A stretch of DNA of 64,000 bases. It comes from Thermoflavifilum aggregans (lineage in GTDB: Bacteria; Bacteroidota; Bacteroidia; Chitinophagales; Chitinophagaceae). The position numbers and the translations under genes are program-made. Each line of letters opens with the position of its first letter. The first letter of the stretch is position 1. Location: assembly GCF_002797735.1 (NCBI RefSeq), contig NZ_PGFG01000001.1:1860001-1924000 (forward strand), written 5' to 3'. Shown here piece after piece: positions 1 through 64,000 of this stretch. A model generated the notes under the pieces. It was given only the letters and a program-made list of their open reading frames with translations, had not been told where the DNA came from and did not search any database.

Positions 1-2
1 GC

Positions 3-1118
3 AAAGCCACATGGTGGTGGCTGATGTACATGATGCTCGCACTTGCCGTGCTGGCCAAGGGTCCCGTAGGATTGGCCCTTCCGATACTGACCATTTTTCT
101 TTTCCTGTTAACCCGCCGGCAACTCCGCTGGCCGGTTATCCGGTTGATGAAGCCCTTCAGCGGAGCTGTCATTTTTTTATGCATAGCCCTGCCGTGGTAC
201 ATACTTGTAGGCATTCGCACACAGGGAGCGTGGCTGCGCGATTTTTTCTTCTTTCATAATCTTCATCGCTTCGGATCAGCCCTGGATGCACACGGCGGTC
301 CGTTTATCCTTCCGGCACTTTTTATCCTCGGTGGCATGTTTCCTTTTTCACTATGGAGTTTCAGAGCCATGAAGCTGGCCTGGAAAAAACGCCGGGAATC
401 CGATGCACTATGGCTCATGATGCTGGCCCTCTGGGTAATCCTCATCTTTTACAGCCTGTCGCACACCAAACTTATCAATTACACTTCACCCTCCTACCCT
501 TTTCTGGCTGTGTTGCTTGGCTACTACTGGCAGGAAGTGCTGCAGAAACGGGAAAATGCAAAATACAGTTGGATAGAATGGGTTGTGCTGGCCTTCCTGG
601 TGGTTGCCCTCCCCATAGGCATTTATGTATGGGCCAGATCATCTCCACCTTTTACGGAGCTGCCCTGGCTGGCATGGCTGTTTCTGCCTGCTCTCATCGG
701 CGGATGGATGGGTTTGTTTCATGTGCGGAAAAATATGCCGACCGATGCACTCATGCATATTGGCGCAGGATTTACCCTGAGTATATTGCTGGTGATGCTT
801 ATTGGCTATCCGGCTCTTGACCGGCAGACATCTGTACGCAAACAGGCATCGCTTATAGCCCATGTCCCCAGGATAGTGGCTTATCAGCAGATGAATGATG
901 CATTTGTATTTTATGCCCGGAAAACCATCCCTATCATCCGGCAGATTGACAGTCTCAAAACTTGTCTGCAGCAAGATTCAACCCTTTGGGTCATCCGCCG
1001 GGCAAGGGACTTTTCCATGCTCGACAGCCTGCCTCAGCTCAGGCTGATCCGCAAAGACAGGGATGCTTTCAGCTTTCAGTACAGCGCTTTGTATTCATCC
1101 AAATCCATTGATCCATGA
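3..1118 (+). CDS. GT39 (ArnT-like) membrane glycosyltransferase, 3' part
   Basis: The reading frame is open to the left window edge (first full codon at base 3), so the N-terminus is missing. The visible part is a multi-pass membrane protein of about 370 residues. It carries the AKGPVG stretch typical of the ArnT/PMT family (GT39) and, further on, a KLINYTSPSYPFLAVLL segment like the periplasmic/membrane region of ArnT homologues. GT39 enzymes move a sugar from a polyprenyl-phosphate carrier onto a lipid or protein on the outer face of the inner membrane. The stop overlaps the next gene's start by 4 bp (ATGA), so the two are translationally coupled. Family assignment is good; donor and acceptor cannot be read from sequence. 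Confidence 0.85.
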   Translation, partial: KATWWWLMYMMLALAVLAKGPVGLALPILTIFLFLLTRRQLRWPVIRLMKPFSGAVIFLCIALPWYILVGIRTQGAWLRDFFFFHNLHRFGSALDAHGGPFILPALFILGGMFPFSLWSFRAMKLAWKKRRESDALWLMMLALWVILIFYSLSHTKLINYTSPSYPFLAVLLGYYWQEVLQKRENAKYSWIEWVVLAFLVVALPIGIYVWARSSPPFTELPWLAWLFLPALIGGWMGLFHVRKNMPTDALMHIGAGFTLSILLVMLIGYPALDRQTSVRKQASLIAHVPRIVAYQQMNDAFVFYARKTIPIIRQIDSLKTCLQQDSTLWVIRRARDFSMLDSLPQLRLIRKDRDAFSFQYSALYSSKSIDP

Positions 1119-2065
1119 CTCTCTCTGTAGTGATCACGGTAATGAATGAAGAAGATAACATTGAACCGCTGATCCGGCAACTCTCCCAGGCCCTTCAGGG
1201 AATGGATTATGAAATCATTTTTGTGGATGATGGGTCAACCGATGGCACTGTGGAGCGCATCAAAGCATGCATTGATGAGCATATTCGCCTGATTGTGCTA
1301 AAACGCAACTATGGACAAACGATAGCCATGGAAGCTGGCATTCAACAGGCATCAGGTGAATATATTGTAACCATGGACGGTGATTTGCAGAACGATCCGG
1401 CCGATATTCCCCTCCTGCTGCAGATTGCCCGGCAGGAAGGCTGGGAAGTGGTAGCCGGCCGAAGGGCCAACAGGCAGGACGACTGGTTGCTGCGCAAGCT
1501 CCCCAGTCGCATGGCCAACTGGCTCATCAGGCGTATGACAGGCGTACGGCTTCACGATTACGGCTGTACCCTGAAGCTCTTTACCCGTGAGATTGCGAAA
1601 AACCTGGGCCTGTATGGCGAAATGCATCGCTTCATACCCGTGCTGGCAGCCATGCAAGGAGCGAGAATGACAGAAGTAGCCGTACGACATCATCCCCGCA
1701 TACATGGCCGTTCCAAATACGGACTGGGACGGACTTTTAAAGTAGTAAGCGATTTGTTGCTGGTGGTTTTCTTCCAGAAATATTTCCGCAGTCCCATGCA
1801 CTTTTTCGGTCCAATCGGCCTATTGGTTTTTCTGGCAGGCCTGATCATTAACCTGTATTTGTTTATCCTGAAAATCGGCGGACAAAAAATTGGCGAACGG
1901 CCCTTGCTGATCCTGGGCGTCATCCTGCTGCTGAGCGGTTTGCTGATTGTGCTGTTCGGTTTTTTAATGGAAATCATGATGCGCATTTACTACGGATCTC
2001 ACCCGGAACGTAAATTCCAGGTGCGGGAAATTATTTCAGGCTCTGATTCCGGAAAGCAGCATTGA
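1115..2065 (+). CDS. GT2 polyprenyl-phosphate glycosyltransferase (ArnC/GtrB/DPM1-like)
   Basis: This 316-residue protein has an N-terminal GT-A domain with DDGSTDGT (nucleotide-sugar binding) and MDGDLQNDP (metal-binding DxD-like region), followed by two C-terminal membrane segments at roughly residues 230-255 and 265-290. That layout is the one of enzymes that load a sugar from a nucleotide donor onto undecaprenyl (or dolichyl) phosphate at the cytoplasmic face. It overlaps the GT39 gene by 4 bp. Known logic of ArnC/ArnT pairs suggests this enzyme makes the lipid-linked sugar that the GT39 enzyme consumes; this is inference from pairing. The sugar is unknown. Confidence 0.9.
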   Translation: MTLSVVITVMNEEDNIEPLIRQLSQALQGMDYEIIFVDDGSTDGTVERIKACIDEHIRLIVLKRNYGQTIAMEAGIQQASGEYIVTMDGDLQNDPADIPLLLQIARQEGWEVVAGRRANRQDDWLLRKLPSRMANWLIRRMTGVRLHDYGCTLKLFTREIAKNLGLYGEMHRFIPVLAAMQGARMTEVAVRHHPRIHGRSKYGLGRTFKVVSDLLLVVFFQKYFRSPMHFFGPIGLLVFLAGLIINLYLFILKIGGQKIGERPLLILGVILLLSGLLIVLFGFLMEIMMRIYYGSHPERKFQVREIISGSDSGKQH

Positions 2066-2125
2066 AAGAATTATCGCTTAGCTGATCGGGAATTTGCCAA
2101 ATTTCTGAATCCATAATTTTTGCAG

Positions 2126-3001
2126 GTGAAAACGGCAATCAAATGGTTGTTAAAAATACTGGTGACGGGTGCAGCCTTGTACATCACCTTCCGGAAAGTA
2201 AACTGGTCGCAAACCCGGGAAGTATTGCTGCATGTGCGCATCCTCTGGTTAATCATCGCTTTGGTATTGTTTAATCTTTCCCAGCTGAGCAGCGCCTGGC
2301 GCCTATTTTATTTTTATCGTGCTTTGGATATCCCTCTTTCTTTAGCCCAAAACATCAAATTGTATTACATCGGTATGTTTTACAATTTGTTTTTACCGGG
2401 AGGCATAGGCGGAGATGGTTATAAGATTCATTATCTGTATCGTTTCAGCCAGAAATCAAAATCACTGAAATCATTGTTCACAGCCACTTTCCTCGATCGG
2501 CTGCAGGGACTATGGGCCTTGATATTGTTGTTATCGGCTATCCTGTTCATGGCCACCGGGAGGCTACCTGCAGGTTGGCAGTCGCATGTGCGGATGCTGG
2601 TTGCGGGATTGCTATTGGCATGTTTGATATATGCCGAATTAATATGGATTTTGTTCCGGATTTATCGTCGTGTATTCCTGCAAACAGCCTTTGCAGCTCT
2701 GGTAGTACAAGTCTGTCAATTGCTGGCTGCATGGGCACTGTTGCACGGCCTGGGCATGAAGCAGGAAATAGTTTTATACCTGATATTGTTTTTATGCAGT
2801 TCCATCGCAGCAGTCATTCCGTTTACCATTGGCGGAATGGGTGCACGGGAGCTGGTTTTCGTGTGGGGAGCTTCTGTGTTACCTATTCATGCGAATCAGG
2901 CTATTGCCATGAGCCTGTTATTTTTTCTGTTAACTGCATGTAGTTCATTTATGGGTGCTTTTTTATCCATGCCCAGACAGCCTGTTGCATCATCTGCCTG
3001 A
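2126..3001 (+). CDS. UPF0104/AglD-type flippase-like integral membrane protein
   Basis: About 290 residues, almost entirely hydrophobic segments, with the two signatures of the lysylphosphatidylglycerol-synthase transmembrane family: LPGGIGGDGYK near residue 95 and GGMGARELVFVWG near residue 240. There is no C-terminal aminoacyl-transfer domain, so it is not a complete MprF. Members next to glycosyltransferases are thought to take part in moving or modifying lipid-linked substrates; that role here is inference. I chose GTG at 2126 because a near -7 box (TAATTTTTGC) ends just before it; TTG at 2120 is the alternative. It follows the GT39-GT2 pair by about 60 bp. Confidence 0.8.
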   Translation: MKTAIKWLLKILVTGAALYITFRKVNWSQTREVLLHVRILWLIIALVLFNLSQLSSAWRLFYFYRALDIPLSLAQNIKLYYIGMFYNLFLPGGIGGDGYKIHYLYRFSQKSKSLKSLFTATFLDRLQGLWALILLLSAILFMATGRLPAGWQSHVRMLVAGLLLACLIYAELIWILFRIYRRVFLQTAFAALVVQVCQLLAAWALLHGLGMKQEIVLYLILFLCSSIAAVIPFTIGGMGARELVFVWGASVLPIHANQAIAMSLLFFLLTACSSFMGAFLSMPRQPVASSA

Positions 3002-3092
3002 AATCAGCCACAGTATTGAATTACAACTCATTATTTTTTGTTCGGATTGAAGATTTAACAATTCCATGTCAATCTTCCTCATAATCCTGCAT

Positions 3093-3100
3093 TATTTTTG
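3093..3100 (+). promoter_or_regulatory. -7 promoter box (TATTTTTG)
   Basis: Exact match to the Bacteroidota TAnnTTTG element. It lies about 118 bp upstream of the small gene at 3218, which would leave a leader of roughly 110 nt. No convincing -33 TTTG is seen. Confidence 0.5.
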
Positions 3101-3217
3101 CAGAGCTTTTGAATGAAATTCAATTCGTAACTCCGCTGCTCCAATTCCCCTACCTTCAATTCAATTGTTTTGTTTACGCTTTATTTTTAAAATAAGGATT
3201 TAAAAACACATCATACT

Positions 3218-3418
3218 ATGGAAAAGACAAACTTAACACCGAAGGTGGAAGTGAATTTGAACGGATTGTTTGTAGAAGAAAGACTGGCAAAAGCGCTGGC
3301 AATTGATTCCAACAAAAACAAAAAGTCTGTATTTGGTTATGCAGACTTACGGAAATGCCAGAAACAATTCAAACCCAGAAAATCTATCCTCAACAGGATT
3401 ATGCATACCACCATTTAA
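3218..3418 (+). CDS. small basic protein of unknown function (66 aa)
   Basis: I do not recognise this protein. It has 66 residues with about 14 Lys/Arg against 6 Asp/Glu; the charge sits in the C-terminal half, around YADLRKCQKQFKPRK. There is one Cys, no signal peptide and no membrane segment, so a cytoplasmic nucleic-acid- or protein-binding role is possible but unproven. Reality as a gene is supported by context: an exact -7 box upstream, an ATG start, and a 12-bp perfect-stem terminator immediately after the stop. It is transcribed as a single unit between the UPF0104 gene and the convergent arginine operon. Confidence 0.65.
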   Translation: MEKTNLTPKVEVNLNGLFVEERLAKALAIDSNKNKKSVFGYADLRKCQKQFKPRKSILNRIMHTTI

Positions 3419-3430
3419 CGCACCCTCATT

Positions 3431-3464
3431 CATGTAGAGACGATCCTTAGGCCGTCTCTACATG
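3431..3464 (+). terminator. Rho-independent terminator after the small gene
   Basis: A perfect 12-bp stem (CATGTAGAGACG at 3431-3442 with its complement at 3453-3464), 10-nt loop, then a T-rich tail (CTTTTTCTCTTCTCCT). The tail is on the plus strand, so it serves the small gene. The right arm overlaps the last codons of the convergent argE-like gene. Confidence 0.85.
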
Positions 3465-4540
3465 CTTTTTCTCTTCTCCTGAAAGACTTCCTCTAGCAGC
3501 CTGATATACGTATTAATTCCCTCTTTGATTTCATCCAGATAAATAAACTCATCTGCGCTATGTGAACGGGCTGAATCACCAGGACCGATTTTTACCGATG
3601 GCCCTGGAATAAGCGCTTGGTCTGACGTGGTAGGTGAGCCATACAATTGCTTGCCGATCCTTTGGGCAGCCTGCACAACGGGATGATCCAAAGGTATGGA
3701 TGAGCTGCGCATGAGCAGGGAGCGGGGTTTTACCTCGCATTGCACGTGTTTGCTCACAATATCCAGAATTTCTTCATGGGTATATGCATCTGTCACGCGA
3801 ATATCTACGGTAAAATGGCAGCACGCAGGTACCACATTATGTTGTTGTCCGGCCTGTATCATGGTTACATTCATATGCACCTGCCCTAACATAGGAGAAA
3901 CCTTCGGGAACCGGAAAGTGCGAAACCATTCGATATCCGGCAGAGCTTTGTAGATCGCATTTTCGCCTTCCTGGCGGGCTGCATGTCCGGCTTTGCCATG
4001 GGCTGTACAGTCCAGCACCAGCAGGCCTTTTTCTGCAACCGCCATCTGGGTTAATGTCGGTTCGCCTACGATAGCAAAATCAAACCTGGGCAACTGAGGT
4101 AAAATACTTTCTATACCGTTGAAGCCCGATATTTCTTCTTCAGCTGTGGCAGTAAGAATAAGGTTATAAGGCAAATCGGGCTGGTCATAAAAATGCAGAA
4201 AAGCAGCGATGAGTGATACCAAGCAGCCGCCGGCATCATTGCTGCCAAGGCCAAACAGTTTACCATCTTCAATGGCAGGCTCAAAAGGATCACGGGTGTA
4301 GGCCGGATTAGGTTTTACGGTATCGTGATGGGAGTTTAACAAGATACCGGGTTTGGCCGGATCAAAGTAACGGTTAACTGCCCAGATATTGTGCAGGTGG
4401 CGATTGGTAGCCACCCTGTGCGATTGCAGAAATTGAGCTATTAATTGAGCCGTTTGGTCTTCTTCCCGGCTGAAAGATGGCGTAGCAATCAGCTGACGCA
4501 ATAAGGCAACAGCGTCGTGGTATAGGGAAATATTCCACAT
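3458..4540 (-). CDS. argE: M20 family N-acyl-ornithine/citrulline deacylase (ArgE-like)
   Basis: A 360-residue M20 metallopeptidase-fold enzyme. Visible motifs are SHHDTV (metal-binding HxD, residue ~70), TAEEEISG (catalytic Glu and metal Glu, ~130), VGEPT (metal Asp/Glu region) and the HGKAGHA dimerisation-domain start. It would remove the acyl group from the acylated arginine-pathway intermediate. It closes the minus-strand arginine operon, 54 bp after argB. In organisms with the ArgF' type of transcarbamylase the substrate is the N-acyl-citrulline rather than acetylornithine; whether the acyl group is acetyl or succinyl is not decided by this sequence. DapE-like alternatives are less likely given the operon. 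Confidence 0.88.
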   Translation of the reverse strand: MWNISLYHDAVALLRQLIATPSFSREEDQTAQLIAQFLQSHRVATNRHLHNIWAVNRYFDPAKPGILLNSHHDTVKPNPAYTRDPFEPAIEDGKLFGLGSNDAGGCLVSLIAAFLHFYDQPDLPYNLILTATAEEEISGFNGIESILPQLPRFDFAIVGEPTLTQMAVAEKGLLVLDCTAHGKAGHAARQEGENAIYKALPDIEWFRTFRFPKVSPMLGQVHMNVTMIQAGQQHNVVPACCHFTVDIRVTDAYTHEEILDIVSKHVQCEVKPRSLLMRSSSIPLDHPVVQAAQRIGKQLYGSPTTSDQALIPGPSVKIGPGDSARSHSADEFIYLDEIKEGINTYIRLLEEVFQEKRKSM

Positions 4541-4594
4541 AAAATCCGTTTAAAAGTTAGAAAAGAAGGGCTTTAATCCAATAAGCAGGCTGAT

Positions 4595-5404
4595 TCAAAG
4601 GCGGATGATAGTGCCAAAGTTTTGCCCGGTTGATGATGCGGAAAGAGCCGATAAGGCATGGGCAGGACCGATGAGTACCTGTTCCACACCAGCCCGGCAG
4701 GCCGCAAAAGCATTGTCGAGCTTGGGCAAAATACCATCCCGCAAAGCCCCTTCCTCCATGAGCGCCGGCACATCGCCGGGCCGGATCAAAGGAATAACGG
4801 AATCCGGATCATCCGGACGACGCAATACACCTTTCTGATCAAAACAAAATACAAGCTGCACCTGAAAATGAGCCGAAAGTGCCACAGCCACACAAGAGGC
4901 AATCGTATCTGCATTGGTATTCAGCAAATGACCCTGTCCATCATGTGTGAGCGGTGCCAGCACCGGTACTTGGCCGGCATGGAGCAATTGTACAAAAGCA
5001 TCCGCACGTACATCCTCAGCCGTAAGATCGCCCACCCATCCATAATCCACTTCTTTTACTGGCCGTTTTGTAGCCCGCATCACATCCATATCTGCACCGG
5101 TAAGCCCGATGGCCGAACATCCCAAGGCCTGCAGCCGGGCCACAAGTTGTTTGTTAATAAGCCCACCATATACCATGGTTACCAGCTGCAAAGTGGCTTC
5201 ATCAGTAATCCTGCGTCCCTGTACATAATGACTGGTAATGCCCAGCCGCTCACCCATGCGGGTGGCCAGTTTACCTCCTCCATGCACCAGCACCTTGAGG
5301 CCGGGTAATGCAGCAAACTGTTGCAGAAAATCTGCACATGCAGCTTCATCATCAATTACCTGCCCTCCAATTTTAATCACATACAGCTTGGATGAGGATG
5401 TCAT
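4595..5404 (-). CDS. argB: N-acylglutamate kinase (ArgB)
   Basis: 269 residues of the amino-acid-kinase fold: KIGGQVID at the N-terminus, LVHGGGK glycine loop (~40), LTGADMD, and LNTNADTIAS (~160), which corresponds to the nucleotide/acylglutamate site. It phosphorylates N-acetyl- (or N-succinyl-) glutamate. The protein starts directly at the first beta strand and lacks the extra N-terminal helix that arginine-inhibited hexameric NAG kinases carry. By family knowledge that suggests it is not feedback-inhibited by arginine; this is inference. It lies 11 bp downstream of argF' in the operon. Confidence 0.93.
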   Translation of the reverse strand: MTSSSKLYVIKIGGQVIDDEAACADFLQQFAALPGLKVLVHGGGKLATRMGERLGITSHYVQGRRITDEATLQLVTMVYGGLINKQLVARLQALGCSAIGLTGADMDVMRATKRPVKEVDYGWVGDLTAEDVRADAFVQLLHAGQVPVLAPLTHDGQGHLLNTNADTIASCVAVALSAHFQVQLVFCFDQKGVLRRPDDPDSVIPLIRPGDVPALMEEGALRDGILPKLDNAFAACRAGVEQVLIGPAHALSALSASSTGQNFGTIIRL

Positions 5405-5415
5405 ACAATTTTTTT

Positions 5416-6372
5416 TTACATGTGCTGCAATATTTCACTTAACACAGCCTGCGCCGCCCAAATCCGATTAGCTGCCTGATGGGTGACTATGCTGTGCGGG
5501 CCATCCAGAATTTCATCGCTCAACTCCACATTTCGCCGCACAGGCAGGCAATGCATCACCCGTGCATTCCGGGTAAGAGACAATTTATCTTCCGTGAGCA
5601 TCCATGCCGGATCATTGCTATAGATTTTTCCGTAATCGCGATAGGTGCTCCAGTTTTTCACATACACGAAATCGGCATTGCGCAGGGCTTCATCTTGATC
5701 ATAGGTGATATAGGCGCCCCTGGTAAAGGATTCATCCAGTTCATAATCTTCTGGATGGGTAATCACAAAATCCGCTTTTCCCCAGGCATTCACCCATTGG
5801 GCAAAGCTGTTGGCCACGCATTGCGGAAGGGGCTTTACATGCGGGGCCCAAGTAAGCACCACCTTAGGTCGGGCCTTGCTGTTGGGCCAGAATTCATGCA
5901 TGGTGATGAGGTCCGTAAGGCTTTGCAAAGGATGCAGGGTGGCGCTTTCCAGACTCACCACCGGTACACCTGCATATTTAGCAAACTGACGGATGTACAG
6001 TTCACTGTAATCTTCTTCTTTGTTTACCAACGTGGGGAATGTGCGAATGCAAAGAATGTCAAAATATTTCCCCAGGATAGGAGCTGCATCTTTAACATGC
6101 TCGCTGGTATTGCCACTCATAATAGCTCCTTCTTCAAATTCCAGCGCCCATCCTTCCTTATCCACATTAAACACAATCACTTCCATACCCAGATAACGGG
6201 CGGCAATCTGCGTACTGAGGCGGGTACGCAGACTTGGATTCAAAAAAAGCAGGCCCACGCGTTTGTTTTTACCCAGATGCTGGTCCTTCCAGGGATCAGC
6301 TTTATAACTCAGTGCCCGTTGAATGAGCGCATCAATATCCTGGACATCGTGTACGGAAAGAAATTGTTTCAT
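5416..6372 (-). CDS. argF': N-acetyl/N-succinyl-ornithine carbamoyltransferase (ArgF')
   Basis: 318 residues. Carbamoyl-phosphate motif NPSLRTRLST (~45-54), the KPLPQ loop characteristic of acyl-ornithine transcarbamylases, and HCLPVRRN near the C-terminus. NPSLRTR instead of STRTR and the KPLPQ loop place it with the Bacteroides fragilis/Xanthomonas ArgF' enzymes, not with ordinary ornithine carbamoyltransferase. The residue that is known to set acyl specificity (Pro90 in B. fragilis for succinyl, Glu92 in Xanthomonas for acetyl) aligns by eye with Ser90 here, so the acyl group is open. Gaps are 9 bp to argD and 11 bp to argB. Confidence 0.93.
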   Translation of the reverse strand: MKQFLSVHDVQDIDALIQRALSYKADPWKDQHLGKNKRVGLLFLNPSLRTRLSTQIAARYLGMEVIVFNVDKEGWALEFEEGAIMSGNTSEHVKDAAPILGKYFDILCIRTFPTLVNKEEDYSELYIRQFAKYAGVPVVSLESATLHPLQSLTDLITMHEFWPNSKARPKVVLTWAPHVKPLPQCVANSFAQWVNAWGKADFVITHPEDYELDESFTRGAYITYDQDEALRNADFVYVKNWSTYRDYGKIYSNDPAWMLTEDKLSLTRNARVMHCLPVRRNVELSDEILDGPHSIVTHQAANRIWAAQAVLSEILQHM

Positions 6373-6381
6373 GTCGTGCGA

Positions 6382-7554
6382 TTAACTTTTTTGTTTTTCG
6401 TGAAATGAAACGGCAGATGTTTCCTTGCGAATTTCATCCAGAGATTGCCGCAAAGCCTGCAGGAAAAGCTCGGCTTCCTCTTGTTGCAGGTAAAGTGGAG
6501 GAAGCAGGCGAATGGTGTGTGGTTTGGCTTCTCCGGTAAAAATCCGATGCCGCTGCAACAGATGTTTCCGCAGCCCGGCAAAATCTGGTTTGGGATCCAA
6601 ACCAATCATCAGCCCCCGTCCCCGCAGATTTTCAATTTCCGGTATCTGACTCAGCTGCTGCATAAGCCATTCTCCTAACTGTGCAGCATGACCGATTAGG
6701 TTTTCCTGCTCCATAATTTCCAATACGGCCAGCGCAGCCGCACAAGCCAGGTAACCACCGCCAAAAGTGGTGCCCAGCATGCCTTTGCGGGGTTGAATAT
6801 CCGGATGAATCAGTACACCGCCAATTGGAAAGCCATTGCCCATGCCTTTGGCCATGGTGATAAGATGGGGCCTGATACCGGCATATTGATGTGCGAAAAA
6901 ACGACCGGTGCGGCCATAGCCAGATTGCACTTCATCCAGAATCAGCATGGCACCGTATCTTTCGCAAATTGCTGCCACATGCTGCAGAAAACCATCATCC
7001 GGCAGGCGAATACCACCCACTCCCTGAATGCCTTCCACAATCACGGCAGCCACCTCCTGATCCATAGCCTGTTGCAAAGCTTCCCGATCATTCAGGGGCA
7101 CAAAGCTCACTTCATGTTGCTGATTGAACGGAGCCTGAATGGCCGGATTGTCGGTTACAGCCACGGCTCCGGAAGTACGGCCATGGAAAGATTGCCGGAA
7201 AGCAATCACACGTTTGCGACCAGTAACAAAAGATGCAAGCTTCAGCGCATTTTCATTGGCTTCTGCGCCGGAATTGCAGAGAAAAAGCTGGTAGTCGGCA
7301 TATCCGCTGATGCTACCCAGTTTTTCTGCCAGCTCTTCCTGCAAGGGATTGACGACGCTATTGGAATAAAAAGCAATTTGCCTGAGTTGTTGTTCGATGC
7401 GCTTGATATAATGCGGATGGCTATGCCCGATGGAAATCACCGCATGGCCGCCGTATAAATCCAGATACCGGTTATCCTGTTCATCCCATATAAACCTGCC
7501 TTCTGCCCTTACAGGCGTAACAGGTAACAATTGATAAACATCAAAAAGAGGCAT
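6382..7554 (-). CDS. argD: N-acyl-ornithine aminotransferase (ArgD)
   Basis: 390 residues, class III PLP aminotransferase. Key regions: NSGAEANENALK (PLP phosphate contact, ~95), FHGRTSGAVAVT, ILDEVQSGYGRTG (Asp that contacts the pyridine nitrogen, ~205) and the lysine in TMAKGMGNGFPIGG (~235). It converts N-acyl-glutamate semialdehyde to N-acyl-ornithine with glutamate as amino donor, between ArgC and ArgF' in the pathway and also between them in the operon. An acetylornithine or succinylornithine preference cannot be assigned from sequence alone. Confidence 0.93.
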   Translation of the reverse strand: MPLFDVYQLLPVTPVRAEGRFIWDEQDNRYLDLYGGHAVISIGHSHPHYIKRIEQQLRQIAFYSNSVVNPLQEELAEKLGSISGYADYQLFLCNSGAEANENALKLASFVTGRKRVIAFRQSFHGRTSGAVAVTDNPAIQAPFNQQHEVSFVPLNDREALQQAMDQEVAAVIVEGIQGVGGIRLPDDGFLQHVAAICERYGAMLILDEVQSGYGRTGRFFAHQYAGIRPHLITMAKGMGNGFPIGGVLIHPDIQPRKGMLGTTFGGGYLACAAALAVLEIMEQENLIGHAAQLGEWLMQQLSQIPEIENLRGRGLMIGLDPKPDFAGLRKHLLQRHRIFTGEAKPHTIRLLPPLYLQQEEAELFLQALRQSLDEIRKETSAVSFHEKQKS

Positions 7555-7565
7555 GATGTATGGCT

Positions 7566-8561
7566 TTAAAATACACTTGCTTTTAACTGCAATCCTAAAG
7601 TTTCATCCCATCCCATCATCAGATTCAGGTTCTGCACAGCCTGTCCGGAAGCTCCTTTGATCAGATTATCTTCCACCGAATGGACCACCAGCTGATCACC
7701 AACTTTCTCCGGATAGATCAGTACCTTATTGGTGTTTACCACCTGCTTGATATCCACCATTTCCCTGCTCACATGTGTAAAAGGATGAGAAGCATAATAA
7801 TCTTCATACAACGCAAATATTTCATCCTGGCTCAGGGTACAATGCAGTTGTGAACTGACGAAGATGCCCCGGGTAAAATCACCGCGCCAGGGAATGAAAA
7901 ACAACTGCCCGTTATAGCTTGGCTGGAGGGCCAATAGCGTCTGGCGGATTTCCCTGAGATGTTGATGGGTAAGGGTTTTATAGGCATTGATATTATTGGC
8001 ACGCCAGGAAAAATGGGTGCTGGGCTGCAGTTTCTGACCGGCGCCAGTGGAGCCAGTAATGGCTGTAGTATGCACATCCGTCAGCAGTCCGGCCTTGGCC
8101 AGGGGCAGCAATCCCAGCTGAATAGCCGTAGCAAAGCATCCAGGATTGGCTATATCGTGCGCCTGCCGGATCCGATCGCGCTGCCATTCCGGTAATCCAT
8201 ACACAAATTCCCGCCCGGCCAGATTGTGCGCATGTTCTTGCAGCCGGAAATCCTGACTCAGATCAATAATCCGTATATGATCAGGTAAACGATGTTGCTG
8301 CAAAAAACGCGATGATTCCCCATGTCCCATGCAGAGAAACCATACATCCGCATCTTCCTGCAGATGGTCTGTAAACTTCATGGAAGTATCGCCCAGCAAA
8401 TCCCGATGCACCTGATAAATGGGCTCACCAGCATGGCTGCGGCTGTGGACAAAACCAATTTCCACCCGGGGATGATACAGCAGCAAACGGATCAGCTCAC
8501 CGCCGGTATAACCTGCACCACCGACAATTCCTACTTTAATTTTTTGTTGTCCATCACTCAT
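7566..8561 (-). CDS. argC: N-acyl-gamma-glutamyl-phosphate reductase (ArgC)
   Basis: 331 residues. N-terminal NAD(P)-binding GxxGxxG (VGIVGGAGYTGGEL), and the catalytic cysteine in NPGCFATAIQLGLLPL (~150; the usual motif is NPGCYAT). It reduces the acylglutamyl phosphate made by ArgB to the semialdehyde. The ATG overlaps the argG stop by 4 bp (ATGA), so the two are coupled, and argD follows after 11 bp. Confidence 0.94.
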   Translation of the reverse strand: MSDGQQKIKVGIVGGAGYTGGELIRLLLYHPRVEIGFVHSRSHAGEPIYQVHRDLLGDTSMKFTDHLQEDADVWFLCMGHGESSRFLQQHRLPDHIRIIDLSQDFRLQEHAHNLAGREFVYGLPEWQRDRIRQAHDIANPGCFATAIQLGLLPLAKAGLLTDVHTTAITGSTGAGQKLQPSTHFSWRANNINAYKTLTHQHLREIRQTLLALQPSYNGQLFFIPWRGDFTRGIFVSSQLHCTLSQDEIFALYEDYYASHPFTHVSREMVDIKQVVNTNKVLIYPEKVGDQLVVHSVEDNLIKGASGQAVQNLNLMMGWDETLGLQLKASVF

Positions 8562-9760
8562 TTGGCTTCAGCTTTTTGATGAGTCTGATACCATATCCGT
8601 AAACCATTGGCCATGATTTTGGAAAAGCCACGCACATCCTCGCCCGTCCATGCATTGTTCATCTCCCCGTAGGTTCCAAACTTGCTTTGCATGAGATCAT
8701 AGGGCGATTGAATACCATTGACCTGAAAACGATATGGGAATAGGGTGACGAATACTTTTCCTGTAACCCTTTGCTGGGAAGAAATGAAAAACGATTCTAT
8801 ATCGCGCATCACCGGATCGAGCAATAAACCCTCATGCACCCAGTTTCCATAAAAGATGGCCAGCTGATCTTTCATCATCAGTTGCCATTTGGTAAGCACA
8901 TGTTTTTCTATGGCATGATGCGCTTTCAGGATAATCAACGGGCCGGCGGCTTCAAAACCCACCCGGCCTTTGATACCAATAATAGTGTCGCCCACGTGAA
9001 TATCGCGTCCAATACCAAAAGCTGCAGCCTTTTCATTCAAAGCACGGATCACATCTACCGGATGTGCAAAAGACGCATCATTCAATCCCACCGGTTCACC
9101 TTTTTCAAACTGCAACACTATATCTTCCGGTTCATGCCGGCTCACCTGATGCGGGAATGCTGATTCCGGCAAAAATTGGTCCGACGTGAGGGTTTCTTTT
9201 CCTCCTACGGAAGTTCCCCATATGCCTTTGTTGATGGAATATGCCGATTTCTCAGCTGACACATCCACGCCATGCTCTTTCAAGTATTGCACTTCTGCTT
9301 CCCGGCTCAGGCGCAGATCGCGGATGGGTGTGATGATTTCCTTTTCCGGGGCCAGCACATGAAAAACCATATCAAAACGTACCTGATCATTGCCCGCACC
9401 CGTACTGCCATGGGCAATGGCATCAGCCTGGATTTCCTGAGCCTTTTCAACCAGCATCAGAGCCTGGGTAATACGCTCAGCACTCACACTTAATGGATAG
9501 GTATTGTTTTTCAGTACGTTTCCAAAAATGAGATATTTAAGCACCCGTTCATAGTAAGGCTTTACGGCATCGATGGTGGTATGCTGAACGGCTCCTAACT
9601 GATAAGCTCGTTGTTCAATGGATTGCAGTTCTGCAGGTGTAAACCCGCCCGTGTCAATGGTAACTGTATAAACTTCATACCCTTTTTCTTCACTAAGGTA
9701 TTTTACACAAAAGGAGGTATCCAATCCTCCGCTGAATCCTAAAACAACTTTTTTCTTCAT
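8558..9760 (-). CDS. argG: argininosuccinate synthase (ArgG)
   Basis: 400 residues. ATP-pyrophosphatase P-loop at the N-terminus (LGFSGGLDTSFC), STGAGNDQVRFD in the citrulline/aspartate region (~120), and GTSVGG further on. It joins citrulline and aspartate using ATP. Second gene of the operon, 9 bp after the GNAT gene and overlapping argC by 4 bp. The partner argH (argininosuccinate lyase) is not in this window. Confidence 0.95.
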   Translation of the reverse strand: MKKKVVLGFSGGLDTSFCVKYLSEEKGYEVYTVTIDTGGFTPAELQSIEQRAYQLGAVQHTTIDAVKPYYERVLKYLIFGNVLKNNTYPLSVSAERITQALMLVEKAQEIQADAIAHGSTGAGNDQVRFDMVFHVLAPEKEIITPIRDLRLSREAEVQYLKEHGVDVSAEKSAYSINKGIWGTSVGGKETLTSDQFLPESAFPHQVSRHEPEDIVLQFEKGEPVGLNDASFAHPVDVIRALNEKAAAFGIGRDIHVGDTIIGIKGRVGFEAAGPLIILKAHHAIEKHVLTKWQLMMKDQLAIFYGNWVHEGLLLDPVMRDIESFFISSQQRVTGKVFVTLFPYRFQVNGIQSPYDLMQSKFGTYGEMNNAWTGEDVRGFSKIMANGLRIWYQTHQKAEAK

Positions 9761-9769
9761 GACTTCGAA

Positions 9770-10534
9770 TTAAAACAGATCAAAGAAAAACTTTCTTTTT
9801 TCCTGTACAGGACCTGCGGCTGCAGCAGCTTCATCTTTTTTGCGGTAAGGCTTCAGCAACACATAGCGCTTGAAGCGCAGCCAGCGTTCAAACAATTTCC
9901 AGTTACCGGCAAAGGTTCTTCTTTTCCTGCCATTGATCCTTTGGCCTGATATGGCAGGAGTTGCATTTGTCTCTGCTTCCTTTTTCTTTTGTGCAGCCGG
10001 ATCAAACAGCATAGCCGTGCAGAGGCAGTTTTTCCGGTTTTTGCTCATCAGAATTTCATAGTTCACACAACTCTGACAGCCTTTCCAGAATTCATCATCA
10101 TCGGTAAGTTCTGAATAGGTAACCGGCACATAACCCAGTTCGGAATTGATTTTCATTACGGCCAATGTGGTAGTAAGACCGAATATTTTGGCCTCCGGAT
10201 ATTTCTGGCGGGATAATTCAAATATTTTGCGCTTAATAGCCTTGGCAGCGCCGCTTCCCCTGAAGGGCGGGGAGACGATGAGTCCTGAGTTGGCCACAAA
10301 TTTGCCATGGCTCCAAGCTTCGATATAGCAAAAGCCCACCCATTGGCCATCGGGCGTAACCGCAATCACGGCTTTGCCTTCCTCCATTTTCTGGCGGATG
10401 TATTCCGGTGAACGACGTGCAATGCCGGTACCTCTGGCTTTGGCCGAAGCTGCCATTTCTTCGGTAATCTGTTCGGCATAACGGGCATCATCTGCTGTGG
10501 CTACCCGTACGATAAACGGTTGTTTGTTTTCCAA
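9770..10534 (-). CDS. GNAT N-acyltransferase, candidate N-acylglutamate synthase
   Basis: 254 residues. The first ~150 form a GNAT domain: VRVATADDARYA start, GLIVSPPFRGSGAAKAIKR (acyl-CoA pyrophosphate loop, ~85-103) and a following helix. A Cys-rich patch (GCQSCVNYE, KNCLC) and a Lys/Arg-rich tail of ~70 residues follow. It is the promoter-proximal gene of the arginine operon, where the first-step enzyme (glutamate N-acyltransferase) is otherwise missing. GNAT proteins in the same position in Bacteroides have been proposed as N-acyl- (succinyl-) glutamate synthases; the role here is inference from family and position. The only start before the conserved domain is TTG at 10534; no ATG lies between it and the upstream in-frame stop. 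Confidence 0.75.
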   Translation of the reverse strand: MENKQPFIVRVATADDARYAEQITEEMAASAKARGTGIARRSPEYIRQKMEEGKAVIAVTPDGQWVGFCYIEAWSHGKFVANSGLIVSPPFRGSGAAKAIKRKIFELSRQKYPEAKIFGLTTTLAVMKINSELGYVPVTYSELTDDDEFWKGCQSCVNYEILMSKNRKNCLCTAMLFDPAAQKKKEAETNATPAISGQRINGRKRRTFAGNWKLFERWLRFKRYVLLKPYRKKDEAAAAAGPVQEKRKFFFDLF

Positions 10535-10685
10535 CTTTGTATGGCATTAAAAAGAACCAAAAGATAACATTGAAACGAAAGGATTTCAGGCGCACCGCTA
10601 TGAAGCGAGGGAACTGATGCAGCCGGTGCCTGTCCCGAAAGGAATAAGCTGCATCAACGGCGAGGTCGTCGGGGTCGAAAAGCAT
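10488..10685 (-). CDS. possible arginine-rich leader ORF overlapping the operon's first start codon
   Basis: An ATG-started frame of 65 codons in the operon leader (extendable to a TTG at 10733). It has a run of six Arg codons within about 23 codons (FRDRHRLHQFPRFIAVRLK and onward) and ends 47 bp inside the GNAT gene in another frame. It resembles nothing known as a protein. Position and Arg content fit a leader ORF that couples arginine supply to translation of the TTG-started GNAT gene, but chance is not excluded, because another frame on the opposite strand is also open here. Confidence 0.3.
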   Translation of the reverse strand: MLFDPDDLAVDAAYSFRDRHRLHQFPRFIAVRLKSFRFNVIFWFFLMPYKVGKQTTVYRTGSHSR

Positions 10686-10814
10686 ATTGCAGCAAAGACT
10701 TATGAACGCTTCCCCGTTTGGAAAACCGATCAAATCCGTGGTATGAAGTCTGCTGGTTCAATTTCTGTTCAGCATTAAAAGTTGTGAAACGATAAATAAG
10801 TTTGCTGTTGCAGC
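10535..10814 (-). promoter_or_regulatory. long structured leader of the arginine operon
   Basis: If transcription starts just after the -7 box at 10818-10825, the operon has an untranslated leader of about 280 nt. The middle is GC-richer than its flanks and can form hairpins: a perfect 8-bp stem (GATGCAGC, 10616-10623 with 10648-10655), and a 4-bp CGCT/AGCG stem-loop around 10597-10608. Competing pairings such as GCACC/GGTGC are also possible, which would fit a switching leader. I do not recognise a known riboswitch class. Confidence 0.4.
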
Positions 10815-10817
10815 ATG

Positions 10818-10852
10818 CAAAGTTATGGGAAAAACTATTGATAATTTCAAAA
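10818..10852 (-). promoter_or_regulatory. promoter of the arginine operon
   Basis: On the minus strand: TTTTG (plus 10848-10852) as -33 element, 22-nt spacer, then TAACTTTG (plus 10818-10825), an exact TAnnTTTG -7 box. Spacing fits the Bacteroidota sigma-A consensus. It lies in the gap between the convergently oriented end of the ypdA-like gene and the operon leader. Confidence 0.6.
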
Positions 10853-10889
10853 TTTTTCTGCTCGGATCATGTACCTGCCTTGCATCAAA

Positions 10890-11903
10890 CTAATTGCGAT
10901 TGCAGAGCCATTTTTTGCGTTTCAGATCCTGGATGATGGTCACGGCATGCACGCGCGAATTTTCTATAAACCATTTGTTGGTTTGAAGGCCTCCGCACAC
11001 CACACCTGCGAGATACACATTGGGCTGATTGGTTTCCATAGTGGCTTCATTATACACCGGTGTACGCATTTCATCATCCTGAATCTGCACACCCAGATTT
11101 TCCAGCAGCGCAAAGTTGGGAAGATAGCCTGTCATGGCCAGCACAAAATCGTTGGGCAGGGTAATGAGCCCCTGCGGCGTCTGTACATCAATTTCTTCTT
11201 CCCGGATAGCCACTACCTGTGATTGGAAATAGGCTTTGATTTCTCCGTTTTTGATGCGGTTTTCAATATCGGGTTTAACCCAATATTTCACCCGATCGGA
11301 GATTTGTTCCTCGCGGATGATCATGGTTACTTCTGCTGCGCCCTTGCGATAGGTTTCAAGGGCTACATCTACGGCTGAATTGGCTGCTCCAATCACGGCT
11401 ATACGCTGGCCAAAATAGGGATGTGCTTCCCGGAAATAATGATGCACCTTGGGCAGGTCTTCGCCCGGCACATTCAGTTTGTTGGGAATATCATAAAAGC
11501 CTGTAGCGACAATAATGGCACGGGTAAAATACTTGCGATTGCGGGATGTATGCACCACAAAAATATCCCCTTGCTTTTCTGTATATGTTACGGCTTCATA
11601 AAGTTTGATACGCAGTTTCCAGCTCAATGCCACCCGGCGATAATATTCAAGTGCTTCGGAGCGGGTTGGTTTATAGTTGTGAGAAATAAAAGGTACACCT
11701 CCTATTTCCAGGCGATCGGAAGTGGAGAAAAAGGTCATGTTCAGCGGATAGTTGTATAAGGAATTAACCAGACAACCTTTTTCCACAATCAAATAGGAAA
11801 GATCATTTTTCACACACTCAATGCCACATGCCATCCCGATGGGACCACCCCCGATTATCAATACATCCAGCACATCGTTGGCAACTTGTTCCTGCATCAT
11901 CAT
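10890..11903 (-). CDS. ypdA: YpdA-like NAD(P)H-dependent (bacillithiol disulfide) reductase
   Basis: About 337 residues, a two-dinucleotide-fold flavoprotein: LDVLIIGGGPIGMACGIE (FAD-binding GxGxxG) at the N-terminus, IAVIGAANSAVDVALE (NAD(P)H-binding, ~180) and a C-terminal TGYLPN...YLAGVVCGG segment. There is no CxxC pair, which separates it from thioredoxin reductase and fits the YpdA/Bdr family that reduces oxidised bacillithiol. Bacillithiol metabolism is supported by bshB1 (35961) and a YfiT/BstA-like protein (25787) in this window. I placed the start at an ATG after the -7 box; ATG at 11918 is possible but would leave almost no leader. Confidence 0.85.
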   Translation of the reverse strand: MMMQEQVANDVLDVLIIGGGPIGMACGIECVKNDLSYLIVEKGCLVNSLYNYPLNMTFFSTSDRLEIGGVPFISHNYKPTRSEALEYYRRVALSWKLRIKLYEAVTYTEKQGDIFVVHTSRNRKYFTRAIIVATGFYDIPNKLNVPGEDLPKVHHYFREAHPYFGQRIAVIGAANSAVDVALETYRKGAAEVTMIIREEQISDRVKYWVKPDIENRIKNGEIKAYFQSQVVAIREEEIDVQTPQGLITLPNDFVLAMTGYLPNFALLENLGVQIQDDEMRTPVYNEATMETNQPNVYLAGVVCGGLQTNKWFIENSRVHAVTIIQDLKRKKWLCNRN

Positions 11904-11924
11904 ATAAAGGCTTTGCATGTACCG

Positions 11925-11932
11925 CAAAGTTA
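11925..11932 (-). promoter_or_regulatory. -7 promoter box of the ypdA-like gene (TAACTTTG)
   Basis: Exact TAnnTTTG on the minus strand, and the same octamer as the arginine-operon -7 box. It covers the TTG that would otherwise be the most upstream start, so translation must begin further in. Confidence 0.55.
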
Positions 11933-11998
11933 CAAAATCAATGCCGGCATGCGGGAAGGAATACAGGGCTTTTATTCATGTTTTTGTCAAAATACAGG

Positions 11999-12502
11999 TT
12001 ATTTTTTCAGTACGGTTCTGGGCCACTCTATCACTTCGGCTCTTTCGATTTTACCTGGTTGCAGATATAGTTTCACGGCTGTACGCACATGGTGCCAGCC
12101 CTGCATGCCCGCAGCGCCGGGATTGATATGCAACAACTTTCTGGCAGGATCCGGAATAATCTTCAGGATATGAGAATGACCGCAGATGAAAATATCCGGA
12201 TGATACACATCAAGCAAAGCCCGGATTTCTGGCGTGTAGCGTGGCGGATAGGATCCAATATGAATCATCCAAATGGTAAGGCCACTACAGGTAAACAATA
12301 ATGATTCAGGAAAAAGACTGCGGATGTCGTGCCCGTCCACATTGCCATACACAGCCCGCAAAGGCTTGCGCGACTGCAATTCATTCACCACATGCATATC
12401 GCCCACATCACCTGCATGCCATATTTCATCCACTTCATCAAAATGATTCCACCAATCAGCGGGCAAACTTCCATGTGTATCAGAAAGAATACCTATGGTC
12501 AT
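11999..12502 (-). CDS. YfcE/MJ0936-type metallophosphoesterase
   Basis: 167 residues with all calcineurin-like phosphoesterase motifs in order: GILSDTHG (DxH), HAGDVGD (GDxxD-like), YGNVDGHD (GNxD), CGHSHI (GHxH) and NPGAAG. Small proteins of this family are Mn-dependent phosphodiesterases with unknown physiological substrate. The ATG at 12502 overlaps the stop of the SET-domain gene (ATGA), so it is preferred over the GTG 30 bp upstream. The two genes form a coupled pair. Confidence 0.88.
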   Translation of the reverse strand: MTIGILSDTHGSLPADWWNHFDEVDEIWHAGDVGDMHVVNELQSRKPLRAVYGNVDGHDIRSLFPESLLFTCSGLTIWMIHIGSYPPRYTPEIRALLDVYHPDIFICGHSHILKIIPDPARKLLHINPGAAGMQGWHHVRTAVKLYLQPGKIERAEVIEWPRTVLKK

Positions 12503-12903
12503 CGTGTTCTGGAATTTCGTACCGGGAACCACATGGGCGCATGATCATTTACATCTCCATTGTAATTAATCAGCAACTCCTCCCCCTTTTTAATTTTTCT
12601 GCGCGTGATGATGCGCATGACTTCCTTTTCAAAATCCATTTCATAGATGCAATTGGGGTCATACGAATGATTGTATAACGAACAGTAACCCAGCGCCAGA
12701 CAGGTACGCGTAGATCTTTCTCCCCACAAAAAGATGTAATTGTGCAAAAGGGTTTTATCCACATATTTCGTATCCTTTTTGGACAATACCAGCACAGGCG
12801 ATACTTCTACCACGGTGCGCGCAGGAATATCAGCACGGGTAAACACACCCCTACCCTTACCTTTGATTTTTTTCACATGCAGGTATGGCTTAATCATCAG
12901 CAT
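12499..12903 (-). CDS. SET-domain protein (putative lysine methyltransferase)
   Basis: About 134 residues comprising little more than a SET domain: GKGRGVFTRADIP (SAM-binding start), GYCSLYNHSYDPNC (the NHS..PNC knot) and KKGEELLINYNGD (catalytic Tyr region). The post-SET zinc cluster of eukaryotic enzymes is absent. SET proteins methylate lysine side chains; the bacterial target is unknown. The annotated start is the first ATG (12903), as the upstream candidate is TTG at 12924. The coupled partner is a phosphodiesterase, which gives no substrate clue. Confidence 0.85.
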   Translation of the reverse strand: MLMIKPYLHVKKIKGKGRGVFTRADIPARTVVEVSPVLVLSKKDTKYVDKTLLHNYIFLWGERSTRTCLALGYCSLYNHSYDPNCIYEMDFEKEVMRIITRRKIKKGEELLINYNGDVNDHAPMWFPVRNSRTR

Positions 12904-13046
12904 ATCATCCGTTGTTTTTGACAAGCGAAAATAAGATAATCGGATATGAATGTATAAGGATTTTACCGAACTGAAGCATATCTATAAACTTCCCGTAAGA
13001 AAAGCCTGTATAATATTTTTTACTTTGCGTACATTCTCCATTCACA

Positions 13047-14453
13047 ATGGGTAATATGGCATCAATGGAAACATTAATCGAAATCAAAGACCAGGTGCAG
13101 GAGCTTTTGTCGAAGGACGACAGACAACAGCTCCATTCGCTGCTGGATGAAATGAATATTTCGGAAGTTGCTGCGTTGCTGCAGGAAATGCCGGATGAGG
13201 CTCCGGCATTGTTTCCCCTGCTTTCCTTCAACAGAGCCGTGCATGTGTTTCGCATTCTTGATTTTTCTCTGCAGCGCGATATCATCCGTGCATTGCCGCC
13301 TGCGCGTGTGGCTGAGCTGATGAATGAATTACCGCCCGATGACCGCGTGGCTTTTCTGGAAGAACTGCCGCCGAAAGCTGTAAGCGAGTTGCTGAAATTA
13401 CTCACAGATGAGGAAAGAAAGATTACGCTTTCGCTGATGGGCTATCCGGAAGACAGCGTAGGCCGCATCATGACGCCCGATTATATTGCCGTATATCCTG
13501 ATTGGACCGTTGAGGAAGTGCTGCAATATATTCGGCATTACGGTAAAAACAGTGAAACTATTGATGTGATTTATGTGATTGATGAAGAAGGTCATTTGCT
13601 GGAGGACCTGCGCATCCGCGAGTTTCTACTGGTAGATCCGCATACTCGCGTGCGGGATCTGATGGACAATCGCGCTACTATTGTATTGCATACACACGAT
13701 AAGCAGGAAGATGCCATCCAGCTGTTCAGGCTAAACAACCGCGTGGCTTTGCCTGTGGTGAATGAACAACACATTTTACTCGGAATCGTAACCATTGATG
13801 ACGTATTGTGGATTGCCGATGAAGCCTACGAAGAAGATATTCAGAAAATTGGTGGTACTGAAGCTTTTGACGAGCCTTACCTGGATGCACCCATTCCCTT
13901 GCTGGTGCGTAAAAGAGCCGGATGGCTGGTAGCTTTGTTTTTGAGTGAAATGCTCACCGCTTCAGCCATGCAGCATTATCAGGAAACAGGAATTTTCATT
14001 CGCTTTGTTGATTTGATATTGTTTATCCCTCTTATCATGTCGAGTGGTGGCAACAGTGGTTCGCAGGCTTCTACGTTAATTATCCGCGCCATGGCTGTGG
14101 GTGAAGTGAAACTGCGTGACTGGTGGCGCGTGATGCGCAGGGAATTGATATCAGGATTTTCATTGGGCTGCATATTGGGTGCTTTTGGTTTTTTACGAGT
14201 TACGCTCTGGCAAAAAATGCATATCTATAACTACGGTCCGCACTGGATGTGGATGGCCGTTACCATATTCTTTTCCCTGATTGGCGTGGTGCTTTGGGGT
14301 AGCCTTATCGGCTCGATGCTGCCTATTGTATTAAAACGATTGGGATTCGACCCGGCTGCTTCTTCTGCTCCCTTTGTTGCAACCCTGGTGGATGTAACCG
14401 GAATCGTGATTTATTGTACGGTTGCAGCCCTGGTATTGGGTTATTCTGCTTAG
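13047..14453 (+). CDS. mgtE: magnesium transporter MgtE
   Basis: 468 residues. N-terminal superhelical MgtE_N domain (about 20-135) rich in ALPPARVAELMNELPPDD-type repeats, two CBS domains (about 140-265; MTPDYIAVYPDWTVEEVL and RVALPVVNEQHILLGIVT), and five C-terminal membrane segments containing the MSSGGNSGSQ loop. It is a Mg-gated dimeric channel/transporter of the inner membrane. A near -7 box (TTACTTTG) lies at 13020-13027. It ends one base before the convergent gene at 14454. Confidence 0.95.
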   Translation: MGNMASMETLIEIKDQVQELLSKDDRQQLHSLLDEMNISEVAALLQEMPDEAPALFPLLSFNRAVHVFRILDFSLQRDIIRALPPARVAELMNELPPDDRVAFLEELPPKAVSELLKLLTDEERKITLSLMGYPEDSVGRIMTPDYIAVYPDWTVEEVLQYIRHYGKNSETIDVIYVIDEEGHLLEDLRIREFLLVDPHTRVRDLMDNRATIVLHTHDKQEDAIQLFRLNNRVALPVVNEQHILLGIVTIDDVLWIADEAYEEDIQKIGGTEAFDEPYLDAPIPLLVRKRAGWLVALFLSEMLTASAMQHYQETGIFIRFVDLILFIPLIMSSGGNSGSQASTLIIRAMAVGEVKLRDWWRVMRRELISGFSLGCILGAFGFLRVTLWQKMHIYNYGPHWMWMAVTIFFSLIGVVLWGSLIGSMLPIVLKRLGFDPAASSAPFVATLVDVTGIVIYCTVAALVLGYSA

Positions 14454-15005
14454 TTAGTTATTGCCCGACGGAAGCGTGCGAACCGGCATCGGAGGCCGGC
14501 CATAGCGTACGGGCATGAAGATTACCTTGCCATGATCTATTTGAATAATAAAACCTTGATCAAAAGCTGAGTCAGGAAACTGTGCCGGTGCCTGATTTAC
14601 ACCTAAGGCCCTCAGGATACCCGGAATTTCTTCCGGTAAAGCTATCACCAACAAATGCCTGCCATAATCACGATGTGCGGTTATGCTGTGGATAAGAGAA
14701 GCTCCGCTATCATCCCAACGAAAATAGGCAGTATCTATGTGGGATATTTTTCGCAATGAATCAGCCGTATGTTCACAACGGGCAAATGGATTAAAATAAA
14801 TGCGGTGAATGGTGGAATCGCGCAACCAGCGCATGAGATCACCCGCCCGCAACCTGCCATACCAGGTTAACGAGCCATTAAAAGCCGGATAAGCTTCTGC
14901 ATGCGGAATCAGATAAATCTTTGTCACACTGTTCTCCGGTGTGCGTGTACACGCTGCTATCATCAGGCATATCATGCAGCCGATGACAATGCTGCTGCAC
15001 TTCAT
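14454..15005 (-). CDS. degenerate histidine-phosphatase (SixA-like) lipoprotein
   Basis: 183 residues with a lipoprotein signal (MKCSSIVIGCMICLMIAACT, lipobox IAAC). The fold is recognisable: IYLIPHAEAYP at the usual RHGE/RHAE position, a YGRLRAGDLMRWL helix, and FNPFARCEHTADSL at the usual SSxxRRTxQTA position. Two catalytic residues are lost: the Arg of RHxE is Pro, and the second catalytic His (normally VVGH) is replaced (LLVIALPEE). So it is probably a non-catalytic periplasmic or outer-membrane binding protein. No partner gene is evident. Confidence 0.75.
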   Translation of the reverse strand: MKCSSIVIGCMICLMIAACTRTPENSVTKIYLIPHAEAYPAFNGSLTWYGRLRAGDLMRWLRDSTIHRIYFNPFARCEHTADSLRKISHIDTAYFRWDDSGASLIHSITAHRDYGRHLLVIALPEEIPGILRALGVNQAPAQFPDSAFDQGFIIQIDHGKVIFMPVRYGRPPMPVRTLPSGNN

Positions 15006-15197
15006 ATCATCCTATCATTTTCCGGATACAACTGATGCCATTCGCCTTTCATTGTCTTATGGCTTTTTTAAACCTGAAGCGTAAAATTATAAGTTTCTCA
15101 CGAACTGCATACCTGAGTTTTCATCTTGCACAGCAGGAACCAATACTTCAGATCCTTGATTCCTGCACATGCATAGTTACAATTCCCGCAATGTTTT
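15006..15197. other. intergenic region without a recognised gene
   Basis: Together with the operator and promoters that follow, this makes a 303-bp divergent gap between the minus-strand lipoprotein and the plus-strand S9 peptidase. Frames in this part are short or overlap in both directions, and I see no coding signal. Confidence 0.5.
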
Positions 15198-15222
15198 ATG
15201 TAACAAGATCGTGTTACATTTG
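15198..15222 (+). promoter_or_regulatory. palindromic operator overlapping a -7 box
   Basis: A perfect inverted repeat with 8-bp arms (ATGTAACA - AGATCG - TGTTACAT, 15198-15219). Its right arm contains the start of TACATTTG (15215-15222), an exact TAnnTTTG box. A dimeric repressor bound here would block this promoter. The regulator is unknown and is not encoded next door. The nearest downstream gene is the S9 peptidase at 15309. Confidence 0.6.
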
Positions 15223-15261
15223 CAAAGACATCCATTGCATTTCCATCCATCCAGATTTTCA

Positions 15262-15292
15262 TTGACAAACTACGCAGCAGCCAGTAAATTTG
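15262..15292 (+). promoter_or_regulatory. proximal promoter of the S9 peptidase
   Basis: TTG (15262-15264), 20-nt spacer, TAAATTTG (15285-15292), an exact -7 box, which leaves a short leader of about 12 nt before the ATG at 15309. This is a second start site downstream of the palindrome-covered one. Confidence 0.6.
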
Positions 15293-15308
15293 GCACAAAT
15301 CGCCTGCT

Positions 15309-17708
15309 ATGAAAACATGGATATACCTGTTATTATGCCTGAGCACGCTGGGATTGCGTGTTTCAGCACAAAGGCTTGACAGCCTCACGATCGAACAGAT
15401 CATGAGCGATCCGAAATGGATTGGTACTTCTCCATCAGATCCGTTCTGGAGTCCGGACGGACAAAAATTGTATTTCAGCTGGAATCCGGAACAGGCGCCT
15501 GAAGATTCGCTTTATTACATCACACTCACCAATCATCAGCCTGTAAAAGCCTCTCCTGCCGAGCGTTTGCAAGCTCTTGCCCAACGTTCCGGTACATACG
15601 ATCATACTTTCCGGCAATTGGTATACAGCCAGCAAGGGCAGATTTACTGGCTGCATGTGCCTACGCATCGATTGCGGCAAATTACCCATACTGCGGAAAT
15701 GGCTTTCCATCCAATGTTTGCATTTCACGATCGAAAAATTGTATTTCAGCAGGGTGATAATCTTTTTGCCTGGGATACCGCTACAGGAGAGCTTTCCCAG
15801 CTGACTTTGTTCATTCATGCGGAAAAATCTGGTGCTGCCCCGCATACTTCTCCACAGGATGTTTTTCTGGAAAAAGATGCCCTGGAAAACTCTGTGGTGC
15901 TGCAGCAACGCAAACAACGAAAAGCCGAAGAACAACAGGCAGAAAAAAACCTCAACAGCTTTCGAAACTTGCCCGATAGCATTTTCATCGGATCTCAACG
16001 TGTAGCAGGCCTCAATATCAGCCCAGATGGTCGTTTCATTACCTATCAGTTGATAAAGGAACCGCGTGATGTACAACGGACAATCATTCCGGAATATGTC
16101 ACACAATCAGGCTATACCGAAACCATTCCCGGCCGTACCAAGGTAGGTGCTCCCCAGCCAGAGATGCATATGTGGATATATGATCGGCTGCGCGATTCGA
16201 CTTATGAAGTGGATACCCACGATATTCCCGGCATTCACGACAAGCCGGATTATCTGAAAGATTATCCTTCGGAAGACAGCGCGTGGGATGCACATCCTCC
16301 TTTCCGCAAAGTAATTGTGAACGGGCCGCTATGGAGTCCGGAATCCCCCACAGATGGCAGTTCTCATGCCCTGGTGGTTGTGCGCTCACAGGATAATAAA
16401 GACCGGTGGATCATGGAAATACATCCGGAAACAGGTAAGCTTACGCTGATGGATCGCCAGCGCGATGAAGCCTGGATCGCAGGACCGGGCATCGGATGGA
16501 ATTACAGCATGGGCAATGTGGGATGGATCAATGATCACATCTGCTGGTTCCAATCAGAAGCTACCGGATATTCCCATCTGTATCTGTATGATCTGCTCAC
16601 ACATCAGAAAAGAGCTCTTACTTCCGGTAAATATGAAGTGCAAACGGCCACGCTGTCGCGCGATAAAAAATCTTTCTACATTACTACCAATGCCGTAGAA
16701 CCCGGTCAGACCCAGTTTTATCGCCTTGATATTGCCACCGGCAGGCAAACCCGGCTTACCCATGAGGAAGGTGGCAACAGGGTTGAGCTTTCACCTGATG
16801 AAAAATGGCTGGCTGTGCTGCATTCCTTCAGCAATCATCCCTGGGAATTGTTTCTCCAACGCAATGATCCTGCTGCACAGCCCGAACAAATCACCCATCT
16901 GGCCGAAAGTCCGCTGTTCCGCTCCTACCCCTGGCGGGCTCCGGAAATCATTACCTTCAGGGACCGTGATGGCTACCGGGTTTATGCTCGGCTGTTCAGG
17001 CCCAGGCAACCGGCATCCACGCATCCCGGCGTACTGTTTGTACACGGCGCTGGCTATTTGCAGGATGCTCACAAATGGTGGAGCGACTACTATTTCCGGG
17101 AATACATGTTTGAAAATCTGCTGGCCGATCACGGTTACACGGTCATGGATGTGGATTACCGCGGCAGTGCAGGCTATGGGCGCGACTGGCGAACGGCTAT
17201 CTACCGGCACATGGGTGGTAAAGACCTCGATGATGAAGTGGATGCAGCCCGCTTTATGGCCGACAGCCTGGGTGTAGATCCTCATCACATCGGCATCTGG
17301 GGCGGATCCTACGGCGGATTTATGACCCTGATGGCACTGTTTACCCAACCCGGTGTATTTAAATGCGGTGCTGCCCTGCGCTCAGTAACTGATTGGGCGC
17401 ATTACAATCATGGATATACTTCCGATATCCTGAATGAACCCTATACCGATAGCCTGGCCTACAAACGCAGCTCGCCAATTTATTTTGCAGCAGGCCTGCA
17501 GGATCATCTTCTTATGTGTCACGGCATGGAAGATACCAATGTGCATTTTCAGGATATTGTCCGTTTAACCGAAAAACTTATTGAACTGGGAAAAGATAAC
17601 TGGGAACTGGCCGTATATCCGCTGGAAGATCATGAATTCAAGGATCCCAGCAGCTGGACAGATGAATATAAACGCATCTTCCACCTCTTCGAAACCAATC
17701 TGAAATAG
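15309..17708 (+). CDS. secreted S9 family prolyl oligopeptidase / dipeptidyl-peptidase
   Basis: 799 residues. Signal peptide (about 1-20, ending VSAQ), a long beta-propeller region with WD40-like/PD40 repeats (for example DPFWSPDGQKLYFSW), and a C-terminal alpha/beta-hydrolase domain (about 555-799). The nucleophile serine is in GIWGGSYGGFM (~660), with DTNVHFQD and DHEF as the Asp/His regions. Such enzymes cut peptides after proline or alanine in the periplasm; exact specificity cannot be read. It has two promoters upstream and a strong terminator downstream, so it is a single-gene unit. Confidence 0.92.
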   Translation: MKTWIYLLLCLSTLGLRVSAQRLDSLTIEQIMSDPKWIGTSPSDPFWSPDGQKLYFSWNPEQAPEDSLYYITLTNHQPVKASPAERLQALAQRSGTYDHTFRQLVYSQQGQIYWLHVPTHRLRQITHTAEMAFHPMFAFHDRKIVFQQGDNLFAWDTATGELSQLTLFIHAEKSGAAPHTSPQDVFLEKDALENSVVLQQRKQRKAEEQQAEKNLNSFRNLPDSIFIGSQRVAGLNISPDGRFITYQLIKEPRDVQRTIIPEYVTQSGYTETIPGRTKVGAPQPEMHMWIYDRLRDSTYEVDTHDIPGIHDKPDYLKDYPSEDSAWDAHPPFRKVIVNGPLWSPESPTDGSSHALVVVRSQDNKDRWIMEIHPETGKLTLMDRQRDEAWIAGPGIGWNYSMGNVGWINDHICWFQSEATGYSHLYLYDLLTHQKRALTSGKYEVQTATLSRDKKSFYITTNAVEPGQTQFYRLDIATGRQTRLTHEEGGNRVELSPDEKWLAVLHSFSNHPWELFLQRNDPAAQPEQITHLAESPLFRSYPWRAPEIITFRDRDGYRVYARLFRPRQPASTHPGVLFVHGAGYLQDAHKWWSDYYFREYMFENLLADHGYTVMDVDYRGSAGYGRDWRTAIYRHMGGKDLDDEVDAARFMADSLGVDPHHIGIWGGSYGGFMTLMALFTQPGVFKCGAALRSVTDWAHYNHGYTSDILNEPYTDSLAYKRSSPIYFAAGLQDHLLMCHGMEDTNVHFQDIVRLTEKLIELGKDNWELAVYPLEDHEFKDPSSWTDEYKRIFHLFETNLK

Positions 17709-17741
17709 CTTTCGTTGTTTTATCTGATTTGAATTTTCAAC

Positions 17742-17781
17742 ACGTCTCTTCATCAGCCAAAGATGAAGAGACGTTTTTTTT
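17742..17781 (+). terminator. Rho-independent terminator after the S9 peptidase
   Basis: Perfect 13-bp stem (ACGTCTCTTCATC, 17742-17754, with 17762-17774), 7-nt loop and a run of seven to eight T. Confidence 0.92.
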
Positions 17782-17888
17782 ATGGATATACTTTCTCTCC
17801 GTCCGTTTACTGAAAAAATCATCTGCAGCTCATCCATCATTCTGATGCCACTCTCAATCGGCTGTACAGATGTGCTTTTAAATGAAAA

Positions 17889-17946
17889 GTGATAAAAGTC
17901 ACCATCAGTTTTGATAAAAATCATCACGTGCATTGATGAATATCAT
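17889..17946 (+). promoter_or_regulatory. three phased Crp/Fnr-type boxes upstream of yceI
   Basis: GTGATAAAAGTCAC (17889-17902), TTGATAAAAATCAT (17911-17924) and TTGATGAATATCAT (17933-17946). The last two match the FNR consensus TTGAT-N4-ATCAA in 9 of 10 positions, the first in 7 of 10. Centres are exactly 22 bp apart. The promoter-proximal box is centred 36.5 bp before the end of the -7 element, about -41 from the expected start, which is the class II activator position. The assignment to a Crp/Fnr-family regulator is inference from sequence. Confidence 0.65.
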
Positions 17947-17968
17947 CGTACAGGGTAAAAACTCTGAG

Positions 17969-17976
17969 GATTTTTG
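17969..17976 (+). promoter_or_regulatory. -7 box of the yceI operon (GATTTTTG)
   Basis: One mismatch to TAnnTTTG and no clear -33 TTTG, as expected for an activator-dependent promoter. Predicted start near 17981, giving a leader of about 36 nt to the ATG at 18017. Confidence 0.5.
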
Positions 17977-18016
17977 CAATGAAATGATTCATCATTCAAA
18001 TCAAAAATCAAAAGCC

Positions 18017-18652
18017 ATGAAACGGGATTATGCAAAACAAATCTTGATCGTAATATTTACGATGATTATGCTTATCGCCCTGCTGATAAGCATTTTCAGG
18101 GTAAAAGCCTCAGCCCAGAGCTTATTTAAAGCTTCACCTGAATCGTATGTGCTAATAAAAGGCACATCTACGCTACACGATTGGACCATGAAATCAAATG
18201 ATGTACAGCTTTCAGTAATCTTTACCGAAGATAATCAGCATCAGATAAACGGACTAAGTAACCTTTCTCTTGTTATTCCAGTAAACAGCCTGAAAAGCAC
18301 AGAAGGCTCCATCATGGATAGCAAGGCTTACAAAGCATTAAAAGCGGAACAATATCCGCAGATTATTTTCAAATCCACACAGGCTCAGGTAAAACAAAGC
18401 GGAAATACCTATCAGATTCTTGCAACAGGAAATCTCACCATTGCAGGTGTAACCCATACCGTATCTGTGCGGACAGTCTGTGAAATGAATGGTAACCGGA
18501 AGCTTGTCTGTACCGGAGAAAAACCCATTGACATGACAGATTACAAAGTTTCACCACCCACATTCATGGGATTGATGAAAACAGGCAAAGAAGTTACCAT
18601 TCAGTTTCGTGTGGATCTGTTTTCCAATGACGGACTTTCTTTCAATAATTAA
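18017..18652 (+). CDS. YceI-family periplasmic lipid-binding-like protein
   Basis: 211 residues. An N-terminal membrane anchor/signal (LIVIFTMIMLIALLISIF, ~10-28) is followed by a YceI lipocalin-like barrel: YVLIKGTSTLHDWTMKS, STEGSIMDSKAYKALKAE and GVTHTVSV are the conserved strands. YceI proteins bind isoprenoid lipids; a precise role is not established. I use ATG 18017 rather than an in-frame ATG at 17933, because the latter lies inside an operator box and upstream of the predicted transcript start. First gene of a set with the barrel protein (36 bp later) and the alcohol dehydrogenase (36 bp after that). Confidence 0.85.
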   Translation: MKRDYAKQILIVIFTMIMLIALLISIFRVKASAQSLFKASPESYVLIKGTSTLHDWTMKSNDVQLSVIFTEDNQHQINGLSNLSLVIPVNSLKSTEGSIMDSKAYKALKAEQYPQIIFKSTQAQVKQSGNTYQILATGNLTIAGVTHTVSVRTVCEMNGNRKLVCTGEKPIDMTDYKVSPPTFMGLMKTGKEVTIQFRVDLFSNDGLSFNN

Positions 18653-18687
18653 AAAATGTATTTGTAAACCATTTAAATCTTACAGCC

Positions 18688-19980
18688 ATGAAAAAGTATT
18701 TGCTTCATTTTGCCACAACCATGATCCTGGCAGGTTCCGTTCATCTGACTTATGGACAAAAGATATTGCCCAACATGCGGCCTTATGACCAAAGAGGACT
18801 CAACATGTTTGAGCCACCCAAAAATGATACGGCCACCTTTTCAAGCATGCAGCTAAAAATCGGAGCCGGATTTACCCAGCAGTTTCAGGCTCTGCGTCAT
18901 TCCAATGAAGCCACGCCAAATATTGTAAACAGTGTGGATCAAAACAAACTCATCAACATTGGCAACGGATTCAATCTGGCTACAGCCAACCTGAATCTGG
19001 ATGCTACTTTGGCTGATGGAATTGAATTAAATGTAATTACTTATCTCTCATCCCGTCATCACAACGATACCTGGGTAAAAGGAGGTTATCTGCAAATTGA
19101 TAAACTTAGTTTCCTGCACAGTCAGGCTATTGATCATCTGATGAACTATGTGCGTTTCCGTGTAGGTGATTTTGAAATCAACTATGGTGATGCTCATTTC
19201 CGCAGAACCGACAATGGACAGGCTATTCAAAATCCGTTCGTTGGCAATTACATCATGGATGCTTTCATGACTGCTGTCAGCGGTGAAGCTTATGTGATGA
19301 ACAAAGGCTGGATTGGTATGATCGGTGTAGCCGGCAGCCAGGTGAATACCACGGTAACCAACCCCTCAGGCCGCGGACCGGCTATTTACGGAAAGCTTGG
19401 ATTTGATAAACAAATCACACCCGATTTTCGTTTCAGGTTAACCGGTTCAGTATATACCAATCGCAAATCGCCCGCTAACCAGTTGTACAATGGCGACAGA
19501 GGCGGATCGCGTTATTATCTGGTGATGGAAAATACACAAGCTACCATCTCCAACAACGCATGGTCAGGTGAATACAATCCACAATTCAGCAATCATGTGA
19601 CCAGCATCATGATTAATCCATTCATTCAATATCATGGCCTGGTGTTCTTTGGCACATATGAACATGCACAGGGAAGAACAAGTGCAGAAACATCCAACAG
19701 AAAAGCCGACCAGCTTGTGGGTGATCTGCTGTACTACTTCGGCCCAAAACAAAACATTTATATCGGTGTACGCTACGATTGGGTAAAAGGTGAATTACCG
19801 GGCATTTCTCAAGCTGTGAATATTGACCGTGTACAGGCTGCATTGGGATGGTATATTGCACCAACTGTGTTGCTGAAAGCAGAATATGTGGATCAACGCT
19901 ATCATAATTATCCAACCACCAACATCAATTATGGCGGACAGTTTCATGGATTGATGCTGGAAGGCACCGTGGGATTTTAA
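18688..19980 (+). CDS. outer-membrane beta-barrel porin-like protein
   Basis: 430 residues with a signal peptide ending in TYGQ. The rest alternates polar and hydrophobic residues in short strands separated by Gly/Asn-rich turns, and the chain ends in phenylalanine (EGTVGF), typical for an outer-membrane barrel. I do not recognise a specific substrate family. It sits between yceI and a Zn alcohol dehydrogenase in one apparent operon, so it may belong to a low-oxygen or stress response controlled by the boxes upstream of yceI. Confidence 0.75.
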   Translation: MKKYLLHFATTMILAGSVHLTYGQKILPNMRPYDQRGLNMFEPPKNDTATFSSMQLKIGAGFTQQFQALRHSNEATPNIVNSVDQNKLINIGNGFNLATANLNLDATLADGIELNVITYLSSRHHNDTWVKGGYLQIDKLSFLHSQAIDHLMNYVRFRVGDFEINYGDAHFRRTDNGQAIQNPFVGNYIMDAFMTAVSGEAYVMNKGWIGMIGVAGSQVNTTVTNPSGRGPAIYGKLGFDKQITPDFRFRLTGSVYTNRKSPANQLYNGDRGGSRYYLVMENTQATISNNAWSGEYNPQFSNHVTSIMINPFIQYHGLVFFGTYEHAQGRTSAETSNRKADQLVGDLLYYFGPKQNIYIGVRYDWVKGELPGISQAVNIDRVQAALGWYIAPTVLLKAEYVDQRYHNYPTTNINYGGQFHGLMLEGTVGF

Positions 19981-20016
19981 TTTGAAATTTATTATTCACT
20001 CATAAGATTATCAGTC

Positions 20017-21054
20017 ATGAAAGCAATTGTATATCACGGGCCCGGCAAAATAGCCTGGGAAGATAAACCCAAACCCTGGCTGCAGGAAGAAACCGACGTA
20101 ATCGTTAAAATTAGCAAAACAACTATTTGCGGTACCGACCTGCATATTCTCAAGGGCGATGTACCGGAAGTAACGGATGGTAGGATACTTGGGCATGAAG
20201 GAGTAGGCATCATTGAAGAAGCCGGAAAAGCTGTACAACGGTTTAAACCCGGCGATCATGTACTGATTTCATGTATCACTTCTTGTGGAAGTTGCTCGTA
20301 TTGCAAAAAAGGAATGTATTCTCATTGTGAAAAAGGCGGCTGGATTCTGGGCCATCTCATTGATGGTACACAAGCCGAATACGTAAGAATCCCTCATGCC
20401 GATCATAGCCTGTATCCAATTCCACAGGGATTGGAAGAAGAAGCATTGGTAATGCTCAGCGATATTTTGCCTACCGGATTTGAATGCGGAGTTTTAAACG
20501 GCGAAGTAAAACCGGGCGATACGGTGGTGATTGTAGGTGTAGGTCCCGTAGGTTTAGCAGCTTTGCTTACCGCTCAGTTTTATTCGCCAGGTCTGTTGAT
20601 TGCAATAGATATGGACGAGAACAGACTGGAAATTGCCAAACAGTTTGGCGCTGATTATGGCGTACAACTTAAGGAAACCAATCCTGTGGAAGTTGTGAAA
20701 GGTCTTACACAAGGGAAAGGAGCAGATGTGGTTATTGAAGCCGTTGGTGTGCCTGAGAGTTTTGAGCTTTGCCAGTCGTTGGTTGCACCTGGCGGTATTA
20801 TTGCCAACATAGGCGTACATGGTAAACCCGTTACACTCCACATGGAAAACCTATGGGCACATAATATCAAAATTACAACCCGGCTGGTCGACACGGTTAC
20901 CATTCCTTTGCTTTTGAAAACCGTTCAATCGGGCAAACTAATGCCTCAAAAATTAATCACACATCATTTTAAACTAGATGAAGCTCTGGCTGCCTATCAG
21001 GTATTTAAACATGCAGCTGCAGAAAAGGCATTGAAAGTAATTTTATCAGCATAA
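20017..21054 (+). CDS. zinc-dependent alcohol dehydrogenase (MDR family)
   Basis: 345 residues. Catalytic zinc ligands Cys in TICGTDLH (~38) and His-Glu in LGHEGVG (~60); structural zinc cysteines in SCGSCSYCKKGMYSHC (~91-106); Rossmann glycine motif VGVGPVGLAAL (~173). It oxidises or reduces a small alcohol/aldehyde with NAD(P); the threonine-dehydrogenase/secondary-alcohol branch is the closest by eye, substrate unknown. Third gene after the Crp/Fnr-type boxes; a strong terminator follows. Fermentative disposal of reducing equivalents would fit that control, as inference. Confidence 0.9.
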   Translation: MKAIVYHGPGKIAWEDKPKPWLQEETDVIVKISKTTICGTDLHILKGDVPEVTDGRILGHEGVGIIEEAGKAVQRFKPGDHVLISCITSCGSCSYCKKGMYSHCEKGGWILGHLIDGTQAEYVRIPHADHSLYPIPQGLEEEALVMLSDILPTGFECGVLNGEVKPGDTVVIVGVGPVGLAALLTAQFYSPGLLIAIDMDENRLEIAKQFGADYGVQLKETNPVEVVKGLTQGKGADVVIEAVGVPESFELCQSLVAPGGIIANIGVHGKPVTLHMENLWAHNIKITTRLVDTVTIPLLLKTVQSGKLMPQKLITHHFKLDEALAAYQVFKHAAAEKALKVILSA

Positions 21055-21116
21055 TCATGGAAAACCCCGCATCTTCATGCAAGCAGTTGGAGGTTGATGA
21101 GTAACAGAATGGTAGC

Positions 21117-21148
21117 GGAGAGGCCTTATCGGAAAGGCCTCTCCTTTT
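21117..21148 (+). terminator. Rho-independent terminator after the alcohol dehydrogenase
   Basis: 11-bp perfect stem (GGAGAGGCCTT, 21117-21127, with 21134-21144), 6-nt loop, four T. Confidence 0.9.
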
Positions 21149-21235
21149 ACAACAAACAATCAGCTGATAAATAAATCAATTATTCAACTTACATAAACTG
21201 ATAACTTTAATTGATAACTTTTAAATTTTTTTGCC

Positions 21236-22048
21236 ATGTTAAAGATATTATTGTATACCGACAGCATGTATTTCAAACCTGAAATACTCAACTTTCCTTC
21301 CTATCTGGCAAATCTTACCCATACCAAAATTATGGAAGTATATCTGGATGATATGCTGAACACGGCATTGTGGTATGATCAGACAACTTTTGTTACACTG
21401 CCCGGTCAGATAGCGGAAAAAGAAAGATATGAAGTGATTGAAAAAAATTTTCAGAAGCTACAAGAGGAAGCCGATAAAAAAGGTATTCTGATTAAACCTT
21501 TTGAAGATGGAACTGCTACAAAGGAATTTTTTTTCAGGCATATGAGATATTCAGATTTGCTTTTGCTCGATATTCATTCGCTTAACAATCCTTCGGAAGA
21601 TATTGTCAGATTTAAATTTTTCAGAGATATCCTGATGTATGGAGAATGCCCGGTACTGCTCTTCTCTGATAGCACACAGCGTATTGATGAAATCCTATTT
21701 GCCTATAACGGCACGCCATCTTCTGTTTTTGCAATCAAACAATTTTCCTACCTATTTCCTCAACTGATGGATAGACCTATCAGGGCAATTTATGCGAAGG
21801 AAACAGAAAAAATGCAGGACAAGAAATTATTGATTGACTGGCTGAATGCACATTATATGGAAGCTTACTATGAGGAAACTACGGAGCGGTTGCTGGATAG
21901 CTTCCTGATAAGTTATCAGCAAAACAAACAAATAATAGGTGTCATGGGATCGTTCGGAAGAAGCCTGTTATCGCAGATGCTGCATAAAAGTGAAGCCTTG
22001 CATCTGATGAAAATGCTGCCGATTCCGTTGTTTATTTCACACTGGTAA
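21236..22048 (+). CDS. universal-stress-protein-like protein
   Basis: 270 residues that read as two Usp-like halves: N-terminal MLKILLYTDSMYFKPEIL with SDLLLLDIHS near residue 110, and a second half with DEILFAYNGTPSSVFAIKQF (~160) and IIGVMGSFGRSLLSQMLH near the C-terminus. The GxxG...G(S/T) ATP-binding pattern is weak, so nucleotide binding is uncertain. It follows the alcohol dehydrogenase terminator, so it has its own promoter. Tandem Usp proteins accompany anaerobic or stress genes in many Bacteroidota, in line with the neighbours. Confidence 0.7.
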   Translation: MLKILLYTDSMYFKPEILNFPSYLANLTHTKIMEVYLDDMLNTALWYDQTTFVTLPGQIAEKERYEVIEKNFQKLQEEADKKGILIKPFEDGTATKEFFFRHMRYSDLLLLDIHSLNNPSEDIVRFKFFRDILMYGECPVLLFSDSTQRIDEILFAYNGTPSSVFAIKQFSYLFPQLMDRPIRAIYAKETEKMQDKKLLIDWLNAHYMEAYYEETTERLLDSFLISYQQNKQIIGVMGSFGRSLLSQMLHKSEALHLMKMLPIPLFISHW

Positions 22049-22055
22049 TACAAAT

Positions 22056-23840
22056 TCAAAGATGGCAGCTGGATTTGCAGTCGTGAATTTCTGACTCCAG
22101 CACACGTACAATTTCATCTTCTTTTTTCAAACCTGCATGCAGCACCTGTTCGGGCTTTGATCCGTATCGAAATATGGTGATGCCTTTGGCTCCCTGCTGC
22201 CAGGCCATCCGGTAGGCTTTTTCCACATCGGCTACAGTAGCCGAAGCCGGCATGTTGATGGTTTTGGACACAGCATTATCCGTATATCGTTGAAAACTTA
22301 CCTGATGAGCAATATGATAAGTATAGTCAATTTCCAGCGAAGTTTTCAACAGGCGTTTCACCGATTCCGGCAGTTGCCGGATGTGCTGCACGCTTCCTTT
22401 CAGGATAATTTCATCGAGCATTTGTTCACTGAAATGTTGCTGGCGGGATAAGATTTCCAATGCAGCAGGATTGATTTCAAACAGGGTTTGGTTGTTCAAT
22501 ACATGTTCGCGTTTATAGGCAATAGCAAATAAAGGTTCAATAGATGAACTGGTGCCTGCTATAAGCGAAATGGTGCCGGTAGGTGCAATACTGGTCAATG
22601 TAGCATTGCGACGTTGTTGACCGGAAAATTGGCTTTGGATAATAAAAGGAAACGAACCTCTTTGTGCAGCAAGTAATGCCGAAGCTATTTGGGCTTCATG
22701 CTGAATAAACTGCATCAACTGCGATCCGAATTGCAAGGCTTCCTGTGAATCATACGGAATACCCATGCGGATAAGCATTTCAGCCCAACCCATTACACCC
22801 AGTCCTATCTTGCGGTTTCCTGTTGCCATTCGTTTTAGTTCCGGATGCAAATAGCGATTCATTTCAATCACATTATCCAGAAAACGAACAGCCAGGTGTA
22901 CCGTCCGGCGCAGCTTTTCCCAATCCACCTGCCAATCCTGATTTCCGCTTTTTTGCAGCATCCTGCTGAGATTTATCGAGCCCAAATTGCAGGATTCGTA
23001 AGGTAATAAAGGCACTTCTCCACATGGATTGGTGGCTTCAATAGTTCCGATTCCTGGTGTGGGATTGAATTGCTGAATGGTATCCAGAAATATCAACCCA
23101 GGATCGCCTGTGGCCCAGGCTGCATGAATGAGCTTGTGCCAAAGATCGGCAGCCGGAATTTCTCGTTCGATGGTTTTTCCATGTACACTTGAAAAATGCA
23201 GGGTATAGTTTTTTCCTGTTTCCAAGGCCTTGAAAAAATCATTCCGTATACCCACAGAAATATTGAAATTATTGAGTTGGTGTGCATCACGCTTGGCATC
23301 GATAAACGTCAGGATGTCTGGATGATTGATATTGAGAATACCCATGTTGGCACCTCTTCGTTTCCCTCCTTGTTTGATACCTTCTGTAGCTGCATTGAAT
23401 ATTTTCATAAAAGCCACAGGGCCCGAAGCCGTACCACCCGTAGAAGACACATAACTGCCTTCAGGCCGGAGATGACTGAAATTAAAGCCGGTACCTCCAC
23501 CGCTCTGCTGAATCAGAGCCGCCAGTTCCAGGGTATGAAAGATGGCAGCCATATCATCCTCCACAGGCAATACAAAACATGCACTTAACTGACTTAAAGG
23601 TGTGCCTGCATTCATGAGTGTGGGTGAATTGGGCAGAAAAAGTTTTTCATTCATCAAATCAAAAAACAAAGATGCCATTTGCTGTACATCCTTTGCCTCC
23701 CCCCAATATAATTCAGCTTCGGCAGTGGCCAGAGCTACTCGCTCCAGCATTTGTTCGGGAGTTTCAATAAGCCTGCCCTGCTCATCGCGGCGCAGATAGC
23801 GCGACTCCAAAACAATACGCGCATTGGCTGTCAGTTCCAT
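22056..23840 (-). CDS. nrdJ: class II (adenosylcobalamin-dependent) ribonucleotide reductase
   Basis: 594 residues. N-terminal LPNSPTLMNAGTPLSQLSACF carries the first redox cysteine (~88); the active site is NPCGEVPLLPYESCNLGSINL (~275; catalytic Cys and Glu in NPCGE); SIAPTGTISLIAGTSSSIEP follows. The C-terminus carries a Cys pair (DCKSSCHL) for reduction by thioredoxin-like partners. No radical-generating small subunit is nearby, as expected for a B12 enzyme, which works with or without oxygen. It lies 41 bp after the PNPOx-like gene and probably shares its promoter. Confidence 0.92.
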   Translation of the reverse strand: MELTANARIVLESRYLRRDEQGRLIETPEQMLERVALATAEAELYWGEAKDVQQMASLFFDLMNEKLFLPNSPTLMNAGTPLSQLSACFVLPVEDDMAAIFHTLELAALIQQSGGGTGFNFSHLRPEGSYVSSTGGTASGPVAFMKIFNAATEGIKQGGKRRGANMGILNINHPDILTFIDAKRDAHQLNNFNISVGIRNDFFKALETGKNYTLHFSSVHGKTIEREIPAADLWHKLIHAAWATGDPGLIFLDTIQQFNPTPGIGTIEATNPCGEVPLLPYESCNLGSINLSRMLQKSGNQDWQVDWEKLRRTVHLAVRFLDNVIEMNRYLHPELKRMATGNRKIGLGVMGWAEMLIRMGIPYDSQEALQFGSQLMQFIQHEAQIASALLAAQRGSFPFIIQSQFSGQQRRNATLTSIAPTGTISLIAGTSSSIEPLFAIAYKREHVLNNQTLFEINPAALEILSRQQHFSEQMLDEIILKGSVQHIRQLPESVKRLLKTSLEIDYTYHIAHQVSFQRYTDNAVSKTINMPASATVADVEKAYRMAWQQGAKGITIFRYGSKPEQVLHAGLKKEDEIVRVLESEIHDCKSSCHL

Positions 23841-23881
23841 ATATGAAATGATGATCGTAAAATATAATTCATGCTGCAGGC

Positions 23882-24352
23882 TTATGAAGGTTTCTGCTCA
23901 TATCGATGAAACCGACCGCTTTTTTCAAGCACTCTAATCCGATACACAATATTCATGGCTCCTTCTGCCAGCAGCTGATCGGGCTGCACGTCCAGTTCAA
24001 TAGGCTTTTCAGCAGCCTGATGCACATCCAGCTTGTATATTTTCCGGATCAACATGTCCAACGCATAATATCGTTGCTGCGGATCCGTAATTTCCTCATA
24101 CAAACCCCATACTAGCACACTTTGCCAGTTTCTTTGGTCTATAATTTCATCAACTTGAAAACATACTTCCTGCTGGTTTCGCAATGCCCGAATCTTTTCT
24201 CCTTCCCGTGAATGTGCAATAATACTGGTACCATCAAACAGATAGGTAACCGGAATAATGTATATTCTGCCATCAATCTGATATCCAATCCGACCAAACG
24301 AATGGCGCTGCAAAAAATCATCCATTTGTGAAACGGTAAGTGAACCCAGCAT
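23882..24352 (-). CDS. pyridoxamine-5'-phosphate-oxidase-like flavin-binding protein
   Basis: 156 residues of the PNPOx-like split barrel: FGRIGYQIDGRIYIIPVTYLFDGTSIIAHS near the N-terminus is the typical FMN-binding start, followed by QEVCFQVDEI and WQSVLVWGLYEEI. Family members include heme-degrading, flavin- and F420-binding proteins; true PdxH function is unlikely at this length. It is divergent from the CoA transferase across an operator-containing gap and upstream of nrdJ. Confidence 0.82.
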   Translation of the reverse strand: MLGSLTVSQMDDFLQRHSFGRIGYQIDGRIYIIPVTYLFDGTSIIAHSREGEKIRALRNQQEVCFQVDEIIDQRNWQSVLVWGLYEEITDPQQRYYALDMLIRKIYKLDVHQAAEKPIELDVQPDQLLAEGAMNIVYRIRVLEKSGRFHRYEQKPS

Positions 24353-24409
24353 TTCCTGAATTTTTCCCTAATTTAACCTAAAAACATGAGTTCATCAAAT
24401 TTCGGGTTG

Positions 24410-24446
24410 ATGATAAAAATCACCCATCGATATTGATTAAACTCAT
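24410..24446 (+). promoter_or_regulatory. two Crp/Fnr-type boxes upstream of the CoA transferase
   Basis: ATGATAAAAATCAC (24410-24423) and TTGATTAAACTCAT (24433-24446), each 8 of 10 against TTGAT-N4-ATCAA, centres 23 bp apart. The promoter-proximal box is centred 36.5 bp before the end of the -7 element, the same distance as at yceI. The gap is shared with the divergent PNPOx-nrdJ pair, which may also be controlled. Confidence 0.6.
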
Positions 24447-24468
24447 CTGCATGCTATGTGTAAAACTT

Positions 24469-24476
24469 TTATTTTG
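24469..24476 (+). promoter_or_regulatory. -7 box of the CoA transferase (TTATTTTG)
   Basis: One mismatch to TAnnTTTG; predicted leader of about 21 nt to ATG 24502. Confidence 0.5.
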
Positions 24477-24501
24477 CAACCCTAAATAAAATATCATTCA
24501 A

Positions 24502-25773
24502 ATGAAATGGGTACAAGCTGCTGAAGCCGTATCGGTTGTGCAATCGGGTCATCGGGTTTTTATTCACAGTGTGGCGATGACACCGCATGTTTTAATTGAT
24601 GCATTGGTTGCCAGATCGCATGAACTGCAGAATGTAGAAATCGTGCATATTCACACGGAAGGTGATCTCCCCTATTGCAAGCCAGAGTATGCTGATGCTT
24701 TTTACCCGAATTCATTTTTTATCGGAAGCAACATGAGACAGGCGCTTGCCGAAGGAATCGGAGATTATGTGCCTGTTTTTTTAAGCGATATTTCCACATT
24801 ATTTCGCCATCGCATTTTGCCAATTGATGTGGCATTTATACAGGTCAGTCCACCCGACAAACACGGATATTGTTCACTCGGACCTTCGGTTGATGTCACG
24901 CTCAGTGCGGTAGAAACTGCCCGCTGGGTTGTAGCCCAGGTTAATCCCCGCGTACCGCGTACACACGGTGATGGCATCGTGCATGAAAAAGATATTGATT
25001 TTGCCGTATGGCATGAAGCCGACATTCATGAAGTGCAAAGTGCACCTGTAACAGCTGTTGAACAACAAATCGGTCGTCATATAGCCGCCTTGATTGAAGA
25101 CGGATCAACCCTGCAAACCGGCATTGGTGCTATTCCCAACGCTGTGCTTGAACAACTGGAACATCATCGTGATCTGGGTATTCATACCGAAATGTTTTCC
25201 GATGGATTGATACCATTGGTGGAAAAAGGAGTCATTACCGGAAGATATAAAAAGGTAATCCCCAATAAAATTGTGGCCTGTTTTGTGATGGGTTCGAAAA
25301 AAGTGTATGATTTCATTCATGATAATCCCATCCTGTCCATGAAAGAAACAGCATTTACCAACGATACGAGTATCATTCGGAAAAATCCCAAAATGGTGGC
25401 TATCAACAGCGCTATTGAAATTGATTTAACCGGACAGGTATGTGCTGATTCCATTGGTACCTATCAATATTCTGGTGTGGGTGGACAATTGGATTTTATT
25501 CGCGGTGCTGCTTTATCAGAAGGCGGCAAACCCATCATTGCCATGGCATCTGTTACCAAAAACGGTGCAAGCAAGATTGTTCCTTTTCTGAAACCGGGTG
25601 CCAGCGTAACCACTACCCGCGCGCATATACATTATGTAGTTACTGAATACGGTGTAGCGGATTTGTTTGGCAAAAACCTGCGCCAGCGGGCAAAGGCATT
25701 GATTGAGATTGCACATCCCGATCATCGGGAATGGCTGGAAAAAGCAGCTTATGAGCGATTTAAACGATGGTAA
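24502..25773 (+). CDS. acetyl-CoA hydrolase/transferase family protein
   Basis: 423 residues. Two-domain CoA-transferase of the Cat1/4-hydroxybutyrate type: KMVAINSAIEIDLTGQVCADSIG and GGQLDFIRGAALSEGGKPIIA in the C-terminal half are diagnostic, and the catalytic glutamate is expected in GIHTEMFSDG (~230). It transfers CoA between acetate and another carboxylate or hydrolyses acetyl-CoA. The Crp/Fnr-type boxes upstream suggest use during oxygen limitation, for acetate or succinate exchange; this is inference. Confidence 0.88.
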   Translation: MKWVQAAEAVSVVQSGHRVFIHSVAMTPHVLIDALVARSHELQNVEIVHIHTEGDLPYCKPEYADAFYPNSFFIGSNMRQALAEGIGDYVPVFLSDISTLFRHRILPIDVAFIQVSPPDKHGYCSLGPSVDVTLSAVETARWVVAQVNPRVPRTHGDGIVHEKDIDFAVWHEADIHEVQSAPVTAVEQQIGRHIAALIEDGSTLQTGIGAIPNAVLEQLEHHRDLGIHTEMFSDGLIPLVEKGVITGRYKKVIPNKIVACFVMGSKKVYDFIHDNPILSMKETAFTNDTSIIRKNPKMVAINSAIEIDLTGQVCADSIGTYQYSGVGGQLDFIRGAALSEGGKPIIAMASVTKNGASKIVPFLKPGASVTTTRAHIHYVVTEYGVADLFGKNLRQRAKALIEIAHPDHREWLEKAAYERFKRW

Positions 25774-25786
25774 ACAATCCAGTATT

Positions 25787-26326
25787 TCACCATCCCATAC
25801 GTTCCCGCAACCTCACGATGTGCATAAGGTGATGGCGGCCGTGCCAGGCATACATGCATACCACCCAATCCAGCGTAAACAGCCGCTGGTGTTCGGGATG
25901 AAAATAGCTTCGCTGCCAGTCGTCACGGCTCATTTGCCGCATCAGCGCCACCCATCGGCGATGCAGGGCATGCAGCAGGGTTACCGACACTTCCACCGGC
26001 ACCACGCGGCTATCGGGCAGGGCCGCCCAGCGGTCTTCTGCAAAAGGCTTTACGGTGGGCTGATCTTCCGTCAATGTAAGCTTGAAACGCGCGTACGCCT
26101 GCATGTGCGAATCCGCCAGATGATGCACCACCTGCTGAACCGTCCATCCACCAGGCCGATACGGCGTTTGCAGCTGAGCTGCGTCCAGATTCACAAGGGC
26201 CTGCTCAATCAGGGAGGGCAATTGCTCAACAGATTCAATGGCAAGCCTGATATCTTCTTCCGTAATAGGCTGGGGAGGCTGAAACCGGCCGACGGGATAA
26301 CGCAAGTCTTCCGATATAGTATCCAT
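25787..26326 (-). CDS. YfiT/BstA-like DinB-fold metal-dependent transferase
   Basis: 179 residues. Starts with LRYPVGRFQPP and carries YRPGGWTVQQVVHHLADSH (~58-75) and AWHGRHHLMHI (~155-165), which supply the three metal-binding histidines of the DinB fold. This YfiT subgroup is annotated as bacillithiol S-transferase candidates. The neighbouring presence of ypdA-like and bshB1 genes in the window supports a bacillithiol role. It lies 12 bp downstream of the ABC ATPase on the same strand. Confidence 0.85.
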   Translation of the reverse strand: MDTISEDLRYPVGRFQPPQPITEEDIRLAIESVEQLPSLIEQALVNLDAAQLQTPYRPGGWTVQQVVHHLADSHMQAYARFKLTLTEDQPTVKPFAEDRWAALPDSRVVPVEVSVTLLHALHRRWVALMRQMSRDDWQRSYFHPEHQRLFTLDWVVCMYAWHGRHHLMHIVRLRERMGW

Positions 26327-26338
26327 ATCTGGTGCAAA

Positions 26339-27103
26339 TTATTCTTCCCGTAATTCTTTGCCGGTAAGATGCAGGAACACGTCTTCTAGATTAGCTTTCT
26401 TCACTTCCTTATGCCGTTCAAAGCCCGAGCTTACCAGCTCATCAATCAGGCGTTCCGGCGTATCCAACGCAATGATGCGCCCCAGGTCAATGATGGCCAC
26501 CCGGTCGCACAGGTATTCGGCTTCATCCATGTAATGCGTGGTAATCACCACTGTGGTGCCCTGTTCGCGGATCTGCCTGATCAGGTCCCAAAGGTTGCGA
26601 CGCGCCTGCGGATCCATGCCCGTGGTAGGCTCATCCAGAAAAATCACCTTGGGTTGATTGATGAGTGTAGTGGCCACGGAAAAGCGTTGCTGCTGGCCAC
26701 CAGAGAGTTCCTTGAATTTTTTGCGTGCCTTATCTTCCAGCCGGATGCTGCGCAGCAATTCCATGGCATCCACATGCTTGTTGTATAATCCGGCAAACAG
26801 GTCAATCAGTTGTTTCAAGTTCAAGTTGGGATAATAGCCAGCACTTTGCAGCTGTACGCCAATGATTTGTTTAATTTTCTGAGGCTCTTTATCCAGGTCA
26901 TAGCCATTCACCCATACTTTTCCAGAAGTTTTGGGACGTAGTGTTTCGATGATTTCCAGCGTAGTGGATTTACCGGCACCGTTAGGCCCCAGCAAACCAA
27001 AAATCTCTCCTTCTTCCACTTCAAAGCTGATTCCTTTCACTGCTTCCAGATCACCATACCGTTTCACCAGGTCCTGGACTATAATCATCTTTTTGTTTGC
27101 CAT
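26339..27103 (-). CDS. ABC transporter ATP-binding protein (ABC-2/CcmA-like)
   Basis: 254 residues with Walker A GLLGPNGAGKSTT (~35-47), signature LSGGQQQR (~138), Walker B VIFLDEPTTGMDP (~158) and the switch His in VVITTHYMDEAEYL. The type is that of multidrug/ABC-2 exporters. No permease gene is adjacent: upstream is a 540-bp non-coding gap and downstream YfiT. The membrane partner must be encoded elsewhere. Confidence 0.9.
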   Translation of the reverse strand: MANKKMIIVQDLVKRYGDLEAVKGISFEVEEGEIFGLLGPNGAGKSTTLEIIETLRPKTSGKVWVNGYDLDKEPQKIKQIIGVQLQSAGYYPNLNLKQLIDLFAGLYNKHVDAMELLRSIRLEDKARKKFKELSGGQQQRFSVATTLINQPKVIFLDEPTTGMDPQARRNLWDLIRQIREQGTTVVITTHYMDEAEYLCDRVAIIDLGRIIALDTPERLIDELVSSGFERHKEVKKANLEDVFLHLTGKELREE

Positions 27104-27646
27104 GAAGCAAATTTAGAGATTTCAGCAAAAAGATGAAGGGAAAGTTAAATTTTGGATAATATCCCAATATTTTCCTTTCCTATTTTGGATTCGCAAAAAA
27201 ATAATGAATTCAGAGCAAACTAAAACCATCATACAATCTATCTAATACACGTGGATGAAACGTATAAGCATGATAGAAGGAAAAATTATAAATGCCAATA
27301 CAACATTAAAAATGATGTACCTGGTTACACCTTCACGATTTAATGGTAACAAGATGCTGATAATTTACTTAATTGCTTTTACTATTTAAAACATTTTTCA
27401 CTCGTTGCCAATCAGAATGATAAGTTATATTAATTGAATGATGGAACTCTTTCTATGATTTATAACAAAATTTACAACACCATTCTGGAAAAATTTCCAA
27501 AATTTATCTGTTATTAGAAACAATAGAATTTTGATAATGATGTTTTGATTTCGTGCTGCGGTAATTATTGCATCCGTCAATCTATCTACATCCTGTGTAT
27601 AGAATGTATATGCATCGTCTGTGTTTCAGCTTGGTAAATCCCTCTC
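27104..27646. other. AT-rich 543-bp intergenic region
   Basis: Between the ABC ATPase and the NTF2-like gene. All frames are short and I see no gene remnant, tRNA or strong hairpin. Base composition is clearly more AT-rich than the genes to the left, and this marks the left border of the accessory stretch that runs to about 34.2 kb. Confidence 0.6.
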
Positions 27647-28015
27647 CTAAAATATTCCGTTTACATTTGGTGAATCGGCTATGACCTGCTGGGAGGCTTC
27701 CCAGGATTCGATGATCTGATTGCCTGCAAACCGAAAAATATGAATCACCGACCATTGCGATTCCTCCGACAGCACCACCTTTCCATGAATAGCTACCAGA
27801 TCCCCATCTTCGAGAGTTCGTAGCACTTCATATCTTTTTTCCGGAAATTGCCGGGCATTTTCTTCCATCGCCTGCATGAATGATGCCCTGTCACCTTTGA
27901 AATAGGGATTATGATGAATAAAACCGGGATGTATATATCGTGCATAGGCTTCAGCTATTTTCCCGGATGAATCCAGTTGCAGAAATGAAGCAGCTATCTG
28001 TTTTTTGCTATCCAT
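27647..28015 (-). CDS. NTF2/SnoaL-like protein
   Basis: 122 residues of a SnoaL-type cone fold: IHPGFIHHNPYFKGDRASFMQAMEENA and LVAIHGKVVL...VIHIFRFAGNQIIESWEA are the usual conserved strands. Family members are small-molecule isomerases or orphan binding proteins; no function can be assigned. It is separated by 33 bp from the VOC gene upstream in transcription and could share its transcript. Confidence 0.8.
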   Translation of the reverse strand: MDSKKQIAASFLQLDSSGKIAEAYARYIHPGFIHHNPYFKGDRASFMQAMEENARQFPEKRYEVLRTLEDGDLVAIHGKVVLSEESQWSVIHIFRFAGNQIIESWEASQQVIADSPNVNGIF

Positions 28016-28048
28016 GATTTATAATTTCATAATGAATAAACACCTGTT

Positions 28049-28945
28049 TCATGATAAGGCATATGCCTGTTTAAGCGTTTCCATATCCAGTTTTTTCATG
28101 TTTAAAAATGCCTTTGTAATACGCCGCACCTGTTCAGGAGAACCCTGCGCCATCATCTCATCCAGCACGGCAGGTACAATCTGCCAGGAAATCCCATACC
28201 GATCTTTACACCAGCCGCATTGTTCAGCTTCCGGTACGGCAGAAAGGTGTTGCCAGTATGTATCTATCTCCTGCTGCGTATCACAGTTCACCACAAAAGA
28301 AACGGATTCGTTGAATGTGAATGCATGTTCACCCGGACCGTCCATGACAATCATCCATAGATTTTCCAATTGAAATTCAGCATAGGCAATGGCTTCAGGA
28401 TATGACGATGAATCATCCATATCACGATAGTGGGACACATTGCCCTGCTGGCTTGAAGAAAACACATTTCTGTAAAACAACATCGCTTCCCCGGCTTTTC
28501 CAAACACAGGGCCTGTAAACAAACAATCGGGCATGATCTTTTGCCTGATGGGAGAACTTGTCAGCATAATCTGCCAGTTGAGACCATATTTATCGGCCAG
28601 CCAAGCATACCGGTGACTCCAGGAATAGCTGCTTAAAGGGATAAGCACCTGCCTGCAATCTTTTGATAATTGCTGCCATAACCTATCTACTTCGTCAGCC
28701 GAATGGCAATGTACCATAAATGAGATAGCCGGATTGAAAGTAAAATGCGGTCCCGCACTGATAGCCATAAAAGGCTGGCCTGCCAGAATAAAATTCACTA
28801 CCTCCGCATCACCTGAAGGTGTATCATGCAACTGTGTTACATGTGTAATACGTGAATTGCTGAAAAGTGAACAATAAAAGGTGGCGGCTTCCCGGGCTTC
28901 TTTATCGAACCAGAGATGAGGTACCAATTTTCGATTCATTTGCAT
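28049..28945 (-). CDS. two-domain VOC (PhnB-like) protein
   Basis: 298 residues formed by two PhnB/3-demethylubiquinone-methyltransferase-like VOC domains: the first begins PHLWFDKEAREAATFYCSLF and the second LFTGPVFGKAGEAMLFYRNVF (~155). Metal-binding residues typical of glyoxalase I are only partly kept, so enzymatic activity is uncertain. The first 23 nt of the gene region (28925-28947) are repeated exactly at 30245-30267, inside the neighbouring nucleotidyltransferase gene. Confidence 0.85.
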   Translation of the reverse strand: MQMNRKLVPHLWFDKEAREAATFYCSLFSNSRITHVTQLHDTPSGDAEVVNFILAGQPFMAISAGPHFTFNPAISFMVHCHSADEVDRLWQQLSKDCRQVLIPLSSYSWSHRYAWLADKYGLNWQIMLTSSPIRQKIMPDCLFTGPVFGKAGEAMLFYRNVFSSSQQGNVSHYRDMDDSSSYPEAIAYAEFQLENLWMIVMDGPGEHAFTFNESVSFVVNCDTQQEIDTYWQHLSAVPEAEQCGWCKDRYGISWQIVPAVLDEMMAQGSPEQVRRITKAFLNMKKLDMETLKQAYALS

Positions 28946-29082
28946 GATGCATAGTTTTATGTGTGAAAAAAATATTGCTTATCTGTAGCTATTTTACAAA
29001 GTTTAACAGAAGCAGAAAAACTCAGGCGTGTACGTGATCCTGTCTGAAGCAGGATCCATGTTTAGCTGATCGTTCCTACTTT

Positions 29083-29565
29083 TCATTTATTGTTTTTCAA
29101 AATATTGGTCACTGTTTTAGTATCAAGTTGTTCAGCTAAACCGATGAGCAGACCTTCCACCCCACGAATGTAGCAGAGTTTGTAAATATTCCCATAATTT
29201 ACTACTTCTCCAACAATTTCAGCGCCATGTTTTGTGAGTCGATTTAATAATTCATCAAGGTTGTCAACTCTGAACATAACCCGTAAATAACCAAGAGAGT
29301 TAACAGGTGCCGTCCTGTGATCTGAAACAGGTTCAGGCGATACAAATCTAGAAAGTTCAATCCGACCATGTCTATCTGGTGTTACCAGCATAGCAACTTC
29401 AACAGATTGATTTCCAAGTCCTGTTACTCGTCCTGCCCATTCACCTTCAACCATCATTCTGCCTTCGAGTTCTAATCCAATTTCTTGAAAAAACTTAATT
29501 GCATTATCAATATTTTCTACAACAATTCCCACATTGTTCAATTCTATTAATTTACTTTTTCTCAT
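29083..29565 (-). CDS. VOC family (glyoxalase/bleomycin-resistance-like) protein
   Basis: 160 residues, single-gene VOC protein with paired modules: NNVGIVVENIDNAIKFFQEIGLE (~8-30) and LGYLRVMFRVDNLDELLNRL (~90). These enzymes act on small molecules via a divalent metal; the substrate is unknown. Part of the minus-strand accessory cluster of VOC genes. Confidence 0.85.
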   Translation of the reverse strand: MRKSKLIELNNVGIVVENIDNAIKFFQEIGLELEGRMMVEGEWAGRVTGLGNQSVEVAMLVTPDRHGRIELSRFVSPEPVSDHRTAPVNSLGYLRVMFRVDNLDELLNRLTKHGAEIVGEVVNYGNIYKLCYIRGVEGLLIGLAEQLDTKTVTNILKNNK

Positions 29566-29621
29566 TTCTATTATTTTATAACAAAAGGCCGGTTAAATTG
29601 TATTCATTTTGTATCTTTTCT

Positions 29622-30167
29622 TCATATAGGCTCATAGTAAAATACTGCAACTCCTGATCCTAACAATTTTGTCCTAATCAGCCGCAACTTGATGCTGTTT
29701 TTGATATCATCAAACAGCCGTATCCCTTTTCCTTCTATGATGGGATGTATACAAATCTGAAATTCGTCAACAAGATTGCTATTTAAAAGTTGGATAATCA
29801 AACTCCTGCTACCTGCCAGAATATCCTTCTCTGATTGTTGTTTTAGTTCAAGGACAGTTTCGTAAAGAGATTTATCTGCGAGTTTTGCACTCTCCCAGTT
29901 TGTGTCTTTTATTGTATTGGAGAAGATAATTTTCTGAATTTTGTCGATTGAAATTGCAAAGTCATCCATTGATTTTTGACCGGATGGATTTTTCAGTAAT
30001 GTTTGCCAGAATTACATGAGTTCATAGGTTTTACGGCCATATAAAATAACGCCTGAATGGTTTATAAGGTCTGAATAGTGTTGATGTAATTCTTCATCAA
30101 CCAATCCAACCCTATGGTCACAAATTCCATCAAGCGTCATATTGATGGCTGCAATCAGCTTTCCCAT
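29622..30167 (-). pseudogene. DHFR-family (RibD C-terminal) gene broken by one stop codon
   Basis: Read through, the gene encodes about 181 residues: GKLIAAINMTLDGICDHR at the start, ILYGRKTYELM before the break, and DILAGSRSLIIQLL and FQICIHPIIEGKGIRLF after it, all typical of small DHFR-like reductases. A TAA at 30012-30014 follows YELM; the frame continues without shift as FWQTLLKNPSGQKSMDDF. The stop is one base from CAA (Gln). The start chosen is ATG 30167. A downstream ATG could give a C-terminal fragment from 29969. Sequencing error remains possible. Confidence 0.8.
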
Positions 30168-30169
30168 GT

Positions 30170-31087
30170 TTAAATTTTCATTTTTATCCCACAATAATTT
30201 CGAAGGGCCTTCATCGCTCCTCCATAAAAATCAACATGAGTTATCAATTTTCGATTCATTTGCATGAGAAATGGTTCTGGTCGTAATAATAGGTAGATTA
30301 TCATATATTTTCCGTTCTCGATTTCATGAAAATAGTTCATGACTCTTTTTTCCGTTTCGTTTTGTAAACCCACGTTGTTGTCAAACAGTTCTGTCCTTAA
30401 CCCTCTATATAACGATACAGCGTTCCTTAAACCGTCTAATAATGATTGCCGATCGTAAGTTGGGATTGTGCGTTTTAATTTAGCTAAATCATCATTACTT
30501 AAATCTGTTTCAACTTTTCTTACACCACGGGGCAGGTTGCCATTTTTGATATGAAGCAAAGGTCCCAAAACTACCACTCGTAAAAATCCAATGGATTCAA
30601 GCGCTTCAAGGTATTCGCCACGTCCAATTTTTAGTAAGATATAATGGATCCAGATCCAAAAACGGTCTTCTATCCATTGATAGTCAGGATAGGGATATCT
30701 TGCCTGCGAGTCAATAATTGCCTTTTCAAGTTGTCCATTCTTATCAAGAAGTAATTGTGGCGTCTCAATACGTGCATGAAACTCGTCGGGCGTTAAGAAT
30801 TTTAAATCAACATGCAGAAGTGGATTGTCATACAGACAAATCAACACTCTTGGTTCTCCCACATGTTCGCCTGTAAACCCCGATAAAAAATCACCTAACC
30901 TTTTTGCATATTCAATCATTAAGTTTTTGTCTCCTGAAATCTTTTGTTTGGTTACAAGAATTAAATCAAGATCTGAAAACTCATCTATTTCATTTGTAAG
31001 CCACGAACCAGCAACAGCCAGGCCAATCACATTTTCGTCCGGCTCTAAAATCATCTTAGCTTTTTCGGCAAATGCCCGTTGTATCAT
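30170..31087 (-). CDS. nucleotidyltransferase-domain protein (aminoglycoside-adenylyltransferase-like) with a foreign tail
   Basis: 305 residues. N-terminal nucleotidyltransferase motif VAGSWLTNEIDEFSDLDLILV (~28-48; GS...DxD), then a helical domain similar to AadE-type 6-adenylyltransferases. The last ~30 residues (from MQMNRKLITH) do not belong to this family. They align with the N-terminus of the VOC gene at 28945 (MQMNRKL.H..F...A..A...YC), and the DNA shares 23 identical bases. So the original 3' end has been replaced by a VOC gene fragment. Activity towards aminoglycosides should not be assumed. Confidence 0.72.
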   Translation of the reverse strand: MIQRAFAEKAKMILEPDENVIGLAVAGSWLTNEIDEFSDLDLILVTKQKISGDKNLMIEYAKRLGDFLSGFTGEHVGEPRVLICLYDNPLLHVDLKFLTPDEFHARIETPQLLLDKNGQLEKAIIDSQARYPYPDYQWIEDRFWIWIHYILLKIGRGEYLEALESIGFLRVVVLGPLLHIKNGNLPRGVRKVETDLSNDDLAKLKRTIPTYDRQSLLDGLRNAVSLYRGLRTELFDNNVGLQNETEKRVMNYFHEIENGKYMIIYLLLRPEPFLMQMNRKLITHVDFYGGAMKALRNYCGIKMKI

Positions 31088-31310
31088 TTTATTTTTTTAT
31101 CGGTTATTCATTTTACCCGAAACTTGCTATCTTCTGGGTAGTGCCAGCATATCAGAACAACCTTGATACAAATTCCACTGCCAAATTTAGCAAAAATATT
31201 CCACAAGAAACACTTCGTCAGTAATTAGGCAGACCAAAGCCGACCGTTTGTTTTCATTCCAATTTTGTTATATGAAGGCTTCAGTTATAACGTTATTTAT
31301 TCTTTGGTGT

Positions 31311-31485
31311 TCAAAAATTTTTCAATAACAAGATCACTATCCCAAAGCTGGATTGAATAGTTGAGTCACCTCCATGGATGGCACAAGGATTTGCCTTGTC
31401 CATCAATTTCGTAATACATTTTTAGTCCGTTTAATTCGGAATATGCGCTTTCAAAAATCAATTCGCCGACCACTGTTTTTGTCAT
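31311..31485 (-). pseudogene. alpha/beta-hydrolase fragment
   Basis: From ATG 31485 the frame reads TKTVVGELIF...ELNGLKMYYEIDGQGKS, a typical start of a small alpha/beta hydrolase, then shifts frame. In the next frame the expected oxyanion-hole segment appears as IHGGDSTIQSSFG, followed by unrelated residues and a stop at 31311. The remaining ~200 codons of such an enzyme, including the nucleophile, are absent. So both a frameshift and a truncation are visible. The flanking bases up to 31087 and down to 31543 show nothing else. Confidence 0.7.
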
Positions 31486-31542
31486 TTTTTTAGTTTCTTT
31501 TTTGTTCCCGTTATGCGATATAAATATAAAAAATCCCAACCT

Positions 31543-31550
31543 TATTTTTG
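31543..31550 (+). promoter_or_regulatory. -7 box (TATTTTTG)
   Basis: Exact TAnnTTTG on the plus strand, 18 bp before a GTG-started short frame at 31568. No -33 element is convincing. Confidence 0.4.
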
Positions 31551-31567
31551 CAATACCTTATTAGCAA

Positions 31568-31774
31568 GTGTTTATTCTATCTTATTGCATGTATCCGTTG
31601 ATTTACCTGGTCATAGATTTCAAGACTGATCCATACTTTCCTTACCCAATCAATGCCCGCAAGAAATTACCGGTTAATGTAAAAAGTCAAATAGCAAGTG
31701 TGTATGCATGTATTGCTGATAAGATTTCACAGAGTGGTAATTGTAATTCTCCGATGATTGTGCGGTGCATTTGA
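31568..31774 (+). CDS. doubtful small ORF
   Basis: 68 codons from GTG, or 61 from ATG at 31589. Not recognised. It has one hydrophobic stretch near the N-terminus and overlaps the 3' end of the convergent DoxX gene by 48 bp. The only support is the exact -7 box just upstream. It may be the remnant of a longer gene in this decayed region. Confidence 0.22.
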   Translation: MFILSYCMYPLIYLVIDFKTDPYFPYPINARKKLPVNVKSQIASVYACIADKISQSGNCNSPMIVRCI

Positions 31775-32161
31775 TGCAATTGATTCTTGGATTATCTTGT
31801 GGTGATAGATATATGATATTGTACCCAGAACAAAAGGCACCAGCATAATGAGCATTTGCGGATGAAATCCTCCTGTTGAAATGCCGCTATAAACTGCTCC
31901 AGTTAAATCAAAAAAGAATCCGGCATAAGCCCATTCTTTTAATCTCGGAAATCCGGGAATAAGCAAGGCAACCACACCCAGGAGTTTTGCCAGGCCAATG
32001 AACGGAAGCATGTACAGCGGATAGCCTAGCGAGTGAAATATATCCACCCACTCCTTTGTTTTAAAGATGTTCGGGATGGCTGAGGTGAGCATGAACGCGC
32101 CAAATAAACATGTACTTATCCAAAAGATAATCTTATGATTCCTGTTAGAAGCAATTTTCAT
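31727..32161 (-). CDS. DoxX-like small membrane protein
   Basis: 144 residues with four membrane segments. IFWISTCLFGAFMLTSAIPNIFK and LPFIGLAKLLGVVALLIPGFPRLKEWAYAGFFFDLTGAVYS are the DoxX-family hallmarks. Function is unknown in general; some members partner with oxidoreductases or thiol systems. It is followed on the same strand by SRPBCC and VOC genes, a combination common in Bacteroidota accessory regions. Confidence 0.82.
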   Translation of the reverse strand: MKIASNRNHKIIFWISTCLFGAFMLTSAIPNIFKTKEWVDIFHSLGYPLYMLPFIGLAKLLGVVALLIPGFPRLKEWAYAGFFFDLTGAVYSGISTGGFHPQMLIMLVPFVLGTISYIYHHKIIQESIASNAPHNHRRITITTL

Positions 32162-32212
32162 GTGCTTTACATTAATATGTTTTTTCCAAATAAAATAAGT
32201 ATTCCACTATTC

Positions 32213-32626
32213 TTAATGACTTTCCGTGTACTTTTTAAAATTATCAAGTATAGCCTGCCACCCTTTTTGTTGAAAGTCAATTGGATTTTTCGTCTCGGGG
32301 TCAAAGGTTACTGTTACTTCTGTTTGTCCGTTTATTTCTTTAAACTCAACGGTTGCAAACCGTCCTCCAAACTCGTAAGTAAAGTTTTCACCCGGATGGA
32401 TTTCTGTATAAACAGCATCAAAGTCAAATCCAAAACTTCCATCCTTGGCCTCCATTCGTGCAACATAACGCCCGCCTACTCTCATATCATTTGTTGCTGA
32501 AGGGCAATGCCAGCTTGGATCGGCAAAATTCCACTTTGTGATGTGTTCTGGTTGGGTGTAATAGTCCCAGGTTTTCTGCTTATCTGCAGCAATCATTGCT
32601 TTGACGGTTATTCTTTTGTGTTCCAT
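32213..32626 (-). CDS. SRPBCC/AHSA1-type (START-like) protein
   Basis: 137 residues: ITVKAMIAADKQKTWDYYTQPEHITKWNFA at the N-terminus and EFKEINGQTEVTVTFDPE...QKGWQAILDNFKKY at the C-terminus match the AHSA1-like hydrophobic-ligand-binding fold. The ligand is unknown. The neighbours are DoxX and VOC genes in the same orientation. Confidence 0.85.
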   Translation of the reverse strand: MEHKRITVKAMIAADKQKTWDYYTQPEHITKWNFADPSWHCPSATNDMRVGGRYVARMEAKDGSFGFDFDAVYTEIHPGENFTYEFGGRFATVEFKEINGQTEVTVTFDPETKNPIDFQQKGWQAILDNFKKYTESH

Positions 32627-32807
32627 ACATTTTGAAATTTTAATATTTTATACATTCACATTATACGAAAAAATTTTCAGCGTTAAACCAAATTTCATAA
32701 TCATTCGATCCTTCCCTAATTTAATAATTAATCTCAATATTGAAAGTCTACAATAATTAGTAATTTTTCTTCTTAAAGTTAAAAGAGTCAGGTAAATAAT
32801 GAGTAGG

Positions 32808-33233
32808 CTAAGGAGTTTTGCTTTTACCAATAAGCATCCATGATGTCCCAAATTTGTCACGAAGCATCGCAAATCGGGCTGCAAAAAATGTCTCTTCCAT
32901 CTTCATAAAAACCTCTCCGTTATCAGAAAGCAAATCGTAAATTCTTTCTGCTTCTTCAATTGTTTCTATCTCTAACGTAAGATAAGCACTTCGCATGGGT
33001 TCAGCGTTAGGGATGTCAGCACCAAGTAAAGCCGTTTCTCCAATTTCTAATCTTGCATGTAAAACAGCATCTTTCCAATTGTCAGGCACATGAGCTGTTC
33101 CAGGTAGCTGATGGTGATATAACATTGTTGTAATTCTACCACCTATATGTTGTTCATAAAATCGAAAAGCTTCTTCACAAACACCCGGGTAGTTTACATA
33201 AAATTCAAGTTTAATGGAAGGTTTTTGGTTCAC
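32808..33233 (-). CDS. PhnB-like VOC protein
   Basis: 141 residues: KLEFYVNYPGVCEEAFRFYEQHIGG at the N-terminus and FAARFAMLRDKFGTSWMLIG at the C-terminus, the standard PhnB-like layout. The only available start is GTG at 33233. One of several related VOC genes within 6 kb. Confidence 0.83.
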   Translation of the reverse strand: MNQKPSIKLEFYVNYPGVCEEAFRFYEQHIGGRITTMLYHHQLPGTAHVPDNWKDAVLHARLEIGETALLGADIPNAEPMRSAYLTLEIETIEEAERIYDLLSDNGEVFMKMEETFFAARFAMLRDKFGTSWMLIGKSKTP

Positions 33234-33309
33234 ATGATATGCTATTTTTAATTAAAAATAATATACAACTTTGTTAAAAAGTAATCCTACTTCTTCAGTT
33301 ACCTCTCTT

Positions 33310-33738
33310 TCAGGAAGATGTCTGGCTGTAGTCGATCATCCATTCAATGCCATATTTATCTCTGAACATTCCAAAATATGAACCCCATGGGCTGTCTCCA
33401 AGAGGCATTTCAATTTGTCCACCCACCGAAAGCATATGAAATAATCGATCAGCTTCTTCTTTGCTTTCTGCACTGATTACAATTTTACTTCTGTTTTCAT
33501 TTTCATTTGTTCGACCTAGTATCTCAGGTACATCATTACCCATTAAGACTGTTTTACCAATGGGCAACGCGATATGCATTATTTTATTAGCTTCGTGTTC
33601 CGCAATTGGAAATCCAGCACCGGATAAATCTTTAAAACGTATTATTTTTGAGAATTCTCCACCAAATGCTGATTTGTAAAAATTAAATGCCTCCTCGGCA
33701 TTTCCGTTGAAATTAATGTGAGGATTAATTTGTGCCAT
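33310..33738 (-). CDS. PhnB-like VOC protein
   Basis: 142 residues: INPHINFNGNAEEAFNFYKSAFGGEF start, SPWGSYFGMFRDKYGIEWMIDY end. It is closely similar to the broken gene that precedes it (33809-34243), including the last residues DYSQTSS versus NYSQTSS, so the two look like a tandem duplication. Confidence 0.86.
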   Translation of the reverse strand: MAQINPHINFNGNAEEAFNFYKSAFGGEFSKIIRFKDLSGAGFPIAEHEANKIMHIALPIGKTVLMGNDVPEILGRTNENENRSKIVISAESKEEADRLFHMLSVGGQIEMPLGDSPWGSYFGMFRDKYGIEWMIDYSQTSS

Positions 33739-33808
33739 TTTATTAAGTTTTAAAGATGAATATTGATACTGTGATGTGTAGATTGATCCATCATAAGTTA
33801 CCTCTCTT

Positions 33809-34243
33809 TCAAGATGATGTCTGGCTGTAGTTGATCATCCATTGTACACCAAATTTATCCACGACAATGCCATAATAATCGCCCCAGAACTGATCCTGCA
33901 TGGGCATCTGCACTTTTCCACCTTCGCTCAATGCCTGAAACAGGCGATCAGCTTCTTCCCGGCTGTCGGGCGAAAGCAAAATGTACAGGTTATTTCCGGT
34001 AATCAACCGATGCCCCATAGAAGGCAGTGTATCACTGGCCATCAGCATCAGTCCGTTTCCGAGTGAAAGGGTTACATGCATCACCCGCTTTTTTTCTTCC
34101 TCCGATAGGTTATCCATGCCCGGTACATTGCCCATGTACATGATACCACCACCTGCAAACTCACCTCCGAATACAGATTTTTAAAACAGCATAGCCTCTT
34201 CGGCCTGTCCGTCGAAATTCAGATAAGGAATAACAGCTTTCAT
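33809..34243 (-). pseudogene. PhnB-like VOC gene broken by one stop codon
   Basis: Read through, 144 residues: MKAVIPYLNFDGQAEEAMLF, then TAA at 34181-34183, then KSVFGGEFAGGGIMYMG and a complete VOC remainder ending in WMINYSQTSS. In the intact paralogue next door the residue at the stop is Tyr (NFYKSAFGG), so TAC or TAT has become TAA. An internal ATG at 34141 could give a truncated protein that lacks the first beta strand and metal ligand. Confidence 0.8.
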
Positions 34244-34387
34244 ACGTATTTCATTTTTTGAAAAACTTATTGTAATCACATGTGTGTACAAACTTAGTTG
34301 CTTTCATTTCAATTTTACAGGTGCAAAAAAGGCATTTTAATGGGCCGATTGCGTCAAATAATGTATTTTCGTTTAAAAGCAGGTTGC

Positions 34388-35404
34388 ATGAAACAAGTTA
34401 CGATACTGGTTACCTATGGATGTAACCTGTCCAGTGTGGATAATCCCCGGCAGGGGTTTCTGGAAGCCAACTATTGGCTGGAAAAACAGGGCCATTCACC
34501 TATGTTTCAGGTGCAACTGGCAAGAGCCGAAAAAGAGGTGCAACTCGAAAACGGCATGTATACCATCCGTCCTGATGTGCTGATACAAGATGTTCATCAT
34601 ACTGATCTGGTTGTGATTCCGGCTTCTTCCGGAAAGCCTGTAAGAAATGTCCTGGAAGAAAATAAAATTTTTATACCCTGGATTATTCATCAATATCAGC
34701 AGGGAGCGGAAATTGCCAGTCTTTGTCTGGGCGCTTTTCTGCTGGCAGCCACGGGTTTGCTGAATGGGAAAGCGTGTTCCACACACTGGAAGGCTATGCA
34801 TGAGCTGGAAAAATATTTTCCGGAAGTACAATGCATTACCGACCGCATTCTTACCGATACACAGGGAATATATACCAGTGGCGGAGCATTTTCTTCAGCC
34901 AACCTGATTTTGTATCTGATCGAAAAATACGTGGGCAGAGCCGCTGCAATCTATTGTGCCAAGATGTTTCAGATTGATATAGACCGTAGTTCCCAATCGG
35001 CTTTTATCATTTTTGATGGACAAAAAGATCATGCCGATGATCTGATCCGCAAAGCACAAGAATACATTGAAAAACACTATACGCATAAAATCACGGTCGG
35101 ACATTTATGCCAGATATTTTCCTTAAGCAAAAGAAATTTTGAACGGAGATTCAAACAGGCGACATCCAACACTGTTGCTGCATACATTCAGCGTGTGCGG
35201 ATTGAGGCTGCCAAAAAATACCTGGAACAAGGCAGGTATAATGTAAATGAAGTGATGTATGAGGTGGGATATCAGGATCATAAAGCTTTCCGAAAAGTAT
35301 TTAAAAAAATAACGGGATTATCTCCCTTGCAATACCGCAACAAGTACAACCTGCATGGATTCACCGCAACAGATGAACGGGTGGCAGATGGTGAACTGAA
35401 TTAA
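34388..35404 (+). CDS. AraC-family regulator with DJ-1/PfpI domain (GlxA-like)
   Basis: 338 residues. N-terminal DJ-1/PfpI-like domain (QVTILVTYGCNLSSVDNPRQ; nucleophile-elbow-like SLCLGAFLLAATGLL, ~115) and C-terminal double helix-turn-helix AraC domain (about 240-338; HLCQIFSLSKRNFERRFKQA and EVMYEVGYQDHKAFRKVFKK). Such regulators sense small metabolites and usually act on nearby genes. The decayed VOC cluster is divergent from it, and a VOC gene follows 12 bp downstream. I start at ATG 34388, where homology to the domain begins; frames upstream to 34298 add residues without support. Confidence 0.87.
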   Translation: MKQVTILVTYGCNLSSVDNPRQGFLEANYWLEKQGHSPMFQVQLARAEKEVQLENGMYTIRPDVLIQDVHHTDLVVIPASSGKPVRNVLEENKIFIPWIIHQYQQGAEIASLCLGAFLLAATGLLNGKACSTHWKAMHELEKYFPEVQCITDRILTDTQGIYTSGGAFSSANLILYLIEKYVGRAAAIYCAKMFQIDIDRSSQSAFIIFDGQKDHADDLIRKAQEYIEKHYTHKITVGHLCQIFSLSKRNFERRFKQATSNTVAAYIQRVRIEAAKKYLEQGRYNVNEVMYEVGYQDHKAFRKVFKKITGLSPLQYRNKYNLHGFTATDERVADGELN

Positions 35405-35416
35405 AAATCTGCATGT

Positions 35417-35932
35417 ATGTATGATACACTTTCTCCTTATCAGATACCTCCGCAAACGCGTATCGGGCACGTGCATCTGAAAGTTGCTGATCTGGAAAAA
35501 TCGCTTGCTTTCTATCACGACCTGTTGGGTTTTGAAATTACCATGCGTTACGGACATCAGGCGGTCTTTCTTTCTGCCGGCGGCTATCATCACCATATCG
35601 GACTGAACACGTGGTACAGCCATCATGCTCCTGCTGCTCCCCTGCATACAGCCGGCTTGTACCATTTTGCTATCTTGTATCCCACCCGCAAGGAGCTGGC
35701 AAAGGTTTTCGCGCGATTGATAGCTGCCCGCTACCCCATCACCGGAGCCAGCGACCATGGCGTATCGGAAGCGATTTATCTGGACGATCCGGATGGCAAT
35801 GGCGTGGAATTGTATTGGGACAGGCCTCGGGAACAATGGCCTGTACTGCCCGATGGCTCGCTGCAAATGTTTACCCGTGCACTGGATACAAAAGATCTGC
35901 TCAGCGAGCTGGAACAAGGCGAGGAAGGCTGA
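35417..35932 (+). CDS. VOC dioxygenase-like protein (CatE/glyoxalase type)
   Basis: 171 residues: IGHVHLKVADLEKSLAFYHDLLGFE (metal His in HVHLKV, ~20) and AIYLDDPDGNGVELYWDRP (metal Glu in VELYW, ~135), the pattern of catechol-2,3-dioxygenase-like single-module proteins. A second His in GLYHFAIL supplies the third metal ligand, so unlike the PhnB-like paralogues this one keeps a plausible metal site. 12 bp after the AraC regulator, probably co-transcribed with it. Confidence 0.88.
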   Translation: MYDTLSPYQIPPQTRIGHVHLKVADLEKSLAFYHDLLGFEITMRYGHQAVFLSAGGYHHHIGLNTWYSHHAPAAPLHTAGLYHFAILYPTRKELAKVFARLIAARYPITGASDHGVSEAIYLDDPDGNGVELYWDRPREQWPVLPDGSLQMFTRALDTKDLLSELEQGEEG

Positions 35933-35960
35933 AATAAAAGTTTTTTCTGAATTTTGGTAC

Positions 35961-36692
35961 ATGCAGGCAGAAATACATAAGCTGGATATCTTGGCCATTG
36001 CGGCTCATCCCGACGACGTAGAGCTTTCGTGTGCAGGCACCTTGATGGTGCATGTGCAAATGGGCCATCGGGTAGGCATTCTGGATCTCACGGCCGGTGA
36101 ACTCGGTACACGCGGAACTCCTGAAATCCGCGCGGCTGAAGCCAGAAAAGCTACTGAAATCATGGGCATTGAGGTACGGGAAAACGTGGGCCTTCCCGAC
36201 GGATTCTTCCGCAACGATCAGGAACATCAGCTGCGGCTGATTCCCTTCATCCGCCATTTTCAACCCGATATTGTACTGACCAATGCCGAACGCGACCGGC
36301 ATCCGGACCACGGAAGAGCTGCTCAACTGGTAGAAGACAGTTGTTTTCTTTCCGGATTAAGGAAAATTGAAACGCACTGGAAAGGCCATCCCCAGCAACC
36401 CTGGCGGCCTGCCCATATCTGGCATTTTATTCAGGATCAGGATCTGGAACCGGATTTTATTGTAGATATCAGTCCAGTGATGGATAAAAAGCTGGAAGCC
36501 ATCAGGGCTTTTGCCTCGCAATTCCTGGCAAGCCCCGATGATCCGCTGCAGACGTATATTTCTACACCCGCTTTTTTTGATCATATTGTGCATCGGGCAC
36601 AGATGTGGGGATACCGCATTGGAAGACCATACGGAGAAGGGTTTACCTCCCGGAAAAAACTAGGCGTCAGCCATCTGAAAGTGTTTCTATAA
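35961..36692 (+). CDS. bshB1: bacillithiol biosynthesis deacetylase BshB1
   Basis: 243 residues. Zn-binding AIAAHPDDVELSCAGTL (~11-27), LTAGELGTRGTPEIRAAEA (~45-63), and ERDRHPDHGRAA (~110-121) with the third ligand are the LmbE/BshB signature. The enzyme removes acetyl from GlcNAc-malate in the second step of bacillithiol synthesis. I start at ATG 35961, since an in-frame extension to 35757 would overlap the VOC gene and lacks homology. bshA and bshC are not in the window. Confidence 0.92.
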   Translation: MQAEIHKLDILAIAAHPDDVELSCAGTLMVHVQMGHRVGILDLTAGELGTRGTPEIRAAEARKATEIMGIEVRENVGLPDGFFRNDQEHQLRLIPFIRHFQPDIVLTNAERDRHPDHGRAAQLVEDSCFLSGLRKIETHWKGHPQQPWRPAHIWHFIQDQDLEPDFIVDISPVMDKKLEAIRAFASQFLASPDDPLQTYISTPAFFDHIVHRAQMWGYRIGRPYGEGFTSRKKLGVSHLKVFL

Positions 36693-36701
36693 CCTGATTA
36701 T

Positions 36702-37622
36702 ATGAAGAAAATTTGCCTGTTCGCTGTTTGCTGGCTGGTAAGCCTGTCGGCTGCAGCACAGCATTACCGCATTGACCGCAAGCTGCAACGTAAACTGGAA
36801 GCGCTGGTGAAGCCCTTTCAGGGAACCGTGGGGATTTATGTACACAAATTAGGCACAAACAGGGAAGCCGCTATCAATGCCGATTCCCTGTTTCCCACTG
36901 CCAGTATGATCAAGGTAGCCATTCAGGCAGTAATCTTTCAACGCATTGCCGACAGTCAGCTGCAATACCATCAGAATCTTTTATACCGCGATTCGCTCTA
37001 CTATCCAGGCGTGGATATTCTGGGCATGGCAAAAGACAGCACACACATTGAGTTGAGCAAGGTGGTGATGCTGATGATTACCGAAAGCGACAACACGGCC
37101 GCACTGTGGCTGCAATCGCTGGCTGGCGGTGGTACAGCTATCAATCAATGGCTGGCTGATCATGGCTATCAATATTATCGCGTCAACTCCCGCACACCCG
37201 GACGGGAGGCTGCCTATCGACAATATGGCTGGGGACAGACCACCCCACGCGAAATGGCCCGATTTCTGGTGCAACTGAGAAAAGGCGAAATCATTTCACC
37301 GGCAGCCAGCGAACGCATGTATCGCAATCTGTGCCATATTTACTGGGATGATGTGGCGCTTTCGCAAATCCCACCCTATGTGCAGGCAGCATCCAAACAA
37401 GGGGCCGTGGATGATTCCCGTTCGGAAGTAGTGCTGGTCAATGCGCCCCATGGCGATTATGTGTTCTGTGTAGATACCAAAAACATTGCCGATCAAAGCT
37501 GGACACACAGCAATGCAGCCTGGGAGCTGATTCGCCAGGTATCAGCCCTGCTCTGGCATTATTTTGAACCTCATGATCACTGGAAACAACCGGCAGCATA
37601 TCAACAGTTCATGCAGGAATAG
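36702..37622 (+). CDS. secreted class A beta-lactamase-fold serine hydrolase
   Basis: 306 residues with a signal peptide ending SAAAQ. Active-site motifs: SMIK (FPTASMIKVAIQ, SxxK ~68), SDN (ITESDNTAALW, ~131) and KQG in place of KTG (AASKQGAVDD, ~230). Glu in the expected omega-loop area (TPGREAAYR) is present. It could be a beta-lactamase or a D,D-peptidase-like enzyme; the family is broad and resistance should not be assumed. It follows bshB1 by 9 bp and ends 2 bp from the convergent twin membrane genes. Confidence 0.85.
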   Translation: MKKICLFAVCWLVSLSAAAQHYRIDRKLQRKLEALVKPFQGTVGIYVHKLGTNREAAINADSLFPTASMIKVAIQAVIFQRIADSQLQYHQNLLYRDSLYYPGVDILGMAKDSTHIELSKVVMLMITESDNTAALWLQSLAGGGTAINQWLADHGYQYYRVNSRTPGREAAYRQYGWGQTTPREMARFLVQLRKGEIISPAASERMYRNLCHIYWDDVALSQIPPYVQAASKQGAVDDSRSEVVLVNAPHGDYVFCVDTKNIADQSWTHSNAAWELIRQVSALLWHYFEPHDHWKQPAAYQQFMQE

Positions 37623-37624
37623 CT

Positions 37625-37831
37625 TCACGCTACGCGCTGGTTGCGACCAATGATCAGATACAAAATGGAACCCAGCACCGGAAGCAGAATCACCACCACA
37701 ATCCAGATGATTTTGGTGGTATCACTTTCGAACCGGCTTCTGATAATATCTACCAGCGCCCAGATCCAGAGAATCAATGTCAGCAGGCCCCAGAGGCCCC
37801 AGCCAAGTAGTAACAACATCATGAAGTACAT
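37625..37831 (-). CDS. PLDc_N-type small membrane protein, copy 2
   Basis: 68 residues from ATG 37831 (an in-frame extension to 37903 overlaps the upstream gene). Two membrane segments flank LVDIIRSRFESDTTKIIWI, and the chain ends LYLIIGRNQRVA, the phospholipase-D-nuclease N-terminal (cardiolipin synthase N-terminal-like) domain without a catalytic domain. It is a tandem paralogue of the gene at 37872. Confidence 0.78.
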   Translation of the reverse strand: MYFMMLLLLGWGLWGLLTLILWIWALVDIIRSRFESDTTKIIWIVVVILLPVLGSILYLIIGRNQRVA

Positions 37832-37871
37832 ATCCTGAAGGTGTTTGAGGTGAAATAAGCCGATGATTGTT

Positions 37872-38087
37872 TTAAGAAGACTGCCGCTGCTCCCGTCCGA
37901 CAATCCAGTACAAAATCACTCCCAAAACAGGCAGAAAAATTATCACAATAACCCAGATCAGCTTGGTGGTATCGCTGTCAAACCTACTGCGCAAAATATC
38001 CACCAATGTCCAGATCCATATCAACAGCAGAAACAGACAGAAAAGGACTATCAGGACAATAAACAAAACTCCGAAAGGAAAAGGCAT
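37872..38087 (-). CDS. PLDc_N-type small membrane protein, copy 1
   Basis: 71 residues: two membrane segments around TLVDILRSRFDSDTTKLIWVI, ending ILYWIVGREQR. About the same design as copy 2, 40 bp downstream of it in transcription. ATG 38087 is preferred over TTG 38093. Function of stand-alone PLDc_N proteins is unknown; stress-linked membrane roles have been suggested for the family. Confidence 0.78.
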   Translation of the reverse strand: MPFPFGVLFIVLIVLFCLFLLLIWIWTLVDILRSRFDSDTTKLIWVIVIIFLPVLGVILYWIVGREQRQSS

Positions 38088-38398
38088 ATACAATAGAAAT
38101 GGATATATGAACCAAGGATTTGCTACCTGTGGGCATCCCGCATTTCACCCTTTGCACTTCTGCAATTGCTGTTGCATTTTTCTTGCTTGGAAACGGGCGG
38201 ATGCAACCCCCTCGCCTGTTCATCCTATGTAACCCTGATCAATTCCTAAATATAGGCAACAGTTTGCCCATTTGGTATCACACAAATCGTGAATTTTTCG
38301 TTAAAGATAAGCATTGTGATGAACAATTTTCCCGAATAAGTTTTACCTTAAGAAATAATTTTTCTTTTTCCTTTTCCTTTTCATCAAAATACACAACT
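38088..38398. other. intergenic region with a small inverted repeat
   Basis: 311 bp between divergent genes. It holds a 5-bp inverted repeat GGCAA-CAGT-TTGCC (38255-38268), a near -7 box TAATTTTT at 38356-38363 for the peroxiredoxin, and no coding signal. An in-frame extension of the peroxiredoxin frame to 38120 is open but has no homology and reads through the likely promoter. Confidence 0.45.
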
Positions 38399-39016
38399 AT
38401 GTGGAAGAAAAAATTATGGATCCCAGTGATCATTATTTTAAGTGGGTTATTGTTTGCACAACAAATCATGGCACAATCCAAACCATTGAAAAAAGGCGAT
38501 AAAGCTCCGTTATTTACTGCCAAGGCCTGTCAGGCAGGAAAAACATTTGATTTTTCGCTGAAAAATGCCCTGGCAAAAGGGCCGGTGGTAGTGTATTTCT
38601 ATCCTGCAGCCTATACCGGTGGTTGTGATCTGGAGGCACATACCTTTTCTGAACTGAAAGAACAATTCACACAAGCAGGTGCTACCATCATTGGTGTATC
38701 TGCAGATGATGTGGCAAGGTTGAAATCTTTTTCCTCCGATCCCAATTATTGTGCAGGCAAATTCCCAGTAGCTTCTGATCCGGATGGAAAAATAGCTGCT
38801 TTGTATGGATTAAAAATCATACCGCCCCAGCCAGGTGTAAAAGATGTGAGAGGCGAGCCAGTTACACATGGATTTATTCCACGCACGACATTCGTAATCA
38901 GCCCTGAGGGTAAAATTGTAGCTGTGTTTTCATCTGAAACTGATCATATTTCTCCAGATCAGCACGCAAAGATGTCGCTGGCTATTGTGCAGCAATTACA
39001 TTCCCATCAGGGTTGA
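38399..39016 (+). CDS. secreted peroxiredoxin (PrxQ/BCP-like)
   Basis: 205 residues. Signal peptide (about 1-26, ending IMAQ), then the thioredoxin fold with KKGDKAPLFTA and the peroxidatic Cys in YFYPAAYTGGCDLEAHTF (~78). A second Cys in DPNYCAGKF (~118) could resolve it. It removes hydroperoxides outside the cytoplasm. The start is ATG 38399, where the signal peptide begins. Confidence 0.9.
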   Translation: MWKKKLWIPVIIILSGLLFAQQIMAQSKPLKKGDKAPLFTAKACQAGKTFDFSLKNALAKGPVVVYFYPAAYTGGCDLEAHTFSELKEQFTQAGATIIGVSADDVARLKSFSSDPNYCAGKFPVASDPDGKIAALYGLKIIPPQPGVKDVRGEPVTHGFIPRTTFVISPEGKIVAVFSSETDHISPDQHAKMSLAIVQQLHSHQG

Positions 39017-39128
39017 TAAAAAATAGATCGGTTGTTATCCTTTCTAACGAGGAAATGATTCGGGAAAGCGCGTAAATTCAGTAGTTTGAAAGGATTACTT
39101 GTGTGGATGAACCGATGTGGTATGCATT

Positions 39129-40400
39129 TCAAATACTAAATCCATCCGGTAAAATACTTCCTTTTTTCACAACCACAATCCCTTCCTTCACTGTATAAAG
39201 CGGATGATCTGTATCAGCCAGATGCGGACCTCCGTTGATACGCACATCGTTACCCACGCGACAGTTTTTATCAATGATGGCATTTTTGATGTAACAGCGT
39301 TCGCCGATGCCCAGCGGTGGAATGCCCTTGCTGTAGGAAGCATTGATTTCATCAAGGGTTTGATAATAATCATTCCCCATCACATAACAATTTACCAATG
39401 TTGTGCCCCGGCCAATGCGAGTGCGGATACCCACCAGCGTATGTTCCAGCCTGCTAGCCATGATAATGCAACCATCAGCAATCACTGTTTTTTCCAGTGT
39501 GGTGCCCGAAATCTTGGTGGGTGGCAGCATGCGGGGACGTGTATAAATATTGCGCTCGTTGTCAAACAAATTAAACTTCGGAATTTCGTTGGTGAGTTCC
39601 AGATTCGCTTCAAAAAATGATGGCACCGTTCCGATATCTGTCCAGTATCCTTCAAACTGATAACTTACCACTTTATATTTTCCGATGGCCTGAGGAATAA
39701 TTTCCTTTCCAAAATCCGTAGAAACCAGATCTTCCCGGAGAATCTTGAACAATACATCTTTATTGAACAGGTAAATGCCCATGGATGCCAGGTAAATACG
39801 GCCTGCCGATTTCATTTCTTCGCCTGTATCAGAAGCCCATTCCAAGATGGCATCCCCTTTGGGTTTTTCCACAAAAGCCGTGATGTTATGATCTGCATCG
39901 GTTTTCATGATGCCGAATGAAGAAGCATCCTGAAAATTTACCGGCGTAGTGGCAATGGTAATGTCGGCCTGCTTCTCTATGTGATCATTGATCATGAGCT
40001 GATAATCCATCTGATACAGCTGATCGCCGGAAAGAATCAACACATAATTGAATTCAAATCCCTCTAGATGATGCAGGCATTGTCTGACTGCATCGGCTGT
40101 ACCCTGATACCATGTGGGGTTTTCAGGCGTTTGTTCAGCAGCAAGAATATCTACAAAACCGCTGTTAAAATGATCAAAATGGTAGGTGTTTTTGATATGG
40201 CGATTCAGGGATGCAGAATTGTATTGCGTAAGCACAAAAATGCGCTTCAGACCAGAATTCAGGCAATTCGAAATGGGAATATCCACCAGGCGATATTTTC
40301 CGGCAATTGGAACTGCAGGCTTGGAGCGACTTTTGGTGAGGGGATAAAGTCTTGTGCCCTGGCCACCACCCAAAATGAGGGAAATAACAGACGGCTGCAT
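39129..40400 (-). CDS. glgC: glucose-1-phosphate adenylyltransferase
   Basis: 423 residues. N-terminal LGGGQGTRLYPLTKSRSKPAVPIAGKYRLVDIPISNCLNSG (nucleotide loop and regulatory region), GTADAVRQCL and FVEKP (G1P site), and a C-terminal left-handed beta helix (about 310-423). It makes ADP-glucose for glycogen. It lies 4 bp downstream of glgA on the same strand. Confidence 0.95.
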   Translation of the reverse strand: MQPSVISLILGGGQGTRLYPLTKSRSKPAVPIAGKYRLVDIPISNCLNSGLKRIFVLTQYNSASLNRHIKNTYHFDHFNSGFVDILAAEQTPENPTWYQGTADAVRQCLHHLEGFEFNYVLILSGDQLYQMDYQLMINDHIEKQADITIATTPVNFQDASSFGIMKTDADHNITAFVEKPKGDAILEWASDTGEEMKSAGRIYLASMGIYLFNKDVLFKILREDLVSTDFGKEIIPQAIGKYKVVSYQFEGYWTDIGTVPSFFEANLELTNEIPKFNLFDNERNIYTRPRMLPPTKISGTTLEKTVIADGCIIMASRLEHTLVGIRTRIGRGTTLVNCYVMGNDYYQTLDEINASYSKGIPPLGIGERCYIKNAIIDKNCRVGNDVRINGGPHLADTDHPLYTVKEGIVVVKKGSILPDGFSI

Positions 40401-40404
40401 ATAC

Positions 40405-41823
40405 TTACGGTTTTAATTGGGCATATAAATGTAAATATTCCTGCGCAGATTTATCCCATGAAAAATCAAGCTGCATGATATGTTGCTGCAACTTGAGCAT
40501 TTCTTCCGGATGCTGATATAGTTCCATGGCACGAGAAATGGCATGGGTGATATCCCACACCGAGGGTTGCAAAAAACGAATGCCATAGCCTCCCGGATCG
40601 CCTATGTCGATCACGGTATCGTACAAACCACCCACCGCCCGCACAATAGGTATGGTGCCATATCGCATGGCATACATCTGATTCAGGCCGCAGGGCTCTA
40701 TGCGGGATGGCATCAGCAGAAAATCCGCTGCAGCATAAAGCTGATGGGAAAGATTTTCATCGTAACCAATATAAGATTTGCAATTCGTGTGATGATGATA
40801 TTCGGCCTGTCTCAACAACCATTCCATGTGGGGATCACCGCTGCCAAGAAAAATAAAATTCAACGCATATTGCGACTCATACAAACTCCGGGCTACCGCA
40901 TCGGGCAACAAATCAGCTCCTTTTTCATACACCAGCCGGCCAATGAATACAAACAGAGGTTTTGTTTCATCCAGCTGAAAGCGCCTGCAGATGTCGGTTT
41001 TGTTGGCTGCTTTTCCTTTCCTAACTGTTTGCACATCATAGTGATGCATGATGCGCGGATCTGTTGCCGGATTCCAGGTTTCCGTGTCAATCCCATTCAG
41101 AATACCCAAAGCCTTCTGTCGTTCCTGCCTGAAAAGCTCCTCCAGCCCGGCAGCCGATATGCATAATTCATCCAGATAGTGTGGTGAAACCGTTGTAACG
41201 CGCCAGCTGCATTTCACAGCGGCAGCCATTGGATTAATCAGATGATTCCAGTCGAGCATGCCCGCTTTCCAGGGATCATAAGCCGGTAGATAATAGGCCT
41301 TGTCCCAGCCAAATTGCCCCTGGTACTGGGCGTTGTGTATGGTAAACACTGTGGGAATCTGCCGGAGGTAATCGTACTTGTAACAATAATTCATCATGAA
41401 GGGAATCAGCCCCGTGTGATGATCATGGCAATGCACCACATCCGGATGATGACGCCAGCTGTTGAGCCATTCCATCACACCAATCTGAAAAGCTGTAAAT
41501 CGTTCCAGGTCATTAAAACAACCATAAACCTGATCTCCTTCAATCAATCCCGGAATCTCCAGTAAATACAAATCAAATCCCAGCAGGTTATGTTTTTCCC
41601 GGATCACATTGAAATGGTACCATGTAGGTCCCAGCCAAAGACCGCCCTGATGCACCAGTTCAAACTCATGTTCAATCAAGAACCGGGTACGGTAACAAGG
41701 CATCACCACCTTGGCAATCCATCCCTGTCGCTGCTGATATTTTGGCAAGGCTCCCACCACATCTCCCAATCCACCTACCTTGGCCACCGGATAACATTCC
41801 GCGCTTACGTGCAATACCTCCAT
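40405..41823 (-). CDS. glgA: glycogen synthase (GT5)
   Basis: 472 residues. KVGGLGDVVGALP (ADP-glucose-binding KxGGL, ~15), VHCHDHHTGL (~132), FIGRLVYEKGADLLPDAV (~290) and PSRIEPCGLNQMYAMRYGTIPIVRAVGGLYDTV (~375) mark the GT-B starch/glycogen-synthase family. It elongates alpha-1,4-glucan from the ADP-glucose supplied by GlgC. First gene of the two-gene unit. Confidence 0.95.
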   Translation of the reverse strand: MEVLHVSAECYPVAKVGGLGDVVGALPKYQQRQGWIAKVVMPCYRTRFLIEHEFELVHQGGLWLGPTWYHFNVIREKHNLLGFDLYLLEIPGLIEGDQVYGCFNDLERFTAFQIGVMEWLNSWRHHPDVVHCHDHHTGLIPFMMNYCYKYDYLRQIPTVFTIHNAQYQGQFGWDKAYYLPAYDPWKAGMLDWNHLINPMAAAVKCSWRVTTVSPHYLDELCISAAGLEELFRQERQKALGILNGIDTETWNPATDPRIMHHYDVQTVRKGKAANKTDICRRFQLDETKPLFVFIGRLVYEKGADLLPDAVARSLYESQYALNFIFLGSGDPHMEWLLRQAEYHHHTNCKSYIGYDENLSHQLYAAADFLLMPSRIEPCGLNQMYAMRYGTIPIVRAVGGLYDTVIDIGDPGGYGIRFLQPSVWDITHAISRAMELYQHPEEMLKLQQHIMQLDFSWDKSAQEYLHLYAQLKP

Positions 41824-41940
41824 GCGAAAAACTAATTCAATTTCTATGAGATGAAAATCAAACGAAAATCAATCGTAGAACAATTTAATAAGTTCTGAAC
41901 GAACATACAAGTTTTCTGTAAAATTTGTGTTTTGCACAGA

Positions 41941-42864
41941 TTAAATGGCATGAAAATGCGGATGAAAGCGGTCGAGCGTATCCCTCAGGTAACCGGTGTC
42001 AATATGGGTATAAATTTCTGTGGTAGTAATGCTTTCATGCCCCAGCATATCTTTCACGGCCTTCAGGTCGGCACCGCCTTCCAGCAGATGCGTAGCAAAT
42101 GAATGTCGGAATGTGTGGGGCGAAATGTTTTTCCGGATACCGGCCGCTTGCGCCAGCGATTTCACAATATGAAACACCATCACCCGTGTCAACGGCCGGC
42201 CTCGCCGGTTAAGAAACAAAATATCGCGATCGCCGGGCTGTGGCGAAAGATGTACCCGTACATGGTGAAGATAAAGGTCAATATATTTCAGGGCCAATGT
42301 GCCGATGGGCACCAGCCGCTGCTTATTGCCCTTGCCGATGACACGGATAAAACCCACTTCCGGATATAAGTCTGATATACGCAAGCAGATGAGTTCGCTC
42401 ACACGCAAACCGCAACTGTACAATGTTTCCAGCATGGCTTTGTTGCGCATGCCTTCCGGCTTGCTGAGATCAATGGCGGCTATCATCCGGTCAATTTCTT
42501 CCACCGTCAGCACATCGGGAAGCTTACGCCTGATTTTGGGCAGCTCCAGCAAAGCTGCGGGATTTTGGGTGATAACTTCTTCCAGGACCAGAAAATGGAA
42601 AAACATACGTAATCCCGAAATGATACGGGCCTGAGAAGTGGCCGCCAGCCCTATTTCGCTGATCGCACGCACAAAATCCTTCAAATCGCTGATTTGCACG
42701 GCATCCGGACCTATTGTTCGTCCGGCATCCTCCAGGTATTGTGCAAACAGCCGCACATCATGCCGGTAGGCTTCAATGGAATGGGGCGATAAATCCTTTT
42801 CTAGCTTCAGGTAAGCCACAAACCCCTGTATGTACGAGTCCCAGATCATGGGAAGATTATCCAT
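41941..42864 (-). CDS. xerD: tyrosine recombinase XerD-like
   Basis: 307 residues. N-terminal SAM-like core-binding domain (about 10-95) and catalytic domain with LYSCGLRVSEL (Arg I), the HTFRHSFATHLLEGGADLKAVKDMLGH box (HxxR and the second His) and the nucleophile Tyr in TEIYTHI (~290). Length and lack of neighbouring mobile genes fit the chromosomal dimer-resolution enzyme rather than an element integrase. It overlaps wbqC by 8 bp. Confidence 0.92.
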   Translation of the reverse strand: MDNLPMIWDSYIQGFVAYLKLEKDLSPHSIEAYRHDVRLFAQYLEDAGRTIGPDAVQISDLKDFVRAISEIGLAATSQARIISGLRMFFHFLVLEEVITQNPAALLELPKIRRKLPDVLTVEEIDRMIAAIDLSKPEGMRNKAMLETLYSCGLRVSELICLRISDLYPEVGFIRVIGKGNKQRLVPIGTLALKYIDLYLHHVRVHLSPQPGDRDILFLNRRGRPLTRVMVFHIVKSLAQAAGIRKNISPHTFRHSFATHLLEGGADLKAVKDMLGHESITTTEIYTHIDTGYLRDTLDRFHPHFHAI

Positions 42865-43510
42865 TTTCAGCTATTCCCTGCAAATAGCTACGCGCCTTCC
42901 GGCCCTCACAGCAGATGAGATCCAAGATACTCAAATCCGGCAAAAATCCGGTTCGCTCTTCAAATACCTGATGATAGCGAATCTCCGGATCTGTATTGCC
43001 CGGCGGAGGCTGAATCCGGTACCGATAATCCACAGCAGCCAAACCAGCAGCTTCAGCCGGCGGAATAAAGCGATCCGTAAAATGGATTTCTGCCTCTATT
43101 TGAAGCACTTTTTTGATCCACTCCAGCCAATCCCGGTTCCAGTCAACCAAAAATGCATAGCGCTTTTCAAAAAATACCCGAAGCTCATCTTCAAAATACT
43201 CAAACCAGGGACTGCGTCGGTAAGCCGATACCAACGTCTTCCAATGATGTGCCTGCCAGGCTTCCCGGTTGTAAATCCGAATATCCTTTACCGGCGTACG
43301 CTGCCGCTTTCCTTTTTCGAGGGGAATGCTGATCAGAATCATGCCATTAGGCCCCGCCACATAAAACCGATTGGCGTAACTCTTCTTCTCGTGATACAAA
43401 TTAATATCAAATAACCATCGAGGATATTCAATTAACATTTTTACGTAAGAAATACATGGAACAGATTGTAAATCAATTAGTAAATTTTCATTAGAAAGTA
43501 TTGATGACAT
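42857..43510 (-). CDS. WbqC-family protein
   Basis: 217 residues from ATG 43510 (TTG 43540 is the alternative). Conserved elements: EKKSYANRFYVAGPNGMILISIPLEKGKRQRTPVKDIRI at ~45-83 and PPAEAAGLAAVDYRY further on. WbqC proteins are linked to polysaccharide synthesis in some genomes, but their chemistry is unknown. It precedes xerD in the same transcript with overlapping ends. Confidence 0.82.
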   Translation of the reverse strand: MSSILSNENLLIDLQSVPCISYVKMLIEYPRWLFDINLYHEKKSYANRFYVAGPNGMILISIPLEKGKRQRTPVKDIRIYNREAWQAHHWKTLVSAYRRSPWFEYFEDELRVFFEKRYAFLVDWNRDWLEWIKKVLQIEAEIHFTDRFIPPAEAAGLAAVDYRYRIQPPPGNTDPEIRYHQVFEERTGFLPDLSILDLICCEGRKARSYLQGIAENG

Positions 43511-43557
43511 ACTGACAGTTGTTTTTATTGCATGACCCAATCAGACCTTATTTTACG

Positions 43558-43565
43558 CAAAAATA
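43558..43565 (-). promoter_or_regulatory. -7 box of wbqC-xerD (TATTTTTG)
   Basis: Exact TAnnTTTG on the minus strand, about 44 nt before ATG 43510. Confidence 0.55.
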
Positions 43566-43822
43566 GTTTTTATAAAAAATGATATTGAAATAATATAATC
43601 ATGTAAATCAATCACTTATGATAATAGATTAGCTAAATAAATTAGTATTCAAATGGAAATTCATAACCCGAGATCCTATCTAAAAAAATTAGCAACAAAT
43701 ATCCTGAAAATCCGCCAGGACTCCCCTGCCCCTTTGAAAAATTTGTTGAAACCGCTTTGCCACAGGAATAAAAAAACAGCGTTAAAAACCCGGATAAGAA
43801 AAAGGCTTGTTGAGAGGGCCAT

Positions 43823-43830
43823 TATATTTG
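43823..43830 (+). promoter_or_regulatory. -7 box (TATATTTG)
   Basis: Exact TAnnTTTG, 14 bp before the GTG at 43845 that begins a clear signal peptide. This places the transcript start inside what would otherwise be the N-terminal coding part of a longer frame from 43653. Confidence 0.55.
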
Positions 43831-43844
43831 TGCAAAAAATAAAA

Positions 43845-44699
43845 GTGAGAACCTGGATCAGATATGCCAGCTTCATGATGTGGGTCGGAAGCTGTTATCC
43901 GCTGCATGCGCAATATTTTTATCAGGATTTATATTCCACCTGGCAAACCAATGCCAAACAGCAGCTTTACCGGCAATGGAAGGTGAAGAAAATTCAGATT
44001 TACAGCTATGATGCCAATCACGAACGTGATAATAGCTTTTCGGTAGAAAAACAATTTTCCCCGGATTACCGGGAGCTGAATTCGACTACCCATTCGCTGG
44101 TAAACGGTGATTCCTGGCTCACCAGCCGTTATGATAGCCAATACAGGATTACGGAAAGCCTGGATAGTTCTGATTTTGCCATTAACCTCACCCAATATCA
44201 GTATGACCCTGCCGGAAGGTTAAGAGAAATTTATATTGTTTCCCGGACTCCTTCAACCGGCATCGGAGAAACCATGCTCACCGAAACCCATATATTTCAA
44301 TATGACTCAGCCGGACATCCCCTGCGGATGTGGAAAATTAAAAACCAGACAGACACCAGTGTAGCTCGGTTTATTACAGATTCAAACGGCAGGGTAATCC
44401 GGGAAACCGATAGCCTGGATGGGCGCGTACAGAATTTCTATTTTACTTACACCCCGGAGGGCTGGCTAAGTACTATTTCGCGATATGATTCATCGCAGCA
44501 GAAACCCATCACCACCTTGCAGCTGGATTACGATGGAGACGGGCAAATCAGCCGGATGACAGTTATTGCCGGTGGCAACGGAGGATCAACAGTATGGGCA
44601 TACGCCTATGATGAACGGCATCTAGTTCAGACAGAAAGATGCCTGGCAGACGGGAAAACTTTCATCGGCAGTGTGGAATATGGGTATGATTTTTACTGA
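43845..44699 (+). CDS. secreted protein with YD/RHS-like repeats
   Basis: 284 residues from GTG 43845: a signal peptide (RTWIRYASFMMWVGSCYPLHAQ) and then repeated strands of the YD type, for example QYQYDPAGRLREIYIV, IFQYDSAGHPLRMW, ITDSNGRVIRETDSLDG and AYAYDERHLVQ. Such repeats form beta-sheet shells in RHS proteins, but this is a short stand-alone example without toxin or core domains. A longer reading from ATG 43653 adds a Lys/Arg-rich segment that lies upstream of an exact -7 box, so I consider it untranslated. Function unknown. Confidence 0.72.
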   Translation: MRTWIRYASFMMWVGSCYPLHAQYFYQDLYSTWQTNAKQQLYRQWKVKKIQIYSYDANHERDNSFSVEKQFSPDYRELNSTTHSLVNGDSWLTSRYDSQYRITESLDSSDFAINLTQYQYDPAGRLREIYIVSRTPSTGIGETMLTETHIFQYDSAGHPLRMWKIKNQTDTSVARFITDSNGRVIRETDSLDGRVQNFYFTYTPEGWLSTISRYDSSQQKPITTLQLDYDGDGQISRMTVIAGGNGGSTVWAYAYDERHLVQTERCLADGKTFIGSVEYGYDFY

Positions 44700-44763
44700 G
44701 AAAAAAGTTTGGAAAGGCTTTGGCAGAAAATCAAACTATTCCTTATTTTTGCCATCCCGTTTG

Positions 44764-44779
44764 CCTGCCGGCTGGCAGG
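44764..44779. repeat. GC-rich palindrome, copy 1
   Basis: CCTGCC-GGCT-GGCAGG. First of four related palindromes around the tRNA genes. Confidence 0.6.
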
Positions 44780-44821
44780 TTTGCACAGGCGGGAACTGTT
44801 ATCATCCATCAGGTTCTTTAA

Positions 44822-44894
44822 GCGGAAGTAGCTCATCTGGTAGAGCACAACCTTGCCAAGGTTGGGGTAGCGGGTTCGAGTCCCGTCTTCCGCT
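44822..44894 (+). tRNA. tRNA-Gly (GCC)
   Basis: 73 nt. Acceptor GCGGAAG/CTTCCGC, D-loop TAGCTCATCTGGTAGAGC, anticodon arm with GCC between CTT and AAG, T-arm GGGTTCGAGTCCC. CCA is not encoded. Confidence 0.96.
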
Positions 44895-44959
44895 CTGCAT
44901 TCAAGACAAAAGCTCTTTTAAAAGTTATAAAGCAAATTGGTTTAGCCGGGATGGCCAGC

Positions 44960-44979
44960 CCTGCCTACCGGAAGGCAGG
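44960..44979. repeat. GC-rich palindrome, copy 2
   Basis: CCTGCCT-ACCGGA-AGGCAGG, 7-bp arms, between tRNA-Gly and tRNA-Leu. Confidence 0.6.
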
Positions 44980-45034
44980 AATGAATTGAGTTCTTTCAGT
45001 TTATGTCTGCCGGCGTTTCCGGTATGACCTGCAT

Positions 45035-45050
45035 CCTGCCTACTGGCAGG
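45035..45050. repeat. GC-rich palindrome, copy 3
   Basis: CCTGCC-TACT-GGCAGG, ends 7 bp before tRNA-Leu(UAA). Confidence 0.6.
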
Positions 45051-45057
45051 CAGGCCT

Positions 45058-45143
45058 GCCCGGGTGGTGGAATTGGTAGACACGCAGGACTTAAAATCCT
45101 GTGGCCAGCAATGGCTGTACGGGTTCAAGTCCCGTCCCGGGTA
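45058..45143 (+). tRNA. tRNA-Leu (UAA)
   Basis: 86 nt with the long variable arm of class II tRNAs. Acceptor GCCCGGG/CCCGGGT, D-loop GGTGGAATTGGTAGACAC, anticodon TAA in ACTTAAAAT, T-arm GGGTTCAAGTCCC. Confidence 0.95.
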
Positions 45144-45206
45144 CCTCTTCACAGGGCAGGTTGCAGCCATGAAAGGCTATAAAAATGTTCTTTAAAAATA
45201 ATGATT

Positions 45207-45290
45207 GCCCAGGTGGCGAAATTGGTAGACGCACTGTGTTCAGGTCGCAGCGCCCGCAAGGGCATGCTGGTTCGAATCCAGTCCTGGGCA
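45207..45290 (+). tRNA. tRNA-Leu (CAG)
   Basis: 84 nt, class II. Acceptor GCCCAGG/CCTGGGC, anticodon CAG in the loop TTCAGGT, variable arm CGCCCGCAAGGGCAT, T-arm TGGTTCGAATCCA. Confidence 0.95.
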
Positions 45291-45310
45291 CCCACCCTAA
45301 CGACTTGCTT

Positions 45311-45335
45311 GCCTGCCTATCGGCAGGCTTTTTTG
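45311..45335 (+). terminator. terminator of the tRNA cluster (palindrome copy 4)
   Basis: GCCTGCC-TATC-GGCAGGC (45311-45328) followed by seven T. The stem belongs to the same palindrome family as copies 1-3 but here has a T-run and works as a Rho-independent terminator. Confidence 0.85.
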
Positions 45336-45434
45336 TTTCTCTCTTTCCTGCGGATTTCTGAAAACCTGTTGTTAATCTGAGATTTAGTCGTTATCTTTCT
45401 CATTGTTATTTTCCAGCAACCAAAATCTAAGCAT

Positions 45435-48263
45435 ATGCACTCGCTTACTACCCGCTACCTTGGCGCTTTGTTGTGCATGTTCTGCACTTCCGTCGCCACC
45501 GCACAAAATGTAATCAAAGGTCAGATCGTTGATCAGGCTACCGGAGAAAGCCTCAGCAATGCCTCGGTATATATCCAGGGCACGGGCGAAGGCACCATCA
45601 GCGATCGCACGGGTCATTTTACGCTGACCACCCGTCATGCCTTTCCCGTCACGCTGGTCATCTCCTTTGTGGGGTACAAAACCCAAAACATTACACTTCA
45701 GGAACCGCAAACCTCACTTACCATCCAACTGGTACCTACGGAAATCCTGGGCAAAGAAACCATTATCTCAGCCACCCGGGTGCCCGAACGTATCATCGAA
45801 TCACCCGTTTCCATTGAAAGGCTGAACAACGTACAGCTGAAACAAGCCGCCGCGCCCGACTTTTACGATGCCATCGGCAACCTGAAAGGCGTAAATGTGG
45901 TGAATTCGGGACTGCTCTTCCCTACCCTTTCCACACGCGGATTTGCAGCCAGTGGCAATACATCTGTGAATCAGTTTCTTGACGGTATGAATACAGAAGC
46001 CCCGGGATTGAATTTTTCGGTAGGCAATGTGATTGGGGTAAATGATCTGGATCTGGACAACGTGGAACTGTTACCCGGAGCCGCTTCTGCCCTTTATGGT
46101 GCGGGCGGCACCAACGGTACCATTTTAATCACCAGCAAAGACCCCTTCCTGTATCAGGGTTTCAGCGCGTTGGTAAAAGAAGGGGTAATGCATGTGAATG
46201 ATCCAGAACACGGTGCCACGCTTTTCCAGGAATATGAAGCCCGCTATGCTCAGGCATTTCAAAACAAATGGGCTTTTAAACTCAACTTTGATTACATCAA
46301 AGGCTATGACTGGATTGCCGACGATACCAGCGATTATGATGCGCAGAACTTTACCGTGAAAGCCGGCACCCGCGCTACCGATCCCGCATATGATGGCGTG
46401 AACGTGTATGGCGATGAAATCACCGTAAACATTCAGGATGTAGCCCAGCAAATGGCACAAGCTGGAGTCATCTCTCCTCAGGCCGCCAGTCAGGTGCCTA
46501 ATCAGAACGTAACCCGCACCGGCTATCGGGAAAAATACCTGGTGGACTACAACACCTATAATCTAAAACTGAGCGGCATGCTGGCCTATAAAATCACTCC
46601 GAAAATAACAGCTTCGCTAACGGCTTATTATGGCTCCGGCACTACTGTATATACCGGCTCAGATCGTTATTCCCTGAATCATTTCCATATCGGTATGTAT
46701 AAAGCCCAGATCAAAGGCGAACATTTCAATCTATTTGGTTATACCACCCAAGAAGATGCCGGCAAAAGCTACAATGCAACCGTGTTGGGTGAACTGATCA
46801 ATGAAGCTTGGAAACCCAGCACCACCTGGTATCCGCAGTTTGTGGGTGCCTACCTGCAAGCCAAGCAACAGGGCGCTCCCGATGCACTGGCATTTCAAAT
46901 AGCACGGGCTTATGCCGACCAGGGCATGCCCGCTCCTACAGATGCAAATTTCGGACAGTACAAAGACCAGGTAAACAGCTCCCCTATTCCACAAGGAGCA
47001 AGATTTATAGAACACTCCAGCCTCTGGCATTACGAAGGTTTCTATGACTTTTCCTATCTCACACAACAGGTGGTAGACCTGCAGGCCGGCGTCAGCTATA
47101 ATCGCTATCATCTGAATTCAAAAGGGACATTGTTCGATGATCAAAGTAAAAAACTCACTATTGACCAGTATGGGGTTTTCCTGCAGGCCTCACGCAAGCT
47201 GATACACGAACGATTGAGACTGATTGCATCTGCACGATACGACAAGAACCAGAATTTTGAAGGAAAACTCACGCCGCGCTTCGCAGCTGTGATCACCGTT
47301 GCGCCCAACAATACCATTCGCTTATCCTATCAGACGGGATATAAACTGCCCACTAACCAGAATCAATATATTGATTTAAATGTGGGACGGGCAAGGCTGA
47401 TTGGTGGATTACCCCAATTCATCAACAAATACAATCTGGTCAATAATCCCGGATTTACGGTGGATAATGTAAATCAATATGCAGCTGCCTATCAGGCTGC
47501 CTATATTGCCAACCTGCAGCAAGGGCAATCACAACAACAGGCACAATACAACGCTGCTGTAACAGCTGAAAAAGTACTGCAGCCTTATGTTTTCAAAACA
47601 TTCAAACCCGAAACGGTTTATTCCTATGAACTGGGCTACCGAGGCATTATCCATCAGGTGTTTATGATTGATGCCTATGTATATGCCGCCAATTACAAGG
47701 ATTTCTTTGGTTCCGTATTTTTAATTCAGGCTAAAAACGGCCCGCAGCAAATTATTCCGCAGGATCCTAATAAATACTACGGTCCGCAGCTGGCCAGCGA
47801 TCAAACCAGAAATGTATATCAGGTAACGGTTAACAGCGATGGACGCATTAAAACCTTTGGCTGGGCCATAGGCATAGATTATCAGCTTCCAAAACATTAT
47901 CTGCTGAGCGGCAATCTTTCTTACAACAAGCTAAATGGCGCTCCTGCCGGTTTCTTTACCCAGTTTAATACACCCGACTATCAGGCCAACATGGGTTTCA
48001 GCAATCCGGATGTATTTAATGGCTGGGGATTTGATATACACTGGAGATATCAGAATGCATTTCTGTATCAGGGGAGTTTTGCTGTGGGACAGGTGCCGGC
48101 TTTCAGTACCCTGGATGCAGCCATCAGCTATCGGCTGGTCAGGCAAAAACTCTTGTTCAAGCTGGGTGGCACCAATATCCTGAATCATTATTATCAAAAC
48201 GCATTTGGCAATCCCAAGATAGGAGCTTTGTATTATGTATCTGTAGGGTATAATGTGTTTTGA
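45435..48263 (+). CDS. TonB-dependent outer-membrane receptor
   Basis: 942 residues. Signal peptide (~1-23), CarboxypepD_reg-like domain (VIKGQIVDQATGESLSNASVYIQG, ~26-110), plug domain (PDFYDAIGNLKGVNV, LYGAGGTNGTILI, ~135-240) and a long beta-barrel that ends SVGYNVF. It lacks an STN domain and a SusD partner, so it is a single-component importer; the ligand cannot be told from sequence. A terminator follows and overlaps the convergent PAP2 gene. Confidence 0.92.
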   Translation: MHSLTTRYLGALLCMFCTSVATAQNVIKGQIVDQATGESLSNASVYIQGTGEGTISDRTGHFTLTTRHAFPVTLVISFVGYKTQNITLQEPQTSLTIQLVPTEILGKETIISATRVPERIIESPVSIERLNNVQLKQAAAPDFYDAIGNLKGVNVVNSGLLFPTLSTRGFAASGNTSVNQFLDGMNTEAPGLNFSVGNVIGVNDLDLDNVELLPGAASALYGAGGTNGTILITSKDPFLYQGFSALVKEGVMHVNDPEHGATLFQEYEARYAQAFQNKWAFKLNFDYIKGYDWIADDTSDYDAQNFTVKAGTRATDPAYDGVNVYGDEITVNIQDVAQQMAQAGVISPQAASQVPNQNVTRTGYREKYLVDYNTYNLKLSGMLAYKITPKITASLTAYYGSGTTVYTGSDRYSLNHFHIGMYKAQIKGEHFNLFGYTTQEDAGKSYNATVLGELINEAWKPSTTWYPQFVGAYLQAKQQGAPDALAFQIARAYADQGMPAPTDANFGQYKDQVNSSPIPQGARFIEHSSLWHYEGFYDFSYLTQQVVDLQAGVSYNRYHLNSKGTLFDDQSKKLTIDQYGVFLQASRKLIHERLRLIASARYDKNQNFEGKLTPRFAAVITVAPNNTIRLSYQTGYKLPTNQNQYIDLNVGRARLIGGLPQFINKYNLVNNPGFTVDNVNQYAAAYQAAYIANLQQGQSQQQAQYNAAVTAEKVLQPYVFKTFKPETVYSYELGYRGIIHQVFMIDAYVYAANYKDFFGSVFLIQAKNGPQQIIPQDPNKYYGPQLASDQTRNVYQVTVNSDGRIKTFGWAIGIDYQLPKHYLLSGNLSYNKLNGAPAGFFTQFNTPDYQANMGFSNPDVFNGWGFDIHWRYQNAFLYQGSFAVGQVPAFSTLDAAISYRLVRQKLLFKLGGTNILNHYYQNAFGNPKIGALYYVSVGYNVF

Positions 48264-48279
48264 TATCCAGCTGTGAAAA

Positions 48280-49107
48280 TCACCACCTGCCCTGCTTGCT
48301 TAAAAACAGCCAGGGCAGGTTTTCTTTTGTCACATCATGGGCTGGATGTTTCCCATGAAACCAGCGGTCAATATCCGGTAAAATTGCATAGGAAGCTTCC
48401 GTGCAAAGCATGCCTAAAGCAGCACCTACTGCCACATCGGAGTACCAGTGCTTGTTGTTATACAGCCGAAGGGCTGCGGTGGCAGCGGCAACAGGAAATC
48501 CAGTATATGCTATCCAATGATGCGAACTGCTTTTGTATTCTTCATATAAAAACATAGCCCCACCAAAAGCCGTGGTGGTATGCCCCGAAGGAAAGGAATG
48601 AAAATCGCTTCCATCGGGTCTTTGCTCATGCACGGCATATTTCAGGCTGGTTACGACTACGCCCTGAATCAATGTGGTAGTGAGAAATAAAACTAACTGA
48701 TGCTTTATATCATGCGCAGGCTGCAGGTGGGTGAAACGAAGGGCAAATGTCTCTGCTGCAGGCACATACTGCAGATAGTTATCAACTGACGTGTGAAAAT
48801 GCGGATAATCTTCCACAATTTCTCCTTTCAAACCCGCACTGCTGAACAAGAATTTGTGATGATCATAAGTGGCAAGACCATCGCCTATCAACAGGCCTGG
48901 CACCAGCCCATCCTTGACCATGGGCTTATCGAACCAGTTGGCAGATGAAGATCGATGAGCATTTATGCCGGAGCTGATGTGTAGCTGCGTTGCTGCGGCG
49001 CTATCAGCTACAGAAAGGGCCTGTATTTTTTGTGCCGTGAGTTTACAGATGCAAAACAGGAAAGCAAACATCATCCCCGGAAAACATGCTATTTTTCTGA
49101 TCCGCAT
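48280..49107 (-). CDS. PAP2-family phosphatase (membrane-associated)
   Basis: 275 residues from ATG 49107 with a signal-like N-terminus (ACFPGMMFAFLFCICKLTAQ). The three acid-phosphatase motifs are intact: KYAVHEQRP (KxxxxxxRP), FPSGHTTTAF (PSGH) and RLYNNKHWYSDV (RxxxxxHxxxD). It would hydrolyse lipid phosphates such as undecaprenyl pyrophosphate or phosphatidic acid at the periplasmic side. A longer frame to 49329 overlaps the divergent gene and has no homology. The last codons lie in the receptor's terminator hairpin. Confidence 0.88.
   Translation of the reverse strand: MRIRKIACFPGMMFAFLFCICKLTAQKIQALSVADSAAATQLHISSGINAHRSSSANWFDKPMVKDGLVPGLLIGDGLATYDHHKFLFSSAGLKGEIVEDYPHFHTSVDNYLQYVPAAETFALRFTHLQPAHDIKHQLVLFLTTTLIQGVVVTSLKYAVHEQRPDGSDFHSFPSGHTTTAFGGAMFLYEEYKSSSHHWIAYTGFPVAAATAALRLYNNKHWYSDVAVGAALGMLCTEASYAILPDIDRWFHGKHPAHDVTKENLPWLFLSKQGRW
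48285..48328 (+). terminator. terminator after the TonB receptor
   Basis: ACCTGCCCTG (48285-48294) pairs with 48311-48320, 16-nt loop, then TTTCTTTT. It overlaps the 3' end of the convergent PAP2 gene. Confidence 0.75.
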
Positions 49108-49116
49108 CGGACAATG

Positions 49117-49124
49117 TATTTTTG
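49117..49124 (+). promoter_or_regulatory. -7 box of the rRNA methyltransferase (TATTTTTG)
   Basis: Exact TAnnTTTG, 31 bp before the TTG start at 49155, in the 47-bp divergent gap to the PAP2 gene. Confidence 0.55.
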
Positions 49125-49154
49125 TAAAACTGATTTTACCAAAGTACTGAAAAA

Positions 49155-50570
49155 TTGACCAACCTTCCTGAAGATTTTCTGAAACTGATTCCCACATTGC
49201 CGGATGTAAATGTTCAGGCTTTTCTGGATGCGCATCAGCAACCTGCGCCCGTGAGCATCCGTCTGCATCCGGTGAAATGGAAAAAATGGGCATCTGACAA
49301 ACGGCCGGAAGATCTTTTACCTGTTTCATCTCCGGTGCCCTGGGCCCAACATGGGTTTTATCTTCGGGAAAGGCCCTCCTTTATGTTTGATCCGTTGTTT
49401 TATGCAGGTGCTTATTATGTGCAGGAAGCTTCATCCATGTTTGTGGACTTCGTTATGAAAAAATGGACTGTCCAACGTCGTTCCACACCGGCTTTGTTGC
49501 TGGATCTTTGTGCCGCACCCGGTGGTAAATCCACCATTCTGCTCGATCATCTGCAGCCCGATGACCTGCTGGTAAGCAACGAAACTATACCTCAACGCCT
49601 GCAAATCCTGCAGGAAAATCTGATTCGATGGGGATATCCGCAGATAGTGCTGACACAGGCGGAGGCTCATTATTTTCAAAGCCTGCCGATGGGTTTTGAC
49701 CTGATTCTGGTAGATGCTCCCTGTTCTGGATCGGGTATGTTCCGCAAAGACCGGCAGATGTGCCGATTGTGGACATCCGGTAGCGTATGGGCCTGCAGCA
49801 AAAAACAACAACATCTGGTAACAGATATCTGGCCAGCGCTAAAGCCCGGCGGATGGCTGATTTACAGCACCTGTTCTTTTTCAGTGGAAGAAGATGAACA
49901 AGTTGTAGATACATTGATTACCCAAGCCCAGGCCGAAGCTCTTCATCTGCAAATTCCCGATGGCTGGGGCATCGTACAAACAGTCACGCCCCAACACCGG
50001 GCACCTGTATATCGTTTTTACCCGGATCGGCTGGAAGGTGAAGGCTTTTTCCTGGCCGTTCTCCGCAAGCCTGACCATCAAACCATACAATCCCGTTCGG
50101 CATTTTTAAAAAAGCAGCAAATCTTTGAATTTGAGGAACTGAAAACCCATTGGCCAGAAGCTTATTTACCGAAGGACGCTCATGTTGGCCTGATCCGGCA
50201 CCGCGAACAGGCATATCTTTTCCCCGCGGCCCATACCCACACACTTCATGAGCTTGCCCGCCGCGTGCCCCTGCGCCAGGCAGGATTGTGTGTGGGAAAA
50301 TTTAACAAAGAATGGATACCCGACCATGCCCTGTCTTTGCAGATCGGACTGCGAGAAAACCTACCTGCTTTAGAATTGGATCGCGAACAGGCCCTGCGCT
50401 ATTTGCAAAAACACAGTCCCGATGCGAATCAGTTAACACCCGGTTGGTATCTGGTCACATACCATCGTTTCCCGCTGGGGTGGATCAAATCCATTGGGCA
50501 TCGCATCAATAATTATTATCCTGCCGCCTGGAAAATGAATCGTACCATTCCGGAAAATTTTTTCCCATGA
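49155..50570 (+). CDS. RsmF/NOP2-family rRNA m5C methyltransferase
   Basis: 471 residues. SAM-binding LDLCAAPGGKST (~116), motif IV VDAPCSGSGMFRKD (catalytic-assist Cys, ~193) and motif VI YSTCSFSVEEDE (nucleophile Cys, ~238), then a C-terminal RNA-binding region (GLCVGKFNKEWIPDHALSLQIG) as in E. coli RsmF (YebU). It methylates a cytosine of 16S rRNA by analogy. The start is TTG; no ATG or GTG lies before the conserved region, and a -7 box sits just upstream. Confidence 0.9.
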   Translation: MTNLPEDFLKLIPTLPDVNVQAFLDAHQQPAPVSIRLHPVKWKKWASDKRPEDLLPVSSPVPWAQHGFYLRERPSFMFDPLFYAGAYYVQEASSMFVDFVMKKWTVQRRSTPALLLDLCAAPGGKSTILLDHLQPDDLLVSNETIPQRLQILQENLIRWGYPQIVLTQAEAHYFQSLPMGFDLILVDAPCSGSGMFRKDRQMCRLWTSGSVWACSKKQQHLVTDIWPALKPGGWLIYSTCSFSVEEDEQVVDTLITQAQAEALHLQIPDGWGIVQTVTPQHRAPVYRFYPDRLEGEGFFLAVLRKPDHQTIQSRSAFLKKQQIFEFEELKTHWPEAYLPKDAHVGLIRHREQAYLFPAAHTHTLHELARRVPLRQAGLCVGKFNKEWIPDHALSLQIGLRENLPALELDREQALRYLQKHSPDANQLTPGWYLVTYHRFPLGWIKSIGHRINNYYPAAWKMNRTIPENFFP

Positions 50571-50664
50571 ATGAAACCATCATACAGCATCAAAACTCGC
50601 ACTCCTGCATCTCCGCTCAAAAGCTTTGCTGAACAGGGGGCAAAGTCGTAATTTTACAGCCTTG

Positions 50665-50697
50665 TTTACCAATAGGTAGACCTGTTTTACCAATCAT
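50665..50697 (+). repeat. direct repeats TTTACCAAT upstream of acnA
   Basis: TTTACCAAT occurs at 50665-50673 and 50686-50694, 21 bp apart (two helical turns). The second lies in GTTTTACCAATCAT (50684-50697), which recurs exactly at 53785-53798, beyond the gene. Possible activator site or duplication scar; no regulator is known. Confidence 0.4.
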
Positions 50698-50724
50698 TCC
50701 AAAGCCTTTATTAAATCAAACATC

Positions 50725-53517
50725 ATGAGAAAAGACCTTTTTTCCATCCGGAAAACATTGGACACACCCAAAGGCAAATTCGATTATTACAGCTTGCGCG
50801 AACTGGAAAAAAAAGGATACAACATCCAGCGGCTGCCTTTTTCTATCCGGATTTTGCTGGAAAATGCACTCCGAAATTTTGATGATTTCGCCATTACTCG
50901 TGATCAGGTGGAAACCCTGCTGCATTGGCAGCCCCGCGGTATGGATAAGGATATTCCCTTTAAACCGGCCCGGGTATTGATGCAGGACTTTACCGGTGTA
51001 CCTGCAGTGGTAGATATTGCTTCGCTTCGTGATGAAATGGCGCGCAAAGGCAAGGATCCGGAAAAAATCAATCCACTGATTCCTGTTGATCTGGTTGTGG
51101 ATCACTCTGTGCAGGTTGATTATTTCGGTACCGAATACGCTTATGAGAAAAACGTAGAAAAAGAATACGAACGCAATAAAGAACGCTACGAGCTGCTGAA
51201 ATGGGCTCAGCAGGCTTTCAACAATTTCAGTGTGGTACCTCCGGGTATGGGTATTTGCCACCAGGTAAACCTGGAATACCTGGCTCAGGGCGTGATTACC
51301 CGCGATGGAGAAGTATTTCCGGATACACTGGTAGGCACAGACAGCCACACGCCCATGGTCAATGGCATCGGCGTTGTGGGCTGGGGCGTGGGAGGTATTG
51401 AAGCCGAAGCCGCTTTGCTGGGTCAGCCGATTTATTTCATTGTACCCGAAGTTATTGGCCTGAGGCTTACCGGAAAACTGCCGATGGGCACCACGGCAAC
51501 AGATCTGGTGCTCACCATCACTGCCTTGCTGCGGCAATACGGCGTGGTGGGCAAATTTGTGGAAGTATTTGGTCCCGGGCTGGATCATCTCACCGTACCC
51601 GACCGGGCTACCATTGGCAATATGTCGCCCGAATTCGGCTGTACCATTACCTATTTCCCCATTGACCATAAGACCCTGGAATACATGCGCAGCACCAACC
51701 GGCCGGAAGAACAGGTGCTGACGGTAGAACAATACTGCAAGGAAAACCTGCTCTGGCGCACCGGAAATGAACAGATTGAATATACCGATGTGCTGGAGCT
51801 TGATCTTTCCACAGTAGAACCCACCGTGGCCGGCCCTCGCCGTCCGCAGGACAAAATTCTGCTAAAAGATTTCAAGAAAACATTTATTCAGCTACTCGAC
51901 AAAAACTACAACCGGAAATACACGCCCTTGTCCGATAACCAGATTATCCGCTGGGATGGTGAAGGAGGCGATCAGATAGAAGCCGCTCCTGCCGTAAAAC
52001 CGGTAGAAGCCCCGGTGGAAGTGGATGTAGAACCCGAAGCAGCCAATGGTATGAAGCACGTGTGGGTTCATATCGGCCCGGAAAAATTCATGTTGTCCGA
52101 TGGTGCCGTGGTGATCGCCGCCATCACTTCATGTACCAACACATCCAACCCCTACGTGATGCTGGGTGCCGGCCTGGTAGCCAAAAAAGCACGTGAATTC
52201 GGGCTGGATGTAAAACCCTGGGTGAAAACCTCTCTGGCTCCGGGCTCGAAGGTGGTAACCAACTACCTGGAAAGGGCAGATCTGCTGAAAGACCTGGAAG
52301 CGCTGCATTTCCACGTAGTAGGCTATGGTTGTACCACTTGCATTGGCAACTCGGGTCCCCTGCCCGAACCCATTGCAAAAGCCATCGAAGAAAATGACCT
52401 GGTTGTAGCTTCCGTGCTCTCCGGCAACCGCAACTTCGAAGCCCGCATCCATCCCCAGGTGAAAATGAACTTCCTCATGTCGCCCATGTTGGTGATCGTG
52501 TATGCACTGGCCGGACGGGTGGATATTGATCTCACACAGGAGCCGGTGGGCTATGATCCCAATATGAAACCCGTGTACCTGAAAGATATCTGGCCCAGCA
52601 ACGAGGAGATTGTGGACCTTATGCAACGGGTGGTGGACAGAAAGGATTTTGAAAAGAACTACGGAGAAATCTTTGCCGGCAACGAAATCTGGCGCAACCT
52701 GCAGGTGCCTTCCGGCAAGCTCTTCCATTGGAATCCCCAATCCACCTACATCAAAGAAGCTCCCTTCTTCCACAATTTACCGGAAGAACCCGCCCCCCTG
52801 CAGGATATCAAGGGGGCGCGAGCATTGCTGGTGCTGGGCGACAGCGTCACTACCGACCATATTTCACCGGCCGGCTCATTCCGCGAAAATTCTCCTGCCG
52901 GACAATACCTGCTGAGCAAAGGGGTAAAAAAGGAAGAATTCAACTCCTACGGCTCCCGCCGCGGTAACGATGAAGTAATGGTGCGCGGTACCTTCGCCAA
53001 TGTGCGCATCAAAAACAAACTGGCCGGCCGAGAAGGCGGCTATACCACCTATCTGCCCACCGGCGAAGAAATGACGGTATATGATGCCGCCATGAAATAC
53101 AAAGCCAATGGCATTCCCCTGATTGTGATGGCCGGCAAAGAATATGGCAGCGGTTCCTCGCGCGACTGGGCCGCAAAAGGCACCTACCTGCTGGGCATTA
53201 AAGCCGTCCTGGCAGAAAGTTTTGAACGCATCCACCGCAGCAATCTGGTGGGCATGGGCGTGCTGCCCCTGCAGTTTATGGAAGGTCAGAACGCCGAAAC
53301 ACTGAGACTTACCGGTAAGGAAGTGTTTACCATTCAGGGCATAGCCAATATCGAACCCATGAAAAAACTGCAGGTTACCGCTCAGAAAGAAGATGGACAG
53401 CAGGTACAGTTTGAAGTCATTGCCCGGCTGGATTCGCTGATTGAAGTGGAGTACTATCGCCATGGCGGCATTCTGCAATATGTGCTGCGGCAGTTTCTGA
53501 AGGCTGAAAAAAATTAA
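50725..53517 (+). CDS. acnA: aconitate hydratase (AcnA/IRP type)
   Basis: 930 residues. [4Fe-4S] ligands in SCTNTSNP (~465) and GYGCTTCIGNSGPL (~535, two cysteines), DSHTPMVNGIGVVGWGVGGIEAEAALLGQP (~210) and the C-terminal swivel domain with GKEYGSGSSRDWAAKG (~805). It interconverts citrate and isocitrate in the TCA cycle; the AcnA length and domain order distinguish it from AcnB. It is a single-gene unit with a terminator behind. Confidence 0.96.
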   Translation: MRKDLFSIRKTLDTPKGKFDYYSLRELEKKGYNIQRLPFSIRILLENALRNFDDFAITRDQVETLLHWQPRGMDKDIPFKPARVLMQDFTGVPAVVDIASLRDEMARKGKDPEKINPLIPVDLVVDHSVQVDYFGTEYAYEKNVEKEYERNKERYELLKWAQQAFNNFSVVPPGMGICHQVNLEYLAQGVITRDGEVFPDTLVGTDSHTPMVNGIGVVGWGVGGIEAEAALLGQPIYFIVPEVIGLRLTGKLPMGTTATDLVLTITALLRQYGVVGKFVEVFGPGLDHLTVPDRATIGNMSPEFGCTITYFPIDHKTLEYMRSTNRPEEQVLTVEQYCKENLLWRTGNEQIEYTDVLELDLSTVEPTVAGPRRPQDKILLKDFKKTFIQLLDKNYNRKYTPLSDNQIIRWDGEGGDQIEAAPAVKPVEAPVEVDVEPEAANGMKHVWVHIGPEKFMLSDGAVVIAAITSCTNTSNPYVMLGAGLVAKKAREFGLDVKPWVKTSLAPGSKVVTNYLERADLLKDLEALHFHVVGYGCTTCIGNSGPLPEPIAKAIEENDLVVASVLSGNRNFEARIHPQVKMNFLMSPMLVIVYALAGRVDIDLTQEPVGYDPNMKPVYLKDIWPSNEEIVDLMQRVVDRKDFEKNYGEIFAGNEIWRNLQVPSGKLFHWNPQSTYIKEAPFFHNLPEEPAPLQDIKGARALLVLGDSVTTDHISPAGSFRENSPAGQYLLSKGVKKEEFNSYGSRRGNDEVMVRGTFANVRIKNKLAGREGGYTTYLPTGEEMTVYDAAMKYKANGIPLIVMAGKEYGSGSSRDWAAKGTYLLGIKAVLAESFERIHRSNLVGMGVLPLQFMEGQNAETLRLTGKEVFTIQGIANIEPMKKLQVTAQKEDGQQVQFEVIARLDSLIEVEYYRHGGILQYVLRQFLKAEKN

Positions 53518-53610
53518 AAACTAATTTCCTTCAATCATTGCTGCAAGCACCCTGAAAAGGATATCTTGAAAGCTTTTCATCGCACAACAAAACAAAAAGC
53601 TCCAGCTGAT

Positions 53611-53668
53611 AAGCACCCTTTTCATCTGCATCATCCGGTGCCTGTGAAGAGGGTGCTTTTTATTTTAC
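53611..53668 (+). terminator. terminator after acnA
   Basis: AAGCACCCT (53611-53619) pairs with AGGGTGCTT (53650-53658), with further pairing TCA/TGA inside, then TTTATTTTA. Confidence 0.8.
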
Positions 53669-53669
53669 A

Positions 53670-53774
53670 ATGAAAAAATTTCATCAAAACCTGTATGATC
53701 AGGTAACCTTGTTTGATGATACATGCAATCTGTGCAACAGAACTGTCCGGGATGAGTTGAAAAAATCGAAGTAA
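53670..53774 (+). pseudogene. DCC-family (DUF393) thiol-oxidoreductase remnant
   Basis: 34 codons: after a short start the frame reads VTLFDDTCNLCNRTVRDEL, matching the DxxCxxC start of DUF393 proteins (about 110-140 residues normally), then stops at TAA 53772. The rest of the gene is missing. It sits right after the acnA terminator and is followed by a GTTTTACCAATCAT copy, so the loss of the gene body may be linked to recombination between such repeats (inference). Confidence 0.6.
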
Positions 53775-53882
53775 TAAAACATTAGTTTTACCAATCATCA
53801 TGCACCTGAACGGGCTTTGATGAATCAGCGGAAGTGCACATCTTCATTGCTCACCATTCATCTTTCCATTTTCCATGTACTT
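53775..53882. other. short spacer with the third GTTTTACCAATCAT copy
   Basis: The repeat is at 53785-53798. Nothing else recognisable before kdsB ends at 53883. Confidence 0.4.
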
Positions 53883-54644
53883 TCAGGATTCACGATCTTC
53901 CAGCTGATCCAGCAGCTGCAGGCATCGTTGCAGATCTTCCGGTGTGTCAATGGAAAACTGATCTATGTCCGTTACGCCCATGCGAATGCGGTAGCCATGT
54001 TCCAGCCAGCGCAATTGTTCTAGTTTTTCAGCCTTTTCCAGAGGAGTAGCAGCAAGCTTTACCAGTTCATGCAGGATATGGGGACGAAAAGCATACATGC
54101 CGATATGCTTGTAAAACCGGTGTGTGGCCAGCCATTGATCCTGCGGCTGATCGCGTACAAAAGGAACGGGCTGACGGGAAAAATACATTGCATTCATCTG
54201 CTGATCGGTAACCACCTTGGGCAGATGAGGGTTATGCAGCTCCTGCATATCCTGCACGGGCTTCATAAGTGAAGCAATCATCACTTCCTGATCCTCAAAA
54301 CAGGCGATGAGTGTTTGCAGGTGTTCCCGCCTGATAAATGGTTCATCGCCCTGCACATTCAACACAATATCCGGCGTAAGCCTCAGCTGCCCGAGAGCTT
54401 CCGCACAACGCTCCGTACCGGTTTGATGATGGGATGAAGTCATCACAGCCTTTCCATGCCAGCTCTCCACATGCTGCAGGATGCGGGGATCATCTGTAGC
54501 AACCCATATTTCGTCCACACAGCCGGCCTTTGCAATCCGTTCATATACGCGCTGAATCATGGACTTACCGGCAATATCAGCCAATGGCTTGCCCGGGAAG
54601 CGGGTGGATGCATAACGCGCAGGAATAATGGCTACAACACGCAT
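53883..54644 (-). CDS. kdsB: CMP-KDO synthetase
   Basis: 253 residues. VVAIIPARYASTRFPGKPLADIAGKSMIQRVYE at the N-terminus (CTP-binding), VLNVQGDEPFI (~97) and KHIGMYAFRP (~185) are diagnostic. It activates 3-deoxy-D-manno-octulosonate with CTP for LPS inner-core synthesis, which marks the cell as Gram-negative with KDO. Confidence 0.95.
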   Translation of the reverse strand: MRVVAIIPARYASTRFPGKPLADIAGKSMIQRVYERIAKAGCVDEIWVATDDPRILQHVESWHGKAVMTSSHHQTGTERCAEALGQLRLTPDIVLNVQGDEPFIRREHLQTLIACFEDQEVMIASLMKPVQDMQELHNPHLPKVVTDQQMNAMYFSRQPVPFVRDQPQDQWLATHRFYKHIGMYAFRPHILHELVKLAATPLEKAEKLEQLRWLEHGYRIRMGVTDIDQFSIDTPEDLQRCLQLLDQLEDRES

Positions 54645-54695
54645 GTTTTTTCAGCGAAATAACAATTTTCGGGAGAAAGAAATCAACCCGCGGTT

Positions 54696-55289
54696 TTAAT
54701 CCTGCAATCCCCTACCCTGCAGAATCTGCGGAATGTACTTTTCAATCCGGGCTATGCGGGTTTTGGATTGTTTGGGAGCGGCAAAATACAGCAGATAGGC
54801 TTTTCGACGGCCTGGTGTAAGGCTTTCAAATGCCTGCTTCAGCTGCGGATCCTCATTCAGCTTTTGCTGAAATTCTTCCGGCACGGGATATTGCTCTATG
54901 GGCCTGAGTTTTACCTGTATCCCCGATTTTTCGACTTCTACGGCCTGCTGGATATACGATGAAATCAGTGGTGCCAGCCGCTCTATCTCTTCCGCACTGC
55001 GGAAACGCATCTGCCGGGCTGCCTGTACATGGGCTGTCTGCTGCACCAGTAAGTGATGGGGATCTTTCAGCAAAGCCCCTTTAAAAAACAACAGGGCACA
55101 ATACGATTTGAAAGTGTGAATGAGTACAATGTTTTTTCCCTGCCAGGTGTAGCAGGGCCATCCCCATTTTCTTTCTTCCTGCACCTGCGGACCTATGGCT
55201 GAAAGAATGATCCTGCGCAATAGCTGCATTTCCTTTTTCCAGGCCGCAGCCCGCTCAAACAGCATATCCAGTTCCGGATTGATAGGCAT
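54696..55289 (-). CDS. YdeI/OmpD-associated-like protein (DUF1801)
   Basis: 197 residues: an N-terminal DUF1801 part (WGWPCYTWQGKNIVLIHTFKSYCALLFFKGALLKD) and a C-terminal YdeI part (VPEEFQQKLNEDPQLKQAFESLTPGRRKAYLLYFAAPKQSKTRIARIEK in order). Proteins of this type are linked to stress or peptide tolerance in other bacteria, without a known biochemical activity. 40 bp downstream of ogt on the same strand. Confidence 0.85.
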   Translation of the reverse strand: MPINPELDMLFERAAAWKKEMQLLRRIILSAIGPQVQEERKWGWPCYTWQGKNIVLIHTFKSYCALLFFKGALLKDPHHLLVQQTAHVQAARQMRFRSAEEIERLAPLISSYIQQAVEVEKSGIQVKLRPIEQYPVPEEFQQKLNEDPQLKQAFESLTPGRRKAYLLYFAAPKQSKTRIARIEKYIPQILQGRGLQD

Positions 55290-55329
55290 AAAATAAATTT
55301 AAAAACAGTTTAATCACCCATTCAGTTGT

Positions 55330-55815
55330 TTACCATGGCAATTCGGGTTGCAAGGCTAAAGAGCCTTCCAGTTCAAGCAATTTTTGTTTGCGCCAGAGCC
55401 CGCCGGCATAGCCTGTGAGTTGGCCATTGCTGCCCACTACCCGATGACAGGGAATCACAATAAGAAATCGATTGACAGCGAGGGCATGAGCGGCTGCGCG
55501 GATGCATTTTTCATCGCCAAGCCGCCTGGCCAGCTCCTGATAGGTTATGGTGGCACCATAGGGGATCCGTTGCAATTCAAGCCAGACCATTTGTTGAAAA
55601 TCCGTACCTGCAAGCTGCAAAGGCAGATCAAACACCGTTCTTTTCTCTTCAAAGTATTCCTTTAACTGACCGGCAGCTCCATGGGTCAATTCATTGGGCC
55701 TTTCTTCTCCATACCTTTCAGCAAAAGAAACAGCCGTAATGGCCTGATCCATTGCCTGAATATGCAACCAGCCAAGAGCTGTATGCAGATATTGACAATA
55801 TTCGTGTACCATCAT
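55330..55815 (-). CDS. ogt: methylated-DNA-protein cysteine methyltransferase
   Basis: 161 residues. The C-terminal domain carries IPYGATITYQELARRLG (helix-turn-helix arm) and VIPCHRVVGSNGQLTGYAGGLWRKQKLLELE with the acceptor Cys in PCHRV (~130). It repairs O6-alkylguanine in a single-turnover reaction. ATG 55815 overlaps the fucosidase stop (TAATG), hence coupled; the TTG 9 bp earlier is not needed. Confidence 0.93.
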   Translation of the reverse strand: MMVHEYCQYLHTALGWLHIQAMDQAITAVSFAERYGEERPNELTHGAAGQLKEYFEEKRTVFDLPLQLAGTDFQQMVWLELQRIPYGATITYQELARRLGDEKCIRAAAHALAVNRFLIVIPCHRVVGSNGQLTGYAGGLWRKQKLLELEGSLALQPELPW

Positions 55816-57314
55816 TATGGCCAAGCAGGAAGGTTTCGATACGAATATACACCCATTTCGCCCATGGCGAATCCATCAGGAGCCAGGATATGAAAACGCA
55901 AGGCTCTGGCTGTTACCGATTTGGGAAGATCTATCAGCCTGTTGGCACCAATACCACTCACCTGTGCAAGTGTTTCCCAACCTTTGGATGTCAGTGCTTC
56001 TACCCTTACCTGTTGAATCCGTTGCCCGTAGCGAATATCTTCTTTCAGTTGAATAAGCCGGAATGTTTGCGGCTCATCCCACCAGACTTCCAACGTTTGT
56101 GGATCTCTGGAAAATGCATTTCCCTGATGAGCAGCCGCTACTATCCAGTCGGTTGTATCATTGCCATCGGTAAGCCATTGCTTCAATCTGTTGCCATAGG
56201 ATTGCTGCATGTGTGCGGGCCCTTGTATGCGCGCTGTTTTGATCAGGTTGGTATCAAAGACCTGTTTCAACCAATCGCCAAACACTTTCAGGATACGTAC
56301 ATCCTGGGTATCGAGCACGCCATCGGTCGTAGGTGTCAGTCCCAGGTTCAGCACGCCTGCCCTACCTACACTATGCACATATATCTCCCAGAGCTGAGCA
56401 GGTGTTTTTTGTTTGCCTTCCTCTTCAGGATGATAAAACCATCCCGGGCGCAAGGGCACATCACATTCAGCAGGCATCCAGTATTCACCTCGGGCGGTAC
56501 CATAAGGCGAGAATTCCGTGCGCACCTGGCCGGGAGCGGGAGGTTTGTCGTCCGGACTTTGCGGGGTGAAAGTTTCCCAAGTACTATCAGCTGCATAGCC
56601 CCGTTCGTTGCCCACCCAACGCAGATCCGGACCTACATCGCTGAAAATTACGGCTCTCGGCTGCAAACGGCGAATCAGCGCCCAGGTGGTATCCCAGCCA
56701 TAATAATGGGAACGGTCAATCACGCGCTTTTCGCGAGCTCCGCCATAATATCCTGTTCCGCCATTGGCTCCGTCAAACCAGCATTCAAACAAAGGCCCGT
56801 ATTGTGTAGCCAGCTCTTCCCACTGTTGCCTATAAAGCTGTACATAGCGGTACGTACCATACGCAGCCTGGTTACGATCCCAGGGTGAACAATACAATCC
56901 AAAAGCCAATCCTTCCCTGTGGCAAGCCTCTGCAAAAGCCTTCACGACATCGCCCTGCCCCCGCATCCAGGAAGAAGCCCGCACGCTGTAATCGGTAGTC
57001 TTCGTAGGCCACAAGCAAAATCCATCGTGATGCTTCGCTACCAGAATAATTCCACGAATACCTCCGGCCTTCGCAGCACGCACAATCTGGTCCGCATCAA
57101 AATGAGCCGGCTGGAAAAGGTTCGGATCAACATCGCCATAGCCCCACTCCTGATGGGTAAAGGTATTCAGGCCAAAATGCACAATGGCTATCATTCCCAG
57201 CGATTGCCATTTCAACTGTGCTTCTGTCGGCACAGGACCTACGGGCTGCAAAACCTGCGCCCATCCGGTTAACTTCAGACAAAAAGCAAAAAGAATTGTA
57301 ATTGCATGTTTCAT
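55815..57314 (-). CDS. GH29 alpha-L-fucosidase, secreted
   Basis: 499 residues. Signal peptide (~1-19, ending TGWAQ), GH29 barrel with IVHFGLNTFTHQEWGYG (~45), AKHHDGFCLWPTKTTDYSV (~92-110) and the nucleophile Asp in CWFDGANGG (~187). A C-terminal segment (from ~370) resembles an F5/8-type carbohydrate-binding sandwich. It removes terminal L-fucose in the periplasm or at the surface. The susCD pair 1.3 kb upstream in transcription could import a fucosylated glycan, but a terminator and other genes separate them. Confidence 0.92.
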   Translation of the reverse strand: MKHAITILFAFCLKLTGWAQVLQPVGPVPTEAQLKWQSLGMIAIVHFGLNTFTHQEWGYGDVDPNLFQPAHFDADQIVRAAKAGGIRGIILVAKHHDGFCLWPTKTTDYSVRASSWMRGQGDVVKAFAEACHREGLAFGLYCSPWDRNQAAYGTYRYVQLYRQQWEELATQYGPLFECWFDGANGGTGYYGGAREKRVIDRSHYYGWDTTWALIRRLQPRAVIFSDVGPDLRWVGNERGYAADSTWETFTPQSPDDKPPAPGQVRTEFSPYGTARGEYWMPAECDVPLRPGWFYHPEEEGKQKTPAQLWEIYVHSVGRAGVLNLGLTPTTDGVLDTQDVRILKVFGDWLKQVFDTNLIKTARIQGPAHMQQSYGNRLKQWLTDGNDTTDWIVAAAHQGNAFSRDPQTLEVWWDEPQTFRLIQLKEDIRYGQRIQQVRVEALTSKGWETLAQVSGIGANRLIDLPKSVTARALRFHILAPDGFAMGEMGVYSYRNLPAWP

Positions 57315-57448
57315 GAATGATGAAAAAACTGGTTGTTGTCAAAAATAATATATGCACTGCAAAAGACCCGTTTCTCAAAAAAATTATTCATTCAACTCAT
57401 AATAATTATTGTTGTACATGTTTACGTGAAATATACCTCGTTAACTTG

Positions 57449-58222
57449 TTATGAAAACATGCGTCGGCTGGATCGAAGATATGCATAATAGCCAATTCTG
57501 ATCAAATACAACAAAAAGCATATAGGAATCAGGGAAAAAGCAATAATAAAAAAGGGACGAAATAAGCTAATTAAATAAACACCATTCACAATCATAATCC
57601 CGTCAATAATAACTAATATGAGCAAGGTCTTATCAATAAGCAGAAATAATTTTCTCGTTTGAAACATTTGAATCGTAAAAAGTAATAATGATAAAGATGC
57701 AAGCAGGGGCAATAAAATACCTTGAATAAAAAAGCTTAACGGGACGATAAGAAAGGAAATGGTAATGGCAATCACTTCCATCCTTGTATTTACAGGAATA
57801 TTGTAATGAGAAGAATTTTTTAAAGCATCCTTAAATCTCATTCTTATAACATAAGAAACAGATTCCTTTTCCTGCAAAAGTACATAGGTAAGCATGGCTA
57901 ATAAAAATAAATTGATGAGGGGTGTTAATTCAAATCCTGTAAATGCGGTAAACAAAAAAATACCAAGACTCATGGGGAATGAAAGCATGACGCCCAGAAA
58001 ATTATATTTCTGAGATAGCAATAAAGTTCCGGATATCACCTGATAAGCAGCAATCAGAATCATACCGATGTGAATAACGGGGGAGTTGAAAACTTTATCC
58101 AGATCAACAGGTCCAATAAAATTGCCTATGTGATATGGAGCCAGCTTGCTGAGCCCTGCAGACCAATAAATTAACCCAAGGCATAGAGAGAATAATATTT
58201 TTGTAAACTCCCAGGAATTCAT
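57449..58222 (-). CDS. DoxX/MauE-like multi-pass membrane protein
   Basis: 257 residues from ATG 58222. The first four membrane segments (SLCLGLIYWSAGLSKL, AAYQVISGTLLL and following) resemble MauE/DoxX redox-associated proteins. After a polar linker (~125-145) come further hydrophobic segments that I do not recognise. Codons are AT-rich relative to the neighbours, which may indicate transfer. No thiol or cofactor-maturation partner gene is adjacent. Confidence 0.6.
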   Translation of the reverse strand: MNSWEFTKILFSLCLGLIYWSAGLSKLAPYHIGNFIGPVDLDKVFNSPVIHIGMILIAAYQVISGTLLLSQKYNFLGVMLSFPMSLGIFLFTAFTGFELTPLINLFLLAMLTYVLLQEKESVSYVIRMRFKDALKNSSHYNIPVNTRMEVIAITISFLIVPLSFFIQGILLPLLASLSLLLFTIQMFQTRKLFLLIDKTLLILVIIDGIMIVNGVYLISLFRPFFIIAFSLIPICFLLYLIRIGYYAYLRSSRRMFS

Positions 58223-58317
58223 AAGCAAACTATTTAAGACAAAAAATTAACAATCAATATTCCATGCATATCGTTTCCTTATTTATGAAAGCAAATTATA
58301 CATGATTCCGGGAACAT

Positions 58318-58485
58318 TCACTTATGCATATAGGTATAGAATAGATTTCTTTTATTCATGAAGCGCAATTGCATCTGCCCTTCCTCAGCAGCTTTTCGGG
58401 AAAGCTTATCAATAACGGACAAGTTATAATTTTTATCTCCGCTTCTGTTCTCAAACCGGGCTGTTGATACTTTTAATCTTTCCAT
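58318..58485 (-). CDS. small ORF upstream of the DoxX/MauE-like gene
   Basis: 55 codons from ATG 58485: MERLKVSTARFENRSGDKNY, a basic middle (DKLSRKAAEEGQMQLRF) and a YTYMHK end. Not recognised. A near -7 box (TAACCTTG) lies immediately before the ATG. It sits 95 bp upstream of the DoxX/MauE-like gene on the same strand, behind the susD terminator, so it could be the first gene of a small AT-rich unit, or noise. Confidence 0.35.
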   Translation of the reverse strand: MERLKVSTARFENRSGDKNYNLSVIDKLSRKAAEEGQMQLRFMNKRNLFYTYMHK

Positions 58486-58567
58486 CTGCAAGGTTATTTG
58501 AAATTTGCCATTATCTTTTAAACATACGCATGTTTCATAAGTTCGGAAAATGTATTCAGTTAAGAAC

Positions 58568-58598
58568 AAAAAGCGACGACAGCTTGCGCCATCGTCGC
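58568..58598 (-). terminator. terminator after susD
   Basis: On the minus strand GCGACGA (58598-58592) pairs with TCGTCGC (58579-58573), 12-nt loop, then TTTTTG. Confidence 0.85.
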
Positions 58599-58626
58599 CT
58601 GCAAATATAGATAAGCAATTGTTGGT

Positions 58627-60438
58627 TTAGTAACCCGGATTTTGAATGAGCTTCTGATTCCGGTTGATTTCATCTAATTGGATAGGCAGGAAATAGGCAT
58701 GTGGCTGCCAGGCCCTGCGGATGGCCGAATAGACCTTGTATGTAGGCGTAGGCGAAGTGGTATGATCGGGCAACAAAGGATAGATGATTAAAATGCCCTT
58801 TGCATCCTGATAGGCCGAATCGGCAATCATCCAGCGCCGTACATCAAAATAACGCTGATCTTCAAAGGCAAGCTCCACTTCCCGCTCCCGCCGGTAATCG
58901 TTGATCAGCTGCTGACCGGTGGAAGTGATAGGTGGCATATAGGCCCGCTGGCGAATCATGTTGATATAGGTCTTAGCCTCCGTTTCCTGTCCCAGAGCCA
59001 GACAGGCTTCTGCATAATCGAGTAAAATTTCGGTGTAACGGATATAACGCCAGGGCACGGTTTGGTGGACAAACTGGGCATCTACCGTGGGATCCATAAA
59101 CTTTTTCATGTAATAGCCCGTATAAGTGCCGTTCCAGTTTTCAAACGGACTTTTACGGGTATCCAGGCCGGGAATGGTATCTACAGTGTTGGTTTGGGGA
59201 TTCCATTTGGCCCAATAACCTGTTTGCACGATGCCATTCGGATCGAGGGGTGCCACGTCTGAAGGCCGGGGCCGCCACTGGGCTCCGTTGTAGAGGATGC
59301 TGGCATAAAACCGGGGATCGCGGTTGGCATATGGATTGGCTGCTTCTGCCGGATTATTCCAGTCGAACGGCGTGCCATCGGCCATTTCATACATGTCCAC
59401 CATTTGCTGGGTGGGCGTGTTGTTGCCCCAGCAATGCCATCCGTTTGGCTGGCAATATTGGCCCGGACTGTAGCCCATCCAGTTTTCATCTACTTTCTGG
59501 GTGAAGAATTTCACGAAGATATCCTCAGGTGTAGATTGCTGGAGGAAAAGCTGCTGATAATTCTGAGCCGCTTCCTGTGCCGATTGCGGATTGGGCTTAT
59601 ACAAATCATAGATACCCAGATCCATCACGGCTTTGGCGGCATCTTTGGCTGCCTGCCAACGCGCCATCCGGTCGCCTCCTACATAGCTTACCAGCTCGGG
59701 ATGGGAATATCCCGATGCCCAGGAAGCCTGTGAATTGAACAAATCACTGGCTGCATACAGCAGCATGCGGGCTTTTAAAGCCAGTGCAGCTCCTTTGGTG
59801 GCGCGGCCCACATCATTGCCCGAATAGGTTAACGGAAGCAGAGCTGCTGCGGAATCGCATTCCTTGGTGATGAAGTCCACACATTCGGCAAAGGTGTTGC
59901 GTGGCACATTAAAGCTATCCGTCAATGTATAAGCCTGCGTGATGATAGGCACGCCACCATACATTTCCACCAGCTGGAAATACAGATAAGCCCGCAAAAA
60001 ATGCACCTCGCCTTTCATGCGCTGCTTGAGGCTTTCATCGATTGGTGCCACATCAATCTTGGAAAAGAACAGATTGCAGGCGCGGATATACTTGTATTGC
60101 GTTTTCCAGCTGCGGAGCACAGTTTGTACCGACCCCCAGAAGCCTGGATCGAACACTTCCAGATCGCTGGGACTCAATAAACCCCGGTTTACATTCTCCG
60201 CTCCCCAGTCGGGTGTAAATACCGCTTCATCACTGAGCGACGACATCATTAGGATATCAAAACCGTGGGGAATGCCACCATAGATATTGTCCACAAAAGC
60301 CTGAATCAGATTGGGATCATTCCATACGGCATCATCTGAATATTGATCCTTGGGCGACACATTCAGGAAATTCTTGCTGCACGATCCCATTCCAATTATC
60401 CAAACGGCCGACAATATAAGAATGCATATACGTTTCAT
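58627..60438 (-). CDS. RagB/SusD-family glycan-binding lipoprotein
   Basis: 603 residues from ATG 60438. Lipoprotein signal (ILILSAVWIIGMGSCSKN, lipobox Cys ~20), then the SusD start FLNVSPKDQYSDDAVW. TPR-like helices run through the N-terminal half, and the C-terminal RagB/SusD region ends with RYFDVRRWMIADS...YFLPIQLDEINRNQKLIQNPGY. It forms the lid on the SusC transporter encoded 20 bp upstream. Ligand unknown. Confidence 0.94.
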   Translation of the reverse strand: MKRICILILSAVWIIGMGSCSKNFLNVSPKDQYSDDAVWNDPNLIQAFVDNIYGGIPHGFDILMMSSLSDEAVFTPDWGAENVNRGLLSPSDLEVFDPGFWGSVQTVLRSWKTQYKYIRACNLFFSKIDVAPIDESLKQRMKGEVHFLRAYLYFQLVEMYGGVPIITQAYTLTDSFNVPRNTFAECVDFITKECDSAAALLPLTYSGNDVGRATKGAALALKARMLLYAASDLFNSQASWASGYSHPELVSYVGGDRMARWQAAKDAAKAVMDLGIYDLYKPNPQSAQEAAQNYQQLFLQQSTPEDIFVKFFTQKVDENWMGYSPGQYCQPNGWHCWGNNTPTQQMVDMYEMADGTPFDWNNPAEAANPYANRDPRFYASILYNGAQWRPRPSDVAPLDPNGIVQTGYWAKWNPQTNTVDTIPGLDTRKSPFENWNGTYTGYYMKKFMDPTVDAQFVHQTVPWRYIRYTEILLDYAEACLALGQETEAKTYINMIRQRAYMPPITSTGQQLINDYRREREVELAFEDQRYFDVRRWMIADSAYQDAKGILIIYPLLPDHTTSPTPTYKVYSAIRRAWQPHAYFLPIQLDEINRNQKLIQNPGY

Positions 60439-60457
60439 GGTCAATTAGGTTTAAAGG

Positions 60458-63400
60458 TTAAAAATGTGCCTGTAATCCCACATTCACAATCCGTTGCAAG
60501 GGATAGCTTTGCCCACTGCCAGCTGATGCTTCCGGATCAAAGTCTTTGTAATGCGGGCTGTAGGTGAGCAGGTTATAGCCACTCACATAAACCCGGAACT
60601 GCTGGAATCCCAGCCTTTGCAAGGCATGCGCAGGCAGGGAGTAACCCAGTTCCAGGTTCTTCAACCGCAAATAGTCCGTGCTGTGCAGAAAATAGGTATT
60701 GGGTTGAGAGGCCCAGTATTCATTATTCCGGTTAAAAGTGCGAGGTTTGTTCGCATCGGGGTTGGATGGCGTCCACCGGCCCTCGGCATAGCTTTCCAGG
60801 AAATTACCAATTTCGCCGGATTCGGTAAACACATAATTTTCGGCTCCTGCTGCGCCCTGCACCAAAAGGGAAAGGTCAAATGATCCATATTGCAGCTGCG
60901 CAGTAAAGCCACCCGTAAACCGGGGAATATTATTCTTATAGCTCCTCACCCGATCGTTGGCATCAATTTTCCCGTCACCATTGACGTCCTTGAAAATGAT
61001 ATCACCCGGACGGGCGCCGGCCCAATGCGGATATTTGTCGATCTCTGCCTGGTTGTGAAATACACCGATAGCCACATAATACAGTCCGGATGAAGGGAAG
61101 GGATGACCGGTGGTTTGCTGGTATTTGGGTGCACCTGGTGGCTCATCCCAGTAAATAACACGGTTGCGGGCATAGCCGCCGTTAATTCCTATCTGGTAAT
61201 GGAGCTTCCCTGCCTGATCCTGGTAATTCACGGAAAAGTCAAACCCCCGGTTACCGGCTTTGCCAATATTCTGGCGAGGCAATGACAGGCCCGTGGATTG
61301 AGGCACTGAAGCATTTTTATACCATAAAATCTTGGAACGGATGTAATTGAAATAATCAAAAGTTACCGCCAGCTTGTTTTTCAGTAGGGTAGCATCAAAT
61401 CCCACATCAGTCTGATTGGCCCGTTCCCAGGTTACATCCGGATTGGGAATGCGCGATTCATACAAGGTTTGATTTTCCACATTTCCATTAGTCACAAAGG
61501 GATAGTAGGGTACACTCAAACCATATCCGTAGCTGCCATTGAGAAAATTGCCCAGTGAATAGGTGGCCAGATATTGCCATTCATCAATGCGGTCGTTACC
61601 CGTTTGGCCGTAAGATGCCCTGAGCTTGAAGTCACTGATGAAAGGCAGAGCTTGTTGCCAGAAGTTTTCCTGGGATATGCGCCAGCCGGCTGATACACCC
61701 GGGAAGAAACCGAAGCGGTGGTTTTCCGGGAAAATATAGGATCCATCATAACGCCATACGAATTCCAGCAGGTATTTTTCCTTGTAGCCGTAATTCACAC
61801 GGCCGAAATAATTCAGCCGGGCATTGATGTATCCGGAACCACCGTTGTTCAGGTAAGCATCCTGCAAACCAGCAAATAGCTGATCAATGGCGGTGGAATT
61901 AAACCGGCGGAAGGCATTGAAATTGTTTCCATAGCCTTTGATGGATTCCGTACCCACCATGAATTTAAAATCATGATTCAACCCAAAGCGATGTTCATAA
62001 TTCAACAAGGTATTGAGGGTAACGGTGGTATTATCGGCTGCCCATTCGGTAAGCTGGGGTTTATCATAGCCCCGTTGGCCCTTGATGAGAATAGGATTGC
62101 CGGCCGAATCAAAGCCCTGGAGGGTGTACAGATACCAGGGTGTTTGCCAGAGCTTACGGAATTGAAATCCTTTGTCGAACGCGGCATTACCGGTAATGGA
62201 CAGTCCTTTGATCCAGGGAATGTTGATGTCCAGATGCAGATTGCTATTCAGATAATAGCGTAAATCCTTATCATAACCTGTTGCCGAAGTAACAATCACG
62301 GCCGGATTATCACCATATTCAATATCAGGCCCCGGCAATCCGTTGGGCCAGTAAGCCGGCATCGTAGGTTTGCCGCGCATCAGGAAGCGGAAGATTTCAC
62401 CTGATCCACGTGTAGGGAAATGCCGGTATTCTTCCCGGCCGCTCAGATCCAGGCCGATATGTACATTTTTGTTGACATTCGCATCTAAATTGATCAAAAA
62501 GTTATCTTGCCGGTAAAAAGTAGCGCTGCGCCGGTAGTTACCATCTTCGAATTTGGTGCCTACCAAGGCATAATACCGCATGGATTCAGTTCCTCCAGAT
62601 ACGCTGATATCACTAGCATACTGATTAGACCATTTTTTGATGACTTCCTTAAACCAGTTGGTATTCGGATGCTGCCAGGGATCGGAACCATCTTTGAATT
62701 TCTTGATATCGTCGGCCGAATAAGGTTCCGGTGTGCCGGCATAGTCGGCAATTTCATTGAGCATGGTGGCATAGGTAGCCGCATCGGCCATCTTCGGGAT
62801 GCGGGTGGGCTGATTATAGCCGTAGTTGAAATTCAAGCCAATCTGGGGTTTGCCGACTTTTCCCCGTTTTGTGGTGATGAGAATAACACCGTTGGCGGCT
62901 TCTGAACCGTAAATAGCGGCAGAAGCATCTTTTAAAATGGTGATGCTTTCAATGCTGTTCGGATCAATCCGATCCAGGCTGCGGTATGGAATGCCATCTA
63001 CCACTACCAGAGGATCATTGTTGTTAAAAGAGTTAATGCCTCTGATGCGGATAGTTGAGCCATCATAACCAGGCTCTCCGCTACCTTGCACAGCGGTAAG
63101 CCCGGGGAGCCGCCCCACCAGGCTGTTGCTGACATTCACCGCCGGCGATTTAACGATATCTGAACCTTTTACACTGCTAATCGAGCCCGTAAGAGTTGCT
63201 TTCTTTTCTGTACCATAACCCACGACCACAATTTCATTGAGTGCACTGGAAATTTCGTGCAAACTCACGGCAATGGTTTGCCTGTCACCCACGGGCATCT
63301 CCAACCGGTTATAGCCAATAGCACTGAATTCGAGCACGGCATCATCGGGAACTACCAGAGAAAAACGCCCGTCGGCATCAGTTACCGTACCGATTTGTTT

Positions 63401-63850
63401 GCCTTTTACCCGAACCGTAACACCGGCCAGTGGTTTGCCTGTACTGTCAGTCACCCGGCCGGTAATCCGGTGATCCTGCATGTGCTGCAGATGCCTGCCC
63501 AAAATCACGAGCTTGTTGTCCAGAATCTGATATCCGATTCCCAACCGGCTGCTGAGGCTATCCAGCAGCTCGGGCAGGGTAATATCTTTCAGATGCAGAT
63601 CCAGGCTGGGAAGGGATTCCAGTTCGTCGTTCGTGTAATAAAAAACATAGTCGGAATGCTTTTCCACATAACGCAATATGCGTTCAATGCTCGTTTTGTG
63701 AAAGTCGAGCGTAAAGGTGTTTTGAGAATACCCTGAAGCAGAAACCTCTAAAAACGCCAGCAACAACAGCACAGTAAACTTTGACATAAGGTATACCTTT
63801 CGTGCAAGTGAATATTCGCGGGTTATAACCTGCGTAGGTATTTTTTTCAT
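60458..63850 (-). CDS. SusC/RagA TonB-linked outer-membrane transporter with STN domain
   Basis: About 1130 residues from ATG 63850 (TTG 63859 overlaps a near -7 box). Signal region KFTVLLLLAFLEVSASGYSQ, STN secretin-like domain (about 45-118; TLDFHKTSIERILRYVEKHS), CarboxypepD_reg domain (ITGRVTDSTGKPLAGVTVRVKG), TonB/plug with NEIVVVGYGTEKKATLTGSI and YGSEAANGVILITTKRGK, then the barrel, ending VNVGLQAHF. STN domains signal to FecR/FecI-type anti-sigma/sigma pairs, so expression is probably controlled by genes beyond the right edge. Partner susD follows. Confidence 0.95.
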   Translation of the reverse strand: MKKIPTQVITREYSLARKVYLMSKFTVLLLLAFLEVSASGYSQNTFTLDFHKTSIERILRYVEKHSDYVFYYTNDELESLPSLDLHLKDITLPELLDSLSSRLGIGYQILDNKLVILGRHLQHMQDHRITGRVTDSTGKPLAGVTVRVKGKQIGTVTDADGRFSLVVPDDAVLEFSAIGYNRLEMPVGDRQTIAVSLHEISSALNEIVVVGYGTEKKATLTGSISSVKGSDIVKSPAVNVSNSLVGRLPGLTAVQGSGEPGYDGSTIRIRGINSFNNNDPLVVVDGIPYRSLDRIDPNSIESITILKDASAAIYGSEAANGVILITTKRGKVGKPQIGLNFNYGYNQPTRIPKMADAATYATMLNEIADYAGTPEPYSADDIKKFKDGSDPWQHPNTNWFKEVIKKWSNQYASDISVSGGTESMRYYALVGTKFEDGNYRRSATFYRQDNFLINLDANVNKNVHIGLDLSGREEYRHFPTRGSGEIFRFLMRGKPTMPAYWPNGLPGPDIEYGDNPAVIVTSATGYDKDLRYYLNSNLHLDINIPWIKGLSITGNAAFDKGFQFRKLWQTPWYLYTLQGFDSAGNPILIKGQRGYDKPQLTEWAADNTTVTLNTLLNYEHRFGLNHDFKFMVGTESIKGYGNNFNAFRRFNSTAIDQLFAGLQDAYLNNGGSGYINARLNYFGRVNYGYKEKYLLEFVWRYDGSYIFPENHRFGFFPGVSAGWRISQENFWQQALPFISDFKLRASYGQTGNDRIDEWQYLATYSLGNFLNGSYGYGLSVPYYPFVTNGNVENQTLYESRIPNPDVTWERANQTDVGFDATLLKNKLAVTFDYFNYIRSKILWYKNASVPQSTGLSLPRQNIGKAGNRGFDFSVNYQDQAGKLHYQIGINGGYARNRVIYWDEPPGAPKYQQTTGHPFPSSGLYYVAIGVFHNQAEIDKYPHWAGARPGDIIFKDVNGDGKIDANDRVRSYKNNIPRFTGGFTAQLQYGSFDLSLLVQGAAGAENYVFTESGEIGNFLESYAEGRWTPSNPDANKPRTFNRNNEYWASQPNTYFLHSTDYLRLKNLELGYSLPAHALQRLGFQQFRVYVSGYNLLTYSPHYKDFDPEASAGSGQSYPLQRIVNVGLQAHF

Positions 63851-63910
63851 ATTTTGCAAAGGTTTAAATCGTGAACAAATCGGAATTCATTTTTCGGTTG
63901 TTCCGGCCGC

Positions 63911-63940
63911 GGAGGATACCCCCATATCCTCCGTTTTTTT
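63911..63940 (+). terminator. plus-strand terminator upstream of susC
   Basis: GGAGGATA (63911-63918) pairs with TATCCTCC (63925-63932), 6-nt loop, then GTTTTTTT. The T-run is on the plus strand, although the only nearby gene (susC) runs minus. It may end a short antisense transcript over the susC 5' end, or belong to a structured leader. Confidence 0.6.
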
Positions 63941-64000
63941 ATCCCGGATAAAAGCCAGTGTATGCTCAGGGAGGCTGCCAGTATTTTTTTATGCCGTGTT

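Follow-up and report, generated by a model that had tools for sequence, protein, structure and literature searches.

The window analysed here is a 64,000-nucleotide stretch of Thermoflavifilum aggregans, whose genome is a single contig of 2.84 Mb. Within it, the genes for a YceI-domain protein, a predicted outer-membrane barrel protein and a zinc-dependent dehydrogenase lie behind an array of three TGA-N6-TCA palindromes spanning positions 17889-17948, with start-to-start distances of 22 + 22 bp (Table 1). Each box has the palindromic form of a Crp/Fnr-family operator, and a predicted terminator likely separates the S9 peptidase gene from this promoter. The second array in the window (24411) faces, by its register, a CoA-transferase gene; toward the pyridoxamine-phosphate-oxidase-fold (PPOX-fold) gene on its other side there is no TTTG at +39, counted from the proximal TGA.

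Table 1. Positions of the arrays, promoter elements and neighbouring genes within the window.
Feature	Position	Strand	Basis or remark
Hairpin plus T run, likely terminating the S9 peptidase gene upstream	17739..17781	+	By inspection
Distal box 1, GTGATAAAAGTCAC, (G)TGATAAAAGTCAC(C)	17889..17904	+	Sequence inspection; kept in 4 Thermoflavifilum genomes
Middle box 2, TTGATAAAAATCAT, (T)TGATAAAAATCAT(CA)	17911..17926	+	Kept in 4 Thermoflavifilum genomes
Proximal box 3, TTGATGAATATCAT, (T)TGATGAATATCAT(CG)	17933..17948	+	Sequence inspection
-7 element GATTTTTG, TAnnTTTG type	17969..17976	+	TTTG begins exactly 39 nt after box 3 TGA
YceI-domain protein, first gene behind array	18017..18652	+	Pfam PF04264, E 5.4e-15
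Predicted outer-membrane barrel protein, second gene	18688..19980	+	No Pfam match; barrel called in the initial annotation
Zinc-dependent alcohol dehydrogenase family protein	20017..21054	+	Pfam ADH_N, ADH_zinc_N
270-aa protein after dehydrogenase gene, possibly universal-stress-like	21236..22048	+	By eye; no match in Pfam or NCBIfam
Class II (B12-dependent) ribonucleotide reductase	22056..23840	-	TIGR02504 above cut-off; downstream of PPOX-fold gene
PPOX-fold protein, divergent from second array	23882..24352	-	Pfam
Second array, TGATAAAAATCACC and TGATTAAACTCATC, 23 bp apart	24411..24447	+	
-7 element TTATTTTG	24469..24476	+	TTTG exactly 39 nt past proximal TGA
Acetyl-CoA hydrolase/transferase family protein behind second array	24502..25773	+	Pfam PF13336, PF02550

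The boxes at 17889, 17911 and 17933 are present with the 22 bp spacing claimed for them in the initial annotation. Measured against the strict FNR box TTGAT-N4-ATCAA, with its outer T and A, all three fall short (7/10, counted by eye, for box 1, and 9/10 for each of boxes 2 and 3), in agreement with the two 9/10 matches reported there. The centre of box 3, at 17939.5, lies at about -40/-41 given an inferred transcription start near 17980, in line with the proposed position of about -41. The choice of TTGAT-N4-ATCAA as the recognised box fared less well: its palindromic core is real, whereas the outer T and A are not required in the family composites described below. The Thermoflavifilum box is, by eye, closer to GRTGA-N6-TCAYC, and the box across the family reads TGAY-N4-RTCA. 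Used alone as a genome scan, TTGAT-N4-ATCAA gave 17 sites in the T. aggregans genome, and the arrays were used instead to define the motif anew; single boxes with one mismatch were too frequent to inform (85 forward and 72 reverse, control 8 and 9). The exact single-box matches at 400123 and 2431296 of this genome (G000) fall within long reading frames.

Elsewhere in the genus, YceI identity is 93% to T. thermophilum and 80% and 70% in two metagenome-assembled genomes (MAGs). T. thermophilum is similar over the whole upstream region. The flanks of the two MAGs now align poorly, yet the boxes and the -7 TTTG are retained. The spacing is kept in these close relatives, a point on which the initial annotation had made its proposal depend, with a distance from box 1 to box 3 of 44 bp in three other Thermoflavifilum genomes, among them HOG52, where the left half of the middle box is degenerate. 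In the most distant genome of the genus (L005) the first two boxes are 23 bp apart and the third, with a degenerate left half and 5/6 core bases, follows at 22 bp. Most Thermoflavifilum arrays have a spacing of 23 bp, the yceI array having 22 bp except in that most distant genome. Across five Thermoflavifilum genomes, a two-box pattern of variable distance matched many times at 22 or 23 bp, and those of these matches that were annotated lay mostly at promoters; the reversed pattern gave 2 matches. Two more exact 22-bp pairs in the T. aggregans genome (G000:C1:1537542 and 2140374) are possibly intragenic, and one or two further Thermoflavifilum genomes have similar pairs.

The array is not confined to yceI, and it reaches past the genus. 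A loose two-box pattern was run over an even draw of 195 Chitinophagaceae genomes, and among the matches listed the spacing was 22 bp at 58 of 120 distinct places, the next-best spacing in the 16-36 range accounting for 8 places among the same matches; the rule thus extends across the family, beyond close relatives. At orthologous promoters, where the initial annotation had looked for enrichment of the box, the 1500 bases upstream of 30 yceI-operon (barrel) loci, 4 of them from Thermoflavifilum, were searched for exact TGA-N6-TCA pairs. Such pairs occurred solely at 22 (20 pairs), 23 (1) and 44 bp (5), as against 0.45 pairs over spacings 14-45 in dinucleotide shuffles and 1 in downstream DNA, and enrichment was indeed found, with a 22/23-bp pair in 16/30 loci (12/26 outside the genus). 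The nosZ loci carried an exact 22/23-bp pair in 12/30 cases, with 0.6 pairs over all spacings in shuffles and one or two pairs also at 20, 21, 32 and 43 bp. The exact pair is absent at 14/30 barrel and 18/30 nosZ loci, which counts against the explanation favoured below; exact patterns overlook degenerate boxes. With one mismatch allowed, 20/30 barrel and 20/30 nosZ loci have a 22/23-bp pair and 10/30 of each still have none. Under this relaxed pattern further places score as well, and the barrel loci gave 31 pairs at 22 bp, 8 at 44 and at most 6 at any other spacing, and the nosZ loci 16 at 22, 6 at 23 and at most 5 at any other spacing. Among the matches listed, 8 places in G118:C1 and 2 in G188 are a near-identical repeated sequence with two boxes 23 bp apart, probably a repeat or mobile element mimicking or carrying the boxes.

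The arrays also keep a register to the -7 element, the Bacteroidetes -7 consensus being TAnnTTTG. Of 43 arrays whose target is known (8 from Thermoflavifilum), 20 have TTTG exactly at +39, counted from the proximal TGA, and 4 more have it at +61 (39 + 22); a further box at +22 matches 5/6 core bases in three of these four and 3/6 in the fourth. By group, the +39 TTTG was found in 10/12 nosZ arrays, 7/14 barrel arrays (plus the 4 at +61) and 3/17 arrays of the receiver-CRP regulator gene introduced below. In the stretches from five Thermoflavifilum genomes it stands on one strand in 21/24 array promoters (hand tally), the three exceptions being TAGTTTTA, TAAAATTG and the yceI promoter with a degenerate box (+61), and this one-sided register gives the promoter direction of each array. 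A fixed distance from site to core promoter, as at class II promoters, is thus present; it is weak at the receiver-CRP promoter, and the start site is inferred.

The full composite (box, 22 bp, box, 39 nt, TTTG) occurs in 126/195 Chitinophagaceae genomes and 75/101 genera, with 0 for the reversed control, a clear outcome for the scan that the initial annotation had recommended, namely for the box at a fixed distance to TAnnTTTG in its own genome and across the family. Phylum-wide it is present in 42/395 genomes, again with 0 in the reversed control; by hand count these are 2/2 for T. aggregans and its genus, 9/12 in the family, 5/5 in another family of the order, 23/79 in the rest of the class and 3/297 in other classes of the phylum. 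Evenly spaced boxes mark a widespread promoter type in Chitinophagaceae and related Bacteroidota. In 51 composites from fetched loci, the box reads TGAY-N4-RTCA, and the TA of TAnnTTTG, which was outside the search pattern, appears as well (T in 35/51, A in 45/51), as expected of a Bacteroidetes-type promoter and as seen in the window. At position -1, 33% of the distal and 41% of the proximal boxes of these composites have T, a minority, so the outer T/A of TTGAT/ATCAA is dispensable.

An artefact of chance or of AT-rich promoter composition might be suspected, given that TGA and TCA are common trinucleotides, that single-box matches are abundant and that the loose two-box pattern has reversed-control matches in some genomes (e.g., 4 and 7 in G090). 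This reading is already refuted by the sharp peaks at 22 bp and +39, composite controls of 0/195 and 0/395 and shuffles near 0, and we accord it practically no probability. A second reading holds that the proximal box alone activates, while the upstream boxes repress or tune; some tandem Fnr sites have been reported with a repressing or tuning upstream box. The proximal box alone takes the class II position, and conservation of the distal boxes is also compatible with a modulating role. A tuning arrangement would, however, be expected to vary more than a pair that is present in 75/101 sampled genera and, in the sample annotated, stands before functionally coherent genes, and we regard it as improbable.

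Several kinds of gene lie behind arrays within the genus. In addition to the yceI-barrel-dehydrogenase series and the CoA transferase, which is divergent from the PPOX-fold and class II ribonucleotide reductase genes, they comprise a cytochrome c gene plus a Sec-type (clade II) NosZ gene (TIGR04246), a copper nitrite reductase NirK gene (TIGR02376) divergent, by eye, from one for a HIT-like protein, an SQR-like flavoprotein gene (below the model cut-off) and a COX1/COX2 oxidase divergent from an operon of a kinase and the receiver-CRP regulator. A 105-aa protein is encoded behind the array in four Thermoflavifilum genomes (L028:4710-5027, L011:3868-4185, L013:3805-4122, L020:1358-1675), and in at least two genomes of the genus a zinc dehydrogenase gene comes next (by eye); the L028 copy, the one of the four that was scanned, has no Pfam match.

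Across the family and outside it, 48 distinct genes behind composites (loci L249-L297) were assigned among the matches listed, which cover 25 of 29 families. Within those matches, there were 6 P-type ATPases, 4 with a CcoI-like metal-binding domain; three each of COX1, Usp, radical SAM HemN-like and YceI (Thermoflavifilum included); two each of Rrf2, PPOX-fold, MBL and rhodanese; and one each of NosZ, cytochrome c and flavodoxin, the remaining genes belonging to other families or to none. The names CcoI, HemN and SQR are putative, drawn from domains, sequence features and neighbours. Relatives of the window's PPOX-fold protein stand behind the composite in two other genomes, relatives of its barrel protein occur in 40/195 family genomes, and a Sec-type (clade II) nosZ relative is found in 95/195. 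The low-oxygen or nitrosative response suggested in the initial annotation is well supported by this gene content, with NosZ, NirK and terminal oxidases behind the composites. Similar proteins of about 126-138 aa, with an N-terminal ...FNKLFPFLKIEF... and grouped as a family by eye, are encoded directly behind the composite at L254, L263, L266, L275 and L278; P-type ATPases apart, no Pfam family among the matches listed covers five members, and this recurrent protein is possibly a new low-oxygen protein. A large protein beginning MDKPKLHSFHIPVLGIGYSIDTPIKVA also stands behind the composite in two genomes (L260:1-1440, L262:3-1439).

Two proteins of the T. aggregans genome exceed the cNMP-binding-domain cut-off. 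One, a receiver-cNMP-HTH_Crp fusion (receiver-CRP; G000:C1:1440279-1441331, outside the window), is encoded next to a PAS histidine kinase and is the best candidate for the regulator. Arrays lie within about 3 kb on both sides of its gene, one before the SQR-like gene and one before the oxidase. Stretches of 2.7-4.8 kb upstream of the receiver-CRP gene from 40 genomes of other genera hold a 22/23-bp pair in 34/40 cases; 44/52 of their pairs are at 22 bp, 1 is at 23 and 7 are at other spacings in the range 14-45. A kinase reading frame stands beside the gene in part only of these 40 genomes. The same stretches contain CcoI-like ATPase, RIC-type repair, Rrf2, radical SAM HemN-like and PPOX-fold genes (one of each tested). 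At the regulator's own promoter, TTTG stands at +39 in 3/17 arrays and at +30 in 4/17, and by register the shared intergenic array of Thermoflavifilum faces the oxidase, not the kinase operon; for both reasons autoregulation is unproven.

The search for a Crp/Fnr gene with a matching recognition helix, also proposed in the initial annotation, yielded a further candidate in other genomes, an Fnr-like protein. The two candidates form sister clades, apart from other Crp paralogues (FastTree, midpoint-rooted), and have similar recognition helices, GTA(K/T)ES(T/L)IR and GTATE(S/T)xIR. The Fnr model is the best match of the Fnr-like protein, below its cut-off. In 23 proteins scored from 30 loci, 20/23 have C-x2-C-x7-9-C, a spacing that differs from that of the E. 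coli FNR cysteines; a 22-bp pair lies nearby at 15/23, with no other spacing from 14 to 45 there, and a CxHCGxxC reading frame is nearby at 18/23.

Scored as present at E <= 1e-60, receiver-CRP occurs in 137/195 genomes; the Fnr-like protein (best match E <= 1e-53) occurs in 51/195, including 27 of the 58 without receiver-CRP, which leaves 31 genomes with neither. The composite is found in 109/137 genomes with receiver-CRP vs 17/58 without it: 87/113 with receiver-CRP only, 22/24 with both, 13/27 with the Fnr-like protein only and 4/31 with neither, although Fisher values on these counts overstate certainty because the genomes are related and phylogeny was not corrected for. Three of the four composite genomes with neither regulator have 60-76% completeness; the fourth, G081, has a Crp gene at a contig edge that groups next to the receiver-CRP clade. 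The 28/137 receiver-CRP genomes with no exact composite count against our explanation, and presence of the Fnr-like protein taken alone is uncorrelated with the composite (35/51 vs 91/144). NosZ is encoded in 93/164 genomes with either regulator vs 2/31 with neither.

The boxes might instead be bound by a non-Crp protein or by the L002-type protein, the genome's second Crp/Fnr member and the sole other one over the cNMP-binding-domain cut-off. Four points speak against an L002-type binder: among the matches listed, no pair is closer than 25 kb to the gene; the glutamate that both candidate clades have is missing from the helix (GTDRVVVSRLL); the tree places the protein in a remote clade; and composites track the presence of receiver-CRP or the Fnr-like protein. 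We judge this reading very improbable.

The nature of the signal leaves more room for another view, in which operator and regulon are the same and a nitrogen oxide such as nitric oxide or nitrite (Dnr/NnrR-like), rather than low oxygen, serves as the cue. NosZ and NirK behind arrays would suit it, as would the RIC/ScdA-type Fe-S repair and Rrf2-family genes that neighbour those of the kinase and receiver-CRP (one of each tested) and the 2/48 Rrf2 genes behind composites, among the matches listed. The oxidase, CcoI-type, HemN-like and class II ribonucleotide reductase genes, by contrast, suit oxygen limitation, and the kinase PAS domain can be aligned with two oxygen sensors, FixL and DosP, such that the histidines coincide, and with FixL over G-x-G-R too, although its top match, 10jx, has the motif as well and many such PAS domains bind no heme. 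A nitrogen-oxide signal is possible, then, at odds clearly below even. As a separate observation, an Rrf2-family gene (L214:2082-2516) and a RIC/ScdA-type repair gene (L217:2470-3225) precede kinase and receiver-CRP genes, and Rrf2- and RIC-like N-termini that recur in other stretches hint at a nitrosative branch.

We consider it quite likely that the array is an activating operator for low-oxygen and nitrogen-oxide respiration, bound by a Crp/Fnr-family regulator that is most likely receiver-CRP. The low-oxygen/denitrification regulon is probably real, and would switch on oxygen-poor respiration and nitrous-oxide removal. With geometry, conservation, targets, gene linkage and a similar recognition helix as observed, binding, signal, phosphorylation and direction of control may be pictured as follows. 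Low oxygen (or NO) would alter the PAS domain of the histidine kinase, which would phosphorylate the receiver domain of receiver-CRP. Neighbouring dimers would then occupy boxes 22 bp apart, all on the same side of the helix. The proximal one, at about -41, would contact RNA polymerase at the TAnnTTTG promoter, and those upstream would bring cooperativity or additional polymerase contacts. In some relatives, the sister-clade Fnr-like protein, with its N-terminal cysteines, may serve the same kind of boxes. Bridging of adjacent dimers by receiver domains was considered as the cause of the 22 bp and is weakened, as the spacing is unchanged without receiver-CRP: G069, G083, G090 and G166 (barrel loci L102, L115, L105 and L108) keep it, and they contain no receiver-CRP match and no Crp-type reading frame of that length. 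The geometry is therefore probably set by the DNA-binding part or the polymerase, not by the receiver. A broader, more tentative proposal, to which we give slightly less than an even chance, is a class-wide architecture in which at least two side-by-side Crp/Fnr dimers, at 22 bp and in fixed -7 register, control low-oxygen and N2O respiration; interchangeable sensors would act through one and the same DNA-binding module and operator, a phosphorylated receiver with a FixL-like kinase in some lineages and a cysteine (Fe-S) input in others.

Chitinophagaceae are common in soils and wastewater, and clade II nosZ in this family is a natural N2O sink. The array amounts to a simple rule for predicting, from sequence, the members of the regulon in many genomes, and with two candidate regulators named, control of N2O reduction by oxygen or NO in Chitinophagaceae becomes directly testable. 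The fixed 22-bp/39-nt geometry also provides a clean system for cooperation between Crp-type dimers at the unusual Bacteroidetes promoter.

Among known systems, the DosR/DevR dormancy regulon is under two-component control and includes Usp-type, class II RNR and PPOX-fold genes, with a NarL-type output domain; the mode of control and these gene types are alike, whereas the output domain and the box differ. FNR, ANR and FnrL share with the present system the core TGAY-N4-RTCA, a proximal site near -41 and a low-oxygen gene set; here, unlike there, two or three boxes are contiguous and the outer T/A is dispensable. With Dnr, NnrR and HcpR, the nos and nir targets are held in common. The accessible text of a 2005 reconstruction has Bacteroides and Porphyromonas only under HcpR2 and hcp, with other motifs (PMC1274295). 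In Nitrosophilus labii, an organism of a different group, Crp/Fnr sites have been proposed upstream of nosZ, several at some promoters (PMC11539149); clade II nosZ and TTGA-N6-TCAA-type sites are in common, and the accessible part of that paper describes no fixed spacing or -7 register. As far as its text was accessible, the open literature that we searched, including PMC8510549, PMC11539149 and PMC1274295, describes neither a low-oxygen regulon under a receiver-CRP protein nor, for Bacteroidota, tandem boxes at 22 bp, and does not say how Chitinophagaceae switch nosZ on.

Further parallels concern FixL/FixJ-FixK (FixK2) of the rhizobia, with which a FixL-aligning PAS kinase, a receiver domain and a Crp-type output are shared, and the three are encoded together in the genome of the window. 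The target set, which here comes from gene content, is likewise shared (terminal oxidase, CcoI-type and nos genes), FixK2 being an activator of nos according to the accessible portion of PMC5582078. In FixLJ-FixK, FixJ (a receiver with a LuxR-type HTH) and FixK are separate, whereas here a single receiver-cNMP-HTH_Crp protein is encoded, such that FixL, FixJ and FixK would in effect be collapsed into two proteins in Thermoflavifilum. Also unlike FixLJ-FixK, the present system combines tandem 22-bp boxes with a Bacteroidetes -7 promoter.
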